Positions 1 through 64,000 of a stretch of DNA of 64,000 bases are shown here, piece by piece; the first letter of the stretch is position 1; each line of letters opens with the position of its first letter. This stretch comes from Saccharopolyspora gloriosae (GTDB lineage: Bacteria > Actinomycetota > Actinomycetes > Mycobacteriales > Pseudonocardiaceae), in NCBI RefSeq assembly GCF_014203325.1, contig NZ_JACHIV010000001.1, forward strand, positions 4,651,501 through 4,715,500, in the 5' to 3' direction. The notes beneath the pieces were generated by a model. It had not been told where the DNA came from. It searched no databases and was given only the letters and a program-made list of their open reading frames with translations. A program made the translations under genes and the position numbers.

Positions 1-1997
1 AGCGCCGTCATCGCGCTGCGCCGCGCCTGCGCGACCTGCCCCGCGTCCAGCAGCACCAGGCTGCGCTGCGCCGCCACCAGCGCCTCCATGCCGGTGGCCC
101 GCTGGCGGCGGGCGTGGTCGGCGGCCAGCGCCAGCCACGACTCCAGCCCCTCCGGCGCCCCCGCCGACAGCAGGATGGCCGGCAGGTAGCGCAGCACCGA
201 ATGCGTCTCCGCGCTGGAGTTCGCCGGTTCCTGCGCCAGCAGTTCCCGCGCCATCGCCGCCACTTCGGCCGCCCGCGGCGAGCCGGTCAGCGCCATCGAC
301 GACAGCAGCACCACCCGCAGTTCCCGCTCCGCCGCTCCGGGGGCGCGCTGCCGGGCGTCCAGTTCGGCCATCCGAGCGGCCACCCCGGCGTGCGACGCGG
401 GATCGTCGAGCACCGTGTAGCGGGCCCGCGCCTCCAGCCGCAGCGCCAGTTCCCGGTCCGGGCCCTCCAGCTGCTCCGCCGGGCCGTGCTCGGCCGCGAC
501 GGTGCGGATCATCTCCGCCACCTGCGGCACCGCGCCCGCCACCGTCAGCGGGAGCCGCCCCAGCACCCCGGCCCGATCGCGGGTGTCCCGCAGCTGCGGC
601 ACCGACTGCGTGATGTGCCGGATCGCGGCGGGCAGGTCGAAGCCCAGCTCGACGGAGCCGAGCTCCGCCAGCAGCCGCGCCCGGCCCATCCCGCCGGAGT
701 CGAGGTCCAGCAGTGCCCGCCGCAGGTAGCGGGCGGCGGCCTCCGGTGAGCGGGGCAGCACGGTGTAGGCGGCCTCCCGCAACCGCTGCACCCCCCAGCT
801 CGACAACGTGGAGTTCACCAGCAGCAGCTGGTCCCCCACCGGTTCCGGCGGGTAGCCGTGCCCATGCAGCAGCGCCGCCGCGCGCAGGTGCAGCCGGGTG
901 TTGTCGTTCTCGGCCATCGACTCGTCGACGGCGGCGATCACGTCGTCGACCAGCATCTCCGCCGCGAGCCCGCCGCGGTCGTCGGGCACCGCGACCTCGA
1001 TCCGGTCCGGGCGCACCCGGAACCACGGTTCCAGCGCGCGCAGGGCCTGCTCGTAGCCGCCCGGCGTGAGCCCGGACAGGCGCTGCACCAACGTGGGGTC
1101 GGCGTGCTCGCCGAGCACCACGACGGCGCGGGCCACGTCGGCGGCGAGCTCCGTCGTGGACAGCGCCCGCACCAACCGGCGCCTGCGGTCGCCTTCGGCG
1201 AGCGCGCGCAGCAGCGGCAACGATCCCGGTCCGGCCCGCAGGCCTCGCGCGGCGGCCTGGTCGAGCAGGCTCACCAGGTCGCGCGGGTGGCCGCCGGTGA
1301 GTTCGTGGCACACGGCGGCGAACCCGTCGGCGTCCGCGGCGGGTTCGGCGGCCAGCCGGTCCCGCACGAGGGTGCCGGTCGCCGCCACCGACAGCGGTCC
1401 CGGCCGCACCCGGTGATCGGCCGCCGCGATGATCTCGCGGGTCAGCGCGGCCCGATCGCGCCCGGTGTCGGGGTCGAGCACCACCGCGATCAGCACCCGC
1501 ATGCCGCGCAGCCGTGCGATGAGGTACGCCAGGCAGCGCAGCGACGCGTCGTCGGCCCAGTGCAGGTCGTCGACCGCCAGCACCACCGCGTGCCGCGAGC
1601 TGGTGCTGACCAGCAACGCGTGCAGGGCGTGCAGCACCGAGACGGGAACGGTGGCCGGGTCGGCGCCGGGATCTTCGTCCGCGGGCGGCAGCGCCGCGTC
1701 CGGCGCCGGAGCGGAGTGCGCCGGGTGCTCGTCGGTTCCGGGCTCCCTGGCGAATTCGGACAGGCCGTGCAGCAACCGCCGCGCGAGCCCGAACCGGAAC
1801 GAGCGCTCGCTGGCGGCACCGCTGGCGCCGAGCACGTGCGCGCCTTCGGCGGCGGCAAGTTCCCGCAGCCGGTGCAGCAGGACCGATCGGCCGCTGCCCG
1901 CGTCGCCGCTGATGAGCACGAGCGAGCCGGCACCGCGCCGGACGGTCCGCACGGCGGAGTCCAGGACCGCGAGTTCCGCCTCGCGTTCGACGAGCAT
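1..1997 (-). CDS. LuxR-type large ATP-binding (LAL) transcriptional regulator, C-terminus cut by window edge
   Basis: The reading frame starts with ATG at 1997 (MLVEREAELAVLDSAV) and runs open to base 1, about 665 codons, so the C-terminal part, where LAL proteins carry their LuxR DNA-binding helix-turn-helix, lies outside the window. A Walker A loop (SGDAGSGRS) appears near residue 29 and a Walker B-like stretch (VVLAVDDLHWADD) about 100 residues later, followed by a long helical, TPR-like middle region. This is the STAND/MalT-like ATPase architecture of LAL regulators, which switch on target operons after ligand and ATP binding. It begins 11 bases after the stop of another LAL gene on the same strand, so the two are probably co-transcribed. 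The target operon is not visible; it may lie to the left of the window. Confidence 0.8.
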   Translation of the reverse strand, partial: MLVEREAELAVLDSAVRTVRRGAGSLVLISGDAGSGRSVLLHRLRELAAAEGAHVLGASGAASERSFRFGLARRLLHGLSEFAREPGTDEHPAHSAPAPDAALPPADEDPGADPATVPVSVLHALHALLVSTSSRHAVVLAVDDLHWADDASLRCLAYLIARLRGMRVLIAVVLDPDTGRDRAALTREIIAAADHRVRPGPLSVAATGTLVRDRLAAEPAADADGFAAVCHELTGGHPRDLVSLLDQAAARGLRAGPGSLPLLRALAEGDRRRRLVRALSTTELAADVARAVVVLGEHADPTLVQRLSGLTPGGYEQALRALEPWFRVRPDRIEVAVPDDRGGLAAEMLVDDVIAAVDESMAENDNTRLHLRAAALLHGHGYPPEPVGDQLLLVNSTLSSWGVQRLREAAYTVLPRSPEAAARYLRRALLDLDSGGMGRARLLAELGSVELGFDLPAAIRHITQSVPQLRDTRDRAGVLGRLPLTVAGAVPQVAEMIRTVAAEHGPAEQLEGPDRELALRLEARARYTVLDDPASHAGVAARMAELDARQRAPGAAERELRVVLLSSMALTGSPRAAEVAAMARELLAQEPANSSAETHSVLRYLPAILLSAGAPEGLESWLALAADHARRQRATGMEALVAAQRSLVLLDAGQVAQARRSAMTA

Positions 1998-2008
1998 CCG
2001 CGCCGACC

Positions 2009-4585
2009 TCACTCGCCCAGGTCGGCGGGCAGTTGCGACCGGCCGTCGATGCCGAGCTTGCGGTAGGACTTCGTCAGCCTCAGCTCCACGGTCCGCACCG
2101 TCACGCCCAGCTCCTCGGCGATGTCCTTGTTGGACAGTCCGCGGGCGGCGAGGCTCGCGGCGCGGCGCTCCGGCACCGACAGGGCCGCGGGCAGTGCCGC
2201 TCCCATCGCGGGAACACCGGCCGCCCCGGGACCGGACGAGCCGGACCCGGCCACGGCCAGCGCGGACAACGCGGTGCGGTGCACCGGTTCCAGCAGGCCC
2301 GGCATGCCCCAGCGCTCGGCGAGTTCGAGCTCCTCGCCGACGAGCCGGGTCGCGGCGCGCGCTTCGCCGAGGCGGCCTTGCGCGATGGCGGCGGGCATCC
2401 GCCAGGACAGCACCGCCGGGTTCAGCCACTCCTTGGCGCGCATGATGCGGCCGCACTCCTGGAAGTAGCCCAGCGCGGTCGCCGGATCACCGGTGGCCAG
2501 CTTCAGCTCACCGCGGGCGTGCAGCAGGTAGGCGAACGCCATGCCGCGTTCGGCGCCCAGCGGCAGCTCGATCTCGGCGACCCGCTCGGCGTCCGCGACC
2601 TGCTCCCGCCGCAGCAGCGCGGCGATCTTGGTGGCCAGGTGCTGCGGCAGCATCGCCGGATGCAGGCAGTGCAGCGGGAGTTCCCGCTCCGCCGCGGCCA
2701 GGTCGGCCGCGGCAGCGGGACAGCGGCCGTCCTTGACGCCGAGCATCGCGCGCTGCACCAGCGCGTGCGCCGCCGCGGCGCGCGCACCGCGACGGCCCGC
2801 GTCGAAGATGACCGCGGTGAGCCCGGCGGCGGCCTCTTCCAGGTCGTCGCGGGAGGCCAGCGCGCGGCACGCGGCGATCCGCGGTCCCAGCGGGGAATCG
2901 TTGCCCCTGCCGGACAACGCTTCCCGCGCCAGCGTGCGCACGAGGTCCGGGCGGCGGCCGAGCCGGGCGTAGCGCCAGGCCAGCACTCCGGCCTGCGCGG
3001 CGTCGGCGGGTTCGTCAGGCAGCGGCGGCAGCGGGGTGGCGAGCAGTTCCTGCTCCGGCCCGCACTCCTCGTCGGCCAGCCAGCCCAGCGCGTCCAGCGC
3101 CGGGTGCCGGGTGCGGGCGCAGACCGCGGCGAGTTCGCGCCGCGCGGTCTCCGCGTCGCCGCGGCTGACCAGCAGGTCCGCCGCGCGCACCAGCAGTCCG
3201 GTGTCCCCGGTTCCCGCGGCGTCGGCCAGCACTTGGCGCAGCCTGCCGTCGCTGGCGACGGGCGCCTGCGCGACCTCGATCGCGGCGAGCTGCGCCAGCA
3301 ACCGCTGCCTGCTCGCGGTCGGCACGGGTTCGCGCAGGGCGCGCCGCAGCAGTTCGGTGGCGCGTTCGTAGCGCCCTTCCCTGCGGTGCTGCTCGCTGGC
3401 CTCGACGAGCGTGTCCACCACCCACCGCTTGCGCATCTGCGGGGCGCTGAGCAGGAGTTCGGCCAGCGCCGCGGGTTCGATGGCGGCCCGGTGCCCGATT
3501 TCCGCGGCCCGCGCGTGCAGTTCTTCGCGCTCGGCGGGGTCCATCTCGGCGAACACGCCCGCTGCCACCGCCGCGGTGGACACCCGCGGGCCGTCGGCCC
3601 CCTCTTCGCACAGCAGGCCCAGGTGCCACAGCGCGGTGCGGGCCTCCTGCGCCGCGTGCCCGTGCAGACCGGCGAGCGCGCAGGCGAGGTCGAAGTCGAA
3701 TTCGCCGCCGCAGAAGGTGATCGCGCGCAGCAGCGCGACGTGGTCGGCGGGCAGCCCGCGCAGGGTCCGCCCGACCAGTCCGGCGACGGCGTCGGCGGCG
3801 TGCACCCGCAGCCGCGGCACGTGCCGGGCCTCGAACCCCAGCCCGGCCTGCTCGAACTCGGTGAGCACCGTCCGCAGCACGGCCGGGTTCCCCGCGGTGG
3901 CGGCCGTCGCGGCGGTGCTGAACTCCTCGTCGACGGGGCCGTGCCGGGACAGCAGCTCCGCGACGTCCGAAGTGGACAGAGCGGAGAGCCGGACCCGGCT
4001 CGGGGTCAGCGGCACGGCCTCGTCCCAGCGCGCGCCGCCCGGCGTCTCGGGCGCGGTGTCGCGCACCGTGCGGACCATCAGGATGGGCGCCTGGTCCAGG
4101 TGGCGGACCATGGCGTGGCACCAGGCCAGCGACCACGGGTCGATCCACTGGTGGTCGTCGACGGCGAACAGCAGCGGGCGGTCCCGCGCCAGGCCGAGGA
4201 AGTGCTTGCGCAGGTAGGGGATCGGCGCGTTGTTGGCGGCGCCCTCGGCCCACGCGGAGCTGATCCGGGTGAGCTGGTCGGGCGGGCAGAGCAGCGCGAT
4301 CAGCTGGGCCACCGTGCTGTAGGGCACGTCGGTCTCCAGCGGCGAGGTCTGCGCGGCGGCGGTGTTGAGCCCGGCCGCGCGGGCGTCGGCGAGCATCGAC
4401 TCCAGCAGCGCGCTGCGCCCGGTTCCGGGGGCACCGCTGATGGTGAGCAATCCTGATCGACCGCGGCGCAGGTCGTCGACGAGTTCCCCCACCACGTGGA
4501 GTTCGGCGTCGCGCCCCACCAAGTGGTGGCCGCCGGGGAACGCGGAACGGGCTTCAGGGGCGTCGTGGACGGCGACCATCAGCAC
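2009..4585 (-). CDS. LuxR-type LAL transcriptional regulator
   Basis: An 858-residue protein with the full LAL architecture. An N-terminal AAA/STAND ATPase has Walker A (SGAPGTGRS, near residue 50) and Walker B (LLFAVDDHQWID). A long helical middle part follows, and a C-terminal LuxR/GerE helix-turn-helix (LSNKDIAEELGVTVRTVELR) occupies roughly the last 60 residues. Proteins of this family are ATP-dependent activators, often pathway-specific in actinomycete secondary metabolism or sugar use. The gene is followed 11 bases later by a second LAL gene and preceded by a 430-base intergenic stretch that should hold the promoter. The ATG at 4585 is used because MLMVAVHDAPEA leads directly into the conserved LVGRDAEL start of the ATPase domain; the ATG two codons later is equally possible. 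Confidence 0.88.
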   Translation of the reverse strand: MLMVAVHDAPEARSAFPGGHHLVGRDAELHVVGELVDDLRRGRSGLLTISGAPGTGRSALLESMLADARAAGLNTAAAQTSPLETDVPYSTVAQLIALLCPPDQLTRISSAWAEGAANNAPIPYLRKHFLGLARDRPLLFAVDDHQWIDPWSLAWCHAMVRHLDQAPILMVRTVRDTAPETPGGARWDEAVPLTPSRVRLSALSTSDVAELLSRHGPVDEEFSTAATAATAGNPAVLRTVLTEFEQAGLGFEARHVPRLRVHAADAVAGLVGRTLRGLPADHVALLRAITFCGGEFDFDLACALAGLHGHAAQEARTALWHLGLLCEEGADGPRVSTAAVAAGVFAEMDPAEREELHARAAEIGHRAAIEPAALAELLLSAPQMRKRWVVDTLVEASEQHRREGRYERATELLRRALREPVPTASRQRLLAQLAAIEVAQAPVASDGRLRQVLADAAGTGDTGLLVRAADLLVSRGDAETARRELAAVCARTRHPALDALGWLADEECGPEQELLATPLPPLPDEPADAAQAGVLAWRYARLGRRPDLVRTLAREALSGRGNDSPLGPRIAACRALASRDDLEEAAAGLTAVIFDAGRRGARAAAAHALVQRAMLGVKDGRCPAAAADLAAAERELPLHCLHPAMLPQHLATKIAALLRREQVADAERVAEIELPLGAERGMAFAYLLHARGELKLATGDPATALGYFQECGRIMRAKEWLNPAVLSWRMPAAIAQGRLGEARAATRLVGEELELAERWGMPGLLEPVHRTALSALAVAGSGSSGPGAAGVPAMGAALPAALSVPERRAASLAARGLSNKDIAEELGVTVRTVELRLTKSYRKLGIDGRSQLPADLGE

Positions 4586-5016
4586 GCTCCGACCGGCTCG
4601 GCGTGGGTCCCGGATCGCGATCCGGTTCCGTTTCGGACAACGAACGACCGAACATGAAAGACATTCGGAAACAACCCCAAGTGAAATCCGGGAAGGACCT
4701 CATCACGGTGCGTGATAACAACATCAGGAATGCTGTCACCAGGGATTCGTAAACCGATACAACGCTCAATCCGATTCGCGGCGAGCTGCGGGAGATCGAC
4801 CACACCAACCTCCCGTAGCTCGAAAAGATGCAGCCAGGGCCGAATCGGCACTGAGCGTATCACCCGTTGGAGTGACAACCTGGCTTTCTCGTGCACGAAC
4901 CAAAGTGATTCCCACATGAGAGGACAGCACTGCGATGGTCGTGTGTTTCGCGACCGATTCAGCGAAACGCACACCTCGGGGATTCCCCTCGGCGGCACCG
5001 GCCGCGAGCGGATCGC
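4586..5016. other. Intergenic region between two LAL regulator genes
   Basis: About 430 bases with visibly lower GC than the flanking genes. Open frames here have no codon bias or recognisable protein. It probably contains the promoter of the LAL gene ending at 2009 and the 3' untranslated region of the LAL gene ending at 5017. I see no convincing terminator hairpin or operator. Confidence 0.5.
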
Positions 5017-7833
5017 TCAAGGAACCGAAACCGCCGAATCATCCTCCAACGCCCCCGCGAGCTCCGCCCGGCCCCGCACGCCGAGCTTGCGATAGGCACT
5101 GGTCAAATGCAGTTCCACCGTCCGCACGGTGAGGAACAGCGACTCCGCGATCTCCCGGTTCGTCGCCCCCTCCGCGGCCCGCGCCGCGACCCGGCGCTCG
5201 CTGCCGCTGAGCGCGTGCACCGGTGAATCCGTGCCCTGCCGCAGCCGTCCGCCCGCCGCCAGCAGCGCCGCCGACGACGCCGCGACCTGCGCGTGATCAC
5301 GGCGCAGCACCGACAGGTCCAGCGCCGAGCGCAGGTGCTCCCGCGCGCCCTCCGGCTCCCCCACCCGCAGCAGCGCGCGACCGAGCAGGTGCTCGGCCTT
5401 CGCGTGCTCCAGCTTCCCCGGCGAGTCGGCGAGCACCCGCACCGCTTCCGAGAGCAACGGCACCGCCGCCCGGCCCTCGGTCACCGCGCCGCGCGCCGCC
5501 AGCGCCATGCCCTGCGCGCGCCGGGTTCCCCACTGCTGCGCCAGAACGGCGCCGTGCTCCGCGGCCTGCATGCCCTCGTCGAGCCTGCCCAGGTCACCGA
5601 GGATGCGCGCCGCGTCGAACCACCACGGTGCGAAGACCGGGTTCGCGATGCCCGCTTCCCGCAGGCTCTGCGCGCACCGGAACAACCGCTCCAGCGCGCC
5701 CTCCGCGTCGCCCGCGCCTTCCCGCGCGCGAGCGCTCGCCATCAGGAACTGGTGGTACTCCATCGAGAAGTCCTCGAAGCGGCTGCGCGTGATCCCGTTG
5801 AGCAGCTCCTCCGCGCGGGCCGGCTCGCCCTGCGCGGTCAACGCCCCGGCCAGCGCGATCTGCGGCATCGTCATCGCCTCGGCCCAGGACTCCTGCACCA
5901 GCACCTCGTGGCAGGTCTGCGCGTCGGCCAGCGCCTCGGTGAGGTCGCCCGTCCAGTGGTGCACCATCGCGCGGGTGCTGATGGCCAGGCAGTACGTCCA
6001 CGCTTGGCCGGAGCGCTGGGCGTGCTCGACGAGCTTGCCGAGCGCCGCCAGCGCGGACTCGTTGTCGTCGGCGAGGTACAGCGGCAGCGCCGCGCCCATG
6101 AACGCCCAGCCGCCGCCCTCCATGTCGTCGATCCTGAGCACCTGCCGCGCCTGCTCGGCGACCTCCGCCGCCGGCCGGTTGAACAAGGTGCCCAGCGCGG
6201 CCAGCATGCTCAGCAGCTGGCGTTCCGCCGACGTGTCCCCCGGCGGCGGGACCACGTTGCGGAACCGCGTCTCGATGCGCGACAGCGTGGACTTCTCGTC
6301 CATCCCGGAGATCAGCAGCACCGACTCGGCCAGCGTGCGCAGCGTCCGGTCCACGTCGCCCGGGTCCGTGCCGAGCACCGCGTCGAGCTCGTCCAGCGCC
6401 GCCGAGACGACCTCGAACGCGCGCACCGAGTTCTGCGCCGTCAACGAGGACACCGCGTACTGCACCGCGATCGGCACCCGCGCCCGCGGATCGTCGATCA
6501 GCTCCAGCGCCCGCTCCAGGTAGCGCAGCCCCGTCACCGGCTCCGACACCCGCGCGGCCTGGGTCAGCACCGCGACGTCCGACCCGTGCACCAGCAGCAC
6601 CCGTTCCAGGCAGCGCGCCGCCACGCCGGGAGCTCCGCGCTGCTCGGCTCGCGTCGCGGCGTCGCGCAGCACCCCCGCCATCCACGGGCTCGGTTCGCCG
6701 GGCAGCGCCAGCAGCAGCACCGCCACTTCCTCCGCCGGGCGCCCGACGTCGTTGAGCAGCATCGCGGCCCGTTCCCGCAGCCGGTCCAGCTCGGCGGGCG
6801 GGGTGCGCTCCAGCACCTCCTGGCGGACGAAGTCGTGCACGAACCCGGCGCCGCTCGCCGACACGGCCAGGTCGTGCTCGCGCATCTCGCGCAGCGCCGT
6901 CGCCGTCATCCGCCGGTGGATGCCCGCCAGCGAGGCGATCAGCTCCAGTTGCTCGCCCGGCAGGATCGCGACCGCGCGGGCCACCGCCATGGCGCGGTCG
7001 GACAACCGGTCCAGCAGCGAGCGCAGCACCACGGTGCGGCCCAGCTCGTCGAGCCGTTCCACGTCGGTGCGCGCGCCCGCGGGGTCCTCCCGCAACCGCC
7101 GCAGCACCCTGTTGATCAGGAACGGGTTGCCGCCGGTCACCTGCGCGCAGCGCGCGGCGAAGTCCGCGCCGGGCGGCTCGCGCAGCGCGCCGGTGAGCAG
7201 TTCCGCGACCGCGTCCGGTTCCAGCGCGGGCAGGTCCGCGGTGTCGCACAACGGCATCGCGGCGATCTCGCCGAGCGCGTCGGCCTGCGCGACCCCGTCG
7301 ACGCGCTGCGTCAGCAGCACCAGCAGCGGCAGGTTCTCCGCGCGGCGCAGCAGGAAGGCGAGGAAGCGCAGGGAGTTCTCGTCGCACCACTGCACGTCGT
7401 CGACGGCCAGCACCAGCAGTCCTTCGGCGGTGAGGTCGGCCGCCAGCCAGTGCAGGCCGTGCAGCACCGCGTAGGTGCCGGAGGCGGTGTCGCCCGCGGC
7501 CTGCTCCGCGGCCAGCGCGGGCAGCGCGAGCCGGGCGCTGCCCTCGAACTCGGTGCCCTGCAACGAGGCGAACAGGGCGCGGACGGTGCCGTAGGCACCG
7601 GAGCCCGTCTCCGGGCAGTGCGCGGTGAGCGTCCGGGTGGCGCTGTCGCCGAGCCGTTCCAGCGCGCTCAGCAGCACGCCGGTCTTGCCGATGCCCGCGG
7701 GTCCGCGCAGCAGCACGGCCCGTCCTCGCCCGGTGGCCGCGAGCCGCGCGGCCTCGGCGATCCGGTCGAGCTCGTCGTCCCTGCCGACGAGGTCGCCCGG
7801 CGGGCCTGCCTGCACGAGCTGATCAGCCACCAT
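5017..7833 (-). CDS. LuxR-type LAL transcriptional regulator
   Basis: A 938-residue LAL regulator. Walker A (LLRGPAGIGKTGVL, near residue 45) and Walker B (LAVDDVQWCDENS) define the N-terminal ATPase. The middle is an alanine/leucine-rich TPR-like helical domain. The C-terminus is a LuxR helix-turn-helix (ATNREIAESLFLTVRTVELH) closely resembling the neighbouring LAL protein. The frame is open upstream through the DeoR gene, but the start chosen is ATG 7833 (MVADQLVQAGPPGDLVGRDDEL) because a strong GGAAGGAGC ribosome binding site lies just before it and the upstream extension is arginine-rich shadow. It is the third LAL gene in the same orientation; the group may be paralogous regulators of one gene cluster. 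No ligand can be predicted. Confidence 0.88.
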   Translation of the reverse strand: MVADQLVQAGPPGDLVGRDDELDRIAEAARLAATGRGRAVLLRGPAGIGKTGVLLSALERLGDSATRTLTAHCPETGSGAYGTVRALFASLQGTEFEGSARLALPALAAEQAAGDTASGTYAVLHGLHWLAADLTAEGLLVLAVDDVQWCDENSLRFLAFLLRRAENLPLLVLLTQRVDGVAQADALGEIAAMPLCDTADLPALEPDAVAELLTGALREPPGADFAARCAQVTGGNPFLINRVLRRLREDPAGARTDVERLDELGRTVVLRSLLDRLSDRAMAVARAVAILPGEQLELIASLAGIHRRMTATALREMREHDLAVSASGAGFVHDFVRQEVLERTPPAELDRLRERAAMLLNDVGRPAEEVAVLLLALPGEPSPWMAGVLRDAATRAEQRGAPGVAARCLERVLLVHGSDVAVLTQAARVSEPVTGLRYLERALELIDDPRARVPIAVQYAVSSLTAQNSVRAFEVVSAALDELDAVLGTDPGDVDRTLRTLAESVLLISGMDEKSTLSRIETRFRNVVPPPGDTSAERQLLSMLAALGTLFNRPAAEVAEQARQVLRIDDMEGGGWAFMGAALPLYLADDNESALAALGKLVEHAQRSGQAWTYCLAISTRAMVHHWTGDLTEALADAQTCHEVLVQESWAEAMTMPQIALAGALTAQGEPARAEELLNGITRSRFEDFSMEYHQFLMASARAREGAGDAEGALERLFRCAQSLREAGIANPVFAPWWFDAARILGDLGRLDEGMQAAEHGAVLAQQWGTRRAQGMALAARGAVTEGRAAVPLLSEAVRVLADSPGKLEHAKAEHLLGRALLRVGEPEGAREHLRSALDLSVLRRDHAQVAASSAALLAAGGRLRQGTDSPVHALSGSERRVAARAAEGATNREIAESLFLTVRTVELHLTSAYRKLGVRGRAELAGALEDDSAVSVP

Positions 7834-7919
7834 GCGGGGCTCCTTCCGATCTGCCCCCAGGCGGACGGACTGCTTCGACTTCGTGGCACGCGCACCGGGC
7901 CGTCCCGGTGCCGCGCGGT

Positions 7920-8681
7920 TCAGACCGTTTCGACACGCGGCCCGGCCCGGCGGATCTCGTCGGCGACCTGCTCGTCGAGGCCGTCGTCGGTGATGAGCGT
8001 GTCGACGTCGGCCAGCTCGCCGAACCGCGCGAAGTGGTCGTTGCCGACCTTGGTGTGATCCGCCAGCACGATGGTGCGCCGGGCAGCCGAGATCGCCGCC
8101 CGCTTGACCATCGATTCCGCCGAATCCGGCGTGGTGAGCCCGCGTTCCAGGGACAGCCCGTTGGTGGCCATGAACGCGACGTCCACGTAGATGTCGCCGA
8201 GCGCGTGCAGCGCCCAGCCGTCGACCGCCGCGAGCGTGCGCCCGCGCAGCCTGCCGCCGACGAGCATCAGCGTGATGTTGCCGCGGCCGGACAGCGTCAG
8301 CGCCGTCGTCGGCGAGTGCGTGACCACGGTCAGCTCCCGGTCCGTCGGCAGGATGTTCGCCATCCGGGCCACCGTGGTGCCCGCGTCGAGCAGGATGGCG
8401 CCTTCCTCCGGCACGAGTTCCAGCGCCGCCTTGGCGATGCGGTTCTTCTCCGCGGTCATCACCGAGTCCCTGGCGGGCACGTTCGGCTCGAAACCCAAGC
8501 GCTCCACCGGGATCGCGCCACCGTGCACCCGGCGCAGCACGCCGCGGCGTTCGAGCACGGTGAGGTCGCGGCGCACGGTTTCGGTGGTCATGTCGAAGCG
8601 GGTCGCGAGCGCTGCGACGTCGACCCGGCCTTCCTTGCGGGCCAGCTCCAGAATCGCCCAATGCCGTTCTTCGGCGTACAT
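7920..8681 (-). CDS. DeoR/GlpR-family transcriptional repressor
   Basis: A 253-residue protein with the typical DeoR layout. The N-terminal winged helix-turn-helix (residues about 5-60) carries the family signature MTTETVRRDLTVLERRG, followed by GVLRRVHGGAI. The C-terminal DeoRC sugar-phosphate sensor domain includes DAGTTVARMA, the effector-binding loop, near residue 95. Such proteins repress carbohydrate uptake or catabolic genes until a phosphorylated sugar binds. No sugar operon adjoins it in the window: the next gene on the same strand is a LAL regulator 86 bases downstream. Its promoter region faces the divergent XRE/TPR gene. Family assignment is firm, ligand unknown. Confidence 0.9.
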   Translation of the reverse strand: MYAEERHWAILELARKEGRVDVAALATRFDMTTETVRRDLTVLERRGVLRRVHGGAIPVERLGFEPNVPARDSVMTAEKNRIAKAALELVPEEGAILLDAGTTVARMANILPTDRELTVVTHSPTTALTLSGRGNITLMLVGGRLRGRTLAAVDGWALHALGDIYVDVAFMATNGLSLERGLTTPDSAESMVKRAAISAARRTIVLADHTKVGNDHFARFGELADVDTLITDDGLDEQVADEIRRAGPRVETV

Positions 8682-8834
8682 GACCGCTTCGCTCTCCCGC
8701 CGTGAGATCCCCCGGTCCGGCGGAGATTACCGGCGCCGAGCACGCGGGCACAATGCTCGGATGTGGTTTCTTGTTGCTTTGCTTGGCGTTCGCCGGGGCG
8801 CTGCGGGGTTGCGAAGCGCGGGAGATCCGATCCG

Positions 8835-8868
8835 GTGATCTTTTTACTCTCCGAATTCGGATGATCAC
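8835..8868. promoter_or_regulatory. Nested palindromes in the divergent promoter region
   Basis: A perfect 12-base palindrome TCCGAATTCGGA (8850-8861) lies between the inverted hexamers GTGATC (8835-8840) and GATCAC (8863-8868). It sits 20 bases before the GTG start of the XRE/TPR gene and upstream of the divergent DeoR gene, so it is a candidate operator for either regulator. No binding has been shown. Confidence 0.4.
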
Positions 8869-8888
8869 ATTCAGTATAGGGTGGCCCG

Positions 8889-10265
8889 GTGCCAACTGAG
8901 GACATCCCGTCGGCGGTCTGGCGGTGCGCCGAGGTCCGCGACGCCCTCGCAGTGCGCGACATCGGCACCGTCTACCGCGCGTTGCGCGCGCACGGCGTCT
9001 CGCAGAGCCGCATCGCCCAGCTCACCGGGCAGGCGCAGAGCGAGGTCAGCGATGTGCTCAACGGGCGCGCGGTGCGCAGCTACGAACTGCTGTCCCGGAT
9101 CGCCACCGGGCTCGGCATCCCGCGCGGCTGGATGGGACTCGCCGGCGAGCAGCGGCCCGCGACCACCGAGCGCGGCGCCTCCGACGTCGCACCGGACGAG
9201 GAGGACGAGCAGACCAAGCGCCGCAAGTTCTTGTCCTACGCCGGTTCCCTCGTGCTCGGCTCCCACTCGGAACCGGCCGAATCCGCGCTCCGGCTGCCCG
9301 CCGAGCTGCGGTACCCCGACCTCCTGCGCACCCCGCCCGGCCGGGTCGGCGCGTCGGACGTGGCGGCGCTGGACGAGCTGATCGGCTCGCTGCGCAGGAT
9401 CGACCAGCGCTACGGCGGGGTCGGGCAGTACGGCACCGTCGCCGCCGCGACCCGGCACGCGGAGCTGATGCTGGAGTCCTCGATGTGCGAGGACGTCCGC
9501 TCCGAGCTGCTGGCGACCTTGTGCAAGCTGCACGCCACCGCGGGCTGGACCGCCGTGGAGAACGGGCTGCTGGCCAGCGGGCACGAGCACTTCGGGCGGG
9601 CGCTGGACTTCGGCCGCGACGGCGCCGACCCGCTGGCGATCGCCCGGACGCTCTACGCCGCGGGCCGCGCCGAGCTGCACTTCGGAGATGCGAACTCGGC
9701 GTTGAAGCTGTTCCAGCTCGGGTCGATCCGCGCCGAATCCTCGACGCTGGTGAGTTCGGTGCTGCAGCTCAACTCCGCGTGGGCCGCCGCGCAAGGAGAA
9801 CGCGGCGACTCGGTGCGCCGCCTGCTCGACCACGGCCGCGGGCTGCACGCGGCGGCGAAGATCGACGCGGACTACCCGCTGTTCCGCTGGTTCGGCGAGG
9901 CGGACCTGCTGGGCATGACCGGGTCGATACAGCTCGCGATGGGCGAGTTCGAATCCGCCGCGCTGCACCTGTCCCGCGCCGTGGCCGCGCGCGCACCGGG
10001 CGAGGTGCGCTCGGCGGTGTTCGAGCTGGCGAGCCTCGCCGAGGCGAAGTTCGCCCTCGGCGACCACGGTGCCGCGATCCGCCACGGCCGCCGTTCGGTG
10101 CTGCTCGCGGGCGGCGTGCGCAGCGCGCGGCTGCACGGCCGCCTCGCCGGGCTGCGGGCCAGGTGCGCGGAGATCGCGAACTCCCGGCACCCCTGGCACG
10201 ACTGCGCGGAGGAACTCGCGCAGGGCATAGATTCGGTGATCGCGCCCCGCGCCGTGCGCCGGTGA
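8889..10265 (+). CDS. XRE-family regulator with TPR-like C-terminal domain
   Basis: A 458-residue protein starting at GTG 8889. Residues about 20-75 form a lambda-repressor-type helix-turn-helix (SQSRIAQLTGQAQSEVS, then LNGRAVRSYELLSRIATGLG). A charged linker (DEEDEQTKRRKFL) leads to a long alanine/leucine-rich region with TPR-like helical repeats. This two-part layout is widespread in actinomycetes, where such proteins are often developmental or secondary-metabolism regulators; the function of this one is unknown. It is divergent from the DeoR gene and ends 2 bases before the stop of the convergent 5'-nucleotidase gene. Palindromes just upstream suggest autoregulation. Confidence 0.85.
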   Translation: MPTEDIPSAVWRCAEVRDALAVRDIGTVYRALRAHGVSQSRIAQLTGQAQSEVSDVLNGRAVRSYELLSRIATGLGIPRGWMGLAGEQRPATTERGASDVAPDEEDEQTKRRKFLSYAGSLVLGSHSEPAESALRLPAELRYPDLLRTPPGRVGASDVAALDELIGSLRRIDQRYGGVGQYGTVAAATRHAELMLESSMCEDVRSELLATLCKLHATAGWTAVENGLLASGHEHFGRALDFGRDGADPLAIARTLYAAGRAELHFGDANSALKLFQLGSIRAESSTLVSSVLQLNSAWAAAQGERGDSVRRLLDHGRGLHAAAKIDADYPLFRWFGEADLLGMTGSIQLAMGEFESAALHLSRAVAARAPGEVRSAVFELASLAEAKFALGDHGAAIRHGRRSVLLAGGVRSARLHGRLAGLRARCAEIANSRHPWHDCAEELAQGIDSVIAPRAVRR

Positions 10266-10267
10266 CG

Positions 10268-11971
10268 TCAGTCCGTCGCGGTGATCCGGTCCGGTGCCGG
10301 TGGGACGACGCCGGGGTGGGCGGCGAAGTAGCCGAGCAGGGCGTCGAGGTCCACGGGACCACCGGTGACGTCGGTGCCGTCGGCGAAACCGGTGAAGCCG
10401 TCGCCGCCCGCCGCCAGGAAGTTGTTCACCGCTACCCGGTACGGGGCGTCGGGAGCGACCGGTTCGCCGTGCAGCGTCAGCCCGGACACCTTCGAGCCGA
10501 TGGGGGCGGACTCGGAGTACTCGTAGTGCACTCCTGCCGAGACCTGCAGGATCGTGGCGCCCTCCGGTGTCCACTGCTGTTCCAGCACGTTCTTGAGCTG
10601 CGCGCCGGTGAGCGTGATCGTCTGCATGATGTTGCCGAACGGCTGCACCGCGAACGCCTCGCCGTAGGTGACCACGCCGTCGCCCTCGCCCGCCGGGGAG
10701 GAGGCGTGCGGCAGGTCGGCGCGGACGCCGCCGGGGTTGGTGAGGGCCAGCTGCGCGCCACTCGCTGCGGTCGACTCCAGCTGGGCGTCCGCGATCACGC
10801 TGCCGAGCGCGGATTCCCCGGACGGCGCGGCGGCTTTGAGCAGGTCACCGGTGATCGTCCCGACGGCGCGGTTCGCGATCGGCGCGGCCTTCTCCCGCGC
10901 TTCCTCCACCAGCGCGACGGTCTCCGCGTCGGGTGCGATGTCGCGGGTGACGATCTCGTTGCGCGCCGAGCTCCGCTCCCGCACCACGTCGCGGGTGGCG
11001 CGGTCGATGCTCAGGTCGAGCACCGAGAGCAACCGGCCGAACGAGGCTCCTTGCACGACGGGGCGCGGCGCCCCGGCCGGGTCGGTGGCGGTGCAGTTGT
11101 ACTGCTGGTGGCTGTGCGCGCTGAACACGGCGTCGACCTTCGGCGAGGCTTCGGTGGCGATGCGCGTCGCCGGGCCGCCCGGTTCGAGCTCGCAGGAGTC
11201 CGGTCCGCCGCCGGTGGCCTCGTCGCCCTGGTGCAGCAGCACGACCTGCGCCTTGATGCCGAAGCGGTCGAGCGCGTCGGCGGTGCGGTCGATGGCGGCG
11301 ACCTCCTCGCCGAACCGCAGTCCTTCGACGGCCTCCGGGCTCACCACGCTCGGCAGGTCCTCCAAGGTGGCCCCGATGACGCCGATCGGCACGCCGCCGG
11401 AGACCTGCACGGTGAACGGCAGCAGCGCCGGGGAACCGTCCTCGAAGGACACGTTCGCGCCGAGGTACGGGAAGTGCGCGCCCTCGAAGGAATCCCGGAA
11501 CCGGCAGCCGTCCTCCGGGTGGCAGCCACCGCTCTGCAACCGCTGCAGTTCCGCGTAGCCCTCGTCGAACTCGTGGTTGCCGACGACGTGCGCGCGCACG
11601 TCCTGCGAGTTGAGGAATTCGACGGTGGGTTCGTCGTGGAACAGCGCGGAGTTCACCGGGGAGGCGCCGACGCTGTCGCCCGCCGAGAGCACCAGCGAGT
11701 TCGGCGCCTGCGCGCGCAGCCGGTCGAGGTGCGCGGCGAGGTAGGCCGCTCCCCCGGCTTCGACGACGGAGCCGTCGGGCAGCTCGACCTCGCCGGAGGA
11801 GCCGGTGGGCGGTTCGAGGTTGCCGTGCAGGTCGTTGAAGGTGATCAGCCGCACGTCGGTGGTGTCCGGTCGCGGCGGCGCCTGCCCGGCGGCGGCGCCG
11901 GGGACCATCGCGGCGGTGGCCAGGGCGGTGGCGACGACGGCGAGTCCGCGTCGCACGCGGGAGGCGCGCAT
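10268..11971 (-). CDS. Secreted 5'-nucleotidase / metallophosphoesterase (UshA-like)
   Basis: A 567-residue exported enzyme starting at ATG 11971 (MRASRVRRGLAVVATALATA). The basic start plus hydrophobic stretch ending near AAAGQA is a Sec signal peptide, and GGAAGGAAC precedes the start; the upstream extension of the frame has no support. The metallophosphoesterase domain shows ITFNDLHGNLEP (Asp/His metal ligands), LSAGDSVGASP, GNHEFDEG and the late FSAHSHQQYNC histidines. The C-terminal 5'-nucleotidase substrate domain includes TNPGGVRADLP and a NFLAAGGDGFTGF block that recognises the nucleobase. It hydrolyses extracellular nucleotides to nucleosides and phosphate. It lies head-to-head with the riboswitch-controlled nrd operon, which needs nucleotides, but no functional link is shown. 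Confidence 0.92.
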   Translation of the reverse strand: MRASRVRRGLAVVATALATAAMVPGAAAGQAPPRPDTTDVRLITFNDLHGNLEPPTGSSGEVELPDGSVVEAGGAAYLAAHLDRLRAQAPNSLVLSAGDSVGASPVNSALFHDEPTVEFLNSQDVRAHVVGNHEFDEGYAELQRLQSGGCHPEDGCRFRDSFEGAHFPYLGANVSFEDGSPALLPFTVQVSGGVPIGVIGATLEDLPSVVSPEAVEGLRFGEEVAAIDRTADALDRFGIKAQVVLLHQGDEATGGGPDSCELEPGGPATRIATEASPKVDAVFSAHSHQQYNCTATDPAGAPRPVVQGASFGRLLSVLDLSIDRATRDVVRERSSARNEIVTRDIAPDAETVALVEEAREKAAPIANRAVGTITGDLLKAAAPSGESALGSVIADAQLESTAASGAQLALTNPGGVRADLPHASSPAGEGDGVVTYGEAFAVQPFGNIMQTITLTGAQLKNVLEQQWTPEGATILQVSAGVHYEYSESAPIGSKVSGLTLHGEPVAPDAPYRVAVNNFLAAGGDGFTGFADGTDVTGGPVDLDALLGYFAAHPGVVPPAPDRITATD

Positions 11972-12187
11972 GATCGGAGTTCCTTCCGGACCGGTGATCT
12001 CGGAACAGGAGTCTGCCCGAACGACGGCCGCGACCACCAGCGAATCCGCATCACACACCGCTTCGGACTTGGTCCCGCACGAACCTCGCGTTCCCCGTCC
12101 GGGTGATGCGTGCGACATCAACAAGTCTTCCGCCACGCCGACGATGATGGGGTCCGGATCAGCGCCGAACGCTAGATGTAGTGTGGC

Positions 12188-12400
12188 GCCCGCTGATGGT
12201 TCACCGGGATCGCCCGGTGTGACAACAGGGAACCCGGTGCGAGTCCGGGACTGCCCCGCAGCGGTGAACGGGAACGACCGCCGTCACCACCTCCAGAGGT
12301 GGTGCAGCACTGAGCGCGATGCTCGGGAAGCGACGGCCAGTAGGTCCGGCGTCGAGGACGCCGGGTGCCCGTGAGTCCGAAGACCTGCCATCGGTGCGCG
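12188..12400 (+). promoter_or_regulatory. Cobalamin (adenosylcobalamin) riboswitch upstream of nrdAB
   Basis: The leader contains the hallmark cobalamin-riboswitch blocks in order: GGTGTGACAACAGGGAA near 12219, GTGCGAGTCCGGGACTGCCC near 12238, GCAGCGGTGAACGGGAA, a variable stem (CCACCTC CAGA GAGGTGG), GGGAAGCGACGGCCAGTAGG near 12327 (B12 box region) and GTGAGTCCGAAGACCTGCC near 12373. It ends about 130 bases before the nrdA start. In Streptomyces, coenzyme B12 represses the oxygen-dependent nrdABS operon through such a riboswitch, so that B12 supply favours the B12-dependent class II reductase. The same logic is inferred here. Outer boundaries are approximate. Confidence 0.92.
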
Positions 12401-12528
12401 CACGAGGGGTGCGCGCCGTCCGGGACCTCGCGGGAGGGTCGCGGGACGAGCGGTGCCGTGCGCGCCGCGGTCCTCGCACGCTCCGAGCCGTCCCGGGCAG
12501 GTGTCCGAGCTTGCGAGGGAGAGAGCCA

Positions 12529-15339
12529 GTGACCGAGTCCACGACCCGGCCGTCAGCAGCCACCGCGGTACCCGCGGGAGTGCGGGTGCTGCGGCGCGAC
12601 GGGACCGTTTCCGGTTGGGACGAAACGAAGATCTCCGTGGCGCTGACCAAGGCGTTCCTGGCGGCCGAGGGGGATTCGGCCGCCTCGTCGTCGAGGCTGC
12701 ACCAGGTCGTCGCGGAGTTGTCGGAGCAGGCCGCGCGCGGAGTGCTGCGCCACGCCGGCCCCGAGGGCCTGGTGCACATCGAGCAGATCCAGGACGCGGT
12801 GGAGCTCGCGCTGATGCGCGGCGGCCACCACGGCGTCGCCCGCGCCTACGTGCTCTACCGGGAGCAGCACGCCCAGGCCCGCGAGACCCCGGAGCAGGCC
12901 GCGGACACCGCGCCGGAGCTGGCGATGACGCGCCCGGACGGCATCCGCGTGCCGCTGGACTGGGCCCGGGTGTCGACCGTCGTCGAGCAGGCCTGCTCCG
13001 GGTTGTCCGATGTGGACGCGGATCGGGTGCTGCGGGAGGTCCGGCGCAACGTCTACGACGGCATCGGCTCCGCCGAGCTCGCCGAGTCGCTGACGATGGC
13101 CGCCCGCACCTTCGTCGAGGGCGAACCGAACTACTCGCTGGTCACGGCGCGGCTGCTGCTGGACAAGCTGCGCCGGGAGGCGTTGAGCTTCGTCGCGGAC
13201 GAGCCCGCCGAGGCCGACCAGGTGCAGATGCGGGACCGCTACGCCGGTTACTTCGCCGACTACGTGCGCCGCGGCATCGAGCTGGAGCAGCTGGACCCGG
13301 AGCTGGCGCGGTTCGACCTGGCCCGGCTGGGCGCCGCGCTGGACGCGGACCGCGACATCGCGTTCGGCTTCCTCGGCCTGCAGACCCTCTACGACCGCTA
13401 CCTGCTGCACGAGCAGGGCGTGCGGTTCGAGCTGCCGCAGGCGTTCCTGATGCGGGTCGCGATGGGCCTGTCGCTGCGCGAGGACGACCGCGAGGCGCGC
13501 GCCGTCGAGTTCTACGACCTGCTGTCGTCGTTCGACTTCATGTGCTCGACGCCGACCTTGTTCAACTCGGGCACGACGCGCCCGCAGCTGTCGTCCTGCT
13601 TCCTGACCACGGTGGACGACGACCTGCACGGGATCTTCCACGGCATCAGCAACAACGCGCTGCTGTCGAAGTACGCGGGCGGTCTCGGCAACGACTGGAC
13701 CCCGGTCCGGGGCACCGGCGCGCACATCAAGGGCACCAACGGTTCCTCGCAGGGCGTGGTGCCGTTCCTGAAGATCGCCAACGACACGGCGGTCGCGGTG
13801 AACCAGGGCGGCAAGCGCAAGGGCGCGGTGTGCGCGTACCTGGAGACCTGGCACGTGGACATCGAGGAGTTCCTCGACCTGCGCAAGAACACCGGCGACG
13901 ACCGGCGGCGCACCCACGACATGAACACGGCGAACTGGGTCCCGGACGAGTTCCTGCGCCGCGTGGAGGCCGACGAGCAGTGGACGTTGTTCTCCCCGGA
14001 CGAGGTCCCCGACCTGCACGACCTCTACGGCACCGCGTTCGCCGAGCGCTACCGCGAGTACGAGGCCGCCGCCGAGCGCGGTGAGCTGGCGGTGTTCCGC
14101 CAGGTCCGCGCGGTGGACCTGTGGCGGCGGATGCTCACGATGCTGTTCGAGACCGGTCACCCGTGGATCACCTTCAAGGACCCGTGCAACCTGCGTTCGC
14201 CGCAGCAGCACACCGGCGTGGTGCACTCCTCGAACCTGTGCACCGAGATCACGCTGAACACCGGTGGCGACGAGGTCGCGGTGTGCAACCTCGGTTCGAT
14301 CAACCTGGCCCGGCACGTCACGCCCGACGGCCTGGACGTGGAGCGCCTGCGCCGCACGACCCGCACGGCGGTGCGGATGCTGGACAACGTGATCGACGTG
14401 AACTTCTACACGATCCCGGAGGCGCGGACCTCGAACATGCGCCACCGCCCCGTGGGCCTGGGCCTGATGGGCTTCTCGGACGCGTTGTTCGCGCAGCGCA
14501 TCCCGATGTCCTCGCAGGCCGCGGTGGAGTTCGCGGACCTGAGCATGGAGCACATCAGCTTCCACGCCATCGGCGCGTCCTCGGACCTGGCGGCCGAGCG
14601 CGGCCGGTACGAGTCCTTCGAGGGTTCGCTGTGGAGCCGGGGCGTGCTGCCGATCGATTCGCTGCGGCTGCTGGAGCAGGCCCGCGAAACCGGCGTCGAC
14701 CTGGACCACTCGTCCACTTTGGACTGGGACGGACTGCGGGAGCGGGTGCGCGCCAACGGGATGCGCAACTCGAACGTGCTGGCCATCGCGCCGACGGCGA
14801 CGATCTCGAACATCTGCGGCGTCGGCCAGTCCATCGAGCCGCTGTACCGGAACCTGTACGTGAAGTCGAACATGTCCGGCGACTTCACCGTCCTCAACGC
14901 CGACCTGGTGCGCGATCTCAAGGCCGCCGGGGTGTGGGACGAGGCGATGGTGCAGGACCTGAAGTACTTCGACGGCGACCTGGCCCCGATCGACCGGGTG
15001 CCCGGCGAGCTGAAGTCGTTGTACGCCACCGCGTTCGAGATCGAGCCGCGGTGGCTGGTGGAGGCCGCGTCGCGCCGCCAGAAGTGGATCGACCAGGCGC
15101 AGTCGCTGAACCTGTACATGGCCGCGCCCAGCGGCCGCAAGCTCGACGAGCTGTACCGGCTCGCGTGGCGCAAGGGCCTCAAGACCACCTACTACCTGCG
15201 GTCGAGCAGCGCGACGCACGTGGAGAAGTCCACGTTGCGCGGCACCGACGGCAAGCTCAACGCCGTCTCCCCCGTCGCGCCCGCCGCGTCCCCGCAGGCC
15301 TGCGCCATCGACGACCCCGAGTGCGAAGCCTGCCAGTGA
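12529..15339 (+). CDS. nrdA: Ribonucleoside-diphosphate reductase, large (alpha) subunit
   Basis: A 936-residue catalytic subunit that reduces ribonucleoside diphosphates to deoxyribonucleotides together with NrdB. Residues about 12-105 form an ATP-cone allosteric domain ([20 protein letters not shown]). The reductase barrel carries Cys357 (PQLSSCFL), the thiyl-radical Cys572 (NLCTEI) and Cys586 ([10 protein letters not shown]), matching E. coli Cys225, Cys439 and Cys462. [16 protein letters not shown] is also conserved. The C-terminus ends in a cysteine pair (DPECEACQ) for thioredoxin/glutaredoxin re-reduction. The start is GTG 12529 (VTESTTRP), just after GAGGGAGAG; the frame is open further upstream but runs into the riboswitch. 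nrdB follows after 23 bases. Expression is probably shut down by cobalamin. Confidence 0.96.
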
Positions 15340-15362
15340 CCACCACGACTCCTGGAGTGCCG

Positions 15363-16436
15363 ATGACCTCCCTGCACACCCCCGACGCCACCGGCCTCGG
15401 CGAGATCGACCGCGGCGCCGGCCGGATCAACGTCGACGACAAGGCGATGATCAACGCGCAGGCCGACGTGAACCAGCTGCTGCCGCTGAAGTACGGCTGG
15501 GCCTGGGAGAAGTACCTCGCGGGCTGCAACAACCACTGGATGCCCACCGAGGTCTCCATGCACGCCGACATCGCCCTGTGGCGCTCCCGCGACGGGCTCA
15601 CCGACGACGAGCGGCTGATGCTCAAGCGCAACCTGGGCTTCTTCGCGACCGCGGAGTCCTTGGTGGCCAACAACATCGTGCTCGCCGTGTACCGGCACAT
15701 CACCAACCCCGAGTGCCGCCAGTACCTGCTGCGCCAGGCCTTCGAGGAGGCGGTGCACACCCACACGTTCCAGTACATCTGCGAGAGCCTGGGCCTCGAC
15801 GAGGGCGAGCTGTTCAACGCCTACCGCGAGATCCCCTCCATCTCGGAGAAGGACGAGTGGGCGCTGCGCCACACCCAGAACCTGGAGAACCCCGAGTTCG
15901 CCACCGGCGGCCCGGACCGCGACCAGGCGTTCCTGCGCGACCTGATCGCCTTCTACGTGATCTTCGAAGGCATGTGGTTCTACACCGGTTTCGCGCAGAT
16001 CCTGTCGCTGGGCAGGCGGAACAAGATGGTCGGCATCGCCGAGCAGTACCAGTACATCCTGCGCGACGAGTCGATCCACCTGAACTTCGGCATCGACTGC
16101 ATCAACCAGATCAAGCTGGAGAACCCGCACCTGTGGAGCGAGGAGTTCCAGCAGGAGGTGCGCGGCATGCTCACCGACGCGTGCCGCCTGGAGGTCGCCT
16201 ACGGCCGCGACACGATGCCGCGCGGCATCCTCGGCATCAACGCCGAGCTGTGCGAGCAGTACATGCACTTCATCACCAACCGCCGCTGCGCCCAACTCGG
16301 CCTGGCGCCGGTGTTCGCCGAGGTCGACAACCCGTTCCCGTGGATGTCGGAGGCGATGGACTTGAAGAAGGAGAAGAACTTCTTCGAAACCCGAGTGACG
16401 GAGTACCAGTCCGGCTCATCCCTCACCTGGGACTGA
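15363..16436 (+). CDS. nrdB: Ribonucleoside-diphosphate reductase, small (beta) subunit, class Ic-like
   Basis: A 357-residue ferritin-like radical subunit. All six metal ligands are visible: Glu98 (TAESLVANN), Glu129 and His132 (EEAVHTHTF), Glu202 (VIFEGMWFY), Glu236 and His239 (RDESIHLNF). The position of the radical tyrosine of class Ia enzymes (four residues after the first His) is Phe136, and the first ligand is Glu instead of Asp. Both are features of the chlamydial class Ic protein, which uses a Mn/Fe cofactor in place of a tyrosyl radical. The C-terminal tail ends [10 protein letters not shown], the interaction tail for NrdA. ATG 15363 follows CTGGAG; an in-frame GTG at 15336 overlapping the nrdA stop is an alternative. 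No nrdS-like gene follows. Confidence 0.94.
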
Positions 16437-16442
16437 GCGAAA

Positions 16443-16481
16443 CCGACGGGCCGCCCATCCAACCGGTGGGCGGCCCGTCGG
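16443..16481 (+). terminator. Transcription terminator of the nrd operon
   Basis: A perfect 15-bp inverted repeat: CCGACGGGCCGCCCA (16443-16457) and TGGGCGGCCCGTCGG (16467-16481) with a 9-base loop. It starts 7 bases after the nrdB stop codon. There is no U-run, as is common in high-GC actinomycetes. It may also serve the convergent gene ending at 16520. Confidence 0.85.
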
Positions 16482-16519
16482 CTTCCAGGTCGGACCGAAC
16501 ATCGCGGTGCGGATGCGGG

Positions 16520-16993
16520 TCAGTCGCGTTCGGCGCCTTCCGGCCACACGACGGTCACCGGCAGGCCGCGTTCCCGTGCCGCGTCCACGACGTCGGCGGT
16601 GCCACCTTGGCCGGGGGCCGGTCGTCCGTCCCACACTGCGAAGACCGCGTCGGCGGAGTCGAGGATGTGCTCGCTGGCGGCCATGTAGGCAGCGCTGTTC
16701 GACTCGGCGAACGGCATGGTGCGCACGGTGCTCGCCTCGGCGATGAGCTCGTCGAAGGTGGCGAGGTTGTCCGGCTGCACCTTCCGTTCGCGGTAGTCGG
16801 CCGCGGGCAGCGCGACCTCCAGCGTCCCGCCGCCGTCGAGCACGACGCGGGCGAAGATCTGATCGGCGCCGCGCGCGAGGCAGCTCATGCCGACCACATC
16901 GGCACGTCCGGCGAGCTCGGCTTCGAGCGCCTTGCGCACCAGACGACTCGTCTCCGCGGTCAGATTCGTGTGCCCGGTGATCCCGATGCGCAC
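16520..16993 (-). CDS. SLOG-superfamily (Rossmann-like) predicted nucleotide-binding protein
   Basis: A 157-residue protein starting at GTG 16993 (VRIGITGHTNLT) behind GGAAGGGGA. The N-terminal strand-loop IGITGHTN, the mid-protein SCLARGADQIFA, the DNLATFDELIAEA helix, and the late ADAVFAVWDG and GGTADVVDAARERG segments follow the SLOG/LOG Rossmann pattern for nucleotide or nucleotide-derived ligands; closely similar small proteins are annotated only as hypothetical. It lies 25 bases downstream of an XRE/TPR regulator on the same strand and is probably its operon partner. SLOG proteins often act as sensors or processors of nucleotide signals in conflict systems; a role here is inference. Confidence 0.7.
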   Translation of the reverse strand: MRIGITGHTNLTAETSRLVRKALEAELAGRADVVGMSCLARGADQIFARVVLDGGGTLEVALPAADYRERKVQPDNLATFDELIAEASTVRTMPFAESNSAAYMAASEHILDSADAVFAVWDGRPAPGQGGTADVVDAARERGLPVTVVWPEGAERD

Positions 16994-17018
16994 CTGTTCC
17001 CCTTCCGTTCCATCGTGC

Positions 17019-18425
17019 TCAAGTGATGACCACATCGCGCACGGCGTCGCGTGTGGCACGCACCCGGGGCGATCGACCGAACCGTTGTGATTCCTGGTAA
17101 AAGTCCCGCAGCTTCGCCCCGACGCGGCCGGATGCCCAGTCGGCCGCGATGGGAAGAGCCGTCTCGATCAGTTCGCACGCATAGTCGGGTTCCGCAGTGA
17201 CGAGGTGCGTGCGAGCGAGGCCGATCAAGTCGAACGCGCGGTTCCGCACGCTGGCGGGATCTCGAAGCGCAAGCGCTCGGCCGATGTAGTCCTGTGCGTG
17301 ACGCGCCTGCTTCGCTTGTTCACTGGATACCGCGAGATCTCTCCAGCGGGCGCCAAGCACGCCGAAAAGCTCGGCTTGGTCGAGTCCCCCTATCGGCTCG
17401 TCCGTGCCGTTCGGCTCCTCTGCGAAGTGGTCTTCGGCGAGTCCGGCAGCCCGGCGGAACGGTTGGACTTCGCCTGTTTGCGCGTACGACCATGCTTCGC
17501 GCGTCGCCAAGAGGGAGCGAAGTCTCGGCCCGGCGGATTTGCGCGCCCCGTACTGCGCCAGCTGTACGAGTTCAAGACCGTCGTCCGGTTGCCGGACGTC
17601 GAAGCACTGGCGGGCGAACGACGCGAGGGTGAGTGCGGCGAAGGTGTCATCACCGGCGACTTTCGCGAACTTGACCGACAGCGAGTAGTACCGCTGAGCG
17701 GCGCGGTGAAGTCCGGCATCCCAGGACATTGACGCGGCGATCTCCGCGAGGTCCGCCCCCACGAGGTACGCGGGCCGCGTGGTCGGAGCCTCCGACACGT
17801 CCTTGAGCCGATCGCTGAGCTCATTGAGCTGCGCGAGCACAGCTTTGCGGGCGAGTCCACCCGTCGGAGTCTTGTTCCAGTCGTGGAACTGGCGGGCGAT
17901 CTGCTGCCAGCCGACGAGCTCAGTTCCACTGATCGCCGATGCGCCCGGAAAACGGCCATGTGCAGGCGCAAGCCAGCGCTGGAGCGGTTCGGTGATGGCC
18001 GCTCCCGCGGTGGCCGATGCAGCACCGAGCGCTTGACGCCGAGACAGTGCCACATCCTCCCCCGTCATCTCCTCAGCAGTAGCCAGGACCTCCGCAGGAT
18101 GCCATCCCGATGGGACTTCACCAACGCCGTTGAGAACCGTCCGCCCGACTGCTCGCTTACGGGGAGTGAAACCGAGCTCGTCATCGGTTTTCGCACCGAG
18201 CACTGCCCGCAGACCGGCACGATAGGCCGCGCCCGGCCAACGAACTTCACCGCGCTCGTACCGGGCAATTTGGTGTCGATCGAGCTCATAGCGCTTGTGC
18301 GTGGTCGAGAACAGGTACCGGTTGACCTCATCCGCGAGCTCGGACCGCGCCATGCACTCACCCGGAACACGCCGTGACTCGACCGCCTCACGAGCGTTTC
18401 GCAGCAACGAATTCGGCGCAGCCAC
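17019..18425 (-). CDS. XRE-family regulator with TPR-like domain
   Basis: A 468-residue protein beginning at GTG 18425 (VAAPNSLLRNAREAVESRR) directly after GGAGGGAGTTGCC. The longer upstream frame is not supported. Residues 1-80 form a helix-turn-helix (MARSELADEVNRYLF, then YELDRHQIARYERGEVRWP). A linker containing a SRRQALGAASATAGA hydrophobic stretch precedes a TPR-like helical C-terminus (AAQRYYSLSVKFAKVAGDD and similar). The gene has a less extreme GC third-position bias than its neighbours, hinting at a different origin. The SLOG-type gene follows after 25 bases. A 26-bp palindromic operator upstream suggests autoregulation. Confidence 0.82.
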   Translation of the reverse strand: MAAPNSLLRNAREAVESRRVPGECMARSELADEVNRYLFSTTHKRYELDRHQIARYERGEVRWPGAAYRAGLRAVLGAKTDDELGFTPRKRAVGRTVLNGVGEVPSGWHPAEVLATAEEMTGEDVALSRRQALGAASATAGAAITEPLQRWLAPAHGRFPGASAISGTELVGWQQIARQFHDWNKTPTGGLARKAVLAQLNELSDRLKDVSEAPTTRPAYLVGADLAEIAASMSWDAGLHRAAQRYYSLSVKFAKVAGDDTFAALTLASFARQCFDVRQPDDGLELVQLAQYGARKSAGPRLRSLLATREAWSYAQTGEVQPFRRAAGLAEDHFAEEPNGTDEPIGGLDQAELFGVLGARWRDLAVSSEQAKQARHAQDYIGRALALRDPASVRNRAFDLIGLARTHLVTAEPDYACELIETALPIAADWASGRVGAKLRDFYQESQRFGRSPRVRATRDAVRDVVIT

Positions 18426-18470
18426 GGCAACTCCCTCCGGTTGAACACCGAGTGTAACCACACCTGTCCT

Positions 18471-18496
18471 GCGGGTCAGATAGCAATCTGACCCGC
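18471..18496. promoter_or_regulatory. Perfect palindromic operator upstream of the XRE/TPR-SLOG operon
   Basis: Two perfect 11-base arms, GCGGGTCAGAT (18471-18481) and ATCTGACCCGC (18486-18496), are separated by AGCA. A third half-site (ATGACCCGCGATC) follows at once. The element lies 46 bases upstream of the XRE/TPR start on the minus strand and upstream of the divergent small gene at 18707, so it may control both. Confidence 0.6.
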
Positions 18497-18706
18497 GATG
18501 ACCCGCGATCCGTATCGGTCGGAGTCCGCTACGCGCAGACAGTGGAGCCATGACTCGGCAAGAGCGCGACAGCCGCTTCAGCACCTCGAAGCGGCGCGCG
18601 CGACGTGTCCGACCTGCACCGCAGGCCGCACGCAACTCGGTTCCGACCCGGGAGCCGGCCGAAGAACACCGAGCACTGCCCGAAAAACCAAGAGTGAGGT
18701 ATTTCG

Positions 18707-19093
18707 ATGTCGATCACCGAGGGCACGCCGCAGCACCAGGGATCGCGACCGCATCCGTTGGACGCGTTCGTGACCGATCCGACCGGGATGCGGCCGTTGT
18801 GCGACGAGCGGACGTTCTCCGAGATCATGGCGGGCATCGTGGCCGATTCGGTGCCGCGCGTGTTCGCCGTCGTGCAGGAGTACGGCGAACGGGTCGACGG
18901 GTGCATCGCGGCCTGGGGCCTCGCGCTCGACGACCACGTGCAGGTCGTCTCCGTGCAGGAACGGGCGCACAGCACCGCCGCAACCGCCGAGGCATGCCTG
19001 CGCGAATACCGGTTCGGCACGCACATCCGGCCGCACATCGTCTGGTACGACCCCGACAAGGCCACCCCCACCGAAGCGGATGAGGACGACTGA
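18707..19093 (+). CDS. Hypothetical small protein
   Basis: A 128-residue protein starting at ATG 18707 behind GTGAGG. It is soluble and acidic at the C-terminus (TPTEADEDD), with no membrane segment or known catalytic motif. The central part (PRVFAVVQEYGERVDGCIAA, then WGLALDDHVQVVSVQE) reads like an alternating strand/helix fold. It is not recognised. Codon use is strongly GC-biased, supporting that it is real. It is divergent from the XRE/TPR-SLOG operon and shares the intergenic palindrome with it, so it could be the regulator's target. Confidence 0.65.
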   Translation: MSITEGTPQHQGSRPHPLDAFVTDPTGMRPLCDERTFSEIMAGIVADSVPRVFAVVQEYGERVDGCIAAWGLALDDHVQVVSVQERAHSTAATAEACLREYRFGTHIRPHIVWYDPDKATPTEADEDD

Positions 19094-19131
19094 AGGGGCG
19101 ACCGCGCGGCGGTGCTGATGGACACCGGGGT

Positions 19132-19653
19132 TCAGGCCGGGATCGGCACCGCTGCGCGGAGTTTTTCCAGGTCGAAGGTGGCGGTGCCGTCCGGGGCTCG
19201 CACTAGGGTGTCGGACTGCGGGAGGAAGCGGACTCCCGCCTGCTCCAGCAGGGCCCGGTTCGTGGCGTACGCGGGATGGCGGCGCAGAACCGACTTCACG
19301 CACGGGGCGGCGACGATCGGCACTCCGAGGCAGAGCAGTTCGTTGAGCACGCCCAGCGCCGCCGTGTCGTTCACGCCCATCGCCCACTGGTTGAGGGTGT
19401 TGAACGTCAGCGGCGCCACCAGGACCGCGTCCGCCGCGGGGAACGGGTCGGGTTCGCCGAGGCGGCGCGCGGCGATCCGGGCCGGGATGCGGGCCGCGCG
19501 TTCCAGCGCGGGCACGTCGATCCAGGAAGCGGCCGTCTCCGACAGCACCGGGCACACCGTCCACCCGGCGGAGCCCAGCATGCGCACCAGTTCCGGCAGT
19601 TGCCGGACCGGTGGAGCCGCCGTACCGACCAGGTGCAGCACCTGCCCGCTCAC
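19132..19653 (-). CDS. Flavoprotein of the phosphopantothenoylcysteine decarboxylase-like family
   Basis: A 173-174-residue single-domain protein. VLHLVGTAAPPVRQLPELVR at the N-terminus, the middle ADAVLVAPLTFNTLNQWAMG (the PLTxNT-type flavin-contact motif) and PIVAAPCVKSVLRRHPAY are typical of HFCD-type flavoproteins, which bind FMN and decarboxylate aminoethenethiol-type C-terminal cysteines or related substrates. The start used is GTG 19653, which overlaps the TGA stop of a small upstream frame (GTGA) and has GGGAG at good distance; GTG 19656 is possible. The coupling implies co-translation with the 48-codon frame upstream. The substrate is unknown. Confidence 0.8.
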   Translation of the reverse strand: MSGQVLHLVGTAAPPVRQLPELVRMLGSAGWTVCPVLSETAASWIDVPALERAARIPARIAARRLGEPDPFPAADAVLVAPLTFNTLNQWAMGVNDTAALGVLNELLCLGVPIVAAPCVKSVLRRHPAYATNRALLEQAGVRFLPQSDTLVRAPDGTATFDLEKLRAAVPIPA

Positions 19654-19796
19654 CACCGCACTCCCGCGTCCGGGCCGGACATCGCCGACCTCCGCTCCTC
19701 GTCCAGCAACCCGATCGGCGTCTCCAGCACGATCACGTTGTACCCCAACACCTCCGGCGCGGTCTGCCGCTCATCCGGCGAAACCGCACCTCCCAC
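19650..19796 (-). CDS. Candidate small protein translationally coupled to the flavoprotein
   Basis: A 48-codon frame (GTG 19796, VGGAVSPDERQTAPEVLGYN onward, ending SGPDAGVRW). After the first few codons nearly every third position is G or C, the bias of real genes here. Its TGA overlaps the GTG start of the flavoprotein by the classic 4-base GTGA arrangement. There is no clear ribosome binding site at the GTG, and a longer form from GTG 19832 is possible. No family is recognised. It may be a partner of the flavoprotein. Confidence 0.5.
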   Translation of the reverse strand: MGGAVSPDERQTAPEVLGYNVIVLETPIGLLDEERRSAMSGPDAGVRW

Positions 19797-19854
19797 CGGG
19801 CGAGGACGGGCACAGCGCTGGTGCGGATGCACCAGCCGCGGCGTCCGTTCGGCG

Positions 19855-20856
19855 TCATCCGACAGGGGTGTGCTCCTCCAGCTGCTCGGCGAGCTTGGTC
19901 ATGATGTCCGCGTAGCTCGCGTAGCTGAACGGGGCGACGGCGTCCCACTCGACGAAGCGGTCCCGCGCCACCGATTCCTGCGCGGCGAAGACGGGGTTCT
20001 GCTTCATCCGCTCCGGCGGCAGCGAGGCCTCGCGGGTGTCCCACATCAGGACGTCCCCGGTGTAGGCGCCGGCGTTCTCCCAGGCGAGCCGCTCGAAGTA
20101 ACCACCGCCCGCCGTGTCGGGATGCGCCGGGGTCTGGATCGGCAGCCCCAGTTCCCGCACGTAGTAGTCCAGGTCCGGGTTGCGGGCGGGGACGACGACG
20201 AAGAACTCCTGCTTCGTGCCGCCGACCGCGAGGATGCTGCGCCCCTGCGCGCGCATCCGCTCGCCGATGCCGCGCAACCGCTCCGCCGCCGCGTCGAACC
20301 GGGCCTGGTCCGCGCGGATCCGCTCGGAGTCCACATCGGACCCGAGCGAGCGGGCGAGCTCCTTGTAGGCGGTGATGGTCTCCGGCAGCGAGCGGCCGGA
20401 CTGCTCGACACCGGCCGTCGGCACGAACTCCCGCACCCGGTCCTCCTGCTCGACGGTGAGGTGCCAGAGGCCGTCGAACTCGGCGTACTTGCCGCTGACC
20501 AGCAGGTCCGGGCGCAGGGCCGCCGCGCGCTCCAGGTTCAGCTCGCCGTAGCCGGGGCCGGTCACGTCGGCGACCGCCGCCGGGTCGATGCTGCCCGCCT
20601 CCGGCTCGGTGGTGCCGTCGTCGCGCACCAGCGGGCCGAACGTGGCGGTGACCGGCACGCCGAAGTCGTGCAGCGCACCCGCGGCCGAGACCTGCGCGAT
20701 GATCCGGTGCGGCACCTCGTCGCTGCGCACCTCGACGCCGCGGTCGTCGACGTAGGTCCAGCCACCCGCCGAATCCTGCGGCGCGGGCGCGGAACAGCCC
20801 GCCAGCGCGGCCACCGCCAACGCCAATCCGGCCACGCGTGTTGTCCTCACCATCAT
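19855..20856 (-). CDS. Iron-siderophore ABC transporter substrate-binding lipoprotein
   Basis: A 333-residue FepB/FhuD-like binding protein. A short signal peptide ends in the lipobox LAGC (Cys about residue 21), so it is a membrane-anchored lipoprotein. The mature part has the class III binding-protein pattern: DRGVEVRSDEVPHRIIAQ, an RPDLLVSGKYAE strand-loop and a long backbone helix (ERIRADQARFDAAAERLRG). The upstream intergenic region contains an iron box, so iron-loaded IdeR/DtxR should repress it. No permease or ATPase gene is next to it in the window. It is divergent from a siderophore-interacting reductase. GAGGAGGG precedes the ATG. Confidence 0.9.
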   Translation of the reverse strand: MMVRTTRVAGLALAVAALAGCSAPAPQDSAGGWTYVDDRGVEVRSDEVPHRIIAQVSAAGALHDFGVPVTATFGPLVRDDGTTEPEAGSIDPAAVADVTGPGYGELNLERAAALRPDLLVSGKYAEFDGLWHLTVEQEDRVREFVPTAGVEQSGRSLPETITAYKELARSLGSDVDSERIRADQARFDAAAERLRGIGERMRAQGRSILAVGGTKQEFFVVVPARNPDLDYYVRELGLPIQTPAHPDTAGGGYFERLAWENAGAYTGDVLMWDTREASLPPERMKQNPVFAAQESVARDRFVEWDAVAPFSYASYADIMTKLAEQLEEHTPVG

Positions 20857-20871
20857 CCACCCTCCTCGCGG

Positions 20872-20890
20872 TGAGGTTAGGCTAGCCTAC
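20872..20890. promoter_or_regulatory. IdeR/DtxR iron box in the divergent siderophore promoter
   Basis: The 19-mer TGAGGTTAGGCTAGCCTAC matches 16 of 19 positions of the DtxR/IdeR consensus TTAGGTTAGGCTAACCTAA. It lies between the divergent siderophore-binding lipoprotein and siderophore-interacting protein genes and can control both. Confidence 0.88.
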
Positions 20891-20926
20891 GAACCGGCGG
20901 AGTCGATGCGGCGAAGAGGTGTGACG

Positions 20927-21853
20927 ATGGTCCAGCGGCCCGAGGTGCTGCGCCCCGAGTACGTGATGTTCCAGGCGCGGGTGGCGCGCACCGAGCGCCT
21001 CGGCCCCAGCTTCGTGCGGATCACGTTCACCGGCGACGAGCTGCACCGCTTCGGCATCGGCGGCGGCGACCAGCGCGTGAAGCTGATCCTGCCGCTGCCC
21101 GGCCGCACCCTCGTGGACATGCCCGGCGGCGACGGCTGGTACACCCGCTGGCAGGCCATGCCCGACGAGACCCGCCCCACGCTGCGCACCTACACGGTCC
21201 GCGCGTACCGGGAACGGCCCGCCGAGCTCGACATCGACTTCGTGCTGCACGGCGTGGACTCCGGGCACGGCGGCCCCGCCTCCACCTGGGCCGCGACGGC
21301 CGAACCGGGCGACGAGGTGGCGCTGCTCGGACCGGATCGGCCGGGCACCGGCCGGATGTGGGGCTGCGAGTGGTCGCCCCCGCGCACCGCGCGACGCCTC
21401 GTGCTGGCCGGGGACGAGACCGCGGTCCCGGCGATGGCGGCGATCGTGGAATCGCTGCCCGCCGACTCGCGCGGCGTCGTGTGCGCCGAAGTGCCGACGG
21501 CCGAGGACGTGCAGGACTGGCGCGCACCGCGCGGCGTGGAGGTCCGCTGGCTGGTGCGGCAACGGCCGAACGGCTCGCTGCCGCACGGGGCGCTGCTGGA
21601 GGAGTCGGTGACCGGAGCGCTCGGCGAGCTCGGACCGCGCCGCGCCGAACCCGCGGGCTTGGACGACGTGGACGTCGACGCGGTCACCCTGTGGGAGGTC
21701 CCGGAGGCCGGTTCCACCGACGGCGAGCTCTACGGCTGGCTGGCGGGCGAGGCCGCGGTGATCAAACGGCTGCGGCGGCTCCTGGTCCAGGAGCACAGCG
21801 TGCCGCGCGCCTCGGTGGCGTTCATGGGCTACTGGCGCGAAGGCCGCAGCTGA
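20927..21853 (+). CDS. Siderophore-interacting protein (FAD-dependent ferric-siderophore reductase)
   Basis: A 308-residue SIP/ViuB-family flavoprotein. The N-terminal FAD-binding barrel includes RITFTGDELHRFG and the RPTLRTYTVRAYR motif (R-x-Y-T-x-R, flavin contact). The C-terminal NAD(P)H-binding SIP domain has RRLVLAGDETAVPAMAAI and ends in VAFMGYWREG. It reduces ferric siderophores in the cytoplasm to release Fe2+. ATG 20927 is preferred because AAGAGGTG lies at good distance; ATG 20906 and GTG 20921 are in frame. The iron box ends 36 bases upstream. It is the intracellular counterpart of the divergently encoded binding lipoprotein. Confidence 0.92.
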   Translation: MVQRPEVLRPEYVMFQARVARTERLGPSFVRITFTGDELHRFGIGGGDQRVKLILPLPGRTLVDMPGGDGWYTRWQAMPDETRPTLRTYTVRAYRERPAELDIDFVLHGVDSGHGGPASTWAATAEPGDEVALLGPDRPGTGRMWGCEWSPPRTARRLVLAGDETAVPAMAAIVESLPADSRGVVCAEVPTAEDVQDWRAPRGVEVRWLVRQRPNGSLPHGALLEESVTGALGELGPRRAEPAGLDDVDVDAVTLWEVPEAGSTDGELYGWLAGEAAVIKRLRRLLVQEHSVPRASVAFMGYWREGRS

Positions 21854-21902
21854 TCATCCACAAAGGACTGATCGACCTTTCGGAATGATCTTTTGATCGG
21901 TG

Positions 21903-22050
21903 CCTCGTCAGCGGCGGAGCCACTGAGCAGCGACCGGCTTGAGCAAGGTGACCACCGGCGGGTTCTCAGCGGCTTCCTCGCGAGGACAGCGATTTCGTGG
22001 CGTAGGGAGCTGATCCCGCAGCGAGGAAGCCGCTGAGGTTCCGCCGAGCG
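21903..22050 (+). repeat. Dispersed hairpin element, copy A (reduced)
   Basis: One of four intergenic copies. A perfect 17-bp stem is formed by CTCAGCGGCTTCCTCGC (21965-21981) and GCGAGGAAGCCGCTGAG (22021-22037), framed by GCGGGTT on the left and GTTCCGCC on the right as in the other copies. The inner hairpin is degraded (ATTTCGTGGCGTAGGGAGCTG). The upstream array of other copies is replaced by one hairpin TCAGCGGCGGAGCCACTGA (21908-21926) with a GGA triloop. It lies between the SIP gene and the heme oxygenase iron box and may act as the terminator of the SIP transcript. Confidence 0.8.
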
Positions 22051-22142
22051 ACCAGCTGCGCAGGTCGCCCTGAAAGGACTCCTTGTCAACGGCCGCGGGC
22101 GACCCTTGGCAGCCACCCCCTCCCCGTGTCACGATCTCCGAG

Positions 22143-22161
22143 TTAAGTAAGGCTTACCTAA
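22143..22161. promoter_or_regulatory. hmuO: IdeR/DtxR iron box upstream of heme oxygenase
   Basis: The 19-mer TTAAGTAAGGCTTACCTAA fits the degenerate IdeR consensus TWAGGTWAGSCTWACCTWA at 18 of 19 positions. It ends 15 bases before the GTG start of the heme oxygenase gene, placing it over the promoter or ribosome binding region, so heme degradation should be induced under iron limitation. Confidence 0.92.
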
Positions 22162-22176
22162 CTGTCGGAGGTTCGA

Positions 22177-22863
22177 GTGTCCTCGCCAGCGCAGCAACCG
22201 GTACGCAGCGACTTCGCCGCCCGCCTCAGGTCCGACACCCGCGCCGACCACGCCCACGTCCAATCCCTGCCGTTCCTGCGGACCCTGCTCGCCGGCGAGC
22301 TCGAAGCCGACGCCTATGCCGTGATGCTCGGGCAGCACTACTTCGTCTACGAAGTGCTCGAACAGGCCGCGGAGGCGATGCGCAGCGACGTCGTCGCGGG
22401 CCCGTTCATCAGCGACCGGCTGCTCAGGTCGGCACACCTGGCGACCGACCTGCACCACTACCTAGGCCCCGACTGGCGCGAGGTGATCAAGCCGAGCGCG
22501 GCCACCGAGCGCTACCGCGAGCGGCTGCAGGAGGCGTGCTTCACCTGGCCCGGCGGGTTCGTCGCGCACCACTACACGCGCTGCCTGGCCGACCTCTCCG
22601 GCGGCCAGCTGATCCGCTCCGCGATGCGGCGCAGCCTGAACCCGCCCGACGACCGGGGATTCGCCTTCCTCACCTTCGACGACGTCCCCAGCAGCGCGGG
22701 CGTGCGCAACGCCTACCGGTTGCTGCTGGACACCGCGGGCTGGGACGAGCCCGAACAGCGGCGCATCATCGCCGAGGTGCGGCTCGCGTACCGCCTCAAC
22801 GAGGCGGTCTTCGCCGACCTCGGCGAGCGGCTGCCCCCGCGAATTCCGCGCCAGCGCCGCTGA
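22177..22863 (+). CDS. hmuO: Biliverdin-producing heme oxygenase
   Basis: A 228-residue all-helical heme oxygenase of the HmuO/HO-1 family, which opens heme to biliverdin, CO and Fe2+. The likely proximal heme ligand is one of the histidines in TRADHAHVQSL (residues about 20-30). The distal helix shows YTRCLADLSGGQLIRS, with the flexible glycines of the family (DLSGGQ). HYFVYEVLEQA near residue 50 is also typical. It starts at GTG 22177 after GGAGG and directly follows an iron box, so it belongs to the IdeR regulon. It supplies iron from host or environmental heme; the electron donor is not identified here. A strong hairpin terminator follows. Confidence 0.95.
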   Translation: MSSPAQQPVRSDFAARLRSDTRADHAHVQSLPFLRTLLAGELEADAYAVMLGQHYFVYEVLEQAAEAMRSDVVAGPFISDRLLRSAHLATDLHHYLGPDWREVIKPSAATERYRERLQEACFTWPGGFVAHHYTRCLADLSGGQLIRSAMRRSLNPPDDRGFAFLTFDDVPSSAGVRNAYRLLLDTAGWDEPEQRRIIAEVRLAYRLNEAVFADLGERLPPRIPRQRR

Positions 22864-22908
22864 GCGCGGTTTCGGGGCGCGGAAAGGACTCGGACGCACC
22901 AATGCAAC

Positions 22909-22950
22909 GTTTCCACTGAATTCCGCACTGATGCGGAATTCAGTGGAAAC
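22909..22950 (+). terminator. Long perfect hairpin downstream of hmuO
   Basis: A perfect 19-bp stem, GTTTCCACTGAATTCCGCA (22909-22927) and TGCGGAATTCAGTGGAAAC (22932-22950), with a CTGA tetraloop. It lies 45 bases after the heme oxygenase stop and is likely its terminator. It shares the TCCACTGA/TCAGTGGA outer motif with the hairpin at 50741-50778. Confidence 0.82.
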
Positions 22951-23362
22951 ACTTGCACTACGCTGGATCGCATTGTCCGGACCGATTCAGCGCGGAGCCG
23001 CGGCCGGGGACATACCGGCGACAGCCGCCCGCGGCGACCCGGACGGGGCGGCGGAAACGAGATCCGTTTTAGGCCTCCGGACACCTTTCGTCCTCAATCA
23101 CGCGCATCGGGTGGCGGCTCGATCGAAACCGCACGATCAACGCGCGACATGCCGATATCCCAGCACACAGCCGTTTTCACGAAGATCGCGAGATGCGCCG
23201 CGCGGCGCGCCGGACGTCCCGGATCGGGTCGAGTTCGCAATTCGAACGCCACGCGAAGATCAGGACCAGAAGGAAATCAGAATGCCAGAATCCGAGACCT
23301 CACGGCAATGACTCCTTCGGATGATCGCCGATGTCGCGGACAATGGATTAGCATTCAGCGAC
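22951..23362. other. Intergenic region upstream of the XRE-DUF397 pair
   Basis: About 410 bases of moderately lower GC with only out-of-bias frames. It should contain the promoter of the XRE gene at 23363. I see no gene, repeat or clear operator. Confidence 0.45.
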
Positions 23363-24220
23363 ATGACCGCAACTCCACCACGACCGCGGGCCTATGTGCT
23401 CGGCGCCGAGCTGCGCGACGCGCGCCGCAAGAAAGGGCTCACGTTGCGGGGCCTCGCCTCGATCCTGGACGTCTCGCACTCCGTTCTGGTGCGCTGGGAG
23501 CACGGCGATCGGGTGCCGTCCGCCGAATCCGTGTCCGCCGTGTGCGTGGTGCTCGGTGTCAGCAGCACCGCGCAGGCCCGCATGCACAAGCTCGCGCGCG
23601 AGGCCGCCGCCGAACCGGCACCGGCGCTGAGCGTGGGCGCCACCGGCGGCTCGGACCAGCTCGCGACGCTGCTGGAATTCGAACGCACCGCCACGAAGAT
23701 CACCGACGTCGCGCCGCTGCTCATCCCCGGCCTGCTGCAGGCCGCCGAGTACACCCGCGCGATCATGGAAACCGGCATCCCCGAGCGGGAGGCGAACAAG
23801 CGGGTCGCGATGCGGCAGGGACGCCGCGACATCATCACCCGCAAGCGCGCACCGGCGAAGTACACCGCGCTCATCCTCGAATCCGTGCTGCACCAGCCCA
23901 TCGGCGTGCCCGGCGCCCGGCACGACCAACTGCGGTTCCTCGACGAAGTCGCCGAACGCGACAACGTCGAACTCCGGATCATCCCCGCCACCGCCGGCTG
24001 GACGCCCGCGCACGCCGGCCCCTTCGTGCTGCTGGAATTCGCGAAAGCGGACCCGGTCGTGCACCTCGAACACCACCGCTCCTCGGCGTTCCTGCAGGAC
24101 GAGGACGCCGTCGACGCGTTCCGCTCCGCCCGCGACGAACTGGAACGGGTCGCGCTGAGCAGGGAGGACTCCCGCAAGCTCATCGCCGAGATCGCCGCGC
24201 GCGAACAGGTCCCGGCATGA
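23363..24220 (+). CDS. XRE-family regulator with DUF5753 domain
   Basis: A 285-residue protein. The N-terminal lambda-type helix-turn-helix covers residues about 12-65 (ELRDARRKKGLTLRGLA, then SHSVLVRWEHGDRVPSAESV). The C-terminal two thirds is the DUF5753 ligand-like domain common in actinomycetes: DVAPLLIPGLLQAAEYTRAI, ITRKRAPAKYTALILESVL, IIPATAGWTPAHAGPFVLLE. Its stop overlaps the start of a DUF397 gene (ATGA). Such XRE/DUF397 pairs, as in the whiJ-like and abaA-type loci of Streptomyces, influence development and antibiotic production, with the small protein probably binding the regulator. ATG 23363 is chosen because it begins the conserved region; its ribosome binding site is weak. Confidence 0.9.
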   Translation: MTATPPRPRAYVLGAELRDARRKKGLTLRGLASILDVSHSVLVRWEHGDRVPSAESVSAVCVVLGVSSTAQARMHKLAREAAAEPAPALSVGATGGSDQLATLLEFERTATKITDVAPLLIPGLLQAAEYTRAIMETGIPEREANKRVAMRQGRRDIITRKRAPAKYTALILESVLHQPIGVPGARHDQLRFLDEVAERDNVELRIIPATAGWTPAHAGPFVLLEFAKADPVVHLEHHRSSAFLQDEDAVDAFRSARDELERVALSREDSRKLIAEIAAREQVPA

Positions 24221-24402
24221 ACGTCGCGCCGCGGGGCTGGCGCAAGTCCTCGCACAGCAGCCAGGAGACCAACTGCGTCGAAGTCGGCGGCCTGCCCGGC
24301 GGCGGTGCCGCGGTGCGCGACACCAAGAACCGCGCCGCCGGGCACCTGAGCACCACACCGGCGCAGTGGTCCCGCTTCCTGCGCACCGTCCGCTGCCTCT
24401 GA
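24217..24402 (+). CDS. DUF397 family protein
   Basis: A 61-residue protein with the complete DUF397 pattern: GWRKSSHSSQETNCVEVGGL at the N-terminus, AAVRDTKNRAAGHLSTTPAQ in the middle, and W-x-R-F-L at the end. It starts by a 4-base ATGA overlap with the XRE regulator, so translation is coupled and the two probably form a partner pair controlling development or secondary metabolism. Full length for the family. Confidence 0.93.
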   Translation: MNVAPRGWRKSSHSSQETNCVEVGGLPGGGAAVRDTKNRAAGHLSTTPAQWSRFLRTVRCL

Positions 24403-24575
24403 CGGAGGCCGGGCGGACGGCGCGACCACCGGTGCATCGCGATCAAGACGCACAACGATCGAGAGAGTCCGCCGCGAAAACCCTGCTCACGCGGTCCAGA
24501 GAGGAGGATCCGCGGCGGAACTCGCAACGGTTAGGTGATGCCGATCTTCGAGCCCGATGCCGTTGCGAGGTTGCC

Positions 24576-25400
24576 ATGCCGATACCGTCCGACCCCTCGG
24601 ATGCCATCGACACGAGCAGGCCGAGCTTGGCGCGGGTCTACGACTGCGCGCTCGGCGGCAAGGACAACTTCGAAGTCCACCGCGAACTCAGCAGGCGCAT
24701 CAACGAAGCGGTCCCGGAAGCGCGGACCATCGCCCTGACCAGCCGCGCGTTCCTCATCCGCGCCGTGCGGTTCCTCGCCCGCGAAGCCGGCGTCGACCAG
24801 TACCTGGACTGCGGCTCCGGACTGCCGACCGCCGAGAACACCCACCAGATCGCCCAGCGCGTGAACCCGGAAGCCCAAGTGGTGTACGTGGACAACGATC
24901 CGACGGTCGCCGCGCACAGCAGAGCGCTATTGGCCGACAACGATCGCAGCCACTTCCTCGACGCCGACATCTTCGAGCCCAGCCGGGTCCTCGACGACCC
25001 GCTGGTGCGCGACAAGCTCGACTTCACGCGCCCTCTCGCGCTGCTGCACGTCGGCACGCTGCACCACTACGACGAAGCGGCACGCGGCAGGCCCGCCGCC
25101 GACATCGTGCGGGAATACGTGGCGGCGCTGCCGTCCGGTTCGTTCGTGGCGTTCAACCACTTCCTCGACCCCGAGGACGAGCACAGCGAACACGCGCACC
25201 GGGTGCAGAAGCTGCTCGCCACCGGACTCGGATCCGGATTCTTCCGCACCCGCGCCGAAATCGAAGCGATGCTGGCGAGCCTGGACCTGCTCGACCCCGG
25301 CCTCGTCGTCACCGACGACTGGTGGCCGGACGGGCCTCGGCTCACACCGCTGCCCGCGGCGGCGCACTGCGTAGCCGCGGCCATCGGCCGGAAGCCTTGA
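24576..25400 (+). CDS. SAM-dependent methyltransferase (actinobacterial S-adenosyl methyltransferase family, DUF574-type)
   Basis: A 274-residue Rossmann methyltransferase. The family signature near the N-terminus is PSLARVYDCALGGKDNFEVH. Motif I is YLDCGSGLPTAENTHQIA, followed by VVYVDNDPTVAAHSRALLAD (acidic SAM-ribose contact) and the late SFVAFNHFLDP. These proteins are expanded in actinomycetes and frequently sit beside XRE-DUF397 pairs, as here; the methylated substrate is unknown. The start is ATG 24576 (MPIPSDPSDAIDTS); the frame is open for 70 codons upstream but without family similarity. Confidence 0.88.
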   Translation: MPIPSDPSDAIDTSRPSLARVYDCALGGKDNFEVHRELSRRINEAVPEARTIALTSRAFLIRAVRFLAREAGVDQYLDCGSGLPTAENTHQIAQRVNPEAQVVYVDNDPTVAAHSRALLADNDRSHFLDADIFEPSRVLDDPLVRDKLDFTRPLALLHVGTLHHYDEAARGRPAADIVREYVAALPSGSFVAFNHFLDPEDEHSEHAHRVQKLLATGLGSGFFRTRAEIEAMLASLDLLDPGLVVTDDWWPDGPRLTPLPAAAHCVAAAIGRKP

Positions 25401-25427
25401 GTGTTGACGGCTTGTCTTGCTCGGGTG

Positions 25428-25625
25428 TCCGGGTGGCGGAACCTCAGTGCCTTCCTCGCTGCGGGATCTTTTTCCCGAGTGGCTCCGCCACGAGGGAAAA
25501 AGCTGTCCTCGCGAGGAAGCAGCTGAGAACCCGCGGGTGAGGACTTTTCGACGTGGGCTATGTGCTTCGCACATACAGGCACGGCCTTCGGCCGCCAGGC
25601 ACGGCCTTCGGCCGCTGGCAGGGCA
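25428..25625 (-). repeat. Dispersed hairpin element, copy B (inverted orientation)
   Basis: The element lies in the opposite orientation to copies A, C and D. The stem arms CTCAGTGCCTTCCTCGC (25443-25459) and GCGAGGAAGCAGCTGAG (25511-25527) pair at 14 of 17 positions. The inner hairpin is intact: CTTTTTCCC/GGGAAAAAG arms around a GTGGC-GGA-GCCAC hairpin read on the minus strand. The mini-hairpin array follows: ATGTGC-GAA-GCACAT (25560-25574, minus strand) and two tandem CGGCC-GAA-GGCCG units (25582-25594 and 25602-25614). It starts shortly after the methyltransferase stop and may terminate its transcript. Confidence 0.85.
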
Positions 25626-25723
25626 AACACCCACGAATTCGCCGGGGCGACTGCGGGCTCAGGACTCCGCTCACCTTGGGGAGATCCAGGTGCGGTTGGT
25701 GTCGTTCCTGGGTAGCCGGGGGC

Positions 25724-26152
25724 ATGGGGTCGGATGTCGTGGAGGTGTTCCCGTTCCGGTTCGGGCGGGCGCACCGGGTGCTGGGGTTGCCGTTCGGCGT
25801 CGCGCCGCCGACCACGTGGGTGCGGGTCAGCGGCAGCGAGTTCACCGTGCGGTTCGGGCCGTGGTGCCTGCGCACCGGGCGGTCGAACATCATCGGCACC
25901 GCCATCACCGGCCCGTACTGCCTGCTGACCACGGCCGGGCCCGCGCGCATGTCGGCGACCGACGGCGGGCTGACCTGCGCCACCAACGGAGAACGCGGCC
26001 TGTGCGTCCGGTTCGCCGACCCGATGCCCGGCATCGAACCGCTGGGCCTGCTGCGGCATCCGGCCGTGACCGTCACGGTGGCGGAGTGCGACCGCCTCGC
26101 CGAGCTACTGGCTCCGTCAACTCGGCCATCCGGCGGCACGCGCTCCGGATGA
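25724..26152 (+). CDS. Hypothetical protein, actinobacterial
   Basis: A 142-residue protein (MGSDVVEVFPFRFGRAHRVL onward), soluble and rich in beta strands: PPTTWVRVSGSEFTVRFGPW, then NIIGTAITGPYCLLTTAGPA and GLCVRFADPMPGIEPLG. It looks like a small beta-barrel protein; no family name can be given. The frame is open upstream into the repeat element, but codon bias begins around the chosen ATG. Its last 80 bases overlap the 3' end of the convergent DUF1990 gene, so the C-terminal tail (APSTRPSGGTRSG) is likely less conserved. Confidence 0.72.
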   Translation: MGSDVVEVFPFRFGRAHRVLGLPFGVAPPTTWVRVSGSEFTVRFGPWCLRTGRSNIIGTAITGPYCLLTTAGPARMSATDGGLTCATNGERGLCVRFADPMPGIEPLGLLRHPAVTVTVAECDRLAELLAPSTRPSGGTRSG

Positions 26153-26717
26153 ACCGCAGCTGGGTGCTCCGGCCGAACAGCGCGAAACCCAAGCGCACCA
26201 CCGGATTCGGGATCGAGGCCGCTCGGGAGAACGCGTGCACGCGGAACTCCACGTCGCCGCTGACGAGATCCTTGCGCACCAGGAAGTCCATCTGCCCCTG
26301 CTCCAGATGCCCCCGCAGCGTGCGGTAGTTCCACCCCCACACCCGCTCCCCGTCGCGCGTCGTGTCGGTGACCGACCCGACCCGGCACGGCAGCATGAAC
26401 ACGAGCCCGTGGAAATCGGTCTCCAACAGCAGTTCCGAGCCCACCAGGTCGTCCGAGGAACGGCAGGCGCGGCGCACCACGGTCGGATCGGCGAACTTGT
26501 AGTCCCGCGCCAGGGCGCACGCCCGCTCCCAAGGCCCGCCCGACAACGGCGGCCCCGGCGGCTCCCCCGGCAACGGCTGCCGGAAGTCGTCCACCTTCCA
26601 CTTCGGACCGGGCTGCTCCGGATCGACGGCGTGCACGTCGAAGTTGACCGGCAACGTCCGCAGCCGTTCGAGTTCCCGGCTCAAGTGCGGGTCGTCGTCG
26701 CACCGCAGACCGGTCAC
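26073..26717 (-). CDS. DUF1990 family protein
   Basis: A 214-residue protein starting at GTG 26717 (VTGLRCDDDPHLSRELERLR) with GGAGGTGA immediately before it. The conserved DUF1990 core is visible: SGGPWERACALARDYKFADP, then ETDFHGLVFMLPCRVGSV, GERVWGWNYRTLRGHLEQGQ, and FRVHAFSRAA. The fold is START-like (lipid or hydrophobic ligand binding), and plant relatives act near membranes; the bacterial role is unknown. It is the last gene of a three-gene operon with a second DUF1990 gene (2-base gap) and a DUF4383 membrane protein. Its 3' end overlaps the convergent gene by 80 bases. Confidence 0.85.
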   Translation of the reverse strand: MTGLRCDDDPHLSRELERLRTLPVNFDVHAVDPEQPGPKWKVDDFRQPLPGEPPGPPLSGGPWERACALARDYKFADPTVVRRACRSSDDLVGSELLLETDFHGLVFMLPCRVGSVTDTTRDGERVWGWNYRTLRGHLEQGQMDFLVRKDLVSGDVEFRVHAFSRAASIPNPVVRLGFALFGRSTQLRFIRSACRRMAELTEPVARRGGRTPPP

Positions 26718-26719
26718 GC

Positions 26720-27394
26720 TCACCTCCGCTCCCCGGCCGGCTCGCCCCGGCCGGTGTAGATCTCCACTCCGTTGCGCAACCGGCCACCGGACGCGGCGCA
26801 GACCCGGGTGCAGCACCGCACCCACATGTACGCCTGGATCTGCCGCGACAACCGCAGCCGGTCGTAGAGCAGGTCCGCGACCCAACCGCTGCTGCGCGCC
26901 CAGGACTCGATCTCGAACAGCAGCCGCATCCCGTGATCGGTGGCGCGGAACTCGATCTGCCCGGCCTCCAGGTGACCGCGCCGGGTCGCCAGCCGGAACG
27001 ACGTCGGCGTCACCTCCAGCACCCGGACCGGTCCGTTCCACGGGCCGGGCATCCGCACCACCAGGTCGTCGCCCGCACGCAGGTCCACGTGATCGGCCTC
27101 CGGGGCGAAGACCGCCACCTCGCCCGGCACCATCCGGTCCGGGGCGGCGACGAACAGCGCCATCACCTCCTCAGCACCGCGCAGGTGCAGGTCGATGTCG
27201 GCGGAGTAGCGGCGGTGGAACAGCGGGCCGCAACCGTCCTCCGGCAGCTGCAGGTCCGCCGCCGGGCTCGGCGGATCCGGCGGGCGAACCTCCTCCTCGC
27301 ACTCCACGAGGTGCACCGGGACGTCGCTGGTGAACTCGCGCAGCACCGCCAGCAGCAGTCCCGGCGGCCAGCGCCACAGCCACGGGAGGATCAC
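26720..27394 (-). CDS. DUF1990-like protein, divergent paralogue
   Basis: A 224-residue protein sharing the DUF1990 pattern with its downstream neighbour: VRVLEVTPTSFRLATRRGHL, then EAGQIEFRATDHGMRLLFEI and ESWARSS, paralleling GHLEQGQMDFLVRKD and HAFSRA in the neighbour. The N-terminal half is different and includes FHRRYSADIDLHLRGAEEVM. It starts at GTG 27394, overlapping the stop of the DUF4383 gene (GTGA), so it is translationally coupled to a membrane protein. Probably a duplicated, diverged START-like domain; ligand unknown. Confidence 0.8.
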   Translation of the reverse strand: MILPWLWRWPPGLLLAVLREFTSDVPVHLVECEEEVRPPDPPSPAADLQLPEDGCGPLFHRRYSADIDLHLRGAEEVMALFVAAPDRMVPGEVAVFAPEADHVDLRAGDDLVVRMPGPWNGPVRVLEVTPTSFRLATRRGHLEAGQIEFRATDHGMRLLFEIESWARSSGWVADLLYDRLRLSRQIQAYMWVRCCTRVCAASGGRLRNGVEIYTGRGEPAGERR

Positions 27395-28053
27395 ACGTAC
27401 CCGCCTTCGGTGCGGCGGCGGGCCCGGGCCCGCTCCACCGCGCGGCGCCGAGCCTGGTCGCGCATGACGAGCTGGGTCTGCTCCGGAGTCGGATGCCCCT
27501 CACCCATGGCGATCTCCGCGTCCCGGTACTGCTGCTCCTCGGACTCCACGGGCTGGCGCTCGTCGTCGAGCTGCTCCTCCGGGTCCGGGCGGCGGGTGCG
27601 CATCGGATGCTCCCGCCGGTACGGGTTGTCCGGCGGCAACCCGCCCGACAACCGCCCGTACAGGCCGGTGCACAGCAAGATCAGCCCGACCACGAGGCTG
27701 AACAGCACGTTCGGCATCCGGAACGCCAGCAGGTTCAGCGGCGAGTTCAGGATCGCCAAGTGCACCAGCCCGGACAGCAGGAACAACGCCCCCACGAACG
27801 TGGTCACCGTGGACGCCTGCCTGCCGCCCCACGCCGCGCACCCGATCAGCACCGCGCCGGCCACCAGGGAGATCACCGACAGCAGCCCGTTGCTGGACAA
27901 CCCCAGCACCACGTGCCCCCGGGTGGAGAAGAACTCCAGCCCGCGAGCCAGCCCGAGGATGCCGAACACCCACAACCCCAGTCCCAGCAGCACCGCGCCG
28001 ATCCGGTGAACCGTGTGCACCGGATGCGGTTGAACCGTTCTCCCGCGTCTCAT
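27391..28053 (-). CDS. DUF4383 four-helix membrane protein
   Basis: A 220-residue membrane protein starting at ATG 28053 (MRRGRTVQPHPVHTVHRIGA). Four hydrophobic segments are visible: AVLLGLGLWVFGILGLARGL, LLSVISLVAGAVLIGCAAWG, VGALFLLSGLVHLAIL and VLFSLVVGLILLCTGLYG. A long, highly charged cytoplasmic tail follows (DPEEQLDDERQPVESEEQQY, then arginine-rich). DUF4383 proteins have no assigned function. First gene of the operon with the two DUF1990 genes, which suggests the soluble START-like proteins work at this membrane protein or with lipids around it. Confidence 0.85.
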   Translation of the reverse strand: MRRGRTVQPHPVHTVHRIGAVLLGLGLWVFGILGLARGLEFFSTRGHVVLGLSSNGLLSVISLVAGAVLIGCAAWGGRQASTVTTFVGALFLLSGLVHLAILNSPLNLLAFRMPNVLFSLVVGLILLCTGLYGRLSGGLPPDNPYRREHPMRTRRPDPEEQLDDERQPVESEEQQYRDAEIAMGEGHPTPEQTQLVMRDQARRRAVERARARRRTEGGYV

Positions 28054-28214
28054 CACCCACCCCCGGAACCCGTGATTATGCTCTGCGGCTACCCGGTATC
28101 CGAACCGGTTACACCGGGCTCCGCGCATCGCCCGGACGCCGGGTACCGCAGCGATGATCACCCGCCATACAGTGGTCGGCGCCGTGACAGCGACCGATGC
28201 GGAGTGGCCGGACG

Positions 28215-29360
28215 ATGAGCCGCGACAACAAGATCTTGCTGGCCGCGCTCGCCGCCGGTTCCGCGCTGGTGCCCGCCGTGCTCGTCCTGGCGCTGCGCTG
28301 GCCGCTGTGGGCCTGGCTGCTGATCGCCGCCGGGCTGCTCGCCTGCGTCGGCGCCTACGCGCGGCGGCTGGTCCAGCTGCACCGGCAGCAGGAGCTGCGG
28401 GAGGCGCTGGTCGTGCAGCAGCAACGGCCCGCCGCACCCGCGGAGCCCGAGCCGGAACCGCCCCGGCAGCGGCTCGTGCGGGACGTCGCGCTGCCCAGCT
28501 CCGAGGACGACTACCGGTTCGTGTTCGGCGCGACGGTGTGGTGGCGGCGCCCGGTCGACGCGGTCGGCGTGGCGCACGAGAACCCGGCCGGGCTGGCCGT
28601 CGACACCCTGCTGACCCGCGCCCGCGAGATCACCTCCGTCGAACATCCCGGCGGGGCCGACGTGGTGGCGCACAAGCTGGCGGGCGCGCTCGGCGCGGTG
28701 CAGCGCGACCAGCACGGGCACGTGGAGACCTGGGCCGCGGAGGTGACGCTGACGCTGCCCGAGGACGACACCGACCGGCTGCGGCGGCTCGCCGAGGTCC
28801 GCAAGGACGAGCAGCTGTGGCACCGGGAACGCGACCACGAGCGCAGCAAGCGCGCCTACCTCGGTGACGAAGTGCTGCGCGACACCGGCAGCGCCATCGT
28901 GTGGTGGCTGGCGCGCAACGAGAACGACGTGGAACGCGCCGCCGAGCTCATCGGCACCCTCGCCCAGTTGTCGGCGGCGGCCAACGGCACCGAGATCGCC
29001 GAGCAGTTCCGGCACCTGGTGCCCTCGTCCCGGCAGGCCCCGTTCCGCGACGGGCTGCCGTTCCAGCGCGACTCGTTGTCGTTCAGCGGCACCTTGGACT
29101 CCGGCCAGTTCTTCTCCTACGGGCAGCTCTCCGCCGGTTCCGCCGCAGGCCTGCCCGAGGACGCCGAGCACAGCGCCATCGACCACGTGCACGGACTGAT
29201 CGACAAGCTCAGCCCGGAATCCGAGGACACCGACCGCACCCAGCTCGCCACCCGCCTGGCGGCCCTGTTCGACGGCGCGGGCCAGCAGGACTTCGCCGAC
29301 GCCATCCGACGCCGCTACGGCAGGTTCGGCCACCCCGACGACGCCACGATCTCGCCCTGA
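28215..29360 (+). CDS. Hypothetical membrane-anchored protein
   Basis: A 381-residue protein beginning at ATG 28215 (MSRDNKILLAALAAGSALVP), behind GGAG. Two adjacent transmembrane helices (residues about 7-50) anchor a long cytoplasmic part. It contains a proline/glutamate linker (PAAPAEPEPEPPRQ), a strand-rich middle (YRFVFGATVWWRRP; VETWAAEVTLTLPED) and coiled-coil-like charged helices (LRRLAEVRKDEQLWHRERDH). I do not recognise a family. It is divergent from the DUF4383/DUF1990 operon and reads like a membrane scaffold of the SPFH-adjacent type, but that is speculative. Confidence 0.72.
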   Translation: MSRDNKILLAALAAGSALVPAVLVLALRWPLWAWLLIAAGLLACVGAYARRLVQLHRQQELREALVVQQQRPAAPAEPEPEPPRQRLVRDVALPSSEDDYRFVFGATVWWRRPVDAVGVAHENPAGLAVDTLLTRAREITSVEHPGGADVVAHKLAGALGAVQRDQHGHVETWAAEVTLTLPEDDTDRLRRLAEVRKDEQLWHRERDHERSKRAYLGDEVLRDTGSAIVWWLARNENDVERAAELIGTLAQLSAAANGTEIAEQFRHLVPSSRQAPFRDGLPFQRDSLSFSGTLDSGQFFSYGQLSAGSAAGLPEDAEHSAIDHVHGLIDKLSPESEDTDRTQLATRLAALFDGAGQQDFADAIRRRYGRFGHPDDATISP

Positions 29361-29367
29361 GGACCCC

Positions 29368-29634
29368 TCAGCCGAGGCGTTCGTCCCGGTAGCACCAGGC
29401 CCAGGACTCGCCCGGTTCGAACGAGCGGATCACCGGGTGGCCGGAGCCGTGGAAGTGGGCCGTCGCGTGCTGCCGCGGACTGGAGTCGCAGCAGCCGACG
29501 TGCCCGCATTCGGTGCACAGCCGCAGATGCGCCCACACGTCCAGCCCCAGCCGCGCGCAGTCCTCGCACGCCGTCCGGGAACCCGGTTCGGGATCGCGTC
29601 CCGCCGCCCGCTCCAAGTGCTCGCACCCGGCCAC
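29368..29634 (-). CDS. UBP-type zinc finger protein
   Basis: An 88-residue single-domain protein with all Cys/His ligands of the UBP zinc finger: C-E-H-L near the start, ACEDCARLG, LRLCTECGHVGCCDSS, and the ATAHFHGSGHPVIRSF histidine segment, ending ESWAWCYRDERLG. In eukaryotes this fold binds the free C-terminus of ubiquitin; in actinobacteria these stand-alone copies have no assigned partner. Its stop is 7 bases from the stop of the convergent upstream gene. Confidence 0.9.
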   Translation of the reverse strand: MAGCEHLERAAGRDPEPGSRTACEDCARLGLDVWAHLRLCTECGHVGCCDSSPRQHATAHFHGSGHPVIRSFEPGESWAWCYRDERLG

Positions 29635-29853
29635 CGGCCACCTCCCGCGCTCGTCGCCGGAACTCCTGCGGGAATTGTCCCGTCCCGACGCGCCCCCTGG
29701 CGAGCCCGGCGACCGCGCGGCCCGCTATGACCGGGAACACGCCCGCGGAGCCTTGAGCATGCCGCGACGGCCAGGTGTTTCGTCGACTTCGACAGACCAC
29801 CCGACCCGCCGAGGTGCCACGCCCCCGGCCGGGCAGACCGATCGGAGCACCGC

Positions 29854-31746
29854 ATGACCACGCAGCTGGGCGCCCCGCCGAGGCGCATCGAGGCCGAGGA
29901 GTTCTTCGCGGACCCCTCGTTCGCCGGGGCGTCGATCTCGCCGGACGGCACGCGGCTCGCCTACCTGGCGCCGGCGCACGGGCGGATCAACGTGTGGATC
30001 CGGGGCATCGACGAGCAGCACGAGGACGCGGTCTGCGTCACGCACGACACCCGGCGCGGCATCCACGCCTACCACTGGACCGACGACCCGCGCTGGCTGC
30101 TCTACGAGCAGGACACCGACGGCAACGAGGACTGGCACCTCTACCGCGTGGACCTCGACGCGCCCGGCGAACCCGCGGTCGACCTGACCCCGTTGCCGCC
30201 GGGATCGCGGATGCTCGGCGTGGAGCCGATGAAGTCCGCCCCCGGCAGCGTGCTCGTCTCGATGAACCGGCGGCCGTTGTACTTCGACCTGTTCCGGATC
30301 GACGTCGCCACCGGCGAGACGACGACGCTGGTGGAGCAGTCCGATCCGCGGGGCGGCTACCTCGTCGACCGCGACGCGCGGCCCGCCTTCTACTCGACGG
30401 TGGCCGACGACGGGACCCACGAGTTCCACGCCGTCGACCCCGCCACCGGCGACCTGCGCTTCCTGCGCCGCCTGGGCGGCCCGGAGCACCCGGTGGGCGT
30501 GCACCCGCAGCTGGTGACGCCCGACGGGCAGGGCCTGCTCGTGGGCGTCTACCAGGACTCCGACGACCTCCGGCTCGTCCGCATCGACCGGACGACCGGC
30601 GAGGAGACCGTGGTCGCGGCCGTGGACGGCCACAGCCTGTGCACCTTGGGGCCGATCAGCGCCGGGCTACCGCCGACCGTGTTCACCAGCAAGCGGACCG
30701 GGGAGGTCATCGCGGCCCGCTTCGTCGGCGACCGGCCGATCGTCGAAGTCCTGGACCCGCACTTCGCGGAGGTGCACGCCGCGCTGTCCGAGCTCTCCGA
30801 CGGCGTGCTGAGCTCGGTGTCCTCGGACGAGTCGGAGCAGCGCTGGGTCGTCTCCTTCATCCACGACCGCGAACCCGGGGCGACCTGGTTCTACGACCAC
30901 GGCACCGGGCAGAGCAGGCTGCTGTTCCGCCCGTACCCGGAGCTCGACCCGGCCGAGCTGGCCCCGATGACGGCGGTGCGCTTCCCGGCCCGCGACGGGC
31001 TGCCGCTGCACGGGTTCCTGACGCTGCCGGTCGGCGTCGCACCCGAGCGGCTGCCGCTGGTGCTGCTCGTGCACGGCGGGCCGTGGGCCCACGACACGTG
31101 GAGCTACGACCCGTCGGTGCAGTTCCTGGCCAACCGCGGCTACGCGGTGCTGCAGGTCAACTTCCGCGGCTCCACCGGTTACGGCAAGCGCCACCTCACC
31201 AGCGCGATCGGCGAGCTCGGCGGCAAGATGCACGACGACCTGATCGACGCCGCCGACTGGGCGGTGGAGCAGGGCTACGCCGACCGCGACCGCATCGGCG
31301 TCTACGGCGGTTCCTACGGCGGCTACGCGGCGCTCGTCGGCGTCACCGTCACCCCCGATCGCTTCGCCGCCGCCGTGGACTACGTGGGCATCTCGGACCT
31401 GGCGAACTTCATGCGCACCTTGCCGCCGTTCGTCCGGCCGCACATGGCCAACAACTGGTACCGCTACGTCGGCGACCCTGCGGACCCCGCGCAGGAAGCC
31501 GACATGCTGGCCCGCTCCCCCATCACGATGGTCGACCGGATCCGCACGCCGCTGCTGGTCGCCCAGGGCGCCAACGACGTCCGCGTGGTCCAGGAGGAGT
31601 CCGACAACATCGTCGAGTCGCTGCGGGCCCGCGGGGTCCCCGTCGAATACCTCGTCGCCGAGGACGAGGGCCACGGCTTCGCCAATCCGGAGAACCAGAT
31701 CCGCCTGTACCGCGCGATCGAACGGCACTTCGCCGAGCACCTCTGA
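29854..31746 (+). CDS. S9 family peptidase (prolyl-oligopeptidase/acylaminoacyl-peptidase type)
   Basis: A 630-residue serine peptidase. The N-terminal 370 residues form a TolB-like beta-propeller (repeats such as ISPDGTRLAYLAP; WHLYRVDLDAPGE). The C-terminal alpha/beta-hydrolase domain carries the oxyanion loop VLLVHGGPWAHD, the nucleophile in VYGGSYGGYAA (Ser487), Asp575 (GANDVRV) and His607 (EGHGFANP). There is no signal peptide, so it is probably cytoplasmic and trims oligopeptides or N-acylated peptides. It starts at ATG 29854 and ends in front of a strong GC-rich terminator. Confidence 0.93.
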   Translation: MTTQLGAPPRRIEAEEFFADPSFAGASISPDGTRLAYLAPAHGRINVWIRGIDEQHEDAVCVTHDTRRGIHAYHWTDDPRWLLYEQDTDGNEDWHLYRVDLDAPGEPAVDLTPLPPGSRMLGVEPMKSAPGSVLVSMNRRPLYFDLFRIDVATGETTTLVEQSDPRGGYLVDRDARPAFYSTVADDGTHEFHAVDPATGDLRFLRRLGGPEHPVGVHPQLVTPDGQGLLVGVYQDSDDLRLVRIDRTTGEETVVAAVDGHSLCTLGPISAGLPPTVFTSKRTGEVIAARFVGDRPIVEVLDPHFAEVHAALSELSDGVLSSVSSDESEQRWVVSFIHDREPGATWFYDHGTGQSRLLFRPYPELDPAELAPMTAVRFPARDGLPLHGFLTLPVGVAPERLPLVLLVHGGPWAHDTWSYDPSVQFLANRGYAVLQVNFRGSTGYGKRHLTSAIGELGGKMHDDLIDAADWAVEQGYADRDRIGVYGGSYGGYAALVGVTVTPDRFAAAVDYVGISDLANFMRTLPPFVRPHMANNWYRYVGDPADPAQEADMLARSPITMVDRIRTPLLVAQGANDVRVVQEESDNIVESLRARGVPVEYLVAEDEGHGFANPENQIRLYRAIERHFAEHL

Positions 31747-31765
31747 CGAGCGCGGGCACGTCCCG

Positions 31766-31811
31766 TCGCCGACCCGCCGCGCGGGTGTTCGCGGCGCGGC
31801 GGGGTCGGCGA
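31766..31811 (+). terminator. Terminator hairpin after the S9 peptidase gene
   Basis: TCGCCGACCCGCCGCGC (31766-31782) pairs with the GC-rich arm at 31794-31811 (GCGCGGCGGGGTCGGCGA) with one bulged G. It starts 20 bases after the peptidase stop and has no U-run. Confidence 0.7.
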
Positions 31812-31877
31812 GGCGCAGCGGCGCCGCGGCGTCCCTAGACTTCCGGCGGAACCCAGCCGCCGGGAGGACGGAGACGC

Positions 31878-33449
31878 ATGCACCTGTTCCCGGATCTGAT
31901 GGTGCTGCTGGCGGTGGCGCTGGCGATCACCGCCCTCGCCCGCCGGTGGGGGCTGTCCGAGCCGCTGGTGCTGGTGCTCGCCGGGCTCGCGCTGTCGTTC
32001 GTGCCGGGCGTGCCGGACTACTCGATCAATCCAGAGCTGATCCTCGTCCTGGTGCTGCCGCCGCTGCTGTACTCGGCGGCGCTGACCAGCTCCACGCTCG
32101 GGTTCCGCGCCAACGCCCGCCCCATCGGCTCGCTGGCGCTGGGCGCCGTGCTCGTCACGACGCTGGTCACCGGGCTGGTGGCGTGGTGGCTGGTGCCCGC
32201 GATGCCGCTGGGCGCGGCGCTCGTGCTGGGCGCGGTGGTGGCGCCGCCGGACGCCGTCGCGGCGACGTCCATCGGCCGCAGGCTCGGGTTGCCGCGCAAG
32301 GTGATGACGGTGCTCAGCGGCGAGAGCCTCGTCAACGACGCGACGGCGCTCACCGCCTACCGGGTCGCCGTGGCCACCGTGATCGGCACCGGGTATTCGC
32401 TGCCGGCGGGCGTGGGCGTGTTCCTGCTGGCCGCGGTCGGCGGGCTCGTCGTGGGTTTCGCGGTGGGCTGGGTGGTGCACCGGGTTCGGCAGGCGCTCTC
32501 GGACGGGGTGCTGGAGAGCGCGGCGGGCCTGCTGGTGCCGTTCGCGGCGTACCTGCTGGCGGAGGAGATCGGGGCGTCCGGGGTGCTCGCCGTGGTCGTC
32601 GCCGGTCTCTACCTGGGGCAGCGCTCGCCGACGGGCAGCGCCTCGGTGCGGTTGCAGGACCGGGCGGTGTGGCTGGCGGCCGACACGCTGCTGGAGGCGC
32701 TGGTGTTCGCGCTGATCGGGTTGCAGCTGCGCGGCGTCACCGAGGGCGTGGCGGGGCAGCTGGGCCCGCTGGTGCTGGTCGGGCTCGCGCTGACCGCGAC
32801 GGTCGTGCTGGTGCGCGCGCTGTGGGTGTTCACCACGATGCAGCTGCCGGAACTGCTGCTGCGCCGCGGCAGCGCCCCGCCGTGGCGCTACGGCGCCGTC
32901 GTGTCCTGGGCCGGGATGCGCGGCGTGGTGTCGCTGGCCGCGGCGGCGGCGATCCCGCAGTTCACCTCGTCCGGCGCGATGTTCCCGCAGCGGCCCCAAG
33001 TGCTGTTCCTGGCGTTCTTCGTGACGCTGGGGACGCTGCTGCTGCACGGGGCCACGCTGCCCTGGGTGATCCGGACGCTCGGGGTCCGCGGCCAGGAGAA
33101 CTACACGGACGCGCTCGCCGAAGCGGAGGCCGCGCACAACGCGGCCCTCGCGGCGCGGCGCAGGCTGGAGGAGCTGTCCGAGGACGAGGAGCCGCCGGAG
33201 GAGGTGACCGAACACCTGCGCCGCGCCGCGGAACGCCGCAGCAACCGGGCCTGGGAACGGCTCGGCCGCTCCGACGCGGAGGTCGGCGAGAGCCCCAGCG
33301 CCGCCTACCGCAGGCTGCGCGCGGAGATGCTCGCCGCGGAACGCGACGTGTTCGTGCGCTTCCGCGACGAAGGCCGCATCGACGACGAGGTGCTGCGCCG
33401 AGTCCTCCACGAACTCGACCTCGAAGACATGATGTTGCAACGCGAGTGA
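31878..33449 (+). CDS. Na+/H+ antiporter (CPA1/NhaP-type)
   Basis: A 523-residue membrane protein with about 12 hydrophobic segments in the first 410 residues. Diagnostic motifs are VLPPLLYSAAL, GAVVAPPDAVAATSIGRRLG, VLSGESLVNDATAL (the ND ion-binding motif) and SWAGMRGVVSLAAAAAIP. The C-terminal 110 residues are a charged, coiled-coil-rich cytoplasmic tail (AEAEAAHNAALAARRRLEEL), which in CPA1 proteins regulates transport. It exchanges Na+ (or K+) for H+ for pH and salt homeostasis. It stands alone and is convergent with the TetR gene at 33496. Confidence 0.93.
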   Translation: MHLFPDLMVLLAVALAITALARRWGLSEPLVLVLAGLALSFVPGVPDYSINPELILVLVLPPLLYSAALTSSTLGFRANARPIGSLALGAVLVTTLVTGLVAWWLVPAMPLGAALVLGAVVAPPDAVAATSIGRRLGLPRKVMTVLSGESLVNDATALTAYRVAVATVIGTGYSLPAGVGVFLLAAVGGLVVGFAVGWVVHRVRQALSDGVLESAAGLLVPFAAYLLAEEIGASGVLAVVVAGLYLGQRSPTGSASVRLQDRAVWLAADTLLEALVFALIGLQLRGVTEGVAGQLGPLVLVGLALTATVVLVRALWVFTTMQLPELLLRRGSAPPWRYGAVVSWAGMRGVVSLAAAAAIPQFTSSGAMFPQRPQVLFLAFFVTLGTLLLHGATLPWVIRTLGVRGQENYTDALAEAEAAHNAALAARRRLEELSEDEEPPEEVTEHLRRAAERRSNRAWERLGRSDAEVGESPSAAYRRLRAEMLAAERDVFVRFRDEGRIDDEVLRRVLHELDLEDMMLQRE

Positions 33450-33495
33450 CGACGGCTCGCGGGACTGATCGACGCTCCCGCCGGATGCTGCGAGC

Positions 33496-34125
33496 TCAGC
33501 GGGTGAACGACCGGATGTGGTCGAGGGCGGTGTCGAGCGCGATCTGCATGCTGCTCGCGTCCCGCCGCGCCTGGGCCAGCAGGTAGCCGCCCTGGAGCGC
33601 GGCGAGCAGGCCGGTGGCCAGGGCCGCCGGATCCGCCTCCTGCGCCAGTTCGCCGGTCTGCCGCATGTGCCGCAGGCCGGCGTGCAGTTCGCCCTCCCAG
33701 CGGTCGAATCCCCGCGCGATCGCCAGCCGGGCGGTCTCGGAGGAGTCGGACAGCGCGCTGGACAGCGAGCCGATGGGGCACCCGTGGGACCCCTTGCGGC
33801 TGCGGGTGGCGGTGACGATGGCGTCGCGCCACCGGTCCAGGCCGCTCATGGAGGTCGCGTTGCGCAGCAGGTGCTCCTGCGCGCCGAGCACCTGCCCGAT
33901 CTGGAACTCCACGACGGCGTCGACGATCTCGGACTTGTCCGCGAAGTAGTGGTAGAGCTGCGACCTGCCGGTTCCGCTGACCGCGATGACGTCGTCGAGG
34001 CTCGTGCTCTCGACGCCCTGCTCGTGCATCAGCTCCGCGGCGGAGCGGACGATGCGCTCGCGGGTCGCGGCGCCCTTCGCGGTGAGGCGCTTCGGCTTGG
34101 CCGATGCGCGTGCTTCGTCGACCAC
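33496..34125 (-). CDS. TetR-family transcriptional repressor
   Basis: A 209-residue TetR protein starting at GTG 34125 (VVDEARASAKPKRLTAKGAA) behind AGAGGAT. The helix-turn-helix is in residues about 25-65 (STSLDDVIAVSGTGRSQLYH, then YFADKSEIVDAV). The C-terminal ligand domain includes HGCPIGSLSSALSDSSETAR, as in YcdC/AcuR-like members that sense small electrophiles or acids. It is divergent from a small frame and an RclC-like membrane protein gene; two related palindromes lie in between, pointing to control of both directions. The ligand is unknown. Confidence 0.9.
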   Translation of the reverse strand: MVDEARASAKPKRLTAKGAATRERIVRSAAELMHEQGVESTSLDDVIAVSGTGRSQLYHYFADKSEIVDAVVEFQIGQVLGAQEHLLRNATSMSGLDRWRDAIVTATRSRKGSHGCPIGSLSSALSDSSETARLAIARGFDRWEGELHAGLRHMRQTGELAQEADPAALATGLLAALQGGYLLAQARRDASSMQIALDTALDHIRSFTR

Positions 34126-34138
34126 GCGATCCTCTCTT

Positions 34139-34218
34139 TGTACCGAACGGTCCACTTGAGTCTACCTCATCGCCACTGGGAAACACTTTCCCTTGTAAAA
34201 ATGTATCGCTTGGTACAT
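34139..34218. promoter_or_regulatory. Two related operator sites between tetR and the rclC-like operon
   Basis: TGTACCGAACGGTCCA (34139-34154) overlaps the tetR leader. ATGTATCGCTTGGTACAT (34201-34218), read on the other strand as ATGTACCAAGCGATACAT, is its relative (shared TGTACC-A-CG-T-CA) and lies 35 bases before the next gene. Each is an imperfect palindrome of TetR operator size. Assignment to the adjacent TetR is inference. Confidence 0.6.
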
Positions 34219-34253
34219 TCTTGGCTCATTCGAACCGGACGAGGGGAAGCGTC

Positions 34254-34355
34254 GTGGCAGACATCGCCGCAGTCATGCGCCAGTTCCACGCGAACGACGA
34301 GGCCGCCTTCGGGGCGAACACCCTCGGCCTGCTGCTCCAGCTCAAGGAGGCGTGA
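34254..34355 (+). CDS. Small 33-residue protein upstream of the RclC-like gene
   Basis: GTG 34254 follows a strong GAGGGGAAGC ribosome binding site and opens a 33-codon frame (VADIAAVMRQFHANDEAAFG onward, ending LLLQLKEA). Nearly all codons end in G or C. It ends 3 bases before the ATG of the DUF417 membrane protein gene, so the two should be co-translated. The peptide is amphipathic and not recognised. It could be a small partner of the membrane protein or a leader peptide. Confidence 0.6.
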   Translation: MADIAAVMRQFHANDEAAFGANTLGLLLQLKEA

Positions 34356-34358
34356 ACC

Positions 34359-34844
34359 ATGATCGAATCACAGACCGCCCGGCCGGGACGCTTCACCGGC
34401 GCGGCGGAATTCGCGGTGACGGCCGGGGAAGCGGTCGCGAGGTACGGCCTCGTGCTCGTGGTGGGCTGGATCGGGGCGCTGAAGTTCACCGCCTACGAGG
34501 CGGAGGCGATCGTCCCGCTCGTCGCGCACCACCCGCTCATGGCCTGGCTCTACGAGATCGTCGGCGTCCGAACGTTCGCCGGGGCGCTGGGAGTGGTGGA
34601 AGTGGGAACGGCGCTGCTCATAGCGACCCGGCCGCTGTGGCCCAGGGCGTCCGCGGCGGGCAGCGCCCTGGCCGCACTGCTCTTCCTGGGAACGCTGAGC
34701 TTCCTGCTCACCACACCCGCTTCGGCAACCGGCGGATTCCCGTTCCTGTCAGCCGACGTCGGCCAGTTCCTGCTCAAGGACGTAGTACTACTAGGCGCAT
34801 CACTGTGGACCTTCGGCGAAGCCACCCGAGCAACCCACCACTGA
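34359..34844 (+). CDS. DUF417 (YkgB/RclC-like) membrane protein
   Basis: A 161-residue membrane protein with four hydrophobic helices: YGLVLVVGWIGALKFTAYEA, the LMAWLYEIVGVRTFAGALGV segment, AAGSALAALLFLGTLSFLLT, and LKDVVLLGASLWTFGEA. The WIGALKFTAYEAEAI, PL..HHPL and PFLSADVGQFLLKD stretches match the DUF417 family, which includes E. coli RclC, induced by reactive chlorine. It is co-transcribed with a 33-codon frame and probably repressed by the divergent TetR protein, suggesting a response to an electrophilic or oxidative stress. The transported or protected species is unknown. Confidence 0.85.
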   Translation: MIESQTARPGRFTGAAEFAVTAGEAVARYGLVLVVGWIGALKFTAYEAEAIVPLVAHHPLMAWLYEIVGVRTFAGALGVVEVGTALLIATRPLWPRASAAGSALAALLFLGTLSFLLTTPASATGGFPFLSADVGQFLLKDVVLLGASLWTFGEATRATHH

Positions 34845-34861
34845 CCCCACCGAGCACCAAG

Positions 34862-35035
34862 CCCGCTTTGCGGCCGAAGGCCGTGCCTGTATGTGCGAAG
34901 CACATAGCCCACGTCCAAAAGCCGACCACCCGCGGGTTCTCAGGCGGTCTGTCGCGAGGACGGCTTTTTCCCTCGTGGCGGAGCCACTTGGGAAAAAGAT
35001 CCCGCAGCGACAGACCGCCTGAGGTTCCGCCACCC
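34862..35035 (+). repeat. Dispersed hairpin element, copy C (best preserved)
   Basis: The order of structures is CGGCC-GAA-GGCCG, then ATGTGC-GAA-GCACAT (34891-34905), then GCGGGTT and the main stem CTCAGGCGGTCTGTCGC (34939-34955) with GCGACAGACCGCCTGAG (35007-35023), perfect over 17 bp. Inside it is a second hairpin with arms CTTTTTCCC (34964-34972) and GGGAAAAAG (34990-34998) around GTGGC-GGA-GCCAC. The T5 run on both strands would suit a bidirectional terminator, and the copy lies exactly between convergent genes (DUF417 and iclR). Confidence 0.9.
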
Positions 35036-35066
35036 GACCACACGAGCAAAACGAGCCGTATAAAGC

Positions 35067-35861
35067 TCATTCCTCCAGGAAGCCGAGTTGGCCTGATAGT
35101 TCCTTGGCCGCGACCTTCATGGCTCCGACGACTTCGCGCATGCGCTTGCGGGAGAAGCGGTACGAGGGGCCGGAGGCGCTGAGGGCGGCGACCACTTCGC
35201 CGTCGTGGCGGTGCACGGCGACCGCTGCCGCGTTCAGGCCCAGTTCCAGTTCTTCGTAGCTGGTGGCGTAGCCGTCGCGCACGATGAGCTGGAATCCGCC
35301 GCGCAGCTCGGCCGCGTCGGTGACGGTGCGCGGGGTGTACTGCGCGAGGTCGCCGTCGAGCAGCACGTCCTGGTCGTCGACGGGCGCGTGCGCCAGCAGC
35401 ACTTTGCCGCTGGAGGTCGCGTGCAGCGGGGTGCGCTGGCCGACCCAGTTGTGCGCGGTCACGGAGGCGGTGCCGCGGGCCTGGCTGATGTTGATGGCCA
35501 CGTCGTCGTCGCGGACCGCGATGTTCACCGTCTCGCCGAGGTCGCCCGCGAGCGACTCGCAGAACGGGCGGCCGAGCCGGGAGAGGTCCATCCGGTCGGT
35601 GGCGGCACCGGCGAGCCGGACCACGCCGAAGCCGATGACGTACTTGCCGCGCTCCCCGAGCTGCTCGACGAGGCCGCGCGAGACGAGCACGCTGACCAAG
35701 CGGGAGGCGGTGGACTTGTGCACGCCGAGCTCGCCGGCGATTTCGGTGATTCCTGCTTCGCCGTGGCGTGCCAGCAGTTCCAGCACGCTCACCGCCCGGT
35801 CCACCGACTGCACTAGTGCGCCGGACCGTTCACCGTTGGGAGATCGTCCTGCGTTGACCAC
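35067..35861 (-). CDS. IclR-family transcriptional regulator, probable regulator of the sox/dmg catabolic genes
   Basis: A 264-residue IclR protein. The N-terminal winged helix (residues about 14-75) has VQSVDRAVSVLELLARHGEA, then TEIAGELGVHKSTASRLVSV. The C-terminal effector-binding domain includes TPLHATSSGKVLLAHAP and the late YATSYEELELGLNAAAVAV, family hallmarks. The start is GTG 35861. A palindrome GTTGC-N7-GCAAC lies 52 bases upstream of the gene, and two related sites sit in the divergent soxB/dmg promoter, which argues that this protein controls the sarcosine/dimethylglycine genes. The effector may be a betaine catabolite (inference). Confidence 0.9.
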   Translation of the reverse strand: MVNAGRSPNGERSGALVQSVDRAVSVLELLARHGEAGITEIAGELGVHKSTASRLVSVLVSRGLVEQLGERGKYVIGFGVVRLAGAATDRMDLSRLGRPFCESLAGDLGETVNIAVRDDDVAINISQARGTASVTAHNWVGQRTPLHATSSGKVLLAHAPVDDQDVLLDGDLAQYTPRTVTDAAELRGGFQLIVRDGYATSYEELELGLNAAAVAVHRHDGEVVAALSASGPSYRFSRKRMREVVGAMKVAAKELSGQLGFLEE

Positions 35862-35912
35862 GGGTTCAACCGTATCCGTTGCGGGGAATTTTCCTCTCGA
35901 ACCCTACACCGA

Positions 35913-35929
35913 GTTGCTGATTGCGCAAC
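35913..35929. promoter_or_regulatory. Putative IclR operator upstream of iclR; rest of gap empty
   Basis: GTTGCTGATTGCGCAAC forms a GTTGC-N7-GCAAC palindrome. Related sites at 41262 and 41281 suggest a common regulator. The remainder of the 325-base gap (35862-36186) has no gene or other element that I can recognise. Confidence 0.6.
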
Positions 35930-36186
35930 AATCGGACGGGTGTCGGCGCACGCCTTCCACCTGCGAAAATCCCGCACGGCCGACCGCCGCAACGCGCGGG
36001 TTCACCCGCGCGAACATCCCGGTGCGCTGGGATTTCAACCCGATTCCCGACGCCGGAAATCAGCGTCGCCGCGAATTCTCGCGAAGTCGCATTCCATTTC
36101 GATCGCGCGGCCGGTACTCGGAAGCACCTGCGCAGTACCGGCCCTCCGCGCCACCGCGGCGGGGGCGGACTCCGGCAGGCGGGAGA

Positions 36187-36789
36187 TCAGCTCGGGAGCG
36201 CGTCGATCAGGAGGTCCGCCAGGTATCCGGCGAAGGAGCCGCGCACCAGCAGGCGGTAGCCGGGTTCCGGGGTGAGCTGCCAGAGCACGGCCTGGGTGCG
36301 GCCGACGAGCGTCTGCGCGCAGCCGCCCGCCGCGAACGCGCGCGGGTGCAGGTCCAGCGAGCACACCTGCTCCAGCACGTCCCGCGCGCGGGGCCCGGCG
36401 AGCCGCACGGTGGTGCGGTTCGCCGACACGTCCACCGCCGAACCGGCTCCGGCGGCCACGAGGCCGTCGATGACGCCGCCTGCCGCGCCGTCCGGGGCGA
36501 TGATCAGCCATTCGTCCGGACCGAGCCCGAGCGCGGCCCGTTCCGGGGTGCCGCGCACCTCGTTCACGCCGCGCGGCAGGGGAATTCCGACGGCCCCGCC
36601 GAGCCGGTCCAGCGCGTCCGGCGCGGCGCGCAGGTTCACCTGGGTCAGGAACGGCTCCTCCGCGAGCAGCACGCCGCTGCGGGCGCTGTGCTCCGCGAGC
36701 TCGGCGGCGCGGGCCGCCAACGGGCTGCGGCGCAGGTCCGCGGTGGCCGCCCCGGTGGTTCCCGGTTCAGCGGGGCTGGTGACCGTCAC
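36187..36789 (-). CDS. soxG: Sarcosine oxidase gamma subunit
   Basis: A 200-residue SoxG-type protein: DLRRSPLAARAAEL near the start, the FLTQVNLRAAPDALDRLGGA stretch, LGPDEWLIIAP, VDVSANRTTVRLAGPRARDV, and the C-terminal GYRLLVRGSFAGYLADLLID. The fold resembles a GcvT-like domain; it is the small structural subunit of heterotetrameric sarcosine oxidase, which demethylates sarcosine to glycine with O2 and passes the C1 unit to THF. It starts at GTG 36789 inside the end of soxA (23-base overlap) and is the last gene of soxBDAG. A long intergenic region separates it from iclR. Confidence 0.93.
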   Translation of the reverse strand: MTVTSPAEPGTTGAATADLRRSPLAARAAELAEHSARSGVLLAEEPFLTQVNLRAAPDALDRLGGAVGIPLPRGVNEVRGTPERAALGLGPDEWLIIAPDGAAGGVIDGLVAAGAGSAVDVSANRTTVRLAGPRARDVLEQVCSLDLHPRAFAAGGCAQTLVGRTQAVLWQLTPEPGYRLLVRGSFAGYLADLLIDALPS

Positions 36790-39577
36790 GGCGGGCTCCT
36801 TCCGGGTCGTAGAAGACGGGATCGGTGACCTCGGCGGCGAGGTCGGCGCCGCCGATGGGCGCGTGCAGCACCTCGCCGACGCGGCGCCTGCCGTCGCGGA
36901 CCAGCGCCAGCGCGAACGTGCGGCCCAGCGCCGCGCTGCGGTAGCTGGAGGTCACGTGCCCCAGCATCGGCACCGGCGGGGTCCGCGTCGCGTCGGGCTC
37001 GACGAGCTGCGCGCCCTCCGGCAGCAGCGCGTCCCGGTCCACCGGCAGCAGCCCGACCAGCTGCTTGCGATCCGAACGGGCGGTGTCGGGGCGGGCGAAG
37101 GAGCGGTCGCCGATGAAGCTCTTGCGCTTCGAGACCACCCAGTCCATGCCCAGGTCCAGCGGCGTCACCGTGCCGTCGGTGTCCTGCCCGACGATCACGA
37201 AGCCCTTCTCCGCGCGCAGCACGTGCATCGCCTCGGTGCCGTAGGGCGTGATGCCGAGGTCGGCGCCGTCGGCGAACACCGCGTCCCACGCCGCCTGCCC
37301 GTACCAGGACGCCACGTTGATCTCGAAGGCGAGCTCCCCGGAGAACGAGATGCGGCTGATCCGCGCGGGAATCCCGTTGCGCAGCACCGCGTCGCGGAAC
37401 TCCATGAAGCCGAACCCGGCCGCCGAGACGTCCAGCTCCGGCGCCACCCGCGCCAGGACAGTGCGGGAATCCGGCCCGGCGACGGCGATCGTGGCCCACT
37501 GCTCGGTCACCGAGGTGCAGTGCACCGACAGCTGCGGCCACTCCGTCTGCAGCCACTCCTCCAGCCGGTCCAGCACGGCCGCCGCGTTGCCGGTGGTGGT
37601 GCTCATCAGGTAGTGCTCGGGCGCCAGCCGCATGGTGACGCCGTCGTCGAAGACCATGCCGTCGGCGGTGCACATCATGCCGTAGCGGGCCTTGCCGACG
37701 GTGAGCTTCGCGAATCCGTTGGTGTAGACGCGGTTGAGGAACTCCCCCGCGTCCGGCCCGATCACGTCGATCTTGCCGAGGGTGGTCGCGTCCATCATGG
37801 CCACTCCGGTGCGGGCGGCGGTGCACTCCCGCAGCACCGCGGCCGCCATGTCCTCGCCCGGCCGCAGGTAGTGGCGGGCGCGCTTCCACTGCCCGACGTC
37901 CTCGAACACCGCGCCCGCCCGCACGTGCCAGTCGTGCATCGGGGTGGTGCGCACCGGGTCGTGCAGCGCACCGCGATCCCGCCCGGCCAGCAGCTCGAAG
38001 CGCATCGGCCGGACCGGCGGGCGGGACGCCGTGGTGCCCAGGTCGCCCGGCTCGATGCCGAGCAGGGTGGCGAGCACGCCCAGGCCGAGCACGTTCGAGG
38101 TGGCGCCCTGGTCGCTGCCGGTTCCGAGGGTCGTGTAGCGCTTGACGTGCTCCGGTGAGCGCAGCCCCGCGTCGACGGCGCGGCGGACGTCGGCGACGGT
38201 CACATCCCTTTGCAGGTCGACGAAACTCGACTCCTCATCGCCCTGAATCATCCACAGTGGACGAACGCGGGCCGGCGCCGGATCGGCGTCGACCGGCGGG
38301 ATCGGGGGCGCCACGACGGGGAAACCGGTCGCGGCGGCCGCGGCGGCACCGGCCGCGAACCCCTGCGCCAGGCAGTCCCGCAGCCCGAAGGAACCGCGCG
38401 CCGCGCCCACCGCCGCATCCCCGTCCGGCGCGAACGCGGCGATCTCGGCGTCCCAGACCAGCGGATCGCGACTCAGCTCCACCGCCGGATTCCACCCGCC
38501 GCCGACCGCGACCAGATCGCACTCCGGCACGTCCACCGGCCCCACCGGCCGCCCCCGGTCGTCGAGGGCGGACACCCGCGCCGCGGAGACCCACCGCTCG
38601 CCGGAGGTGCCGATCACCGCCGCACCCGTCCGCACCGGAACTCCCGCGTCCCGAGCCCGGGCCAGCAGCGCCGCGGGCGGCTCGGGGCGGGCGTCGACCA
38701 GCAGCGGGACCGACGCGCCCGCCGCCACCAGGTCCAGCGCCGTCGCGTAAGCGCTGTCCCCGGTCGTGCCCACCACGGCGCGCTCGCCCGGCAGCACCGC
38801 GAACCGCCGCAGGTAGCGGCGCACCGCCCCGGCGAGCAGGACGCCGGGGCGATCGTTGCCGGGGAACGCGACGGGCCGCTCACGGGCGCCGGTGGCCAGC
38901 ACCACCCGCCGGGCGCGCAGGTGCCACAACCGCTGCCACGGCGGCCGCTGCTCCGGCGCGGAGTGCTCTGCGACAAGCAGGTATCCGTGGTCGTAGTGCC
39001 CGGTTACCGTCGCGCGGGTCAGCACCCGGGTCTCCGGTCGCGCGGCGAGCTCGCAGGCCGCGCGCGCGACCCACTTCGCGCCCGGCACCCCGTCGATCCG
39101 CTCGTCGCCGTCCAGCAGCGCGCCGCCGAGCTCGCGGTGTCGTTCCACCAGGTACACCCGGGCGCCGCTCCGCCCGGCGGCCAGCGCCGCCGCGATCCCG
39201 GCGGGCCCCGCCCCGATCACCACCACGTCCGCGTGCCGGTAGCGCTTCTCGCAGCGCGCCGCACCGCCCGGATCGGCGCGGCCCACGCCGGAGAGGCTCA
39301 GCGCGGCCAGCCCGTCGCGCAGTTCGACCTCGGTCGCGGGGACCATCGGCTCCGGGTCGTCGAGCACCTGCACCAGCGCGTTCGGCTCACCCGGATCCGC
39401 CGTGAGGACACCGCGCGGGCGGCCCAGGTACACCGACGGCGCCACCTCCAGGCGCCCGGCGGCCAGCAAGGCCGAGGCCAGCGTGTCGCCCGGATGTCCG
39501 CGCAACGGCACGCCGTCCACCTCGCACTCGACGGTCCGGCCGCGGTCGATGCGCCCGCCGGAGGGCAGCCGGGTCAC
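36767..39577 (-). CDS. soxA: Sarcosine oxidase alpha subunit
   Basis: A 936-residue subunit. The N-terminus has a 2Fe-2S-ferredoxin-like fold (RTVECEVDGVPLRGHPGDTL). A dinucleotide-binding domain follows, with HADVVVIGAGPAGIAAALAA near residue 118 and RRVVLATGARERPVAFPG. The C-terminal 400 residues form a GcvT-like THF-binding domain (HDWHVRAGAVFEDVGQWKRA; WATIAVAGPDSRTVL; RISFSGELAFEINVASW). It channels the formaldehyde-level C1 unit onto THF as 5,10-methylene-THF. The start is GTG 39577, overlapping the soxD stop (GTGA); the much longer open frame upstream is shadow over soxD/soxB. About 960 residues is usual, so it is full length. Confidence 0.95.
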   Translation of the reverse strand: MTRLPSGGRIDRGRTVECEVDGVPLRGHPGDTLASALLAAGRLEVAPSVYLGRPRGVLTADPGEPNALVQVLDDPEPMVPATEVELRDGLAALSLSGVGRADPGGAARCEKRYRHADVVVIGAGPAGIAAALAAGRSGARVYLVERHRELGGALLDGDERIDGVPGAKWVARAACELAARPETRVLTRATVTGHYDHGYLLVAEHSAPEQRPPWQRLWHLRARRVVLATGARERPVAFPGNDRPGVLLAGAVRRYLRRFAVLPGERAVVGTTGDSAYATALDLVAAGASVPLLVDARPEPPAALLARARDAGVPVRTGAAVIGTSGERWVSAARVSALDDRGRPVGPVDVPECDLVAVGGGWNPAVELSRDPLVWDAEIAAFAPDGDAAVGAARGSFGLRDCLAQGFAAGAAAAAATGFPVVAPPIPPVDADPAPARVRPLWMIQGDEESSFVDLQRDVTVADVRRAVDAGLRSPEHVKRYTTLGTGSDQGATSNVLGLGVLATLLGIEPGDLGTTASRPPVRPMRFELLAGRDRGALHDPVRTTPMHDWHVRAGAVFEDVGQWKRARHYLRPGEDMAAAVLRECTAARTGVAMMDATTLGKIDVIGPDAGEFLNRVYTNGFAKLTVGKARYGMMCTADGMVFDDGVTMRLAPEHYLMSTTTGNAAAVLDRLEEWLQTEWPQLSVHCTSVTEQWATIAVAGPDSRTVLARVAPELDVSAAGFGFMEFRDAVLRNGIPARISRISFSGELAFEINVASWYGQAAWDAVFADGADLGITPYGTEAMHVLRAEKGFVIVGQDTDGTVTPLDLGMDWVVSKRKSFIGDRSFARPDTARSDRKQLVGLLPVDRDALLPEGAQLVEPDATRTPPVPMLGHVTSSYRSAALGRTFALALVRDGRRRVGEVLHAPIGGADLAAEVTDPVFYDPEGARRDGHQPR

Positions 39578-39819
39578 GGCGCGAACTCGTTCGTGGCGGT
39601 GTCGCGGACGACGTCGAACCAGCGGCGGCAGCCGTCCGCGTGCACCCACCGCTCCGCGTAGCTGCCGCAGTGGTTGTCCCGCACGAACAGGTAATCCGCC
39701 CAGGCCGCGTCGTCCAGCGAGGTCGGGTCCACCGGGTACGGGACCTGTGCCTGCCCGCCGTAGCGGAACTCGACCTCGTCCCGGTTCCCGCACCAGGGAC
39801 AGGGGATCAGCAACATCAC
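39574..39819 (-). CDS. soxD: Sarcosine oxidase delta subunit
   Basis: An 81-residue SoxD protein. The zinc-binding residues are visible: IPCPWCGNRDEVEF at the start and HADGCRRWFDVVRD near the end (Cys-x2-Cys plus His-x3-Cys). The central CGSYAERW is also conserved. It is a structural subunit of the heterotetramer, placed in the canonical order between soxB (9 bases upstream) and soxA (GTGA overlap). Confidence 0.95.
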   Translation of the reverse strand: MMLLIPCPWCGNRDEVEFRYGGQAQVPYPVDPTSLDDAAWADYLFVRDNHCGSYAERWVHADGCRRWFDVVRDTATNEFAP

Positions 39820-39828
39820 ACCCTCCGA

Positions 39829-41088
39829 TCAGTGCGCGACGGCGGCGGCGCCGTGCTCGTCGATGAGCGCGCCGGTGCGGAACCGCTCCCACCCGTAGGG
39901 CTCGGCGAGCGGGTGCGGCGAGCCGGTCGCCACGGTGTGCGCGAACACCCGGCCCGCGGCCGGCGTGGCCTTGAACCCCCCGGTGCCCCAGCCGCAGTTG
40001 ACGTACAGCCCCTCGAACGGCGTCGGTCCGATGATCGGCGAGGCGTCCGGGGTGACGTCGACGACGCCCGCCCAGGTCCGGATCACGTGCGCCCGCGCGA
40101 AGATCGGGAACAGCTCCAGCGCCGCCGCCAGCTGCCGCTCGATCACCTGCACCGAGCCGCGCTGCCCGTAACCGTTGTAGGAGTCGATGCCCGCGCCGAG
40201 CACCAGCTCCCCCTTGTGCGCCTGGCTGCAGTAGACGTGCACGTGGTTCGACATCACCACGCACGGGTGCACCGGCTCCAGCAGTTCGGAGACCAGCGCC
40301 TGCAACGGGTGGCTCTGCAACGGGATCCGCCAGCCGAGGATGTCGGTGAGCTCGCTGGTGCGGCCCGCGGCGGCCAGCCCGACCCGGCCCGCTGCGATGT
40401 CCCCGCGCGAGGTCCGCACCCCGGTGACCCGCTCGCCGTCGGTGACGAACCCGGTGACCTCGCACTGCTCGATCAGGTCCACGCCGAGCTCGCTCGCCCG
40501 CGTCGCCAGCGCCCACGCCACGTGGTCGTGCTTCGCGATGCCCGCACGCGCCTGCCACGTCGCGCCCAGCACCGGGTAACGCCGGTCCGGGGACACGTCG
40601 AGGATCGGGCACAGCGCGGCGACCTCGTCGGGACCGACGAACTCCGCGTCGATTCCGTTGAGGCCGTTGGCGAACGCGCGGCGCCGCGCGTCGCGCACCT
40701 CCTGTTCGGTGTGCACGAGGTTGAGCACTCCGCGCTGGCTTAGCAGGAAGTCGTAGTCCAGTTCGGCGGGCCACCGCTCCCACAGGTCCAGGGCGTGCCC
40801 GTAGAGCGCGGCGCTCTCGTCGAGCAGGTAGTTGGAGCGGATGATCGTCGTGTTGCGGGCCATGTTCCCGCCCGCGAGCCAGCCGCGTTCCAGCACCGCC
40901 ACGTCCCGGATCCCGTGCTCTGCGGCGAGGTAGTACGCGGTCGCCAGCCCGTGCCCGCCGGCACCGACGATCACCACGTCGTAGGAGCGCCCCGGTTCCG
41001 CCGAGCGCCACAGCCGGGCGGGCGGATCAGGCAACCGCTCGGCGCGCGGCGCGGTGCCGTCAGGAGTGCGGGAATGGCGGGATCGCAT
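39829..41088 (-). CDS. soxB: Sarcosine oxidase beta subunit
   Basis: A 419-residue FAD/FMN flavoprotein of the DAAO superfamily. [20 protein letters not shown] is the FAD-binding motif near residue 35, and [16 protein letters not shown] follows. [13 protein letters not shown] contains the histidine that, in Corynebacterium SoxB, carries covalent [23 protein letters not shown] and [16 protein letters not shown] close the FAD site. This subunit oxidises sarcosine. ATG 41088 ([12 protein letters not shown]) is chosen; GTG 41100 and a start at 41145 are in frame. First gene of soxBDAG, with putative IclR operators about 175-210 bases upstream. Confidence 0.95.
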
Positions 41089-41261
41089 CTGATCACCCAC
41101 TGGGCGAGGAACGCCTGAAGTCCTGGTGCAGCCGAGGCTAACCACGCACGGTCACGCCGACAACCGGGATCGGCCGCGTCGGCTCGGATCGAGAAAAGCC
41201 GATCATTCCAACGAAATTCGCCCTCTCGTGTGCTTGACGCATCCCGGCGCGCAAGCGCACT

Positions 41262-41297
41262 GTTGCGTTTAACGCAGCCAGTTGTGACTAGCGCAAC
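41262..41297. promoter_or_regulatory. Tandem putative IclR operators in the soxB/dmg divergent promoter
   Basis: GTTGCGTTTAACGCAGC (41262-41278) and GTTGTGACTAGCGCAAC (41281-41297) lie end to end, 19 bases start-to-start, so on nearly the same helix face two turns apart. Both align with GTTGCTGATTGCGCAAC upstream of iclR. The 330-base divergent gap (41089-41421) otherwise shows no gene. Confidence 0.68.
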
Positions 41298-41421
41298 AAC
41301 CCTCCAAGGGGCCGCCGCGGGGACTCCGGCCGGGCGCGCGAGGACGACATGCGTGTGATCGAGCCGAATTCTCCGGGGAGCAGCGGACCCGGCAGCAGCG
41401 TCGTGAGCCAGGGGGCGGCAC

Positions 41422-43908
41422 ATGGACGGCAGGGCACGAATCCTGATCGTGGGAGCGGGCATCGTCGGCTGCTCCACGGCGTACCACCTCGCGCGCGCCG
41501 GGATCACCGACGTGCTCGTCGTGGACCAGGGCCCGCTGTTCGCGACCGGCGGCTCCTCCTCGCACGCACCGGGATTGGTCTTCCAGACCAACAATTCCGA
41601 GCTGCTGACCCGGTTGGCCTCCTACACGGTGCAGCGGTTCACCACCGACACCCTCGACGGCGCACCGTGCTTCCACCAGGTCGGCGGCATCGAGGTCGCC
41701 ACCACCGCGCGGCGCTGGGAGGACCTCGAGCGCAAGCGCGGCCTCGCCGCCGCGTGGGGCGTGCCCGCCGAGCTGATCGGCCCGCGCGAGGTCGCCGACC
41801 GCATCCCGCAGGTGGAGCACTCCCGCGTCTTCGGCGGCCTGCACGTCGCGAGCGACGGCATCGCCAAACCCGTCCGGGCCGCGGAGGCGATGGCACGGGA
41901 GGCGGCCCGGCTCGGCGTGCGGTTCGAAGGGCGCACCGAGGTGACCGGCTTCGACGTCTCCGGGGGCCGGGTCCGCGCGGTCCGCACCAGCGCCGGCACC
42001 GTGGAAGTGGAAGAAGTGCTGTGCTGCGCGGGCATCTGGGGGCCGAAGATCGGCGCGCTCGCCGGGGTGTCCATCCCGGTCCAGCCGCTCGCGCACCAGT
42101 ACGCGGTGACCGGCCCGATCCCCGGACTCGGCGCGGCGAAGGAGCACGGCGGGGACGAGGTGGCGCAGCCGCTGCTGCGGCACCAGGACGCCTCGATGTA
42201 CTTCCGGCAGATCCACGACCGCTACGGCATCGGCTCCTACCAGCACCGGGTGATCCCGGTGCGCGCCGAGGAGCTGGCCCCGACCGCCGCGGGCGACGGC
42301 GCGGAGGCGCCGCCCGGCGGCGGCCGCTGGGCGGGCATGGCCTCGGTGCACCCGTTCACCCCGCACGACTTCAAGCAGCCGTGGGACGACGCGTGCGAAC
42401 TGCTGCCCGCGCTGGAGCGGGCCGAGATCGCCGAGGGCATGAACGGGCTGTTCCTGTTCACCTCCGACGGGATGCCGGTGCTGGGACCGTCGCGGGAGGT
42501 CGCCGGGTTCTGGGTCGCGGAGGCCGTGTGGATCACCCACTCGGCCGGGGTGGGCCGGGCGATGGCCGAGTGGATGGCCGACGGCTCCCCCGGCATCGAC
42601 CTGCGCGCCGCCGACCTGCGCCGCTTCGAGGACTTCGCGCACAGCCCCGCCTACGTGGCCGAGCGCAGCGCGCAGAGCTTCCGCGAGGTCTACGACGTGG
42701 TGCACCCGCAGCAGCCCCCGCTGCACCCGCGACCGCTGCGCACCTCGCCGTTCCACGAGCGGGAGCAACGTCTCGGCGCGCTGTTCCTGGAGGCCAACGG
42801 CTGGGAACGGCCGCACTGGTACGAGTCCAACGAATACCTCGTCACCGGGCGGGAAATCGTCGTCCCCGGCGAGTGGGCCGGGCGCTACTTCTCCCCGATC
42901 GCCGCCGCCGAGCACCAGGCCGCCCGCGAGGGCGTGGCGATGTTCGACATGACCTCGCTGGCCCGCTGCGAGGTGAGCGGGCGCGGCGCGCTGGGGCTCC
43001 TGGACCGGCTCACCACCGGCAAGCTGGACCGGGCGCCGGGCTACGTCACCTACACGCTGATGCTGGAGCACACCGGCGGCATCCGCGGCGACATCACCGT
43101 GGCCCGGCTGTCGGAGACCGAGTTCCAGGTCGGGTGCAACGGCCCGCGCGACGTCGCCTGGCTGCGGGCGCACGCCGACGACACCACCTTCGTCCGCGAC
43201 ATCACCGGCGGCACCTGCTGCATCGGCCTGTGGGGGCCGGACGCCCGCGCGGTGCTCGCCCCGCTGGCCGACGTCGACGTGTCGCACGAGGCGTTCCGGT
43301 TCTTCCGCGCGAAGCGCCTGTTCGTCGGCGAAGTGCCGGTCGTCGCGCTGCGGCTGTCCTACGTGGGCGAGCTGGGCTGGGAGCTCTACACCTCCGCCGA
43401 GTTCGGCGGGCGGCTCTGGGACCTGCTGGCCGCGCAGGGCGCCGAGCAGGGGATCTTTCCCGCCGGCCGCGCGGCGTTCAACGGGATGCGGCTGGAGAAG
43501 GGCTACCGCGCGTGGGGCGCGGACATGTGGAGCGAGCACGACCCCGACGAGGCGGGGCTCGCGTTCGCCGTCAAACCCGGCAAGGGAGATTTCGTCGGCC
43601 GCGACGCCCTGCTGCGGCGCCGCGAACGACCGGTGCGGCGGCGGTTGTGCTGCCTGCACGTCACCGACGGCACGGTGCTGATGGGCGCCGAGCCGGTGTT
43701 CCCCGAGACCGGCCGCGACGCGGTCGGTTTCACCACCAGCGCGGGATACGGCCACAGCGCGGACATGAGCCTCGCCTACGCGTGGCTGCCCGCCGAACTG
43801 GCCGAGCCGGGCACTCCGCTGCGGGTGTCCTACTTCGACCGCCGACATCCCGCCGCGGTCGTCGCCGACCCGGTGTTCGACCCCGACATGGCTCGCATGC
43901 GGCGCTGA
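41422..43908 (+). CDS. Dimethylglycine oxidase-like FAD/THF bifunctional enzyme
   Basis: An 828-residue protein, close to the 830 residues of Arthrobacter globiformis dimethylglycine oxidase. The N-terminal DAAO-type domain has RILIVGAGIVGCSTAYHLAR, and GGSSSHAPGLVFQTNNSE holds His48 at the covalent-FAD position of the family. The second half is a GcvT-like THF domain (FSPIAAAEHQAAREGVAMFD; ITGGTCCIGLWGPDARAVLA; LSYVGELGWELYTSAEFGG; FNGMRLEKGYRAWGADMWSE). It demethylates N,N-dimethylglycine to sarcosine and forms 5,10-methylene-THF. Sarcosine dehydrogenase is the main alternative. First gene of a divergent operon opposite soxBDAG, consistent with sequential demethylation. Confidence 0.88.
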   Translation: MDGRARILIVGAGIVGCSTAYHLARAGITDVLVVDQGPLFATGGSSSHAPGLVFQTNNSELLTRLASYTVQRFTTDTLDGAPCFHQVGGIEVATTARRWEDLERKRGLAAAWGVPAELIGPREVADRIPQVEHSRVFGGLHVASDGIAKPVRAAEAMAREAARLGVRFEGRTEVTGFDVSGGRVRAVRTSAGTVEVEEVLCCAGIWGPKIGALAGVSIPVQPLAHQYAVTGPIPGLGAAKEHGGDEVAQPLLRHQDASMYFRQIHDRYGIGSYQHRVIPVRAEELAPTAAGDGAEAPPGGGRWAGMASVHPFTPHDFKQPWDDACELLPALERAEIAEGMNGLFLFTSDGMPVLGPSREVAGFWVAEAVWITHSAGVGRAMAEWMADGSPGIDLRAADLRRFEDFAHSPAYVAERSAQSFREVYDVVHPQQPPLHPRPLRTSPFHEREQRLGALFLEANGWERPHWYESNEYLVTGREIVVPGEWAGRYFSPIAAAEHQAAREGVAMFDMTSLARCEVSGRGALGLLDRLTTGKLDRAPGYVTYTLMLEHTGGIRGDITVARLSETEFQVGCNGPRDVAWLRAHADDTTFVRDITGGTCCIGLWGPDARAVLAPLADVDVSHEAFRFFRAKRLFVGEVPVVALRLSYVGELGWELYTSAEFGGRLWDLLAAQGAEQGIFPAGRAAFNGMRLEKGYRAWGADMWSEHDPDEAGLAFAVKPGKGDFVGRDALLRRRERPVRRRLCCLHVTDGTVLMGAEPVFPETGRDAVGFTTSAGYGHSADMSLAYAWLPAELAEPGTPLRVSYFDRRHPAAVVADPVFDPDMARMRR

Positions 43909-44031
43909 GCGCCCCCGCTCACCCGCATCGCGGTACCCGAAGTCCACACGTCGCCCGGCTCACCGCCGAGGTGCGCCGCCGCGCACCCCGACCGGGCCGG
44001 ACAGATCGCTCACCGCAAAGGAGAACCCCTG

Positions 44032-45231
44032 ATGGCAGTGAATCCGAACCCCGGAATTCTGCAGTACTCCCGGCTGCGCAAGTCGCCGTTCTTCCACGCC
44101 TCCCGGCAGCACGGCGTGAGCCTCTACAGCGTCTACAACCACACCTACCACCCGCGCCACTACGGCGACCCGGTGGCGGAGTACTGGGCGCTGCTGGAGG
44201 GGGTGACGCTCTGGGATGTCGGCGTGGAGCGGCAGGTGGAGATCACCGGGCCGGACGCGTTCGAGTTCACCAACATGCTGGTGCCGCGCGACCTCACCAA
44301 GTGCAAGGTCGGGCAGTGCAAGTACGTGTTCGTCACCGCCGAGGACGGCGGCATCATCAACGATCCCGTGCTGCTTCGCTTGGGGGAGAACCACTTCTGG
44401 CTCTCGCTCGCCGACAGCGACGTGCTGCTGTGGGCGAAGGGACTGGCCCACGGCCTGGGCATGGACGTGCACATCCGCGAACCCGACGTGGGACCGGTGC
44501 AGGTGCAGGGGCCGAAGTCGCGGGACGTGATGGTCGACCTGTTCGGCGAGTCCATCTTGGACGTTCCCTACTACTACGCGGTGGACCGCGAGCTCAACGG
44601 CATGCAGGTCGTCGTCTCGCGCACCGGCTACACCGCCGAGCTGGGCTACGAGATCTACCTGCACAACGCCACCCGCGACGGCGTGAAGCTGTGGGAGACG
44701 ATCTGGGAGGCGGGCCGGCCGCACGGCATGCAGGTCATCGGGCCGTGCCACATCCGCCGCATCGAAGCGGGAATCCTGTCGTGGGGCTGCGACATCACCT
44801 ACGAGACGAACCCGTTCGAAGCGGGCTACGGCTTCGAGAAGACGTGGATGGTGGATCTGGACCAGGACGCCGACTTCCTCGGCAAGGAGGCGCTGACCCG
44901 GATCAAGGCCGAAGGGGTGGCGCGCAAGCTCGTCGGCGTGCGCATGGGCGGACCGGGCGTCGGTTCGTTCAACGACGGCAGCATGATCGAACCGTTCGAC
45001 GTGCACGACCCGCACGGCCTGCGCATCGGCGAGGTCACCTCCGCCTGCCACTCCCCCCGGCTGGACAGCAACATCGGCTTCGCCATGGTGCCGGTCGCCT
45101 ACCAGGAACCGGGCACCGAGCTGGTGGTGCACACCCAGCACGGCCCGCAGGAGGCGATCGTCGTGGAGAAGCCCTTCCACGACCCCAACAAGGACATCCC
45201 CAAGCACCTCGAACGCACGGCCACGGCGTGA
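44032..45231 (+). CDS. GcvT-fold THF-dependent methyltransferase, DmdA-like
   Basis: A 399-residue protein of the glycine-cleavage T-protein fold behind AAAGGAGAA. It reads most like DMSP demethylase (DmdA): VSLYSVYNHTYHPRHYGDP, then LWDVGVERQVEITGPDAFEF, MLVPRDLTKCKVGQCKYVFV, GGIINDPVLLRL, WLSLADSDVLLWAKGLAHGL and EPDVGPVQVQGPKSRDVMVD. DmdA moves a methyl group from an onium carboxylate to THF, giving 5-methyl-THF. Here the neighbours handle dimethylglycine and sarcosine, so glycine betaine is a plausible substrate; DMSP or another methylated compound is not excluded. Sequence comparison is from memory, and the substrate is inference. Confidence 0.78.
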   Translation: MAVNPNPGILQYSRLRKSPFFHASRQHGVSLYSVYNHTYHPRHYGDPVAEYWALLEGVTLWDVGVERQVEITGPDAFEFTNMLVPRDLTKCKVGQCKYVFVTAEDGGIINDPVLLRLGENHFWLSLADSDVLLWAKGLAHGLGMDVHIREPDVGPVQVQGPKSRDVMVDLFGESILDVPYYYAVDRELNGMQVVVSRTGYTAELGYEIYLHNATRDGVKLWETIWEAGRPHGMQVIGPCHIRRIEAGILSWGCDITYETNPFEAGYGFEKTWMVDLDQDADFLGKEALTRIKAEGVARKLVGVRMGGPGVGSFNDGSMIEPFDVHDPHGLRIGEVTSACHSPRLDSNIGFAMVPVAYQEPGTELVVHTQHGPQEAIVVEKPFHDPNKDIPKHLERTATA

Positions 45232-45250
45232 GCGAGCGGGGGTCGAGCTG

Positions 45251-46093
45251 ATGGACACCAGCACTCAGCGGCTGCAGGAGATGTTGTGCCGCAGCAGGTT
45301 CGAGGTGCTGCCGGTGCGCGGAGCGGCGGAGCGGGCGGCGGTGCTGCCCGCGGGCAGCACCGTCACCGTCACCGCCTCCGCCGCGAAGGGCCTCGACGCG
45401 ACGATGGACGTCGCGGCCCGGCTGGCGGCGGCCGGGTTCCACGTGGTGCCGCACCTGGCGGCGCGTTCCGTCCCGGACCGGGCGCGGCTGGCCGAACTGC
45501 TGGACCGCGCGGCGGCGCTGGGCAGCGACGAGGTCTTCGTCATCGCGGGCGATTCCCCGGTGCCCGCCGGGGAATTCCCGGACGCGCTCGCGCTGCTGCG
45601 GGCCATGGCGGAGCTGGACCGCAAGCCGGGCAAGGTCGGCATCACCGGCTACCCGGAGCGGCACGCGTTCCTGTCCGACGAGGTCACGATCCGGGCCATG
45701 GCGGACAAGGCGCGCCACGCGGACTACGTGGTCTCGCAGATCTGCTACGACCCGCGCCGCATCGCCGAATGGCTCGGCGAGGTCCGCGCGCGCGGCGTGC
45801 TGCTGCCCGTGCACGTCGGCCTGCCCGGCGCGGTGGACGTGACGAAGCTGCTGCGGGTGTCGATGAAGATCGGCCTCGGCGAATCGCTGCGGTTCCTGCG
45901 CAAGCAGCACGGCCTGGTCACGAAGCTGCTCGCGCCGTACACGCCGGACGCGCTGCTCGACGGGCTCTGGCCGCACCTGGACGAGCCCGCCCCGGGCATC
46001 GCCGGGTGGCACCTGTTCACGTTCAACGAACTCGACCGGACCGTCCAGTGGCGCGACGACGCCCTCGCCCGGATCCAGGAGGTTCCCGCATGA
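45251..46093 (+). CDS. Methylenetetrahydrofolate reductase (MetF-like)
   Basis: A 280-residue TIM-barrel flavoprotein of the MTHFR family, somewhat shorter than usual and divergent at the N-terminus. Motifs are DEVFVIAGDSP, GKVGITGYPERHAF (GYPE block), DYVVSQICYDPRRIAEWLGE, LPVHVGLPGAVDV and the C-terminal GWHLFTFNELDRTVQW. In this operon it most likely oxidises 5-methyl-THF from the upstream DmdA-like enzyme to 5,10-methylene-THF, as MetF does in DMSP-degrading bacteria, instead of serving methionine synthesis. Its stop overlaps the fhs start (ATGA). Confidence 0.85.
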   Translation: MDTSTQRLQEMLCRSRFEVLPVRGAAERAAVLPAGSTVTVTASAAKGLDATMDVAARLAAAGFHVVPHLAARSVPDRARLAELLDRAAALGSDEVFVIAGDSPVPAGEFPDALALLRAMAELDRKPGKVGITGYPERHAFLSDEVTIRAMADKARHADYVVSQICYDPRRIAEWLGEVRARGVLLPVHVGLPGAVDVTKLLRVSMKIGLGESLRFLRKQHGLVTKLLAPYTPDALLDGLWPHLDEPAPGIAGWHLFTFNELDRTVQWRDDALARIQEVPA

Positions 46094-47787
46094 CCATCCC
46101 GTCCGACCTGGACATCTCCCGAGCCGCGGCGCTCCGCCCGATCGACGAGATCGCCGCGCAGCTCGACATCGGCCCGCACCTGCTGGAACCGTACGGCAGG
46201 CAGGTGGCGAAGGTGTCCCTCGACGCGATCGAGGAGCTCGCCGACCGCCCGGCGGCCAAGTACGTCCTCGTCTCCGCCGTGACGCCCACCCCGCTGGGCG
46301 AGGGGAAGACGACCACCACCGTCGGGCTCGGGCAGGCGCTGCGGCTGCTGGGGCACCGCTCGGCGGTGGCGATCCGGCAGCCGTCGATGGGCCCGACGTT
46401 CGGCATCAAGGGCGGTGCCGCCGGCGGCGGCTACAGCCAGGTGGTGCCGATGGAGGCGCTGAACCTGCACCTGACCGGGGACATGCACGCGGTGACCGCG
46501 GCGCACAACCTGCTCTCCGCGATGCTGGACAACCACCTGCACAAGGGCAACGAGCTCGACATCGACCCGCAGCGGATCACGTGGCGGCGGGTGCTCGACG
46601 TCAACGACCGGGACCTGCGCTCCATCGTGACCGGCCTGGGCGGGCCCGCCGACGGAGCGCCGCGCCAGACCGGGTTCGACATCACCGCCGCCAGCGAGGT
46701 GATGGCGGTGCTGGCGCTGTCGAACTCGCTGCACGACATGCGGCGCAGGCTGGGGCGCATCGTCGTCGGCTACGCCCGCGACGGCTCCCCGGTCAGCGCG
46801 GAGCAGCTGCGGGCGGCCGGTGCGATGACGGTGCTGCTGCGGGAGGCGATCAAGCCGAACCTGATGCAGACCACGGAGAACACTCCGGTGTTCGTGCACG
46901 CCGGGCCGTTCGGCAACATCGCGCACGGCAACTCCTCGGTGGTGGCCGACCGCATCGCCGGGCGCTGCTCGGACTACGTGGTGACCGAGGCCGGGTTCGG
47001 CGCGGACATGGGCGCGGAGCGGTTCTTCAACATCAAGTGCCGCACCTCGGGCCTGCGCCCGGACGCGGCGGTGCTGGTGGCGACGGTGCGCGCGTTGAAG
47101 GCGCACTCCGGCAACCACCGGATCGTGGCGGGCCGCCCGCTGCCGCCGGAGCTGCTGGCGGAGAACCCCGACGACGTGCTGGCCGGCGCGGACAACCTGC
47201 GCAAGCAGATCGAGAACATCCGGCTGCACGGGGTGTCGCCGGTGGTGGCGGTCAACGCGTTCCCCACCGACCACCCGTCCGAGCACGCGGCGATCCGCGA
47301 GGTCGCCGAGGCCGCTGGCGCGCGCGTCGCGGTGAGCAGCCACTTCCTCGACGGCGGCAAGGGCGCGAAGGAACTGGCGGAGGCCGTGGTGGAGGCCGCC
47401 TCCGAACCGAGCCGCTTCCAGCTGCTGTACCCGGATTCCGCGGACCTGCGCACGAAGATCGACACGGTGGCCCGGCAGGTGTACGGCGCCGACGGCGTGT
47501 CCTACACCCCGGCCGCGGCCCGCTCGCTGCGGGACTACGAGGCGAACGGGTTCGGCACGTTGCCGGTGTGCATCGCGAAGACGCACCTGTCGTTGAGCTC
47601 GGATCCGGGGCTGCTGGGCGCTCCGACCGGCTGGACGTTGCCGGTGCGGGAGGTGCGGGCCTCGGTCGGAGCGGGGTTCGTGTACCCGATCTGCGGTGAC
47701 ATGCGCACCATGCCCGGCCTCGGGTCGCATCCGGCGGCGGAGCGCATCGACATCGACGAGCACGGTCAGGTCGTGGGGCTGAGTTGA
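46090..47787 (+). CDS. fhs: Formate-tetrahydrofolate ligase
   Basis: A 565-residue enzyme of normal length, interconverting formate + ATP + THF with 10-formyl-THF. The P-loop is TPTPLGEGKTTTTVGLGQAL near residue 62. Other conserved blocks are QPSMGPTFGIKGGAAGGGYS, MEALNLHLTGDMHAVTAAHN, ENTPVFVHAGPFGNIAHGNS, the TEAGFGADMGAERFFNIKCR segment and PICGDMRTMPGLGSHPAAER. Start ATG 46090 overlaps the MetF-like stop. In a catabolic operon it probably runs toward formate and ATP, recovering energy from methyl groups. Confidence 0.95.
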   Translation: MTIPSDLDISRAAALRPIDEIAAQLDIGPHLLEPYGRQVAKVSLDAIEELADRPAAKYVLVSAVTPTPLGEGKTTTTVGLGQALRLLGHRSAVAIRQPSMGPTFGIKGGAAGGGYSQVVPMEALNLHLTGDMHAVTAAHNLLSAMLDNHLHKGNELDIDPQRITWRRVLDVNDRDLRSIVTGLGGPADGAPRQTGFDITAASEVMAVLALSNSLHDMRRRLGRIVVGYARDGSPVSAEQLRAAGAMTVLLREAIKPNLMQTTENTPVFVHAGPFGNIAHGNSSVVADRIAGRCSDYVVTEAGFGADMGAERFFNIKCRTSGLRPDAAVLVATVRALKAHSGNHRIVAGRPLPPELLAENPDDVLAGADNLRKQIENIRLHGVSPVVAVNAFPTDHPSEHAAIREVAEAAGARVAVSSHFLDGGKGAKELAEAVVEAASEPSRFQLLYPDSADLRTKIDTVARQVYGADGVSYTPAAARSLRDYEANGFGTLPVCIAKTHLSLSSDPGLLGAPTGWTLPVREVRASVGAGFVYPICGDMRTMPGLGSHPAAERIDIDEHGQVVGLS

Positions 47788-48326
47788 CCGATCTCGGCGT
47801 GAGCGTGCGGGACTTCCTGGACGAGGTGGCCGCGCCGACGCCGTCCGCCACCGGCGGTGTCGTCGGCGCGGTCACCGCCGCAGCGGCGGCCGGGCTGCTC
47901 GCGATGACGGCCCGGCTGCGCCGGGACCCCACGCGGGCGGCGCAGGCGGAAGCGTTGCGGCAGCGGGCGACGGAGCTGGCGGGCGCGGATTCCGACGCCT
48001 ACCGAGAGGTGCTCGCGGCGCAGCGCCGCGACCGGGACGATCCCGGCCGGAGCGCGGCGCTGGCGGCGGCGCTGGTCGGGGCGGCGGGACCGCCTGCCGC
48101 GCTGGCCGCACTGGCGGAGCAGGTCGCCGCGCTCGCCGCCGAAGTGGCGGCCGAGGCGACGCCCGCGCTGCGGGGCGACGCGCACACCGCCGCCGCGCTG
48201 GCGGCGGCCTGCGCTCGCGGCGCGGCGATCCTGGCCCGGATCAACCTCACCGCCGCGGGCGCGGACCCGGGCGCGGCCGACGAGGCCGACGCCCACGCCG
48301 CCGCGGCGGCCCGCCACTCCCCTTGA
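47784..48326 (+). CDS. Methenyl-THF cyclohydrolase / formimino-THF cyclodeaminase family protein
   Basis: A 180-residue all-helical protein of the FTCD C-terminal/FchA family: SVRDFLDEVAAPTPSATGGV at the N-terminus, where the usual TPxPGGGS substrate loop is changed to TPSATGGV, then alanine-rich helices (LAALAEQVAALAAEVAAEAT). It would hydrolyse 5,10-methenyl-THF to 10-formyl-THF, filling the step before Fhs. The methylene-THF dehydrogenase step has no gene here. TTG 47784 overlaps the fhs stop (TTGA); GTG 47799 is an alternative. Its TGA forms TGATCA with the stop of the convergent P450 gene. The altered loop lowers certainty about activity. Confidence 0.78.
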   Translation: MTDLGVSVRDFLDEVAAPTPSATGGVVGAVTAAAAAGLLAMTARLRRDPTRAAQAEALRQRATELAGADSDAYREVLAAQRRDRDDPGRSAALAAALVGAAGPPAALAALAEQVAALAAEVAAEATPALRGDAHTAAALAAACARGAAILARINLTAAGADPGAADEADAHAAAAARHSP

Positions 48327-49616
48327 TCACCGCCAGGTGACCGGGAGTTCGTGCACCCCGTAGACGATCATGTCGGTGCGCAGCGGCACGTCGCCCGCGG
48401 GCACGTCCAGGCTCAACCCGGGCAGGCGGTCGAGCAGTTCGGCGTAACCGATGCGCATCTCGACGCGCGCCAGCTGCTGGCCGAGGCACTGGTGCACGCC
48501 GTGGCCGAAGGCCAGGTGCGGGCTGCGCGGCCGGGCCACGTCGAGCCGGTCGGGCTCGGGCCAGTGCTCCGGATCGCGGTCGGCTTCGGGGATGGACAGC
48601 AGGACGGTGTCCCCGGCGGCGATGTCGACACCGCCGAGCGTGAGGTCCTCGGTGGCGACCCGGGTGGTGCCGAGGTGCAGCACCGAGAGGTAGCGCAGCA
48701 GCTCCTCGACGGCGCCGTCCACCAGCGCGGGGTCGGCGCGCAGCGCGGCCAGCTGCTCGGGGTGTTCGAGCAGCGCGAAGGTGCCGAGGGCGAGCATGTT
48801 CGCCGTCGTCTCGTGCCCGGCGGTGAGCAGCGTGGTGGCGATGTCGACCAGTTCCAGATCGGTCAGCGCCGGGTCCGCGTCGCCGTGCACGAGCCCGGAC
48901 AGCAGGTCGTCGCCCGGTGCTGCGCGCTTGCTCGCGACCAGCTCGCGCATGAACTCCCGCAGCTCCGCCCCGGCCCGCAGCCGCTCCTGCTCCGGGAGCC
49001 GGAAGTTCAAGCTGACCGCCGCGGAGCGCTGGAACCGGGCGCGGTCGGCGTAGTCCACGCCGAGCAGCTCGCAGATGACCAGGGACGGCAGCGGCAGGGC
49101 GAAGTCCGCGACCAGGTCGGCCCGGTTCCCGGCGGCCCGCATGTCCTCGATGAGCTCGACCGCCAGCTCCGTCACCCGCGATTCCAGCGCCCGCATCCGG
49201 CGGACGGTGAACTCGCCGATGAGCAGCCTGCGCAGCCGGGTGTGCTCGGGCGGGTCCATGAAGATGAACAGGCCGTGCCCGCTCGGCGTGGCGCTTTCCG
49301 GGGCGTGCGGGCAGGTTCCGGCGGCCACTTCCTCCGGGGTCAGCTGCAGCGCGTCGCGGTGGCGGAACTTGTCGGAGCTGAACCGGGGGTCGCCGAACGC
49401 CTCGCGGGCCTCCCGGTAGCCGGTCACCATCCAGGCGCGGGCCCCGTTGAGCAAGGTGATCGGCGCGACGGGCCCTTCGCCGCGCAGCCTGCCCAGCTCG
49501 GCGGGCGGGTCGAACGGGCACTCGCCCCGCTCGATCAGTTCCGGGGGCAGCGGCCGCCGCATCGCCGGTCGTGCCGGGACGGCGTTCGGGTCGGTGGTCT
49601 CGTCGGCAGTGGTCAT
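48327..49616 (-). CDS. Cytochrome P450
   Basis: A 429-residue class I bacterial P450, resembling CYP105-type enzymes. The I-helix oxygen-activation motif is LLTAGHETTANML, the ExxR motif is in VEELLRYLS, and the heme-binding loop is LAFGHGVHQCLGQQLARVEM, with the axial Cys. The N-terminus (PLPPELIERGECPFDPPAEL) is typical of soluble members. It needs a ferredoxin; a 3Fe-4S-type ferredoxin gene lies on the opposite strand 1 kb away across a shared TetR operator. It follows the tetR gene by 66 bases and is probably in its operon. The substrate is unknown. Confidence 0.95.
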   Translation of the reverse strand: MTTADETTDPNAVPARPAMRRPLPPELIERGECPFDPPAELGRLRGEGPVAPITLLNGARAWMVTGYREAREAFGDPRFSSDKFRHRDALQLTPEEVAAGTCPHAPESATPSGHGLFIFMDPPEHTRLRRLLIGEFTVRRMRALESRVTELAVELIEDMRAAGNRADLVADFALPLPSLVICELLGVDYADRARFQRSAAVSLNFRLPEQERLRAGAELREFMRELVASKRAAPGDDLLSGLVHGDADPALTDLELVDIATTLLTAGHETTANMLALGTFALLEHPEQLAALRADPALVDGAVEELLRYLSVLHLGTTRVATEDLTLGGVDIAAGDTVLLSIPEADRDPEHWPEPDRLDVARPRSPHLAFGHGVHQCLGQQLARVEMRIGYAELLDRLPGLSLDVPAGDVPLRTDMIVYGVHELPVTWR

Positions 49617-49682
49617 GCGCAGTCCGGTTCCCGGGCGGCGTGCGCCGCCCGTGACGAGGGAGGTTCAGGTGGGTGCCGCGGG

Positions 49683-50357
49683 TCAGCGGGTGGGTGCGAG
49701 CAGCAGGCCGGTGAGGCTGTCGGTCAAGGCGACGCCGACCAGGTCCCAGTCCGCGGGTGCGCCGGTCTCGGCGGCGGCGCGCTCCTGCTCGGCGCAGGTG
49801 TGCAGGACCGCGAGCCGGGCCGTTTCCCGGCGGATCGCGGCGATCTTCGGCGGCAGCTCGGGCTTGTGCGCGGCCAGCGCCTCGTCGACCGTGCGCAGCA
49901 GCGGTTCCATCTCGGGCGCCCGCATCGGGTTGTCGCGCAGCACCGGGTCGGTGGCCAGTTGCGCGGTGAACCGCGCGCACCAGCTCGGATTGCCCAGGCC
50001 CGCCAGGTGCTCGACGTAGGGCAGCACCAGGCAGGCCACGTGATCGCGCGGGTCGTCGGAGCCGCTCGCCGCCTCGATCAGTTCCCCGGTGCGCCGGGTG
50101 ATCGGTTCGCTGTGGGTGTCGCTGAGGGCGCGCAGCAGGTCCTCGCGGGTGCCGACGTGGTAGGCCAGCGCGGAGTTGTTGGCCTGCCCGGCGGCTTCGA
50201 CGATCTGCCGGTTGGACACCTCGGAGAGCCCGCGCTCGGCGAACAGCCGTTCTGCGGTGCGCAGCAGCAGCTCCCGCGTGGCGTCGGCCTGCTCGCGCCG
50301 GACGCCGGCTGCTCGACCGGGCCTGTTCCGCACCGTTTCCGCGTCCACGACGGTCAT
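49683..50357 (-). CDS. TetR-family regulator of the P450/ferredoxin genes
   Basis: A 224-residue TetR protein. Helix-turn-helix residues about 20-65 read ATRELLLRTAERLFAERGLS, then RQIVEAAGQANNSALAYHVG. The C-terminal ligand domain has LVLPYVEHLAGLGNPSWCAR. ATG 50357 (MTVVDAETVRN) overlaps the stop of a 24-codon frame (ATGA); a longer start at 50453 is in frame but has no ribosome binding site. It lies between the P450 (downstream, same strand) and the divergent ferredoxin, next to a 28-bp palindrome, so it likely represses all three. Confidence 0.88.
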   Translation of the reverse strand: MTVVDAETVRNRPGRAAGVRREQADATRELLLRTAERLFAERGLSEVSNRQIVEAAGQANNSALAYHVGTREDLLRALSDTHSEPITRRTGELIEAASGSDDPRDHVACLVLPYVEHLAGLGNPSWCARFTAQLATDPVLRDNPMRAPEMEPLLRTVDEALAAHKPELPPKIAAIRRETARLAVLHTCAEQERAAAETGAPADWDLVGVALTDSLTGLLLAPTR

Positions 50358-50428
50358 CGTCTCACCACCGCGGCGGGCTTCCGCCGAGCCCACCGGCGCG
50401 CGGCGGCGCGGGTGTCCTCGTCCGTCAT
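50354..50428 (-). CDS. 24-residue leader ORF coupled to tetR
   Basis: ATG 50428 follows a near-ideal GGAGGAG site and opens MTDEDTRAAARRWARRKPAA plus VVRR. Its TGA overlaps the tetR ATG (ATGA). Third codon positions are G/C in about 20 of 23 codons. It may be a short basic protein or a device setting the translation rate of tetR. Confidence 0.5.
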   Translation of the reverse strand: MTDEDTRAAARRWARRKPAAVVRR

Positions 50429-50455
50429 CGATCTCCTCCATTAAGAAACCCATCT

Positions 50456-50483
50456 GACTTAAATGCTAGCGTAGCTTTAAGTC
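50456..50483. promoter_or_regulatory. TetR operator between tetR and ferredoxin genes
   Basis: GACTTAAA (50456-50463) and TTTAAGTC (50476-50483) are perfect inverted arms with a 12-base centre TGCTAGCGTAGC. It is AT-rich against a GC-rich background and centred in the divergent promoter, 58 bases before the ferredoxin start. Confidence 0.75.
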
Positions 50484-50540
50484 GGCTGCCTGCACAACGC
50501 GGCGGTGGACGTGAGCGGACCCAGCACCGGAGGAGGAGCC

Positions 50541-50738
50541 GTGCGGATCGAGATCGACGAGGACAGGTGCATCGGAGCGGGCCAGTGCGTGCTGGCCGCC
50601 GGGGACGTGTTCGACCAGCGCGACGAGGACGGCGTCGTGGTGCTGCTCGACGACTCCCCCGCCCCGGAGCGGCACGAGGGAGCCCGCCAAGCCGCGGCGC
50701 TGTGCCCGGCGGCGGCCATCGCGATCCAAGAGGACTGA
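50541..50738 (+). CDS. 3Fe-4S-type ferredoxin, probable P450 redox partner
   Basis: A 65-residue ferredoxin starting at GTG 50541 behind GGAGGAGG. The cluster ligands are Cys in DEDRCIGAGQCVLAAGDVF, where the second ligand of a 4Fe-4S site is replaced (C-x5-C with Ala/Gly between), and the late ALCPAAAI. This is the SoyB/SuaB-like pattern of small ferredoxins that feed P450 enzymes in actinomycetes. It is divergent from the tetR-P450 operon and shares its operator. A perfect hairpin terminator follows. Confidence 0.92.
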   Translation: MRIEIDEDRCIGAGQCVLAAGDVFDQRDEDGVVVLLDDSPAPERHEGARQAAALCPAAAIAIQED

Positions 50739-50740
50739 AG

Positions 50741-50778
50741 GAATCCACTGAGGACGGAAATCAGTCCTCAGTGGATTC
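50741..50778 (+). terminator. Perfect hairpin after the ferredoxin gene
   Basis: GAATCCACTGAGGAC (50741-50755) and GTCCTCAGTGGATTC (50764-50778) make a perfect 15-bp stem with an 8-base loop, 2 bases after the stop codon. It lies between convergent genes (ferredoxin and cutA) and can serve both. It shares TCCACTGA/TCAGTGGA with the hairpin after hmuO. Confidence 0.85.
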
Positions 50779-50818
50779 GAGTCGCGCCGCCGGGATCACC
50801 CGACGGCGCGGCGCCGAA

Positions 50819-51136
50819 CTAGCCCGAGGTCTCCTCGTCGAGCCAGGACAGGTACGCGGGGTTCCCGCCGACGATCGGGGTGGCGATGACCTCGGGGACC
50901 TCGTAGGTGTGGTGCGCCCCGATGTGCGCGATCAGCGCGTCGAGCCGGGACGCCGGGGTCTTGACCTGCAACTGCCACTCGGGGTCGTCCTGCACCGCCC
51001 CGTCCCAGCGGTAGAAGCTGCGGATCGGCACCACCTGCACGCAGGCCCCGGCCCGCGCCTCGACGATGCCGCGGGCCAGTTCCGCCGCCGCCGCTTCGGA
51101 ATCCGTGGTCGTCACGACCTGCACGTAGTCAGCCAT
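50819..51136 (-). CDS. cutA: CutA1 divalent-cation tolerance protein
   Basis: A 105-residue protein with the CutA1 ferredoxin-like core: DYVQVVTTTDSEAAAAELAR, then GACVQVVPIRSFYRWDGAVQ, EWQLQVKTPASRLDALIAHI, and the signature HHTYEVPEVIATPIVGGNPA, ending YLSWLDEE. CutA1 forms very stable trimers, is linked to copper and other divalent-cation tolerance, and its molecular role is debated. It lies 50 bases downstream of an ArsR-type metal sensor gene on the same strand, so here it is plausibly metal-regulated. Confidence 0.93.
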   Translation of the reverse strand: MADYVQVVTTTDSEAAAAELARGIVEARAGACVQVVPIRSFYRWDGAVQDDPEWQLQVKTPASRLDALIAHIGAHHTYEVPEVIATPIVGGNPAYLSWLDEETSG

Positions 51137-51186
51137 GCCCCGAGGCTATCGCCGACGCCCGACCGTTCCGGCGCGAGCGCGACGGC

Positions 51187-51528
51187 TCAACCCGACAGGC
51201 CCAGCCGCAGGTGCTCGATGTGGTAGACGGCTTCGTCGAGCAGCTGGGCGACGTGGTCGTCGTAGAGGCTGTAGACGACGCTGCGGCCGGTGCGACTGCC
51301 GCTGACCAGGCCCAGCGAGCGCAGCAACCGCAGCTGGTGGGACACCGCCGACGCCTCCATGCCGACGGCCGCGGCGAGCTCGCCGACGGGCCGCGCGCCT
51401 TGGCGCAGTTCGCTGAGGATCAGCAGCCGGGACGGCGTGGCCAGCGCTTGCAGGGTCTCGGCCACCGAAGACGCCGAGACCGCGTCCAGCTTGGCGGCGG
51501 GCGCGACGCCCTCGACTCCATGACCCAT
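51187..51528 (-). CDS. ArsR/SmtB-family metal-sensing repressor
   Basis: A 113-residue ArsR protein starting at ATG 51528 (MGHGVEGVAPAAKLDAVSAS). The winged helix reads ETLQALATPSRLLILSELRQ, then GELAAAVGMEASAVSHQLRL and LGLVSGSRTGRSVVYSLYDD. The C-terminal helix HVAQLLDEAVYHIEHLRLG carries His/Asp/Glu residues arranged like the alpha5 sites of NmtR/CzrA-type sensors. The start MGHG could add N-terminal ligands as in NmtR. An in-frame ATG 60 bases upstream is less likely because it would overlap the operator. It probably represses itself, cutA and the divergent P1B-ATPase until Ni, Co or another metal binds. Confidence 0.9.
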   Translation of the reverse strand: MGHGVEGVAPAAKLDAVSASSVAETLQALATPSRLLILSELRQGARPVGELAAAVGMEASAVSHQLRLLRSLGLVSGSRTGRSVVYSLYDDHVAQLLDEAVYHIEHLRLGLSG

Positions 51529-51567
51529 GCGCGCAGTGTAGCCACGACCCCACCTGAACACCTGCAC

Positions 51568-51589
51568 ATCTGAACAGTCATTCATGTAT
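51568..51589. promoter_or_regulatory. ArsR-type operator between arsR and the metal ATPase
   Basis: ATCTGAACAGTCATTCATGTAT contains TGAA-N6-TTCA, the form of SmtB/ArsR operators. It sits 40 bases upstream of the arsR start and 39 bases upstream of the divergent ATPase start, covering both promoters. A further TGAACA lies at about 51555. Confidence 0.72.
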
Positions 51590-51627
51590 CTTGTGTGGCG
51601 CCGCACCCCCGTTCCCGAGGAACCGCG

Positions 51628-53520
51628 ATGACCACGCTCACCGACCGCCCCGCACCCGCCGGACGGGCCGCACCGCGCCGCCGAGGCCTGCTCGCCCTGC
51701 CCGAGAGCCGGTGGGCCGGGGCCGCGCTGCTGGCGTTCCTGCTCGGACTCGCGGTCGACCTCGGCGGCGGACCTGCCTGGACCTCCTGGGCGCTCTACCT
51801 GCTCTGCTACGCCACCGGCGGCTGGGAACCGGCCTGGGCGGGGCTGCGGGCGCTGCGCGAACGCACGCTGGACGTGGACCTGCTGATGATCGTCGCGGCG
51901 ATCGGGGCCGCGAGCATCGGCCAGGTGCGCGACGGCGGGCTGCTCATCGTCATCTTCGCGACCTCCGGGGCGCTGGAGGCCTACGCCACCGCGCGCACCG
52001 AGGACTCCGTGCGCGGCCTGCTGGACCTCGCCCCGGAGACCGCGGTGCGGGTGCGCGACGGCGCGGAGCGGACCGTGCCCGCCGCCGACCTGGTCGTCGG
52101 CGACGAGATCCTGGTGCGCCCCGGCGAACGCGTCGGCGCCGACGGCGAAGTGCTCGACGGCCGCACCGAGATCGACGAGGCCACGATCACCGGTGAGCCG
52201 ATACCCGCCGCGAAGGCCCCCGGCGACGAGGTGTTCGCCGGAACCCTCAACGGCTCCGGCGCGCTGCGGGTGCGCGTCGCGCGGGACGCCTCGGAATCGG
52301 TGATCGCGCGCATCGTGGCGCTGGTGGCGGAGGCGAGCGAGGCGAAGGCCCCGACCCAGCTGTTCATCGAGAAGGTCGAGCAGCGCTACTCGATGGGCAT
52401 CGTGCTCGCGACGCTCGCCGTGTTCGGCGTCCCGCTGCTGTTCGGGGCGGCCGTGGCGGACGCGCTGCTGCGCGCCATGACGTTCATGATCGTCGCTTCG
52501 CCGTGCGCGGTGGTGCTGGCGACGATGCCGCCGCTGCTGTCGGCGATCGCGAACGCGGGCAGGCGCGGAGTGCTGGTGAAGTCGGCGGTGGTGCTGGAAC
52601 GGCTCGCCGACGTCGAGCGGGTGGCGCTGGACAAGACGGGCACCCTCACCGAGGGGGTGCCGGTCGTCGCCGAGATCCACCCCGAATCCGGGCACGGCGC
52701 CGACGAGGTGCTGGCACTGGCCGCCGGAGCGGAACACCGCAGCGAGCACCCGCTGGGCCGGGCCGTGGTCACCGCCGCCCGCGAACGCGGCCTGCCGATC
52801 CCGGACGCCGCGGACTTCCGCGCCGAACCGGGGCGGGGCGTGACCGCGCTCGTCGCGGGACGGCGGATCGAGGTGCGCGGCCCCGAGCAGCGCTCGGAGC
52901 GCGTGGCCGCCGTGGAGTCCGCCGGGCGCACCGCCGTGGTGGTGCTCGCCGACGGCGTCGTCGCGGGCGTGCTCGGCCTGACCGATCGGATCCGGCCGGA
53001 CGCCGCCGCGGCCGTGCGGTCGCTGCGGGAGCTGACCGGCGCGGAGCCCGTGCTGCTCACCGGCGACCACGAACTCGCCGCCCGGCGCATCGCGGACGAG
53101 GCGGGGATCCGGGAAGTGCGAGCGGGACTGCTGCCGGAGCAGAAGGTCGCCGCCGTGCGGGAGCTCGGCGACCGCACCCTGATGCTCGGCGACGGGATCA
53201 ACGACGCCCCCGCGCTGGCCGCCGCGCACACCGGTGCGGCGATGGGCCGGGCCGGCGCCGACCTCACCTTGGAGACCGCCGACGTGGTGATCGTGCGCGA
53301 CGAGCTCGCCGCCGTCGCCAAGCTCGTCGACCTGTCCCGGCGGGCACGGCGCCTGGTCCGGCAGAACCTGGTCATCGCGGCCTCGTTCATCGCGGTCCTC
53401 GTGGTGTGGGACCTCGTCGGCGACCTGCCGCTGCCGCTGGGCGTCGCCGGGCACGAGGGGTCGACGGTGCTGGTCGGGCTCAACGGCCTGCGCCTGCTGC
53501 GCTCCCGGGCGTGGCGCTGA
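51628..53520 (+). CDS. Heavy-metal translocating P1B-type ATPase (P1B-4-like: Co/Ni/Fe class)
   Basis: A 630-residue P-type ATPase starting at ATG 51628 (MTTLTDRPAPAGRAAPRRRG). It lacks an N-terminal HMA domain. The actuator motif is ATITGEPIPAAK. The metal site in the membrane is SPC at residues 291-293 (MIVASPCAVVLATMP), and the phosphorylated Asp335 is in LDKTGTLTEG. SEHPLG is the nucleotide-domain HP motif, and MLGDGINDAPALAAAH the hinge. Near the C-terminus is HEGSTVLVGLNGLRLL (His609). SPC plus HEGxT defines the P1B-4 group (CtpD/CtpJ), which exports Co2+, Ni2+ or Fe2+. It is divergent from arsR with a shared operator, so metal-inducible efflux is likely. Confidence 0.93.
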   Translation: MTTLTDRPAPAGRAAPRRRGLLALPESRWAGAALLAFLLGLAVDLGGGPAWTSWALYLLCYATGGWEPAWAGLRALRERTLDVDLLMIVAAIGAASIGQVRDGGLLIVIFATSGALEAYATARTEDSVRGLLDLAPETAVRVRDGAERTVPAADLVVGDEILVRPGERVGADGEVLDGRTEIDEATITGEPIPAAKAPGDEVFAGTLNGSGALRVRVARDASESVIARIVALVAEASEAKAPTQLFIEKVEQRYSMGIVLATLAVFGVPLLFGAAVADALLRAMTFMIVASPCAVVLATMPPLLSAIANAGRRGVLVKSAVVLERLADVERVALDKTGTLTEGVPVVAEIHPESGHGADEVLALAAGAEHRSEHPLGRAVVTAARERGLPIPDAADFRAEPGRGVTALVAGRRIEVRGPEQRSERVAAVESAGRTAVVVLADGVVAGVLGLTDRIRPDAAAAVRSLRELTGAEPVLLTGDHELAARRIADEAGIREVRAGLLPEQKVAAVRELGDRTLMLGDGINDAPALAAAHTGAAMGRAGADLTLETADVVIVRDELAAVAKLVDLSRRARRLVRQNLVIAASFIAVLVVWDLVGDLPLPLGVAGHEGSTVLVGLNGLRLLRSRAWR

Positions 53521-53627
53521 TCCACCCGCGCACGCGCCGGGCTCATCGCGGATGATGTTTGCCGTCATCCCGAGTGGATACTCCAGAGCCGATGTACGAA
53601 CACGGAGCACAGGAGGAACACCGCGAC

Positions 53628-54764
53628 ATGAGCGCCGAGGACGACGGCGGGACCAAGCGTTCCGGCGAGCAGGACGCGCCGAACCCCGCCGAGCAGGTCA
53701 CGCTCGGCCTGATCACCGACCCGGACCTGCCGGAGCGGGTCGCCCGGCACCTCGCCGACGAACTGCCCGAACACCTCGGCGACGAGCGGGAGTGGACGGT
53801 CGAAGTGGACGTCGACCCGGTCACGGCGGGCCTGCACGGAACCCGGGACATCCTGCGCGCGACCCGGGACCGGTTGCAGCAGCGCAACTGGGACTACGCG
53901 ATCACTTTCACCGACCTGCCGGTGCGGGCCAACGGCAGGCCGGTGGTGGCGGACGCGAACGTCGACGAGCACGTCGCGGTGGTGTCGTTGCCGACGCTCG
54001 GCGGCACCCAGCCCTACCGGCGCTCCCGGCAGGTCGTGCTGCAGCTGGCCGACGAGCTCACCGGCCGGGAAGGCGGCGCCGACCACCGGTACGGGCTGGA
54101 CAGCGGGCTCACCGAGGTGGTCGCGCCGATCCGCCGGGAGGGCGAGCACGACGACGACGGCGAGGTGGACATCCGCTACACCGCCACCCGCACCCGGGGG
54201 CGGTTGCGACTGCTCAGCGGGATGGTGCGCACCAACCAGCCGTGGCGGCTGGTGTTCGGGCTGCGCAACGCCCTCGCGGCGGCGGTGGCCACGAGCGCGT
54301 TCGGCCTGTCCTCCAGCACCATCTGGCAGATCGGCGACCAGCTCGGCCCGATGCGCCAGATCATCGCCGCGGTGGGCTCGGTGGCCGTCCTGGTGGGCTG
54401 GCTGATCGCCGCGCACGGCCTGTGGGAGAAGCGCCGTTCGGACAGCCCGCAGGACCGCGAGCAGGTGCTGCTCTACAACACGTCGACGGTGCTCACGCTG
54501 CTCATCGGCGTCGGGGTTATGTACGCGGGGCTGTTCGTGGTCAACGTGCTGATCGCGCTGCTGCTGGTCCCGCCGAACCTGCTGTCGAGCACGCTGGGGC
54601 ATCCGGCGGACTTCACCCGGTACCTGACGCTGGCGTGGGGGTTCACGACGATGGGCGTGGTCGCCGGCGCGCTGGGCTCCAGCTTGGAATCGGACGCGGC
54701 GGTCCGGCAGGCCGCGTACGGCTACCGCGAGGAGCAGCGCCGCCGCGAACGGGAAACCGAATGA
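53628..54764 (+). CDS. Hypothetical membrane protein
   Basis: A 378-residue protein. The start chosen is ATG 53628 (MSAEDDGGTKRSGEQ) behind AGGAGGA; the frame is open from 53559. Residues 20-210 form a soluble domain (EQVTLGLITDPDLPERVARH; WDYAITFTDLPVRANGRPVV; VVSLPTLGGTQPYRRSRQVV), with about three or four hydrophobic segments after it (LAAAVATSAFGLSSSTIW; IIAAVGSVAVLVGWLIAAHG; TSTVLTLLIGVGVMYAGLFV; YLTLAWGFTTMGVVAGALG). Similar proteins occur in actinomycetes without known function. Stand-alone between the metal ATPase and a methyltransferase gene. Confidence 0.8.
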   Translation: MSAEDDGGTKRSGEQDAPNPAEQVTLGLITDPDLPERVARHLADELPEHLGDEREWTVEVDVDPVTAGLHGTRDILRATRDRLQQRNWDYAITFTDLPVRANGRPVVADANVDEHVAVVSLPTLGGTQPYRRSRQVVLQLADELTGREGGADHRYGLDSGLTEVVAPIRREGEHDDDGEVDIRYTATRTRGRLRLLSGMVRTNQPWRLVFGLRNALAAAVATSAFGLSSSTIWQIGDQLGPMRQIIAAVGSVAVLVGWLIAAHGLWEKRRSDSPQDREQVLLYNTSTVLTLLIGVGVMYAGLFVVNVLIALLLVPPNLLSSTLGHPADFTRYLTLAWGFTTMGVVAGALGSSLESDAAVRQAAYGYREEQRRRERETE

Positions 54765-55091
54765 GCCGCGTCCGCCGAATTCGCCGGACGGCGGTTCTCC
54801 CTCCGTCGAACATCAGGTGACCGCGCGCTTTTCCGCGCTCGACGAGCAGCGCACCCCGAATTGACCTTCGGCTGAACGGGTGACACCGAGCCGGGCCGCG
54901 GCGCACCGATCGGAGCAGCACCGAAACCGCCCCTCACCTGCGCATCCGATCGGCCGCCGCTGCCCGCCGGGTGAGCACACTAGGCTGTTCGCCCGAAATG
55001 GGCGAAGAGCGAATGAGTCACACATAGTTGTGTGGCGCAACCTTCCAGTTAGCCTCGCAAAGGAACTCGAAGCGGACTGAAAGGTGCTCAG
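54765..55091. other. Intergenic region
   Basis: About 330 bases without a supported gene. A short GC-rich inverted repeat (CCGCCG near 54772 with CGGCGG near 54789) could be a weak terminator for the membrane-protein gene. The region just before 55092 is less GC-rich (CACATAGTTGTGTGGCGCAA near 55021) and probably holds the promoter of the methyltransferase gene. Confidence 0.4.
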
Positions 55092-55955
55092 GTGACCAGC
55101 ACGCACGAGCAATGGGACATCGTTTCCGGAGTCGGGATCACCGCCCTCGCCGTGGCGGAAGGCCGCGCCGCCGAATCGGCCCGCGAGGACCGGCTGATCA
55201 ACGACCCGTACGCCCGCGCCCTGGTGGACGCCGCCGACGCGCCCCAGCTCGCCAGCGCCGAAGCGCAAGAGCTGATGCGCGGCATGGTGTCGGACTACAT
55301 GGGCGTGCGGACCCGGTTCTTCGACGAGTTCTTCCTGCGCGCCGCCGCGGGCGGTTGCGGCCAGGCCGTGATCCTCGCGTCCGGCCTGGACACCCGCGCG
55401 TTCCGGCTGGCCTGGCCGAGCGGCGTGCGGGTCTTCGAAATCGACCAGCCGAAAGTGCTGGAGTTCAAGGACCGGACCCTCGACGACATCGGCGCGAAGC
55501 CCGCCGCCGAACGGCACGCCGTCGCCGTCGACCTGCGGGACGACTGGGCGAGCGCGCTCCAAGACGCCGGGTTCGACACCTCGGTGCCCACGGCCTGGCT
55601 CGCCGAAGGCCTGCTGCCCTACCTCCCCGTGGACGCCGAAGCGCAGCTGCTCGACACCATCCACCGGTTCTCCGCGCCGGGCAGCCGCCTGTCCATCGAG
55701 CACGTCGCCGGTGACCGCGACCAGATGCTCGGCGACGAGATCCGGAAGGTCTCCGACCAGTGGGGCATCGACCTGCCGTCGCTGTTCAGCGTCGAAGACC
55801 GCCCCGACCCCGGCGACGTGCTCACCGGCAAGGGCTGGACCGTGCGCCGCGACCCCAGCACGGAGATCGCCGCCGGCTACGGCCGAACGTTCTCCGGCGT
55901 CCAGGAGATGTTCCACGAGCAGAGCCAAATGCTCACCGCCCGCCTGGAAGGCTGA
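55092..55955 (+). CDS. SAM-dependent methyltransferase, PPM-type (mycobacterial putative O-methyltransferase family)
   Basis: A 287-residue protein starting at GTG 55092 behind GAAAGG. Family features are SGVGITALAVAEGRAAESAR with EDRLINDPYARALVDAA at the N-terminus, YMGVRTRFFDEFFLRAA, motif I AVILASGLDTRAFRLAWPSG, the acidic VFEIDQPKVLEFK and WLAEGLLPYLPVDAEAQLL. This leucine-carboxyl-methyltransferase-like family is strongly expanded in mycobacteria and relatives and is mostly uncharacterised. The gene stands alone with a strong terminator after it. Confidence 0.9.
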   Translation: MTSTHEQWDIVSGVGITALAVAEGRAAESAREDRLINDPYARALVDAADAPQLASAEAQELMRGMVSDYMGVRTRFFDEFFLRAAAGGCGQAVILASGLDTRAFRLAWPSGVRVFEIDQPKVLEFKDRTLDDIGAKPAAERHAVAVDLRDDWASALQDAGFDTSVPTAWLAEGLLPYLPVDAEAQLLDTIHRFSAPGSRLSIEHVAGDRDQMLGDEIRKVSDQWGIDLPSLFSVEDRPDPGDVLTGKGWTVRRDPSTEIAAGYGRTFSGVQEMFHEQSQMLTARLEG

Positions 55956-55971
55956 TCCCCCTGCCAACACG

Positions 55972-56010
55972 ACATCGCCCGCCGGCCCCTTGAGGACCGG
56001 CGGGCGATGT
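55972..56010 (+). terminator. Terminator of the methyltransferase gene
   Basis: ACATCGCCCGCCGG (55972-55985) and CCGGCGGGCGATGT (55997-56010) form a perfect 14-bp stem with an 11-base loop, 16 bases after the stop codon. Confidence 0.85.
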
Positions 56011-56429
56011 GCATCGCACTACTGGCAAACCCTCACCTGCAGCAATGAAACCGTGCAACTGACAGTTGAAACTCACGCAGCGCTGACAAAGCCAGCCTGC
56101 GTCACCGACAACAGCCCCGTCTGTACGCGTAAGTGCTCAAGCGTCATCTGAGGCGAGGTAATCAATGTGTGCAAGGATCACGCCGCGTAGCCGGCATCCA
56201 CGAGTTTTTGACTATTAAGAAGCCTCGGCACGCAGAGAGCGCTCGCAGGTCGCCCCGGCGGGCGAGGCAGATGCACGCGTTTTGAGGCAGGAACCCACAG
56301 GGATCGGCTCCAGACCGTACGTCGCGTTCTGGTCTGCTATCACCGAAGAAACGGTCGATGGCAGACTGGCGAATCAAGATCGACCGAGGTGCGCAGAGCT
56401 GCTACTTGAATCGTGGGGAGGCACTCGTC
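56011..56429. other. Lower-GC intergenic stretch before the NLR-like gene
   Basis: About 420 bases, clearly less GC-rich than the rest of the window, without a codon-biased frame or RNA gene that I can recognise. It marks the left edge of the lower-GC island that includes the NB-ARC/WD40 gene and likely holds its promoter. No attachment-site direct repeat was identified by eye. Confidence 0.45.
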
Positions 56430-59400
56430 GTGACAGAGAGCGCCAGTGACGCAGGGCCATCAACAGTCGGGCCCTGGAACGCTGGGCGGAATCAGCTGGA
56501 CGGACGAGTTGGAACGGCGGTGCAGGCAGGAAACGTCGGGGGTGACATTACGCTGAACATCGGCGCCCCGACCTCGCTAACGAGCACTGGGGTCGTGCCG
56601 ACCCCTCCGAACCGCGTGGTGCCCCGTCCGGAGCTGTCCGACCGCCTGGTGGATAAGTTGCTATCCGACGAAGATGACGACGTGGTCGCGCTGGTCGGTG
56701 TCGCCGGAGCAGGAGGTTTCGGGAAGACCACCTTGGCTGCCGCTGTTTGCCGGCAAGAACGTGTCCTGCGGCAGTTCCCGGACGGCGTCCTGTGGGTGAC
56801 CCTCGGCGAGCAGGTACAAGAAGCTGACCTGGCTGGGAAGATCAACGATCTGACCGTACGAGTCTCAGGACATCGCCCTCTGCTGACAGACCCCGAACAA
56901 GCTGGTCAACACCTCGGCGCGATCCTTGACAATGCAGAGTGCCTACTGGTCGTGGACGACGTCTGGCGGGCATCTCAGTTGGCACCGTTCCTACATGGCG
57001 GACGATCATGCCGTCGTCTCGTTACCACCCGGATGCGCGACGTGCTACCAACGGGCACGGCTCAAGTAGCGGTCGATGCTATGACACCTCAGCAGGCACG
57101 CACCGTACTCAGCGAAGGATTGCCCGCCAGCTCTGACAAGGCTTGGGAGCCACTACTTGCCCGCACTGGAGGGTGGCCGGTTCTCATGACACTGGCCAAC
57201 CGGGCGGTCAGGAAGTACCTCCAGCGGGGTTTGCCAGTCCCCGAAGCAACAAAAAGGGTCGGAGATCGACTGGCGGCGAAGGGGCCAACTGCCCTGGATA
57301 TCACCAATGCGAACCAACGCAGCCTTGCGGTAGCCGCCACCGTAGAGGTAAGCCTGTCGTTACTCGCCGAGGAAAACCATCACCTGCTGGAACGTTTCCT
57401 GGAATTGGCAGTGTTCCCCGAGGACGCGGTGATACCCCAACGCACGTTGGAAGTATTTTGGGGCCACACCGCCGGGCTCGACGACGACGATGTCGAGCAG
57501 CTCTGCATGCAGCTGGATGATCTTTCGCTAGTACAGGGCTACAGCCTTAACGCAACCCCCAGACTGCAGTTGCACGATGTTATTGGAGATTACCTTCGGC
57601 ACCGAGCCGGCCTCCGCCTCACGTATTACCATCGATCACTCCTCGATGCCCATCGCGCAGAATTGACACGTACGAATGGGACGACGGCATGGTGGGAACT
57701 TCCGAGGAGCGAACCTTACCTATGGCGAACCCTCTCTCACCACTTACATCACGCGGATCGAAACGAGGAGCTCGACACCACCGTTTGCAATATTCGCTGG
57801 CTCCTCGCCGTCCTACACCGTGACGGCCCCGCCGCCGTGGAAAATGATTTAGCACATGTCAACGCCCCCCTCGGGGCGGCCCTGCGACGCGTCATCACCC
57901 AGAACGCACATTTGCTGGCACCAGTGGAACCTGACAATGCGCTCGCAGCCACTTTGCTGTCCCGTTTACATGGATACTCGGATCTAACTGACTACGTTGC
58001 CGCAGCGATCACGGCAGTACCTGGCCCCTATTTGTCGTCCGTCTGGCCTTTGCCGGACACACCGCATCCCGCCCTGCAACGAGTTCTCACCGGCCACCCT
58101 GAGCCGGTCATCACCACCGCGATCAGTCCCGATGGCACTTGGTTGGCCACTGGAAGCGAGGATGGCACAGTGCGCCTTTGGTCAGCCGAGGGAGCCTCAA
58201 TCGCCACCCTGCACGGCCACAGCCACTCGGTCATGGCAGTAGTGATCAGCCCCGACGGCACCTGGCTTGCCAGCGCCAGTAGTGATCGCACCATTCGCCT
58301 TTGGGAGGGCGATGGGACCCCTATCGGCGCTCTAACTGGTCACACTCGTGGGGTTATGGCGGTGGCAATCAGCCCCGACAGCACCTGGTTGGCCACGGGG
58401 AGCGAAGACCGCACAGTGCGCCTCTGGTCGGCCGAGGGAGCCCCAATCGCCACCCTGCACGGCCACAGCCATGCGGTGACAGCTGTGTCGATCAGCCCAG
58501 ATGGCACCTGGCTCGCCGCCGGAAGTCATTACGGCGCAGTTCGCACTTGGTCTTCTGACGGCAGCCACCTCGCCACCCTTACCGGACACACCGGCAGGGT
58601 CACGGCTGTGTCGATCAGCCCGGATGGCACCTGGCTGGCAACAAGCAGCTACGACGGCTCTGTTCGGCGCTGGTCTTCTGACGGCAGCCACCTCGCCACC
58701 CTTACCGGACACACCGACTGGGTCACGGCTGTGTCGATCAGCCCGGATGGCACCTGGCTGGCAACAAGCAGCTACGACGGCTCTGTTCGGCGCTGGTCTT
58801 CTGACGGCACCCATCTCGCCACCCTTACCGGACACACCGGGAAAGTCACGGCCGTCTCGATCAGCTTCGACGGCACCTGGCTGGTCACCGGAAGCGAGGA
58901 CTGCACCGTCCGACGATGGACCGTGGGAGGAACAGAAACCGCCACCCTCACAAGTCACACGAGCACGATCACAACTATGGCGATCAGCCCAGACGGCAAC
59001 TGGCTCGCCACCGGAAGCGACGAAGGAACCGTTTACCGGTGGGCGAATAATGGCAGCCTTGTCGCCACCCTTACCGGACACACCGGGAAAGTCACGGCCG
59101 TCTCGATCAGCCTCGACGGCACCTGGCTGGTCACCGGAAGCGAGGACTGCACCGTCCGACGATGGACCGTGGGAGGAACAGAAACCGCCACCCTCACAAG
59201 TCACACGAGCACGATCACAACTATGGCGATCAGCCCAGACGGCAACTGGCTCGCCACCGGAAGCGAGGACCGCACCGTACGCCTCTGGTCCTCCGATGGG
59301 GCGCCCATCGCCGCTTTGACCGATCACACCGATGCTGTAACGGCAGTGGCGATCAGCCCCGACGGCACCTGGCTGGCCACTGCCAGTCGTGACCGCACCG

Positions 59401-59915
59401 TGCGCCTCTGGGAATCCGATGGGACCCCTATCGCCATTCTGACTGGTCACTTCAATGGGGTTACATCGGTGGCGATCAGCCCGGACGGCACCTGGCTGGC
59501 GAGCGGAAGCAACGATCGATCCGCGCGATTGTGGCACCGAGAAGGAAATCACATCGCCACGCTAACTGGGCACACTAAGAGGGTCACGACTGTGAAAATT
59601 AGTCCTGATAGCCGCTGGCTCGCCACAGGAAGCGACGATGGAACTGTGCGACGCTGGGCTTCTGATGGCACACCTATCTCAACAGTGGCCGATCATTCGA
59701 GCAGAGTCACAGCTCTGGAAATCAGCCCCGACGACTCCTGGCTAGCCAGCACCGGCCACGACCGCATTGTGCGCCTGTGGAGCCAAAAAAAGGACATGTG
59801 CGTGTCTGCACTAAGGGTGGACGCCGATCCAGTGGGAGCCGGATGGCTTCCTGGAAGTTCGGAGTGCGCCGTGGCGGGCACTGCCGGTCCATACGTATTT
59901 CGAATCATTACGTAA
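56430..59915 (+). CDS. NLR-like STAND NTPase: amyloid-like N-terminal motif, NB-ARC, WD40 repeats
   Basis: A 1161-residue protein. GTG 56430 (VTESASDAGPSTVGPW) has GGGGAGG before it; ATG 56358 is in frame without support. Residues about 26-44 (GRVGTAVQAGNVGGDITLN) resemble actinobacterial RHIM-like amyloid signalling motifs (BASS3 type). NB-ARC follows: Walker A GVAGAGGFGKTTLA (about 90-103), Walker B LLVVDDVW (about 173-180), sensor RLVTTRMRD, GGWPVLM, and an MHD-like LHDVIGDYL. A helical linker leads to 14 WD40 repeats of 41 residues (about 554 to 1128) and a degenerate last blade, enough for two seven-blade propellers. Such proteins are thought to sense a ligand by the repeats, oligomerise, and trigger a cognate amyloid-motif effector in programmed cell death or phage defence. 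No effector gene is adjacent. GC is lower than that of the neighbours. Confidence 0.88.
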   Translation: MTESASDAGPSTVGPWNAGRNQLDGRVGTAVQAGNVGGDITLNIGAPTSLTSTGVVPTPPNRVVPRPELSDRLVDKLLSDEDDDVVALVGVAGAGGFGKTTLAAAVCRQERVLRQFPDGVLWVTLGEQVQEADLAGKINDLTVRVSGHRPLLTDPEQAGQHLGAILDNAECLLVVDDVWRASQLAPFLHGGRSCRRLVTTRMRDVLPTGTAQVAVDAMTPQQARTVLSEGLPASSDKAWEPLLARTGGWPVLMTLANRAVRKYLQRGLPVPEATKRVGDRLAAKGPTALDITNANQRSLAVAATVEVSLSLLAEENHHLLERFLELAVFPEDAVIPQRTLEVFWGHTAGLDDDDVEQLCMQLDDLSLVQGYSLNATPRLQLHDVIGDYLRHRAGLRLTYYHRSLLDAHRAELTRTNGTTAWWELPRSEPYLWRTLSHHLHHADRNEELDTTVCNIRWLLAVLHRDGPAAVENDLAHVNAPLGAALRRVITQNAHLLAPVEPDNALAATLLSRLHGYSDLTDYVAAAITAVPGPYLSSVWPLPDTPHPALQRVLTGHPEPVITTAISPDGTWLATGSEDGTVRLWSAEGASIATLHGHSHSVMAVVISPDGTWLASASSDRTIRLWEGDGTPIGALTGHTRGVMAVAISPDSTWLATGSEDRTVRLWSAEGAPIATLHGHSHAVTAVSISPDGTWLAAGSHYGAVRTWSSDGSHLATLTGHTGRVTAVSISPDGTWLATSSYDGSVRRWSSDGSHLATLTGHTDWVTAVSISPDGTWLATSSYDGSVRRWSSDGTHLATLTGHTGKVTAVSISFDGTWLVTGSEDCTVRRWTVGGTETATLTSHTSTITTMAISPDGNWLATGSDEGTVYRWANNGSLVATLTGHTGKVTAVSISLDGTWLVTGSEDCTVRRWTVGGTETATLTSHTSTITTMAISPDGNWLATGSEDRTVRLWSSDGAPIAALTDHTDAVTAVAISPDGTWLATASRDRTVRLWESDGTPIAILTGHFNGVTSVAISPDGTWLASGSNDRSARLWHREGNHIATLTGHTKRVTTVKISPDSRWLATGSDDGTVRRWASDGTPISTVADHSSRVTALEISPDDSWLASTGHDRIVRLWSQKKDMCVSALRVDADPVGAGWLPGSSECAVAGTAGPYVFRIIT
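58555..58800 (+). repeat. Tandem 123-bp coding repeat (WD40 blades 5 and 6)
   Basis: Two adjacent 123-base units (58555-58677 and 58678-58800) are nearly identical at the DNA level, differing in a few bases such as GGCAGG versus GACTGG. This shows recent duplication or gene conversion inside the WD40 array. Confidence 0.85.
58818..59250 (+). repeat. Duplicated two-blade block in the WD40 array
   Basis: A block covering blades 7-8 (from about 58818) recurs as blades 9-10 at an offset of 246 bases (2 x 123), with roughly 170 bases almost unchanged, including GTCACCGGAAGCGAGGACTG and CACACGAGCACGATCACAAC. The second halves diverge in the last third of each block. Confidence 0.85.
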
Positions 59916-59973
59916 TTTCTCGACACAACAGGTTTTCGAACTATCCTTTTGCGATAATGCGACCTACCCGAAA

Positions 59974-60010
59974 GCGGAGCCTCAGCAAGACAACCGCTAA
60001 GGCTCCGCTA
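59974..60010 (+). terminator. Hairpin after the NLR-like gene
   Basis: AGCGGAGCCT (59974-59983) and AGGCTCCGCT (60001-60010) form a perfect 10-bp stem with a 17-base loop, about 60 bases after the stop and shortly before the convergent universal stress gene. Confidence 0.65.
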
Positions 60011-60055
60011 ACCCCTAGTCCACCCCACACACCACGTAAAACCGAACCAACCCGG

Positions 60056-60469
60056 TCAGCGCACGACGAGGACGGGGCAGCGGGCGTGGTGGACGAGTTT
60101 GAGGGCTACGGAGCCGACCATCATGCCGGTGAAGGCGCCGTGGCCCTTGTTGCCGACGACCATCATGTCCGCCTGCGGGGAGAGCCCCACCAGTTCGTCG
60201 ATGACGTGGCCGCGCACGAGGCGGGGGCGGATGTCGACCTTCGGGAACTCGGCCTTGATGGCTTCGGTCGTGTCGTCGAGCAGCTTGCGGGCGCGCTGTT
60301 CGAGCTCGGCGTCCGGAGTGGGCAGCCGGTAGCCGAACTGGACGGGCTGGTGCCACACGGTGATGGCGTGCACGAGTCCGCCCACCTTCGTGACGTACTC
60401 GGCGGCCCAGCGCAGCGCCCGCTTGGACTCCTCGGACCCGTCGATACCTGCTACCACGGTCTGCGGCAT
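60056..60469 (-). CDS. Universal stress protein (UspA family)
   Basis: A 137-residue single-domain UspA protein behind GGAGGGGAA. VVAGIDGSEESKRALRWAAE forms the first strand and P-loop-like helix. The ATP-binding motif G-2x-G-9x-G-S/T is complete in VVGNKGHGAFTGMMVGSVAL, and HHARCPVLVVR is the final strand. It is therefore of the ATP-binding class, involved in stress or dormancy responses. It stands alone, convergent with the NLR-like gene and downstream of the helicase gene on the same strand (80-base gap). Confidence 0.93.
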   Translation of the reverse strand: MPQTVVAGIDGSEESKRALRWAAEYVTKVGGLVHAITVWHQPVQFGYRLPTPDAELEQRARKLLDDTTEAIKAEFPKVDIRPRLVRGHVIDELVGLSPQADMMVVGNKGHGAFTGMMVGSVALKLVHHARCPVLVVR

Positions 60470-60548
60470 GATCGCGTTCCCCTCCGTCGCGGCCGGAAAC
60501 CTTGATCGTATGGCACCGGAACGGGCCGTGCCACCGTCCTCGGACTCC

Positions 60549-63050
60549 TTATTGCTGGTCCACGGCCTGGACCCGGATCACGGCGGCGCCCTCTTCGTCG
60601 GAGGCGGCGAGGTCGACCTCGGCGCTGATGCCCCAGTCGTGGTCCCCGGCGGGGTCGGCGAAGATCTGCCGCACCAGCCAGCGCCGCGACTCCTCGGTGA
60701 TCATCAGCATGGCGGGGCCGCGCGCGTCGGCGTCGGTGCCGATCTCGTCGTATTCGGCGAAGTAGCCGTCCAGGGCTTCCTCCCACGCTTCGGCGCCGAA
60801 CTCGGGGTCGAGTTCGCCCAGCGGCGTGGTCCAGCGGCGGGCGGCGAGCTCGACGCGGCGGAACAGCGCGTTGCGCACCTGCACCCGGAACGCCCGCTTG
60901 TTCTGCGTGACGCGGGCCGGGCCCTCGTCGACCGGGGCGGCGTCGGCTGTGGGTTCGGCGCCGGGGTTGCGCAGCCGTTCCCACTCGTCGAGCAGGCTGG
61001 AGTCGACCTGGCGCACGAGTTCGCCGAGCCATTCGATGAGGTCGGTGAGCTCTTCGGTCTTCGCGTCGGCGGGCACCGTGTGGCGCAGCGCCTTGTAGAC
61101 GTCGGCGAGGTAGCGCAGCACGAGGCCTTCGGAGCGGGCCAGGCCGTAGTGGTTGACGAACTCGACGAAGTTCATCGCCCGCTCGAACATGTCGCGCGCC
61201 ACGGACTTCGGCGACAGCTCGTGCTCGGCGACCCACGGGTGGCCCTTGCGGTACATCTCGTAGGCCGCTTCGAGGATGTCCTGCAGCGGCTTGGGGTAGG
61301 TGACGTCCTCGAGCAGTTCCATCCGCTCGTCGTACTCGATGCCGTCGGCCTTCATCTGCGCCACGGCCTCGCCGCGCGCCTTGAACTGCTGCGCGGACAG
61401 CACCTGCCTCGGATTGTCCAATGTGGACTCGATGACGGAGAGCACGTCCAGCGGGTAGCCGGGCGAGTCCACGTCGAGCAGTTCGATCGCGGCCAGCGCG
61501 AACGGCGACAGCGGCTGGTTGAGCGCGAAGTCGAACTGCAGGTCCACGGTCAGCCGCACCCGGCGGCCCTGCTCGTCGGGCTCGTCGAGCTGCTCCACCA
61601 CGTCCGCGGCCAGCAGGGCGCGGTAGATCGCGATGGCGCGCAGGATGTGCCTGCGCTGCGCCGGGCGGTCCTCGTGGTTCTCGGTGAGCAGGTGCTTCAT
61701 CGCCGCGAACGCGTCGCCGGGCCGGTTGATGACGTTGAGCAGCATGGAGTGACTGACCTGGAAGCTGGAGACCAGCGGTTCCGGTTCGGCCTCGACGAGC
61801 TTGTCGAAGGTCTTCTCGCTCCACGACACGAAGCCCTCGGGCGCCTGCTTGCGCACCACCTTGCGCCGCTTCTTCGGGTCCTCCCCCGCCTTGGCCAGCG
61901 CCTTCTCGTTCTCGATCACGTGTTCCGGGGCCTGCACGACCACGTAGCCCGCGGTGTCGTAGCCCGCGCGACCGGCGCGACCGGCGATCTGGTGGAACTC
62001 GCGCGCCTTCAGGTGCCGGGTGCGCACCCCGTCGTACTTGGTCAGCCCGGTCAGCAGCACGGTGCGGATCGGCACGTTGATGCCGACGCCGAGCGTGTCC
62101 GTCCCACAGATGATCTTCAGCAGGCCCGCCTGGGCGAGCTGCTCCACGAGCCGCCGGTACTTCGGCAGCATCCCCGCGTGGTGCACGCCGATGCCGTGGC
62201 GCACCAGCCGCGACAAGGTCTTGCCGAACCCGGCGGTGAACCGGAAGTCCCCGATCGCCTCGGCGATCTTGTTCCGCTGCTCGCGGGAGGCGACGTTCAC
62301 GCTCATCAGGCCCTGCGCCTGCTCCATCGCGGACGCCTGGTTGAAGTACACGACGTAGACGGGAGCCTGGTTGCCGCCCAGGAGCTCCTCGATCGTCTCG
62401 TGCAGCGGGGTGAGCGCGTAGCGGAACGTCAGCGGGATGGGCCGTTCCGCGGAGCTCACCACGGCCGTCGACCGGCCGGTGCGCGCCACCAGGTCCTTCT
62501 CGAACCGGGCGACGTCGCCCAGCGTCGCCGACATCAGCACGAACTGGGCCTGCGGCAGTTCCAGCAGCGGCACCTGCCACGCCCAGCCGCGCTCCGGCTC
62601 GGCGTAGAAGTGGAACTCGTCCATCACGACCTGGCCCACGTCGGCCTGCTCGCCGTCGCGCAGCGCCAGGTTCGCCAGGATCTCGGCGGTGCAGCAGATG
62701 ATCGGCGCGTCGGCGTTCACGCTGCTGTCGCCGGTCATCATGCCCACGTTCTCGGCACCGAAGACGTCGACCAGCGCGAAGAACTTCTCCGAGACCAGCG
62801 CCTTGATCGGCGCGGTGTAGTAGCTGCGCTTGCCGTCGGCCAGCGCGGTGAAGTGCGCGCCGGTGGCGACGAGGCTCTTGCCGGAGCCGGTGGGGGTGCT
62901 GAGGATGACGTTCGCCCCGGTCACCACCTCCATCAGCGCTTCTTCCTGCGCCGGGTAGAGCTCGATGCCCTGCCCCGTCGTCCAGGTCGTGAAGGCGTCG
63001 AGCAGGACGTCGGGGTCAGGTGCGCTGGGGAGGTGGTCCGTGAGCTTCAT
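60549..63050 (-). CDS. DEAD/DEAH-box (Ski2-like) RNA helicase with DUF3516 C-terminus
   Basis: An 833-residue helicase. Motif I is STPTGSGKS at residues 50-58. TAPIKALVSEKFF is motif Ia. Motif II is DEFH at 143-146 (VMDEFHFYAEP), and motif III is LMSATLGD. Motif V is CGTDTLGVGINVPIRTV, and motif VI is HQIAGRAGRAGYDT. The C-terminal 420 residues (SMLLNVINRPGDAFAAMKHL; DMFERAMNFVEFVNHYGLAR; RVTQNKRAFRVQVRNALFRR) match the DUF3516 extension of actinobacterial Ski2-like helicases. It probably unwinds structured RNA in decay or ribosome metabolism; this is inferred from the family. Confidence 0.93.
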   Translation of the reverse strand: MKLTDHLPSAPDPDVLLDAFTTWTTGQGIELYPAQEEALMEVVTGANVILSTPTGSGKSLVATGAHFTALADGKRSYYTAPIKALVSEKFFALVDVFGAENVGMMTGDSSVNADAPIICCTAEILANLALRDGEQADVGQVVMDEFHFYAEPERGWAWQVPLLELPQAQFVLMSATLGDVARFEKDLVARTGRSTAVVSSAERPIPLTFRYALTPLHETIEELLGGNQAPVYVVYFNQASAMEQAQGLMSVNVASREQRNKIAEAIGDFRFTAGFGKTLSRLVRHGIGVHHAGMLPKYRRLVEQLAQAGLLKIICGTDTLGVGINVPIRTVLLTGLTKYDGVRTRHLKAREFHQIAGRAGRAGYDTAGYVVVQAPEHVIENEKALAKAGEDPKKRRKVVRKQAPEGFVSWSEKTFDKLVEAEPEPLVSSFQVSHSMLLNVINRPGDAFAAMKHLLTENHEDRPAQRRHILRAIAIYRALLAADVVEQLDEPDEQGRRVRLTVDLQFDFALNQPLSPFALAAIELLDVDSPGYPLDVLSVIESTLDNPRQVLSAQQFKARGEAVAQMKADGIEYDERMELLEDVTYPKPLQDILEAAYEMYRKGHPWVAEHELSPKSVARDMFERAMNFVEFVNHYGLARSEGLVLRYLADVYKALRHTVPADAKTEELTDLIEWLGELVRQVDSSLLDEWERLRNPGAEPTADAAPVDEGPARVTQNKRAFRVQVRNALFRRVELAARRWTTPLGELDPEFGAEAWEEALDGYFAEYDEIGTDADARGPAMLMITEESRRWLVRQIFADPAGDHDWGISAEVDLAASDEEGAAVIRVQAVDQQ

Positions 63051-63216
63051 GGCCCTCGAATCGTCCCTGGCGCGCTCGTGCGCACCTCAGCCGGGGTCCG
63101 GTGCGGGCCGGGGGCCGACGAGCTGGACCGTCCGAGCCACCGGAACTCACTCCATCGAGTGAAAGGCGTCGGGCCGGGGCTGGATCGGCCCGGCGGGGAT
63201 CATCGACACTGTGCGC

Positions 63217-63408
63217 ATGCCGGAACGACAGGTGCGGTTCGTCGGCGGACCGCTGGACGGGCGCGAACAGGGACTGCGCGATTCCGAGGCGGTGCACGGC
63301 CGTCTGCTCCGCCACGTCCACCTGCACGACGGCCCCAAGATCGAAACCTGCTACCGCCTCCACTACGCCCCCGACTCGGGCTGGGAATACCACTTCAACG
63401 GCCACTGA
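63217..63408 (+). CDS. Small hypothetical protein
   Basis: A 63-residue protein (MPERQVRFVGGPLDGREQGL onward, ending GWEYHFNGH). The VRFVGGPLDGRE start occurs in many short actinobacterial and phage proteins without known function. Charged and soluble, with several histidines. The start is ATG 63217; GTG 63211 is possible, and no clear ribosome binding site is present. Divergent from the helicase gene and followed directly by the hairpin repeat copy D. Confidence 0.65.
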   Translation: MPERQVRFVGGPLDGREQGLRDSEAVHGRLLRHVHLHDGPKIETCYRLHYAPDSGWEYHFNGH

Positions 63409-63432
63409 GCCGCAAACCCAACCCCTCCCCCG

Positions 63433-63670
63433 CCTGCTTTGCCGCCGAATGCAGTGCCTTGCGGCGAAGCCGTGCAGTTGGGCTGCGAAGCAAGCCTGCC
63501 TGGCGACCGAAGGTCGTGCCTGTATGTGCGAAGCACATAGCCCACGTCGAAAAGCCCTCACCCGCGGGTTCTCAGTGAGCCTCTCGCGAGGACAGCTTTT
63601 TCCCTCGTGGCGGAGCCACTCGGGAAAAAGATCCCGCAGCGAGAGGCTCACTGAGGTTCCGCTACCCGGA
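63433..63670 (+). repeat. Dispersed hairpin element, copy D (longest)
   Basis: The upstream array has four GAA-triloop mini-hairpins: GGC-GAA-GCC (63463-63471), TGC-GAA-GCA (63484-63492), CGACC-GAA-GGTCG (63504-63516) and ATGTGC-GAA-GCACAT (63524-63538). The main stem CTCAGTGAGCCTCTCGC (63571-63587) with GCGAGAGGCTCACTGAG (63639-63655) is perfect over 17 bp but differs in sequence from the other copies. The inner hairpin with CTTTTTCCC/GGGAAAAAG arms and GTGGC-GGA-GCCAC is intact. It lies between two genes of the same strand. Confidence 0.9.
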
Positions 63671-63764
63671 CACCCAAGCCACACGAGCCGCCGAATCCAG
63701 TTGGGACGTGAGTCACAAGGAACCCGTCGTTTCGGGGGTGGGCGGGGTCCTACCATCGGTTCCC

Positions 63765-64000
63765 ATGGCGCCCTCCGACAGGCTCTCGACGACGAGCAGC
63801 CCCCGGCCCAGCCTCAGCCTGGGCGGCGAATTCCCCGAGCCCACGCACCGGCAGTGGCTCGATCAGGTGGAGAAGGTCCTGCGCAGGACCGGCCGCATCG
63901 CGGAAGGTGATGCTGCCCCCGACGATCCGTCGGAGCTGCTCGCGACGCGGACCTACGACGGGGTCGCGGTGCGCCCGCTGTACTCCGCCGAGGACCGCGC
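63765..64000 (+). CDS. Methylmalonyl-CoA mutase subunit (small/beta, MutA-like), N-terminal part cut by window edge
   Basis: ATG 63765 (MAPSDRLSTTSSPRPSLSLG) opens a frame to the window end, 78 codons. The segment FPEPTHRQWLDQVEKVLRRT and the later LATRTYDGVAVRPLYSAEDR match the N-terminal region of methylmalonyl-CoA mutase chains (the TYDG-x4-PLY motif). The spacing from the start suits the small, non-catalytic subunit, but the large subunit cannot be excluded from this fragment. The enzyme interconverts methylmalonyl-CoA and succinyl-CoA using adenosylcobalamin, the same cofactor sensed by the nrd riboswitch. Confidence 0.8.
   Translation, partial: MAPSDRLSTTSSPRPSLSLGGEFPEPTHRQWLDQVEKVLRRTGRIAEGDAAPDDPSELLATRTYDGVAVRPLYSAEDR

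Follow-up and report, generated by a model that had tools for sequence, protein, structure and literature searches.

Integron attC sites are read as a fold on one strand and combine fixed blocks with a stem of free sequence. Prokaryotic MITEs are short, non-autonomous, intergenic elements of high copy number, with a stable stem-loop, inverted ends and empty sites in relatives (excerpts of PMC10969869), while the GTAG/CGTC-tagged REPs, associated with RAYTs, are repetitive extragenic palindromes whose 20-40 nt hairpin carries the tag at its foot (PMC3733652, in part). It has long been asked how paired stems alter both sides at once with function retained. One proposal for such simultaneous change is template switching, for which the authors call the evidence circumstantial in the case of short stems (PMC8794818, in part). 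Its two footprints at inverted repeats, arm homogenisation and spacer inversion, are known from yeast genes and have been discussed for RNA hairpins (parts of PMC8604942 and PMC8794818).

Here we describe a repeat first noticed in a window of 64,000 nt (the whole stretch of DNA analysed) of Saccharopolyspora gloriosae. On balance we think it probable that the repeat forms the palindromic core of a family of mobile elements in Pseudonocardiaceae, non-autonomous and MITE-like, and that its arms are kept matched by selection together with template switching. All the MITE features listed above recur here, and it is the imperfect terminal inverted repeats, present in one subset of copies, that make the element resemble a MITE. 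In contrast to MITEs as portrayed in those excerpts, it has several end types round a constant core and a stem that is free in sequence yet paired; no parent IS was found for it, target duplications were not established and it is not AT-rich. Compared with the REPs of PMC3733652 (in part) the element is longer and untagged, and no Y1 transposase was found in the four high-copy genomes. The template switching described in parts of PMC8604942 and PMC8794818 differs in that here it was observed repeatedly within a single dispersed repeat family of bacteria, in which a conserved mismatched loop serves as a built-in marker. With attC sites the element shares a one-strand fold, fixed blocks and a free stem. 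We found no published description among the top matches of searches of the open-licence literature for repeats, palindromes, MITEs or hairpins of Saccharopolyspora or its family, so that in the literature searched an abundant repeat of well-known actinomycetes appears to have gone undescribed. The element offers a natural system in which to examine how hairpins remain paired.

Core hairpin, copies in the window and distribution

The core is about 99 nt long. Its 5′ side consists of GCGG, a GTT/GTT loop, CTCAG, eight free bases (X) and TCGC; an asymmetric loop (GAGGACAGC vs. GATCCCGCA), an inner hairpin and the mirror sequence follow, closing with CTGAGGTTCCGC, and the foot is GCGG/CCGC. On the left the core is flanked by a module of type i (small hairpins of the GCGAAGC type) or type ii (with CAGCGGCGAAGCCGCTG), and on the right by a tail of about 36-45 bases. 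All four copies reported in the preliminary description, here A to D, were recovered, with cores within 5 bases of the positions first assigned to them. The 17-bp stem was exact in A, C and D and paired at 14 of 17 positions in B, the middle eight bases differing between copies just as had been claimed. None of 200 dinucleotide shuffles folded as well as any of the four copies (RNA folding of the element's + strand; z from -6.4 to -9.0). The two 12-base end motifs alone (≤2 mismatches) were not above chance in the window, while the combined pattern was.

Copy A has its core at 21958-22044 (+), with X = CGGCTTCC, exact arms and a shortened inner hairpin, the last in keeping with its earlier description as degraded. 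Its left module differs from the type i module of copy C. The core of copy B (25436-25534, -) carries X = CTGCTTCC / TGCCTTCC. It is probably a chimera of two X types, since each arm equals an X type that other copies of the genome have in perfect form (7 of the copies read for one type, 1 for the other). Its left module (25535-25600, -; outer limit approximate) is of type i with GCGAAGC-type small hairpins, a sequence that recurs in C, D and many other copies of the genome. At the orthologous site of the congener G137 the element is present with a different X in both arms and a different left module. Copy C comprises a type i left module (34862-34931, +), built from the small hairpins GGCCGAAGGCC and TATGTGCGAAGCACATA plus a linker and common to many genomic copies, a core (34932-35030, +) with X = GCGGTCTG and arms paired at 17 of 17, and a right tail (35031-35060, +) adjoining the 3′ end of a reading frame at 35067-35861 (-). 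Both the conserved GTT/GTT outer loop and the GAGGAC../GATCCCGCA inner loop are found in this core. Copy D has a type i left module with several small hairpins (63400-63563, +; outer limit approximate) and a core (63564-63662, +) with X = TGAGCCTC and 17 of 17 paired; at this site G137 has X = CGGCTTCC in both arms. The left modules of type i copies (e.g., 34862-34931 and 63400-63563) contain a variable number of repeated small hairpins, the turns of which are of the GCGAAGC and GCCGAAGGC types.

A search of related genomes, suggested in the preliminary description and made here with sequence patterns, returned matches in congeners and in the wider family. The 5′-half pattern (GGGTTCTCAG-N4..20-CGCGAGGA) matched 145 + 165 = 310 times in the 6.83-Mb genome of the window (G000), and both halves were present in 283 matches; the reversed controls gave 0 in each case. 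The element is thus four-copy within the window but not genome-wide. The five congeners gave 20, 18, 109, 202 and 109 5′-half matches, the two low counts belonging to G046 (20) and G079 (18), while G000, G120, G101 and G137 range from 109 to 310. In a sample of Pseudonocardiaceae the pattern occurred in 32 of 200 genomes and 13 of 46 genera; among the matches listed, full copies were found in Saccharopolyspora, Halosaccharopolyspora, Halopolyspora, Actinopolyspora, Sciscionella and Amycolatopsis bartoniae. Five of the listed matches outside these relatives (two Arthrobacter, SAR202, a Burkholderiaceae MAG and a Terriglobia MAG) lacked the 3′ half and were taken as chance. For a Mycobacterium locus and a Microbacterium locus matched by the pattern, the full-copy search gave none.

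Mobility, ends and flanking modules

The copies are mobile. For copy A, an insertion of about 207 bp (whole unit 21875-22083, +; ends approximate to several bases), the orthologous site is empty in all five congeners (G137, G120, G101, G046 and G079). Within a 344-kb stretch holding 20 copies, ten had aligned flanks ≤58 bp apart in G137 and/or G120, which leaves the congener without room for a copy; the remaining ones were present in both genomes, spanned a longer gap or were not comparable. Sites occupied in several species often differ in X, module or orientation. The objection anticipated earlier, that the four stems are unrelated terminators beside a short shared motif, is excluded: the copies share a 95-bp core and flanking modules, and relatives have empty sites. 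At one intergenic site the element lies in opposite orientations between species (G000 joined-stretch position 187904, L211; G137 185544, L234; G120 147700-148100, L236).

The unit of copy A ends with CCTTTCGGAATGATC on the left and GGTCGCCCTGAAAGGACTCCT on the right, which form imperfect terminal inverted repeats. The terminal motif TCCTTTCAGAATGA matched the genome 48 times with ≤2 mismatches, vs. 3 in the reversed control; one of the matches, with 2 mismatches, is G000:C1:4673375, i.e., window position 21875 at the left end of copy A. In one subset of copies inverted end pairs were seen, six with starts 202-215 bp apart and five pairs 55-116 bp apart. Ends of this first subset resemble AGGRGYCCTTTCAGAATGAYC, while those of a second subset, searched for within the stretches of sequence read, are different and resemble CTGYCTTTGATCTTG. 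As the terminal motifs vary between subsets, a single ordinary IS family cannot account for all copies. No transposase bearing these ends was found, and the 48 end matches included no free inverted pair at IS length; their only long combination spans 3.4 kb (3660418 +, 3663864 -), and one of its ends is already paired at 202 bp. A gene-bearing long version was likewise rejected, as none of the seven half matches examined showed a distant partner arm in the sequence inspected and the end search gave no free pair of that size. Comparison of filled and empty sites at ten loci did not fix a target duplication; several alignments were poor and the ends were blurred by decay.

Hundreds of intergenic palindromes would also be expected of REP elements mobilised by a RAYT (Y1) transposase. 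A search with PF01797 gave no match in the high-copy genomes G000, G120, G101 and G137 and matched only in the low-copy G046 and G079, and the 99-nt core has no GTAG foot; this origin is so improbable as to be close to negligible, and for the genome of the window as it stands mobility of this kind is refuted, though a transposase may have been lost in the past. Mobility by a reverse transcriptase was also rejected for that genome, PF00078 being absent from G000 and four congeners, with one match in G137. Under the MITE-like reading, a foreign transposase would act in trans.

Left and right modules could be classified in 143 of the 182 copies read (39 were unclassifiable), and 29 of the 143 have a mixed combination. 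In six copies (L159, L160, L169, L192, L216 and L020) the right side continues into a common stretch of about 160 bases that contains a CCGTGGAAG...CTTCCACG hairpin and repeats resembling CACACGCC. Two relatives that have kept the same inverted ends are shortened or damaged: one at L214:11798-11925, apparently without the core hairpin, and one at L192:5889-6106.

Pairing, covariation and strand polarity of the stem

We read 182 copies of the window's genome in full, a non-random sample in which some stretches were picked for known copies or loop variants. X is identical in both arms in 135 of them, differs by one base in 34 and by more, or in length, in 13. Among the 179 copies in which X has 9 bases in each arm, pairing holds in 95.3% of cells over the first eight X positions, vs. 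a mean of 55.4% and a maximum of 60.4% when the arms were shuffled among copies (1000 shuffles). We also aligned 45 copies (44 distinct), namely three from the window and 42 of 98 distinct outside rows, hand-picked for diversity; since copies were located by sequence patterns rather than by a covariance model, conservation of the blocks is partly built in and divergence is a lower bound. In this alignment 96.5% of 1319 cells pair, vs. 81.6% when shuffled and at most 50.1% when slid, and the covariation score is 0.408 (0.117 shuffled, ≤0.116 slid). The covariation is real: both partners vary at 15 of the 30 pairs, and covariation extends to the inner stem (6 of 7 pairs). The claim that the fold rather than the sequence is kept is borne out, with X cells pairing far above arm-shuffled controls and a stem that covaries across genera. 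That the fold is maintained holds for lineages but not for every copy, X being unmatched in 47 of the 182.

Five of the 13 copies unmatched by more than one base or in length look like chimeras, because both of their arms are different perfect X types of the same genome. Thirteen perfect X types were seen once each among the 182 copies, where independent double hits predict about 0.07 copies; ten lie one pair from a commoner type, two are one pair from each other and one is two pairs away. We take these as supporting evidence only, as regions of the genome that were not read may contain sisters of some of them.

The unpaired cells differ between lineages. Outside the window's genome and its nearest relative NFXS83, 45 G.T were counted on the + strand vs. 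3 A.C and 8 others, among 35 distinct copies whose X is 9 bases long in each arm (21 copies in which X has another length were excluded). These counts share ancestry, above all at stem position 4, which contributes 22 of the 45 and without which they are 23 G.T vs. 3 A.C; without the congener HNM0986 they are 38 vs. 3. From this excess the folded + strand, as RNA or single-stranded DNA, seems to be selected in these lineages. The favoured strand carries GCGGGTTCTCAG at its 5′ end. In the outer loop, G.T is kept in 43 and T.G in all of the 44 distinct aligned rows. Only the 3′ loop is a fair test of conservation, as the patterns required the 5′ loop and permitted two changes at the 3′ end; it is GTT in 53 of 56 copies of other lineages, a count whose search pattern leaves out AAC loops. 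In the window's genome the 34 one-base X mismatches comprise 11 G.U (G.T), 9 A.C and 14 transversions and show no wobble bias, so that no current selection on the fold can be seen there. The spectrum of these one-arm changes is close to that of conserved positions, which suggests that individual copies decay unhindered, and strong RNA selection on each own-genome copy is unsupported. Of the two causes offered in the preliminary description, selection on an RNA or cruciform gains from the cross-genus covariation and from the excess of G.T over A.C (45 vs. 3).

The wobble polarity would fit a + strand RNA, and the element could be a functional structured RNA (a 3′-end protector, terminator or small RNA) on mobile DNA, selected at host sites. 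No overlap with a called gene was seen for any of 142 cores. For the 136 flanked by a called gene on each side, the neighbours are convergent in 58 cases, tandem in 70 and divergent in 8, compared with 127, 358 and 156 for all gaps >60 bp (gene calls from a simple script; the background includes gaps holding the element); divergent gaps are thus avoided and convergent 3′ ends favoured (58 of 136), as such a role would predict. The absence of overlap and the rarity of divergent neighbours also speak for the MITE-like reading. Also in its favour, a native strong hairpin occurs in G137 and G120 where G000 carries the element (joined-stretch position 243723, L213, between two genes). Against it stand the ten of 20 copies in one stretch for which a congener has no room and the decay of own-genome copies without wobble bias. 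No Rfam 15 family reached its gathering score over the element in a search of the whole window, the low-threshold matches of copy C being four microRNA-type hairpins and one sRNA, far below the cut-offs; this copy, the one examined, has no promoter-like site and two terminator-like matches inside its stem. We regard a host function of this kind as rather unlikely. The same search placed a cobalamin riboswitch at 12180-12406 (+) of the window (90.3 bits vs. a gathering score of 31.5).

By analogy, the fold could also be a single-stranded DNA recombination site working like an integron attC. Fixed blocks in internal loops, a free stem, one favoured strand, a constant core and exchangeable flanking modules would suit such a site; on the other hand, the terminal inverted repeats of one subset point to double-stranded DNA transposition, and the orientation of the interior can flip, which would change the strand. 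We consider this very unlikely.

Under the MITE-like reading, recognition would be of the folded shape and of the fixed blocks GCGGGTTCTCAG, TCGCGAGGACAGC, GATCCCGCAGCGA and CTGAGGTTCCGC, and the letters of the intervening stem would drift because it has only to pair. Judging from the wobble polarity, lineages with a + strand that no longer folds would stop spreading or working. Mobility would then select the fold, which may serve mobility, a transcript, or both.

Copying between the arms

In six Saccharopolyspora genomes we searched for loops whose first base is not G. At the 3′ loop these were AAC in 19 copies and single-base variants in 10 (ten of 39 rows, unlike the element, were dropped as chance); at the 5′ loop they were AAC in 10, AGC in one and single-base variants in 11. 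AAC is the exact complement of GTT in the opposite arm. Deviant loops that retain the first-base G among the 182 own copies have single changes. In total, 24 copies from G000, G120 and G137 carry AAC or are inverted, on a scale of 768 normal 5′-half matches in the same six genomes: five in both loops, 14 in the 3′ loop only and 5 in the 5′ loop only, one-sided status being given as far as the patterns show. Where both loops are changed and the outer flanks are normally arranged, as in the five, the interior has been inverted. Sixteen of the 24 were read with their flanks and comprise five interior inversions and eleven one-sided conversions; they vary in X, interior and surroundings and so represent mostly separate events. 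Since the flank beyond the changed loop is normal in ten of the eleven one-sided copies, the copied tract is short; the tract is longer in the other, L201. Arm homogenisation and spacer inversion being the two footprints of template switching at inverted repeats (PMC8604942 and PMC8794818, both in part), the AAC loops and interior inversions are footprints of this process. The second cause offered earlier, regeneration of one arm from the other, therefore also receives support, from GTT loops turned into exactly AAC and from inverted interiors between intact arms.

These conversions and inversions, as well as the lack of wobble bias in the window's genome and the many transversion links between perfect X types, would be expected if the arms were alike through template switching and exchange between copies alone, the fold having no role. 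Yet copying alone would erase the 3′ GTT, which is kept in the other lineages (AAC copies lying outside the pattern of that count), and would not account for their ratio of G.T to A.C. A fold without any role is therefore quite unlikely.

In the reading that we favour, which combines selection with template switching, the arms would copy each other at the hairpin, as the footprints indicate, and two-sided changes would arise in one step. Exchange between copies would spread these changes and mix X types, interiors and flanking modules, in part as observed above. The ratio of transitions to transversions, 6:17 in two-arm vs. 20:14 in one-arm changes (p = 0.03), counts against it insofar as richness in transversions is not predicted by simple copying; saturation could produce the contrast, to which we give no weight for that reason. 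A conserved mismatched loop in hundreds of sister copies logs each copying event as a three-base change, and thus the rate, direction and tract length of copying could become measurable in wild bacteria.

A further idea concerns the host mismatch endonuclease NucS, which the element may exploit instead of a transposase of its own. The conserved loop presents adjacent G.T, T.T and T.G on the folded + strand, where a - strand hairpin would show A.C, A.A and C.A. NucS prefers G-T, G-G and T-T, with weaker or no activity on other mismatches, notably A-C (PMC8228993, in part), and a search found it in each of the six genomes of the genus. By cutting the hairpin once extruded, NucS would set off exchange, copying between the arms and spread, and the element would be linked to NucS-bearing bacteria. 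Drawn from loop composition, wobble polarity and the presence of NucS in six genomes, this is a guess to which we attach very little probability.

The inner hairpin may show similar events. At L081:6790-6888 its arms have been perfected (1 of 171 typed inner loops is of that form), and in L272 the inner loop is inverted, which may be the same kind of event.
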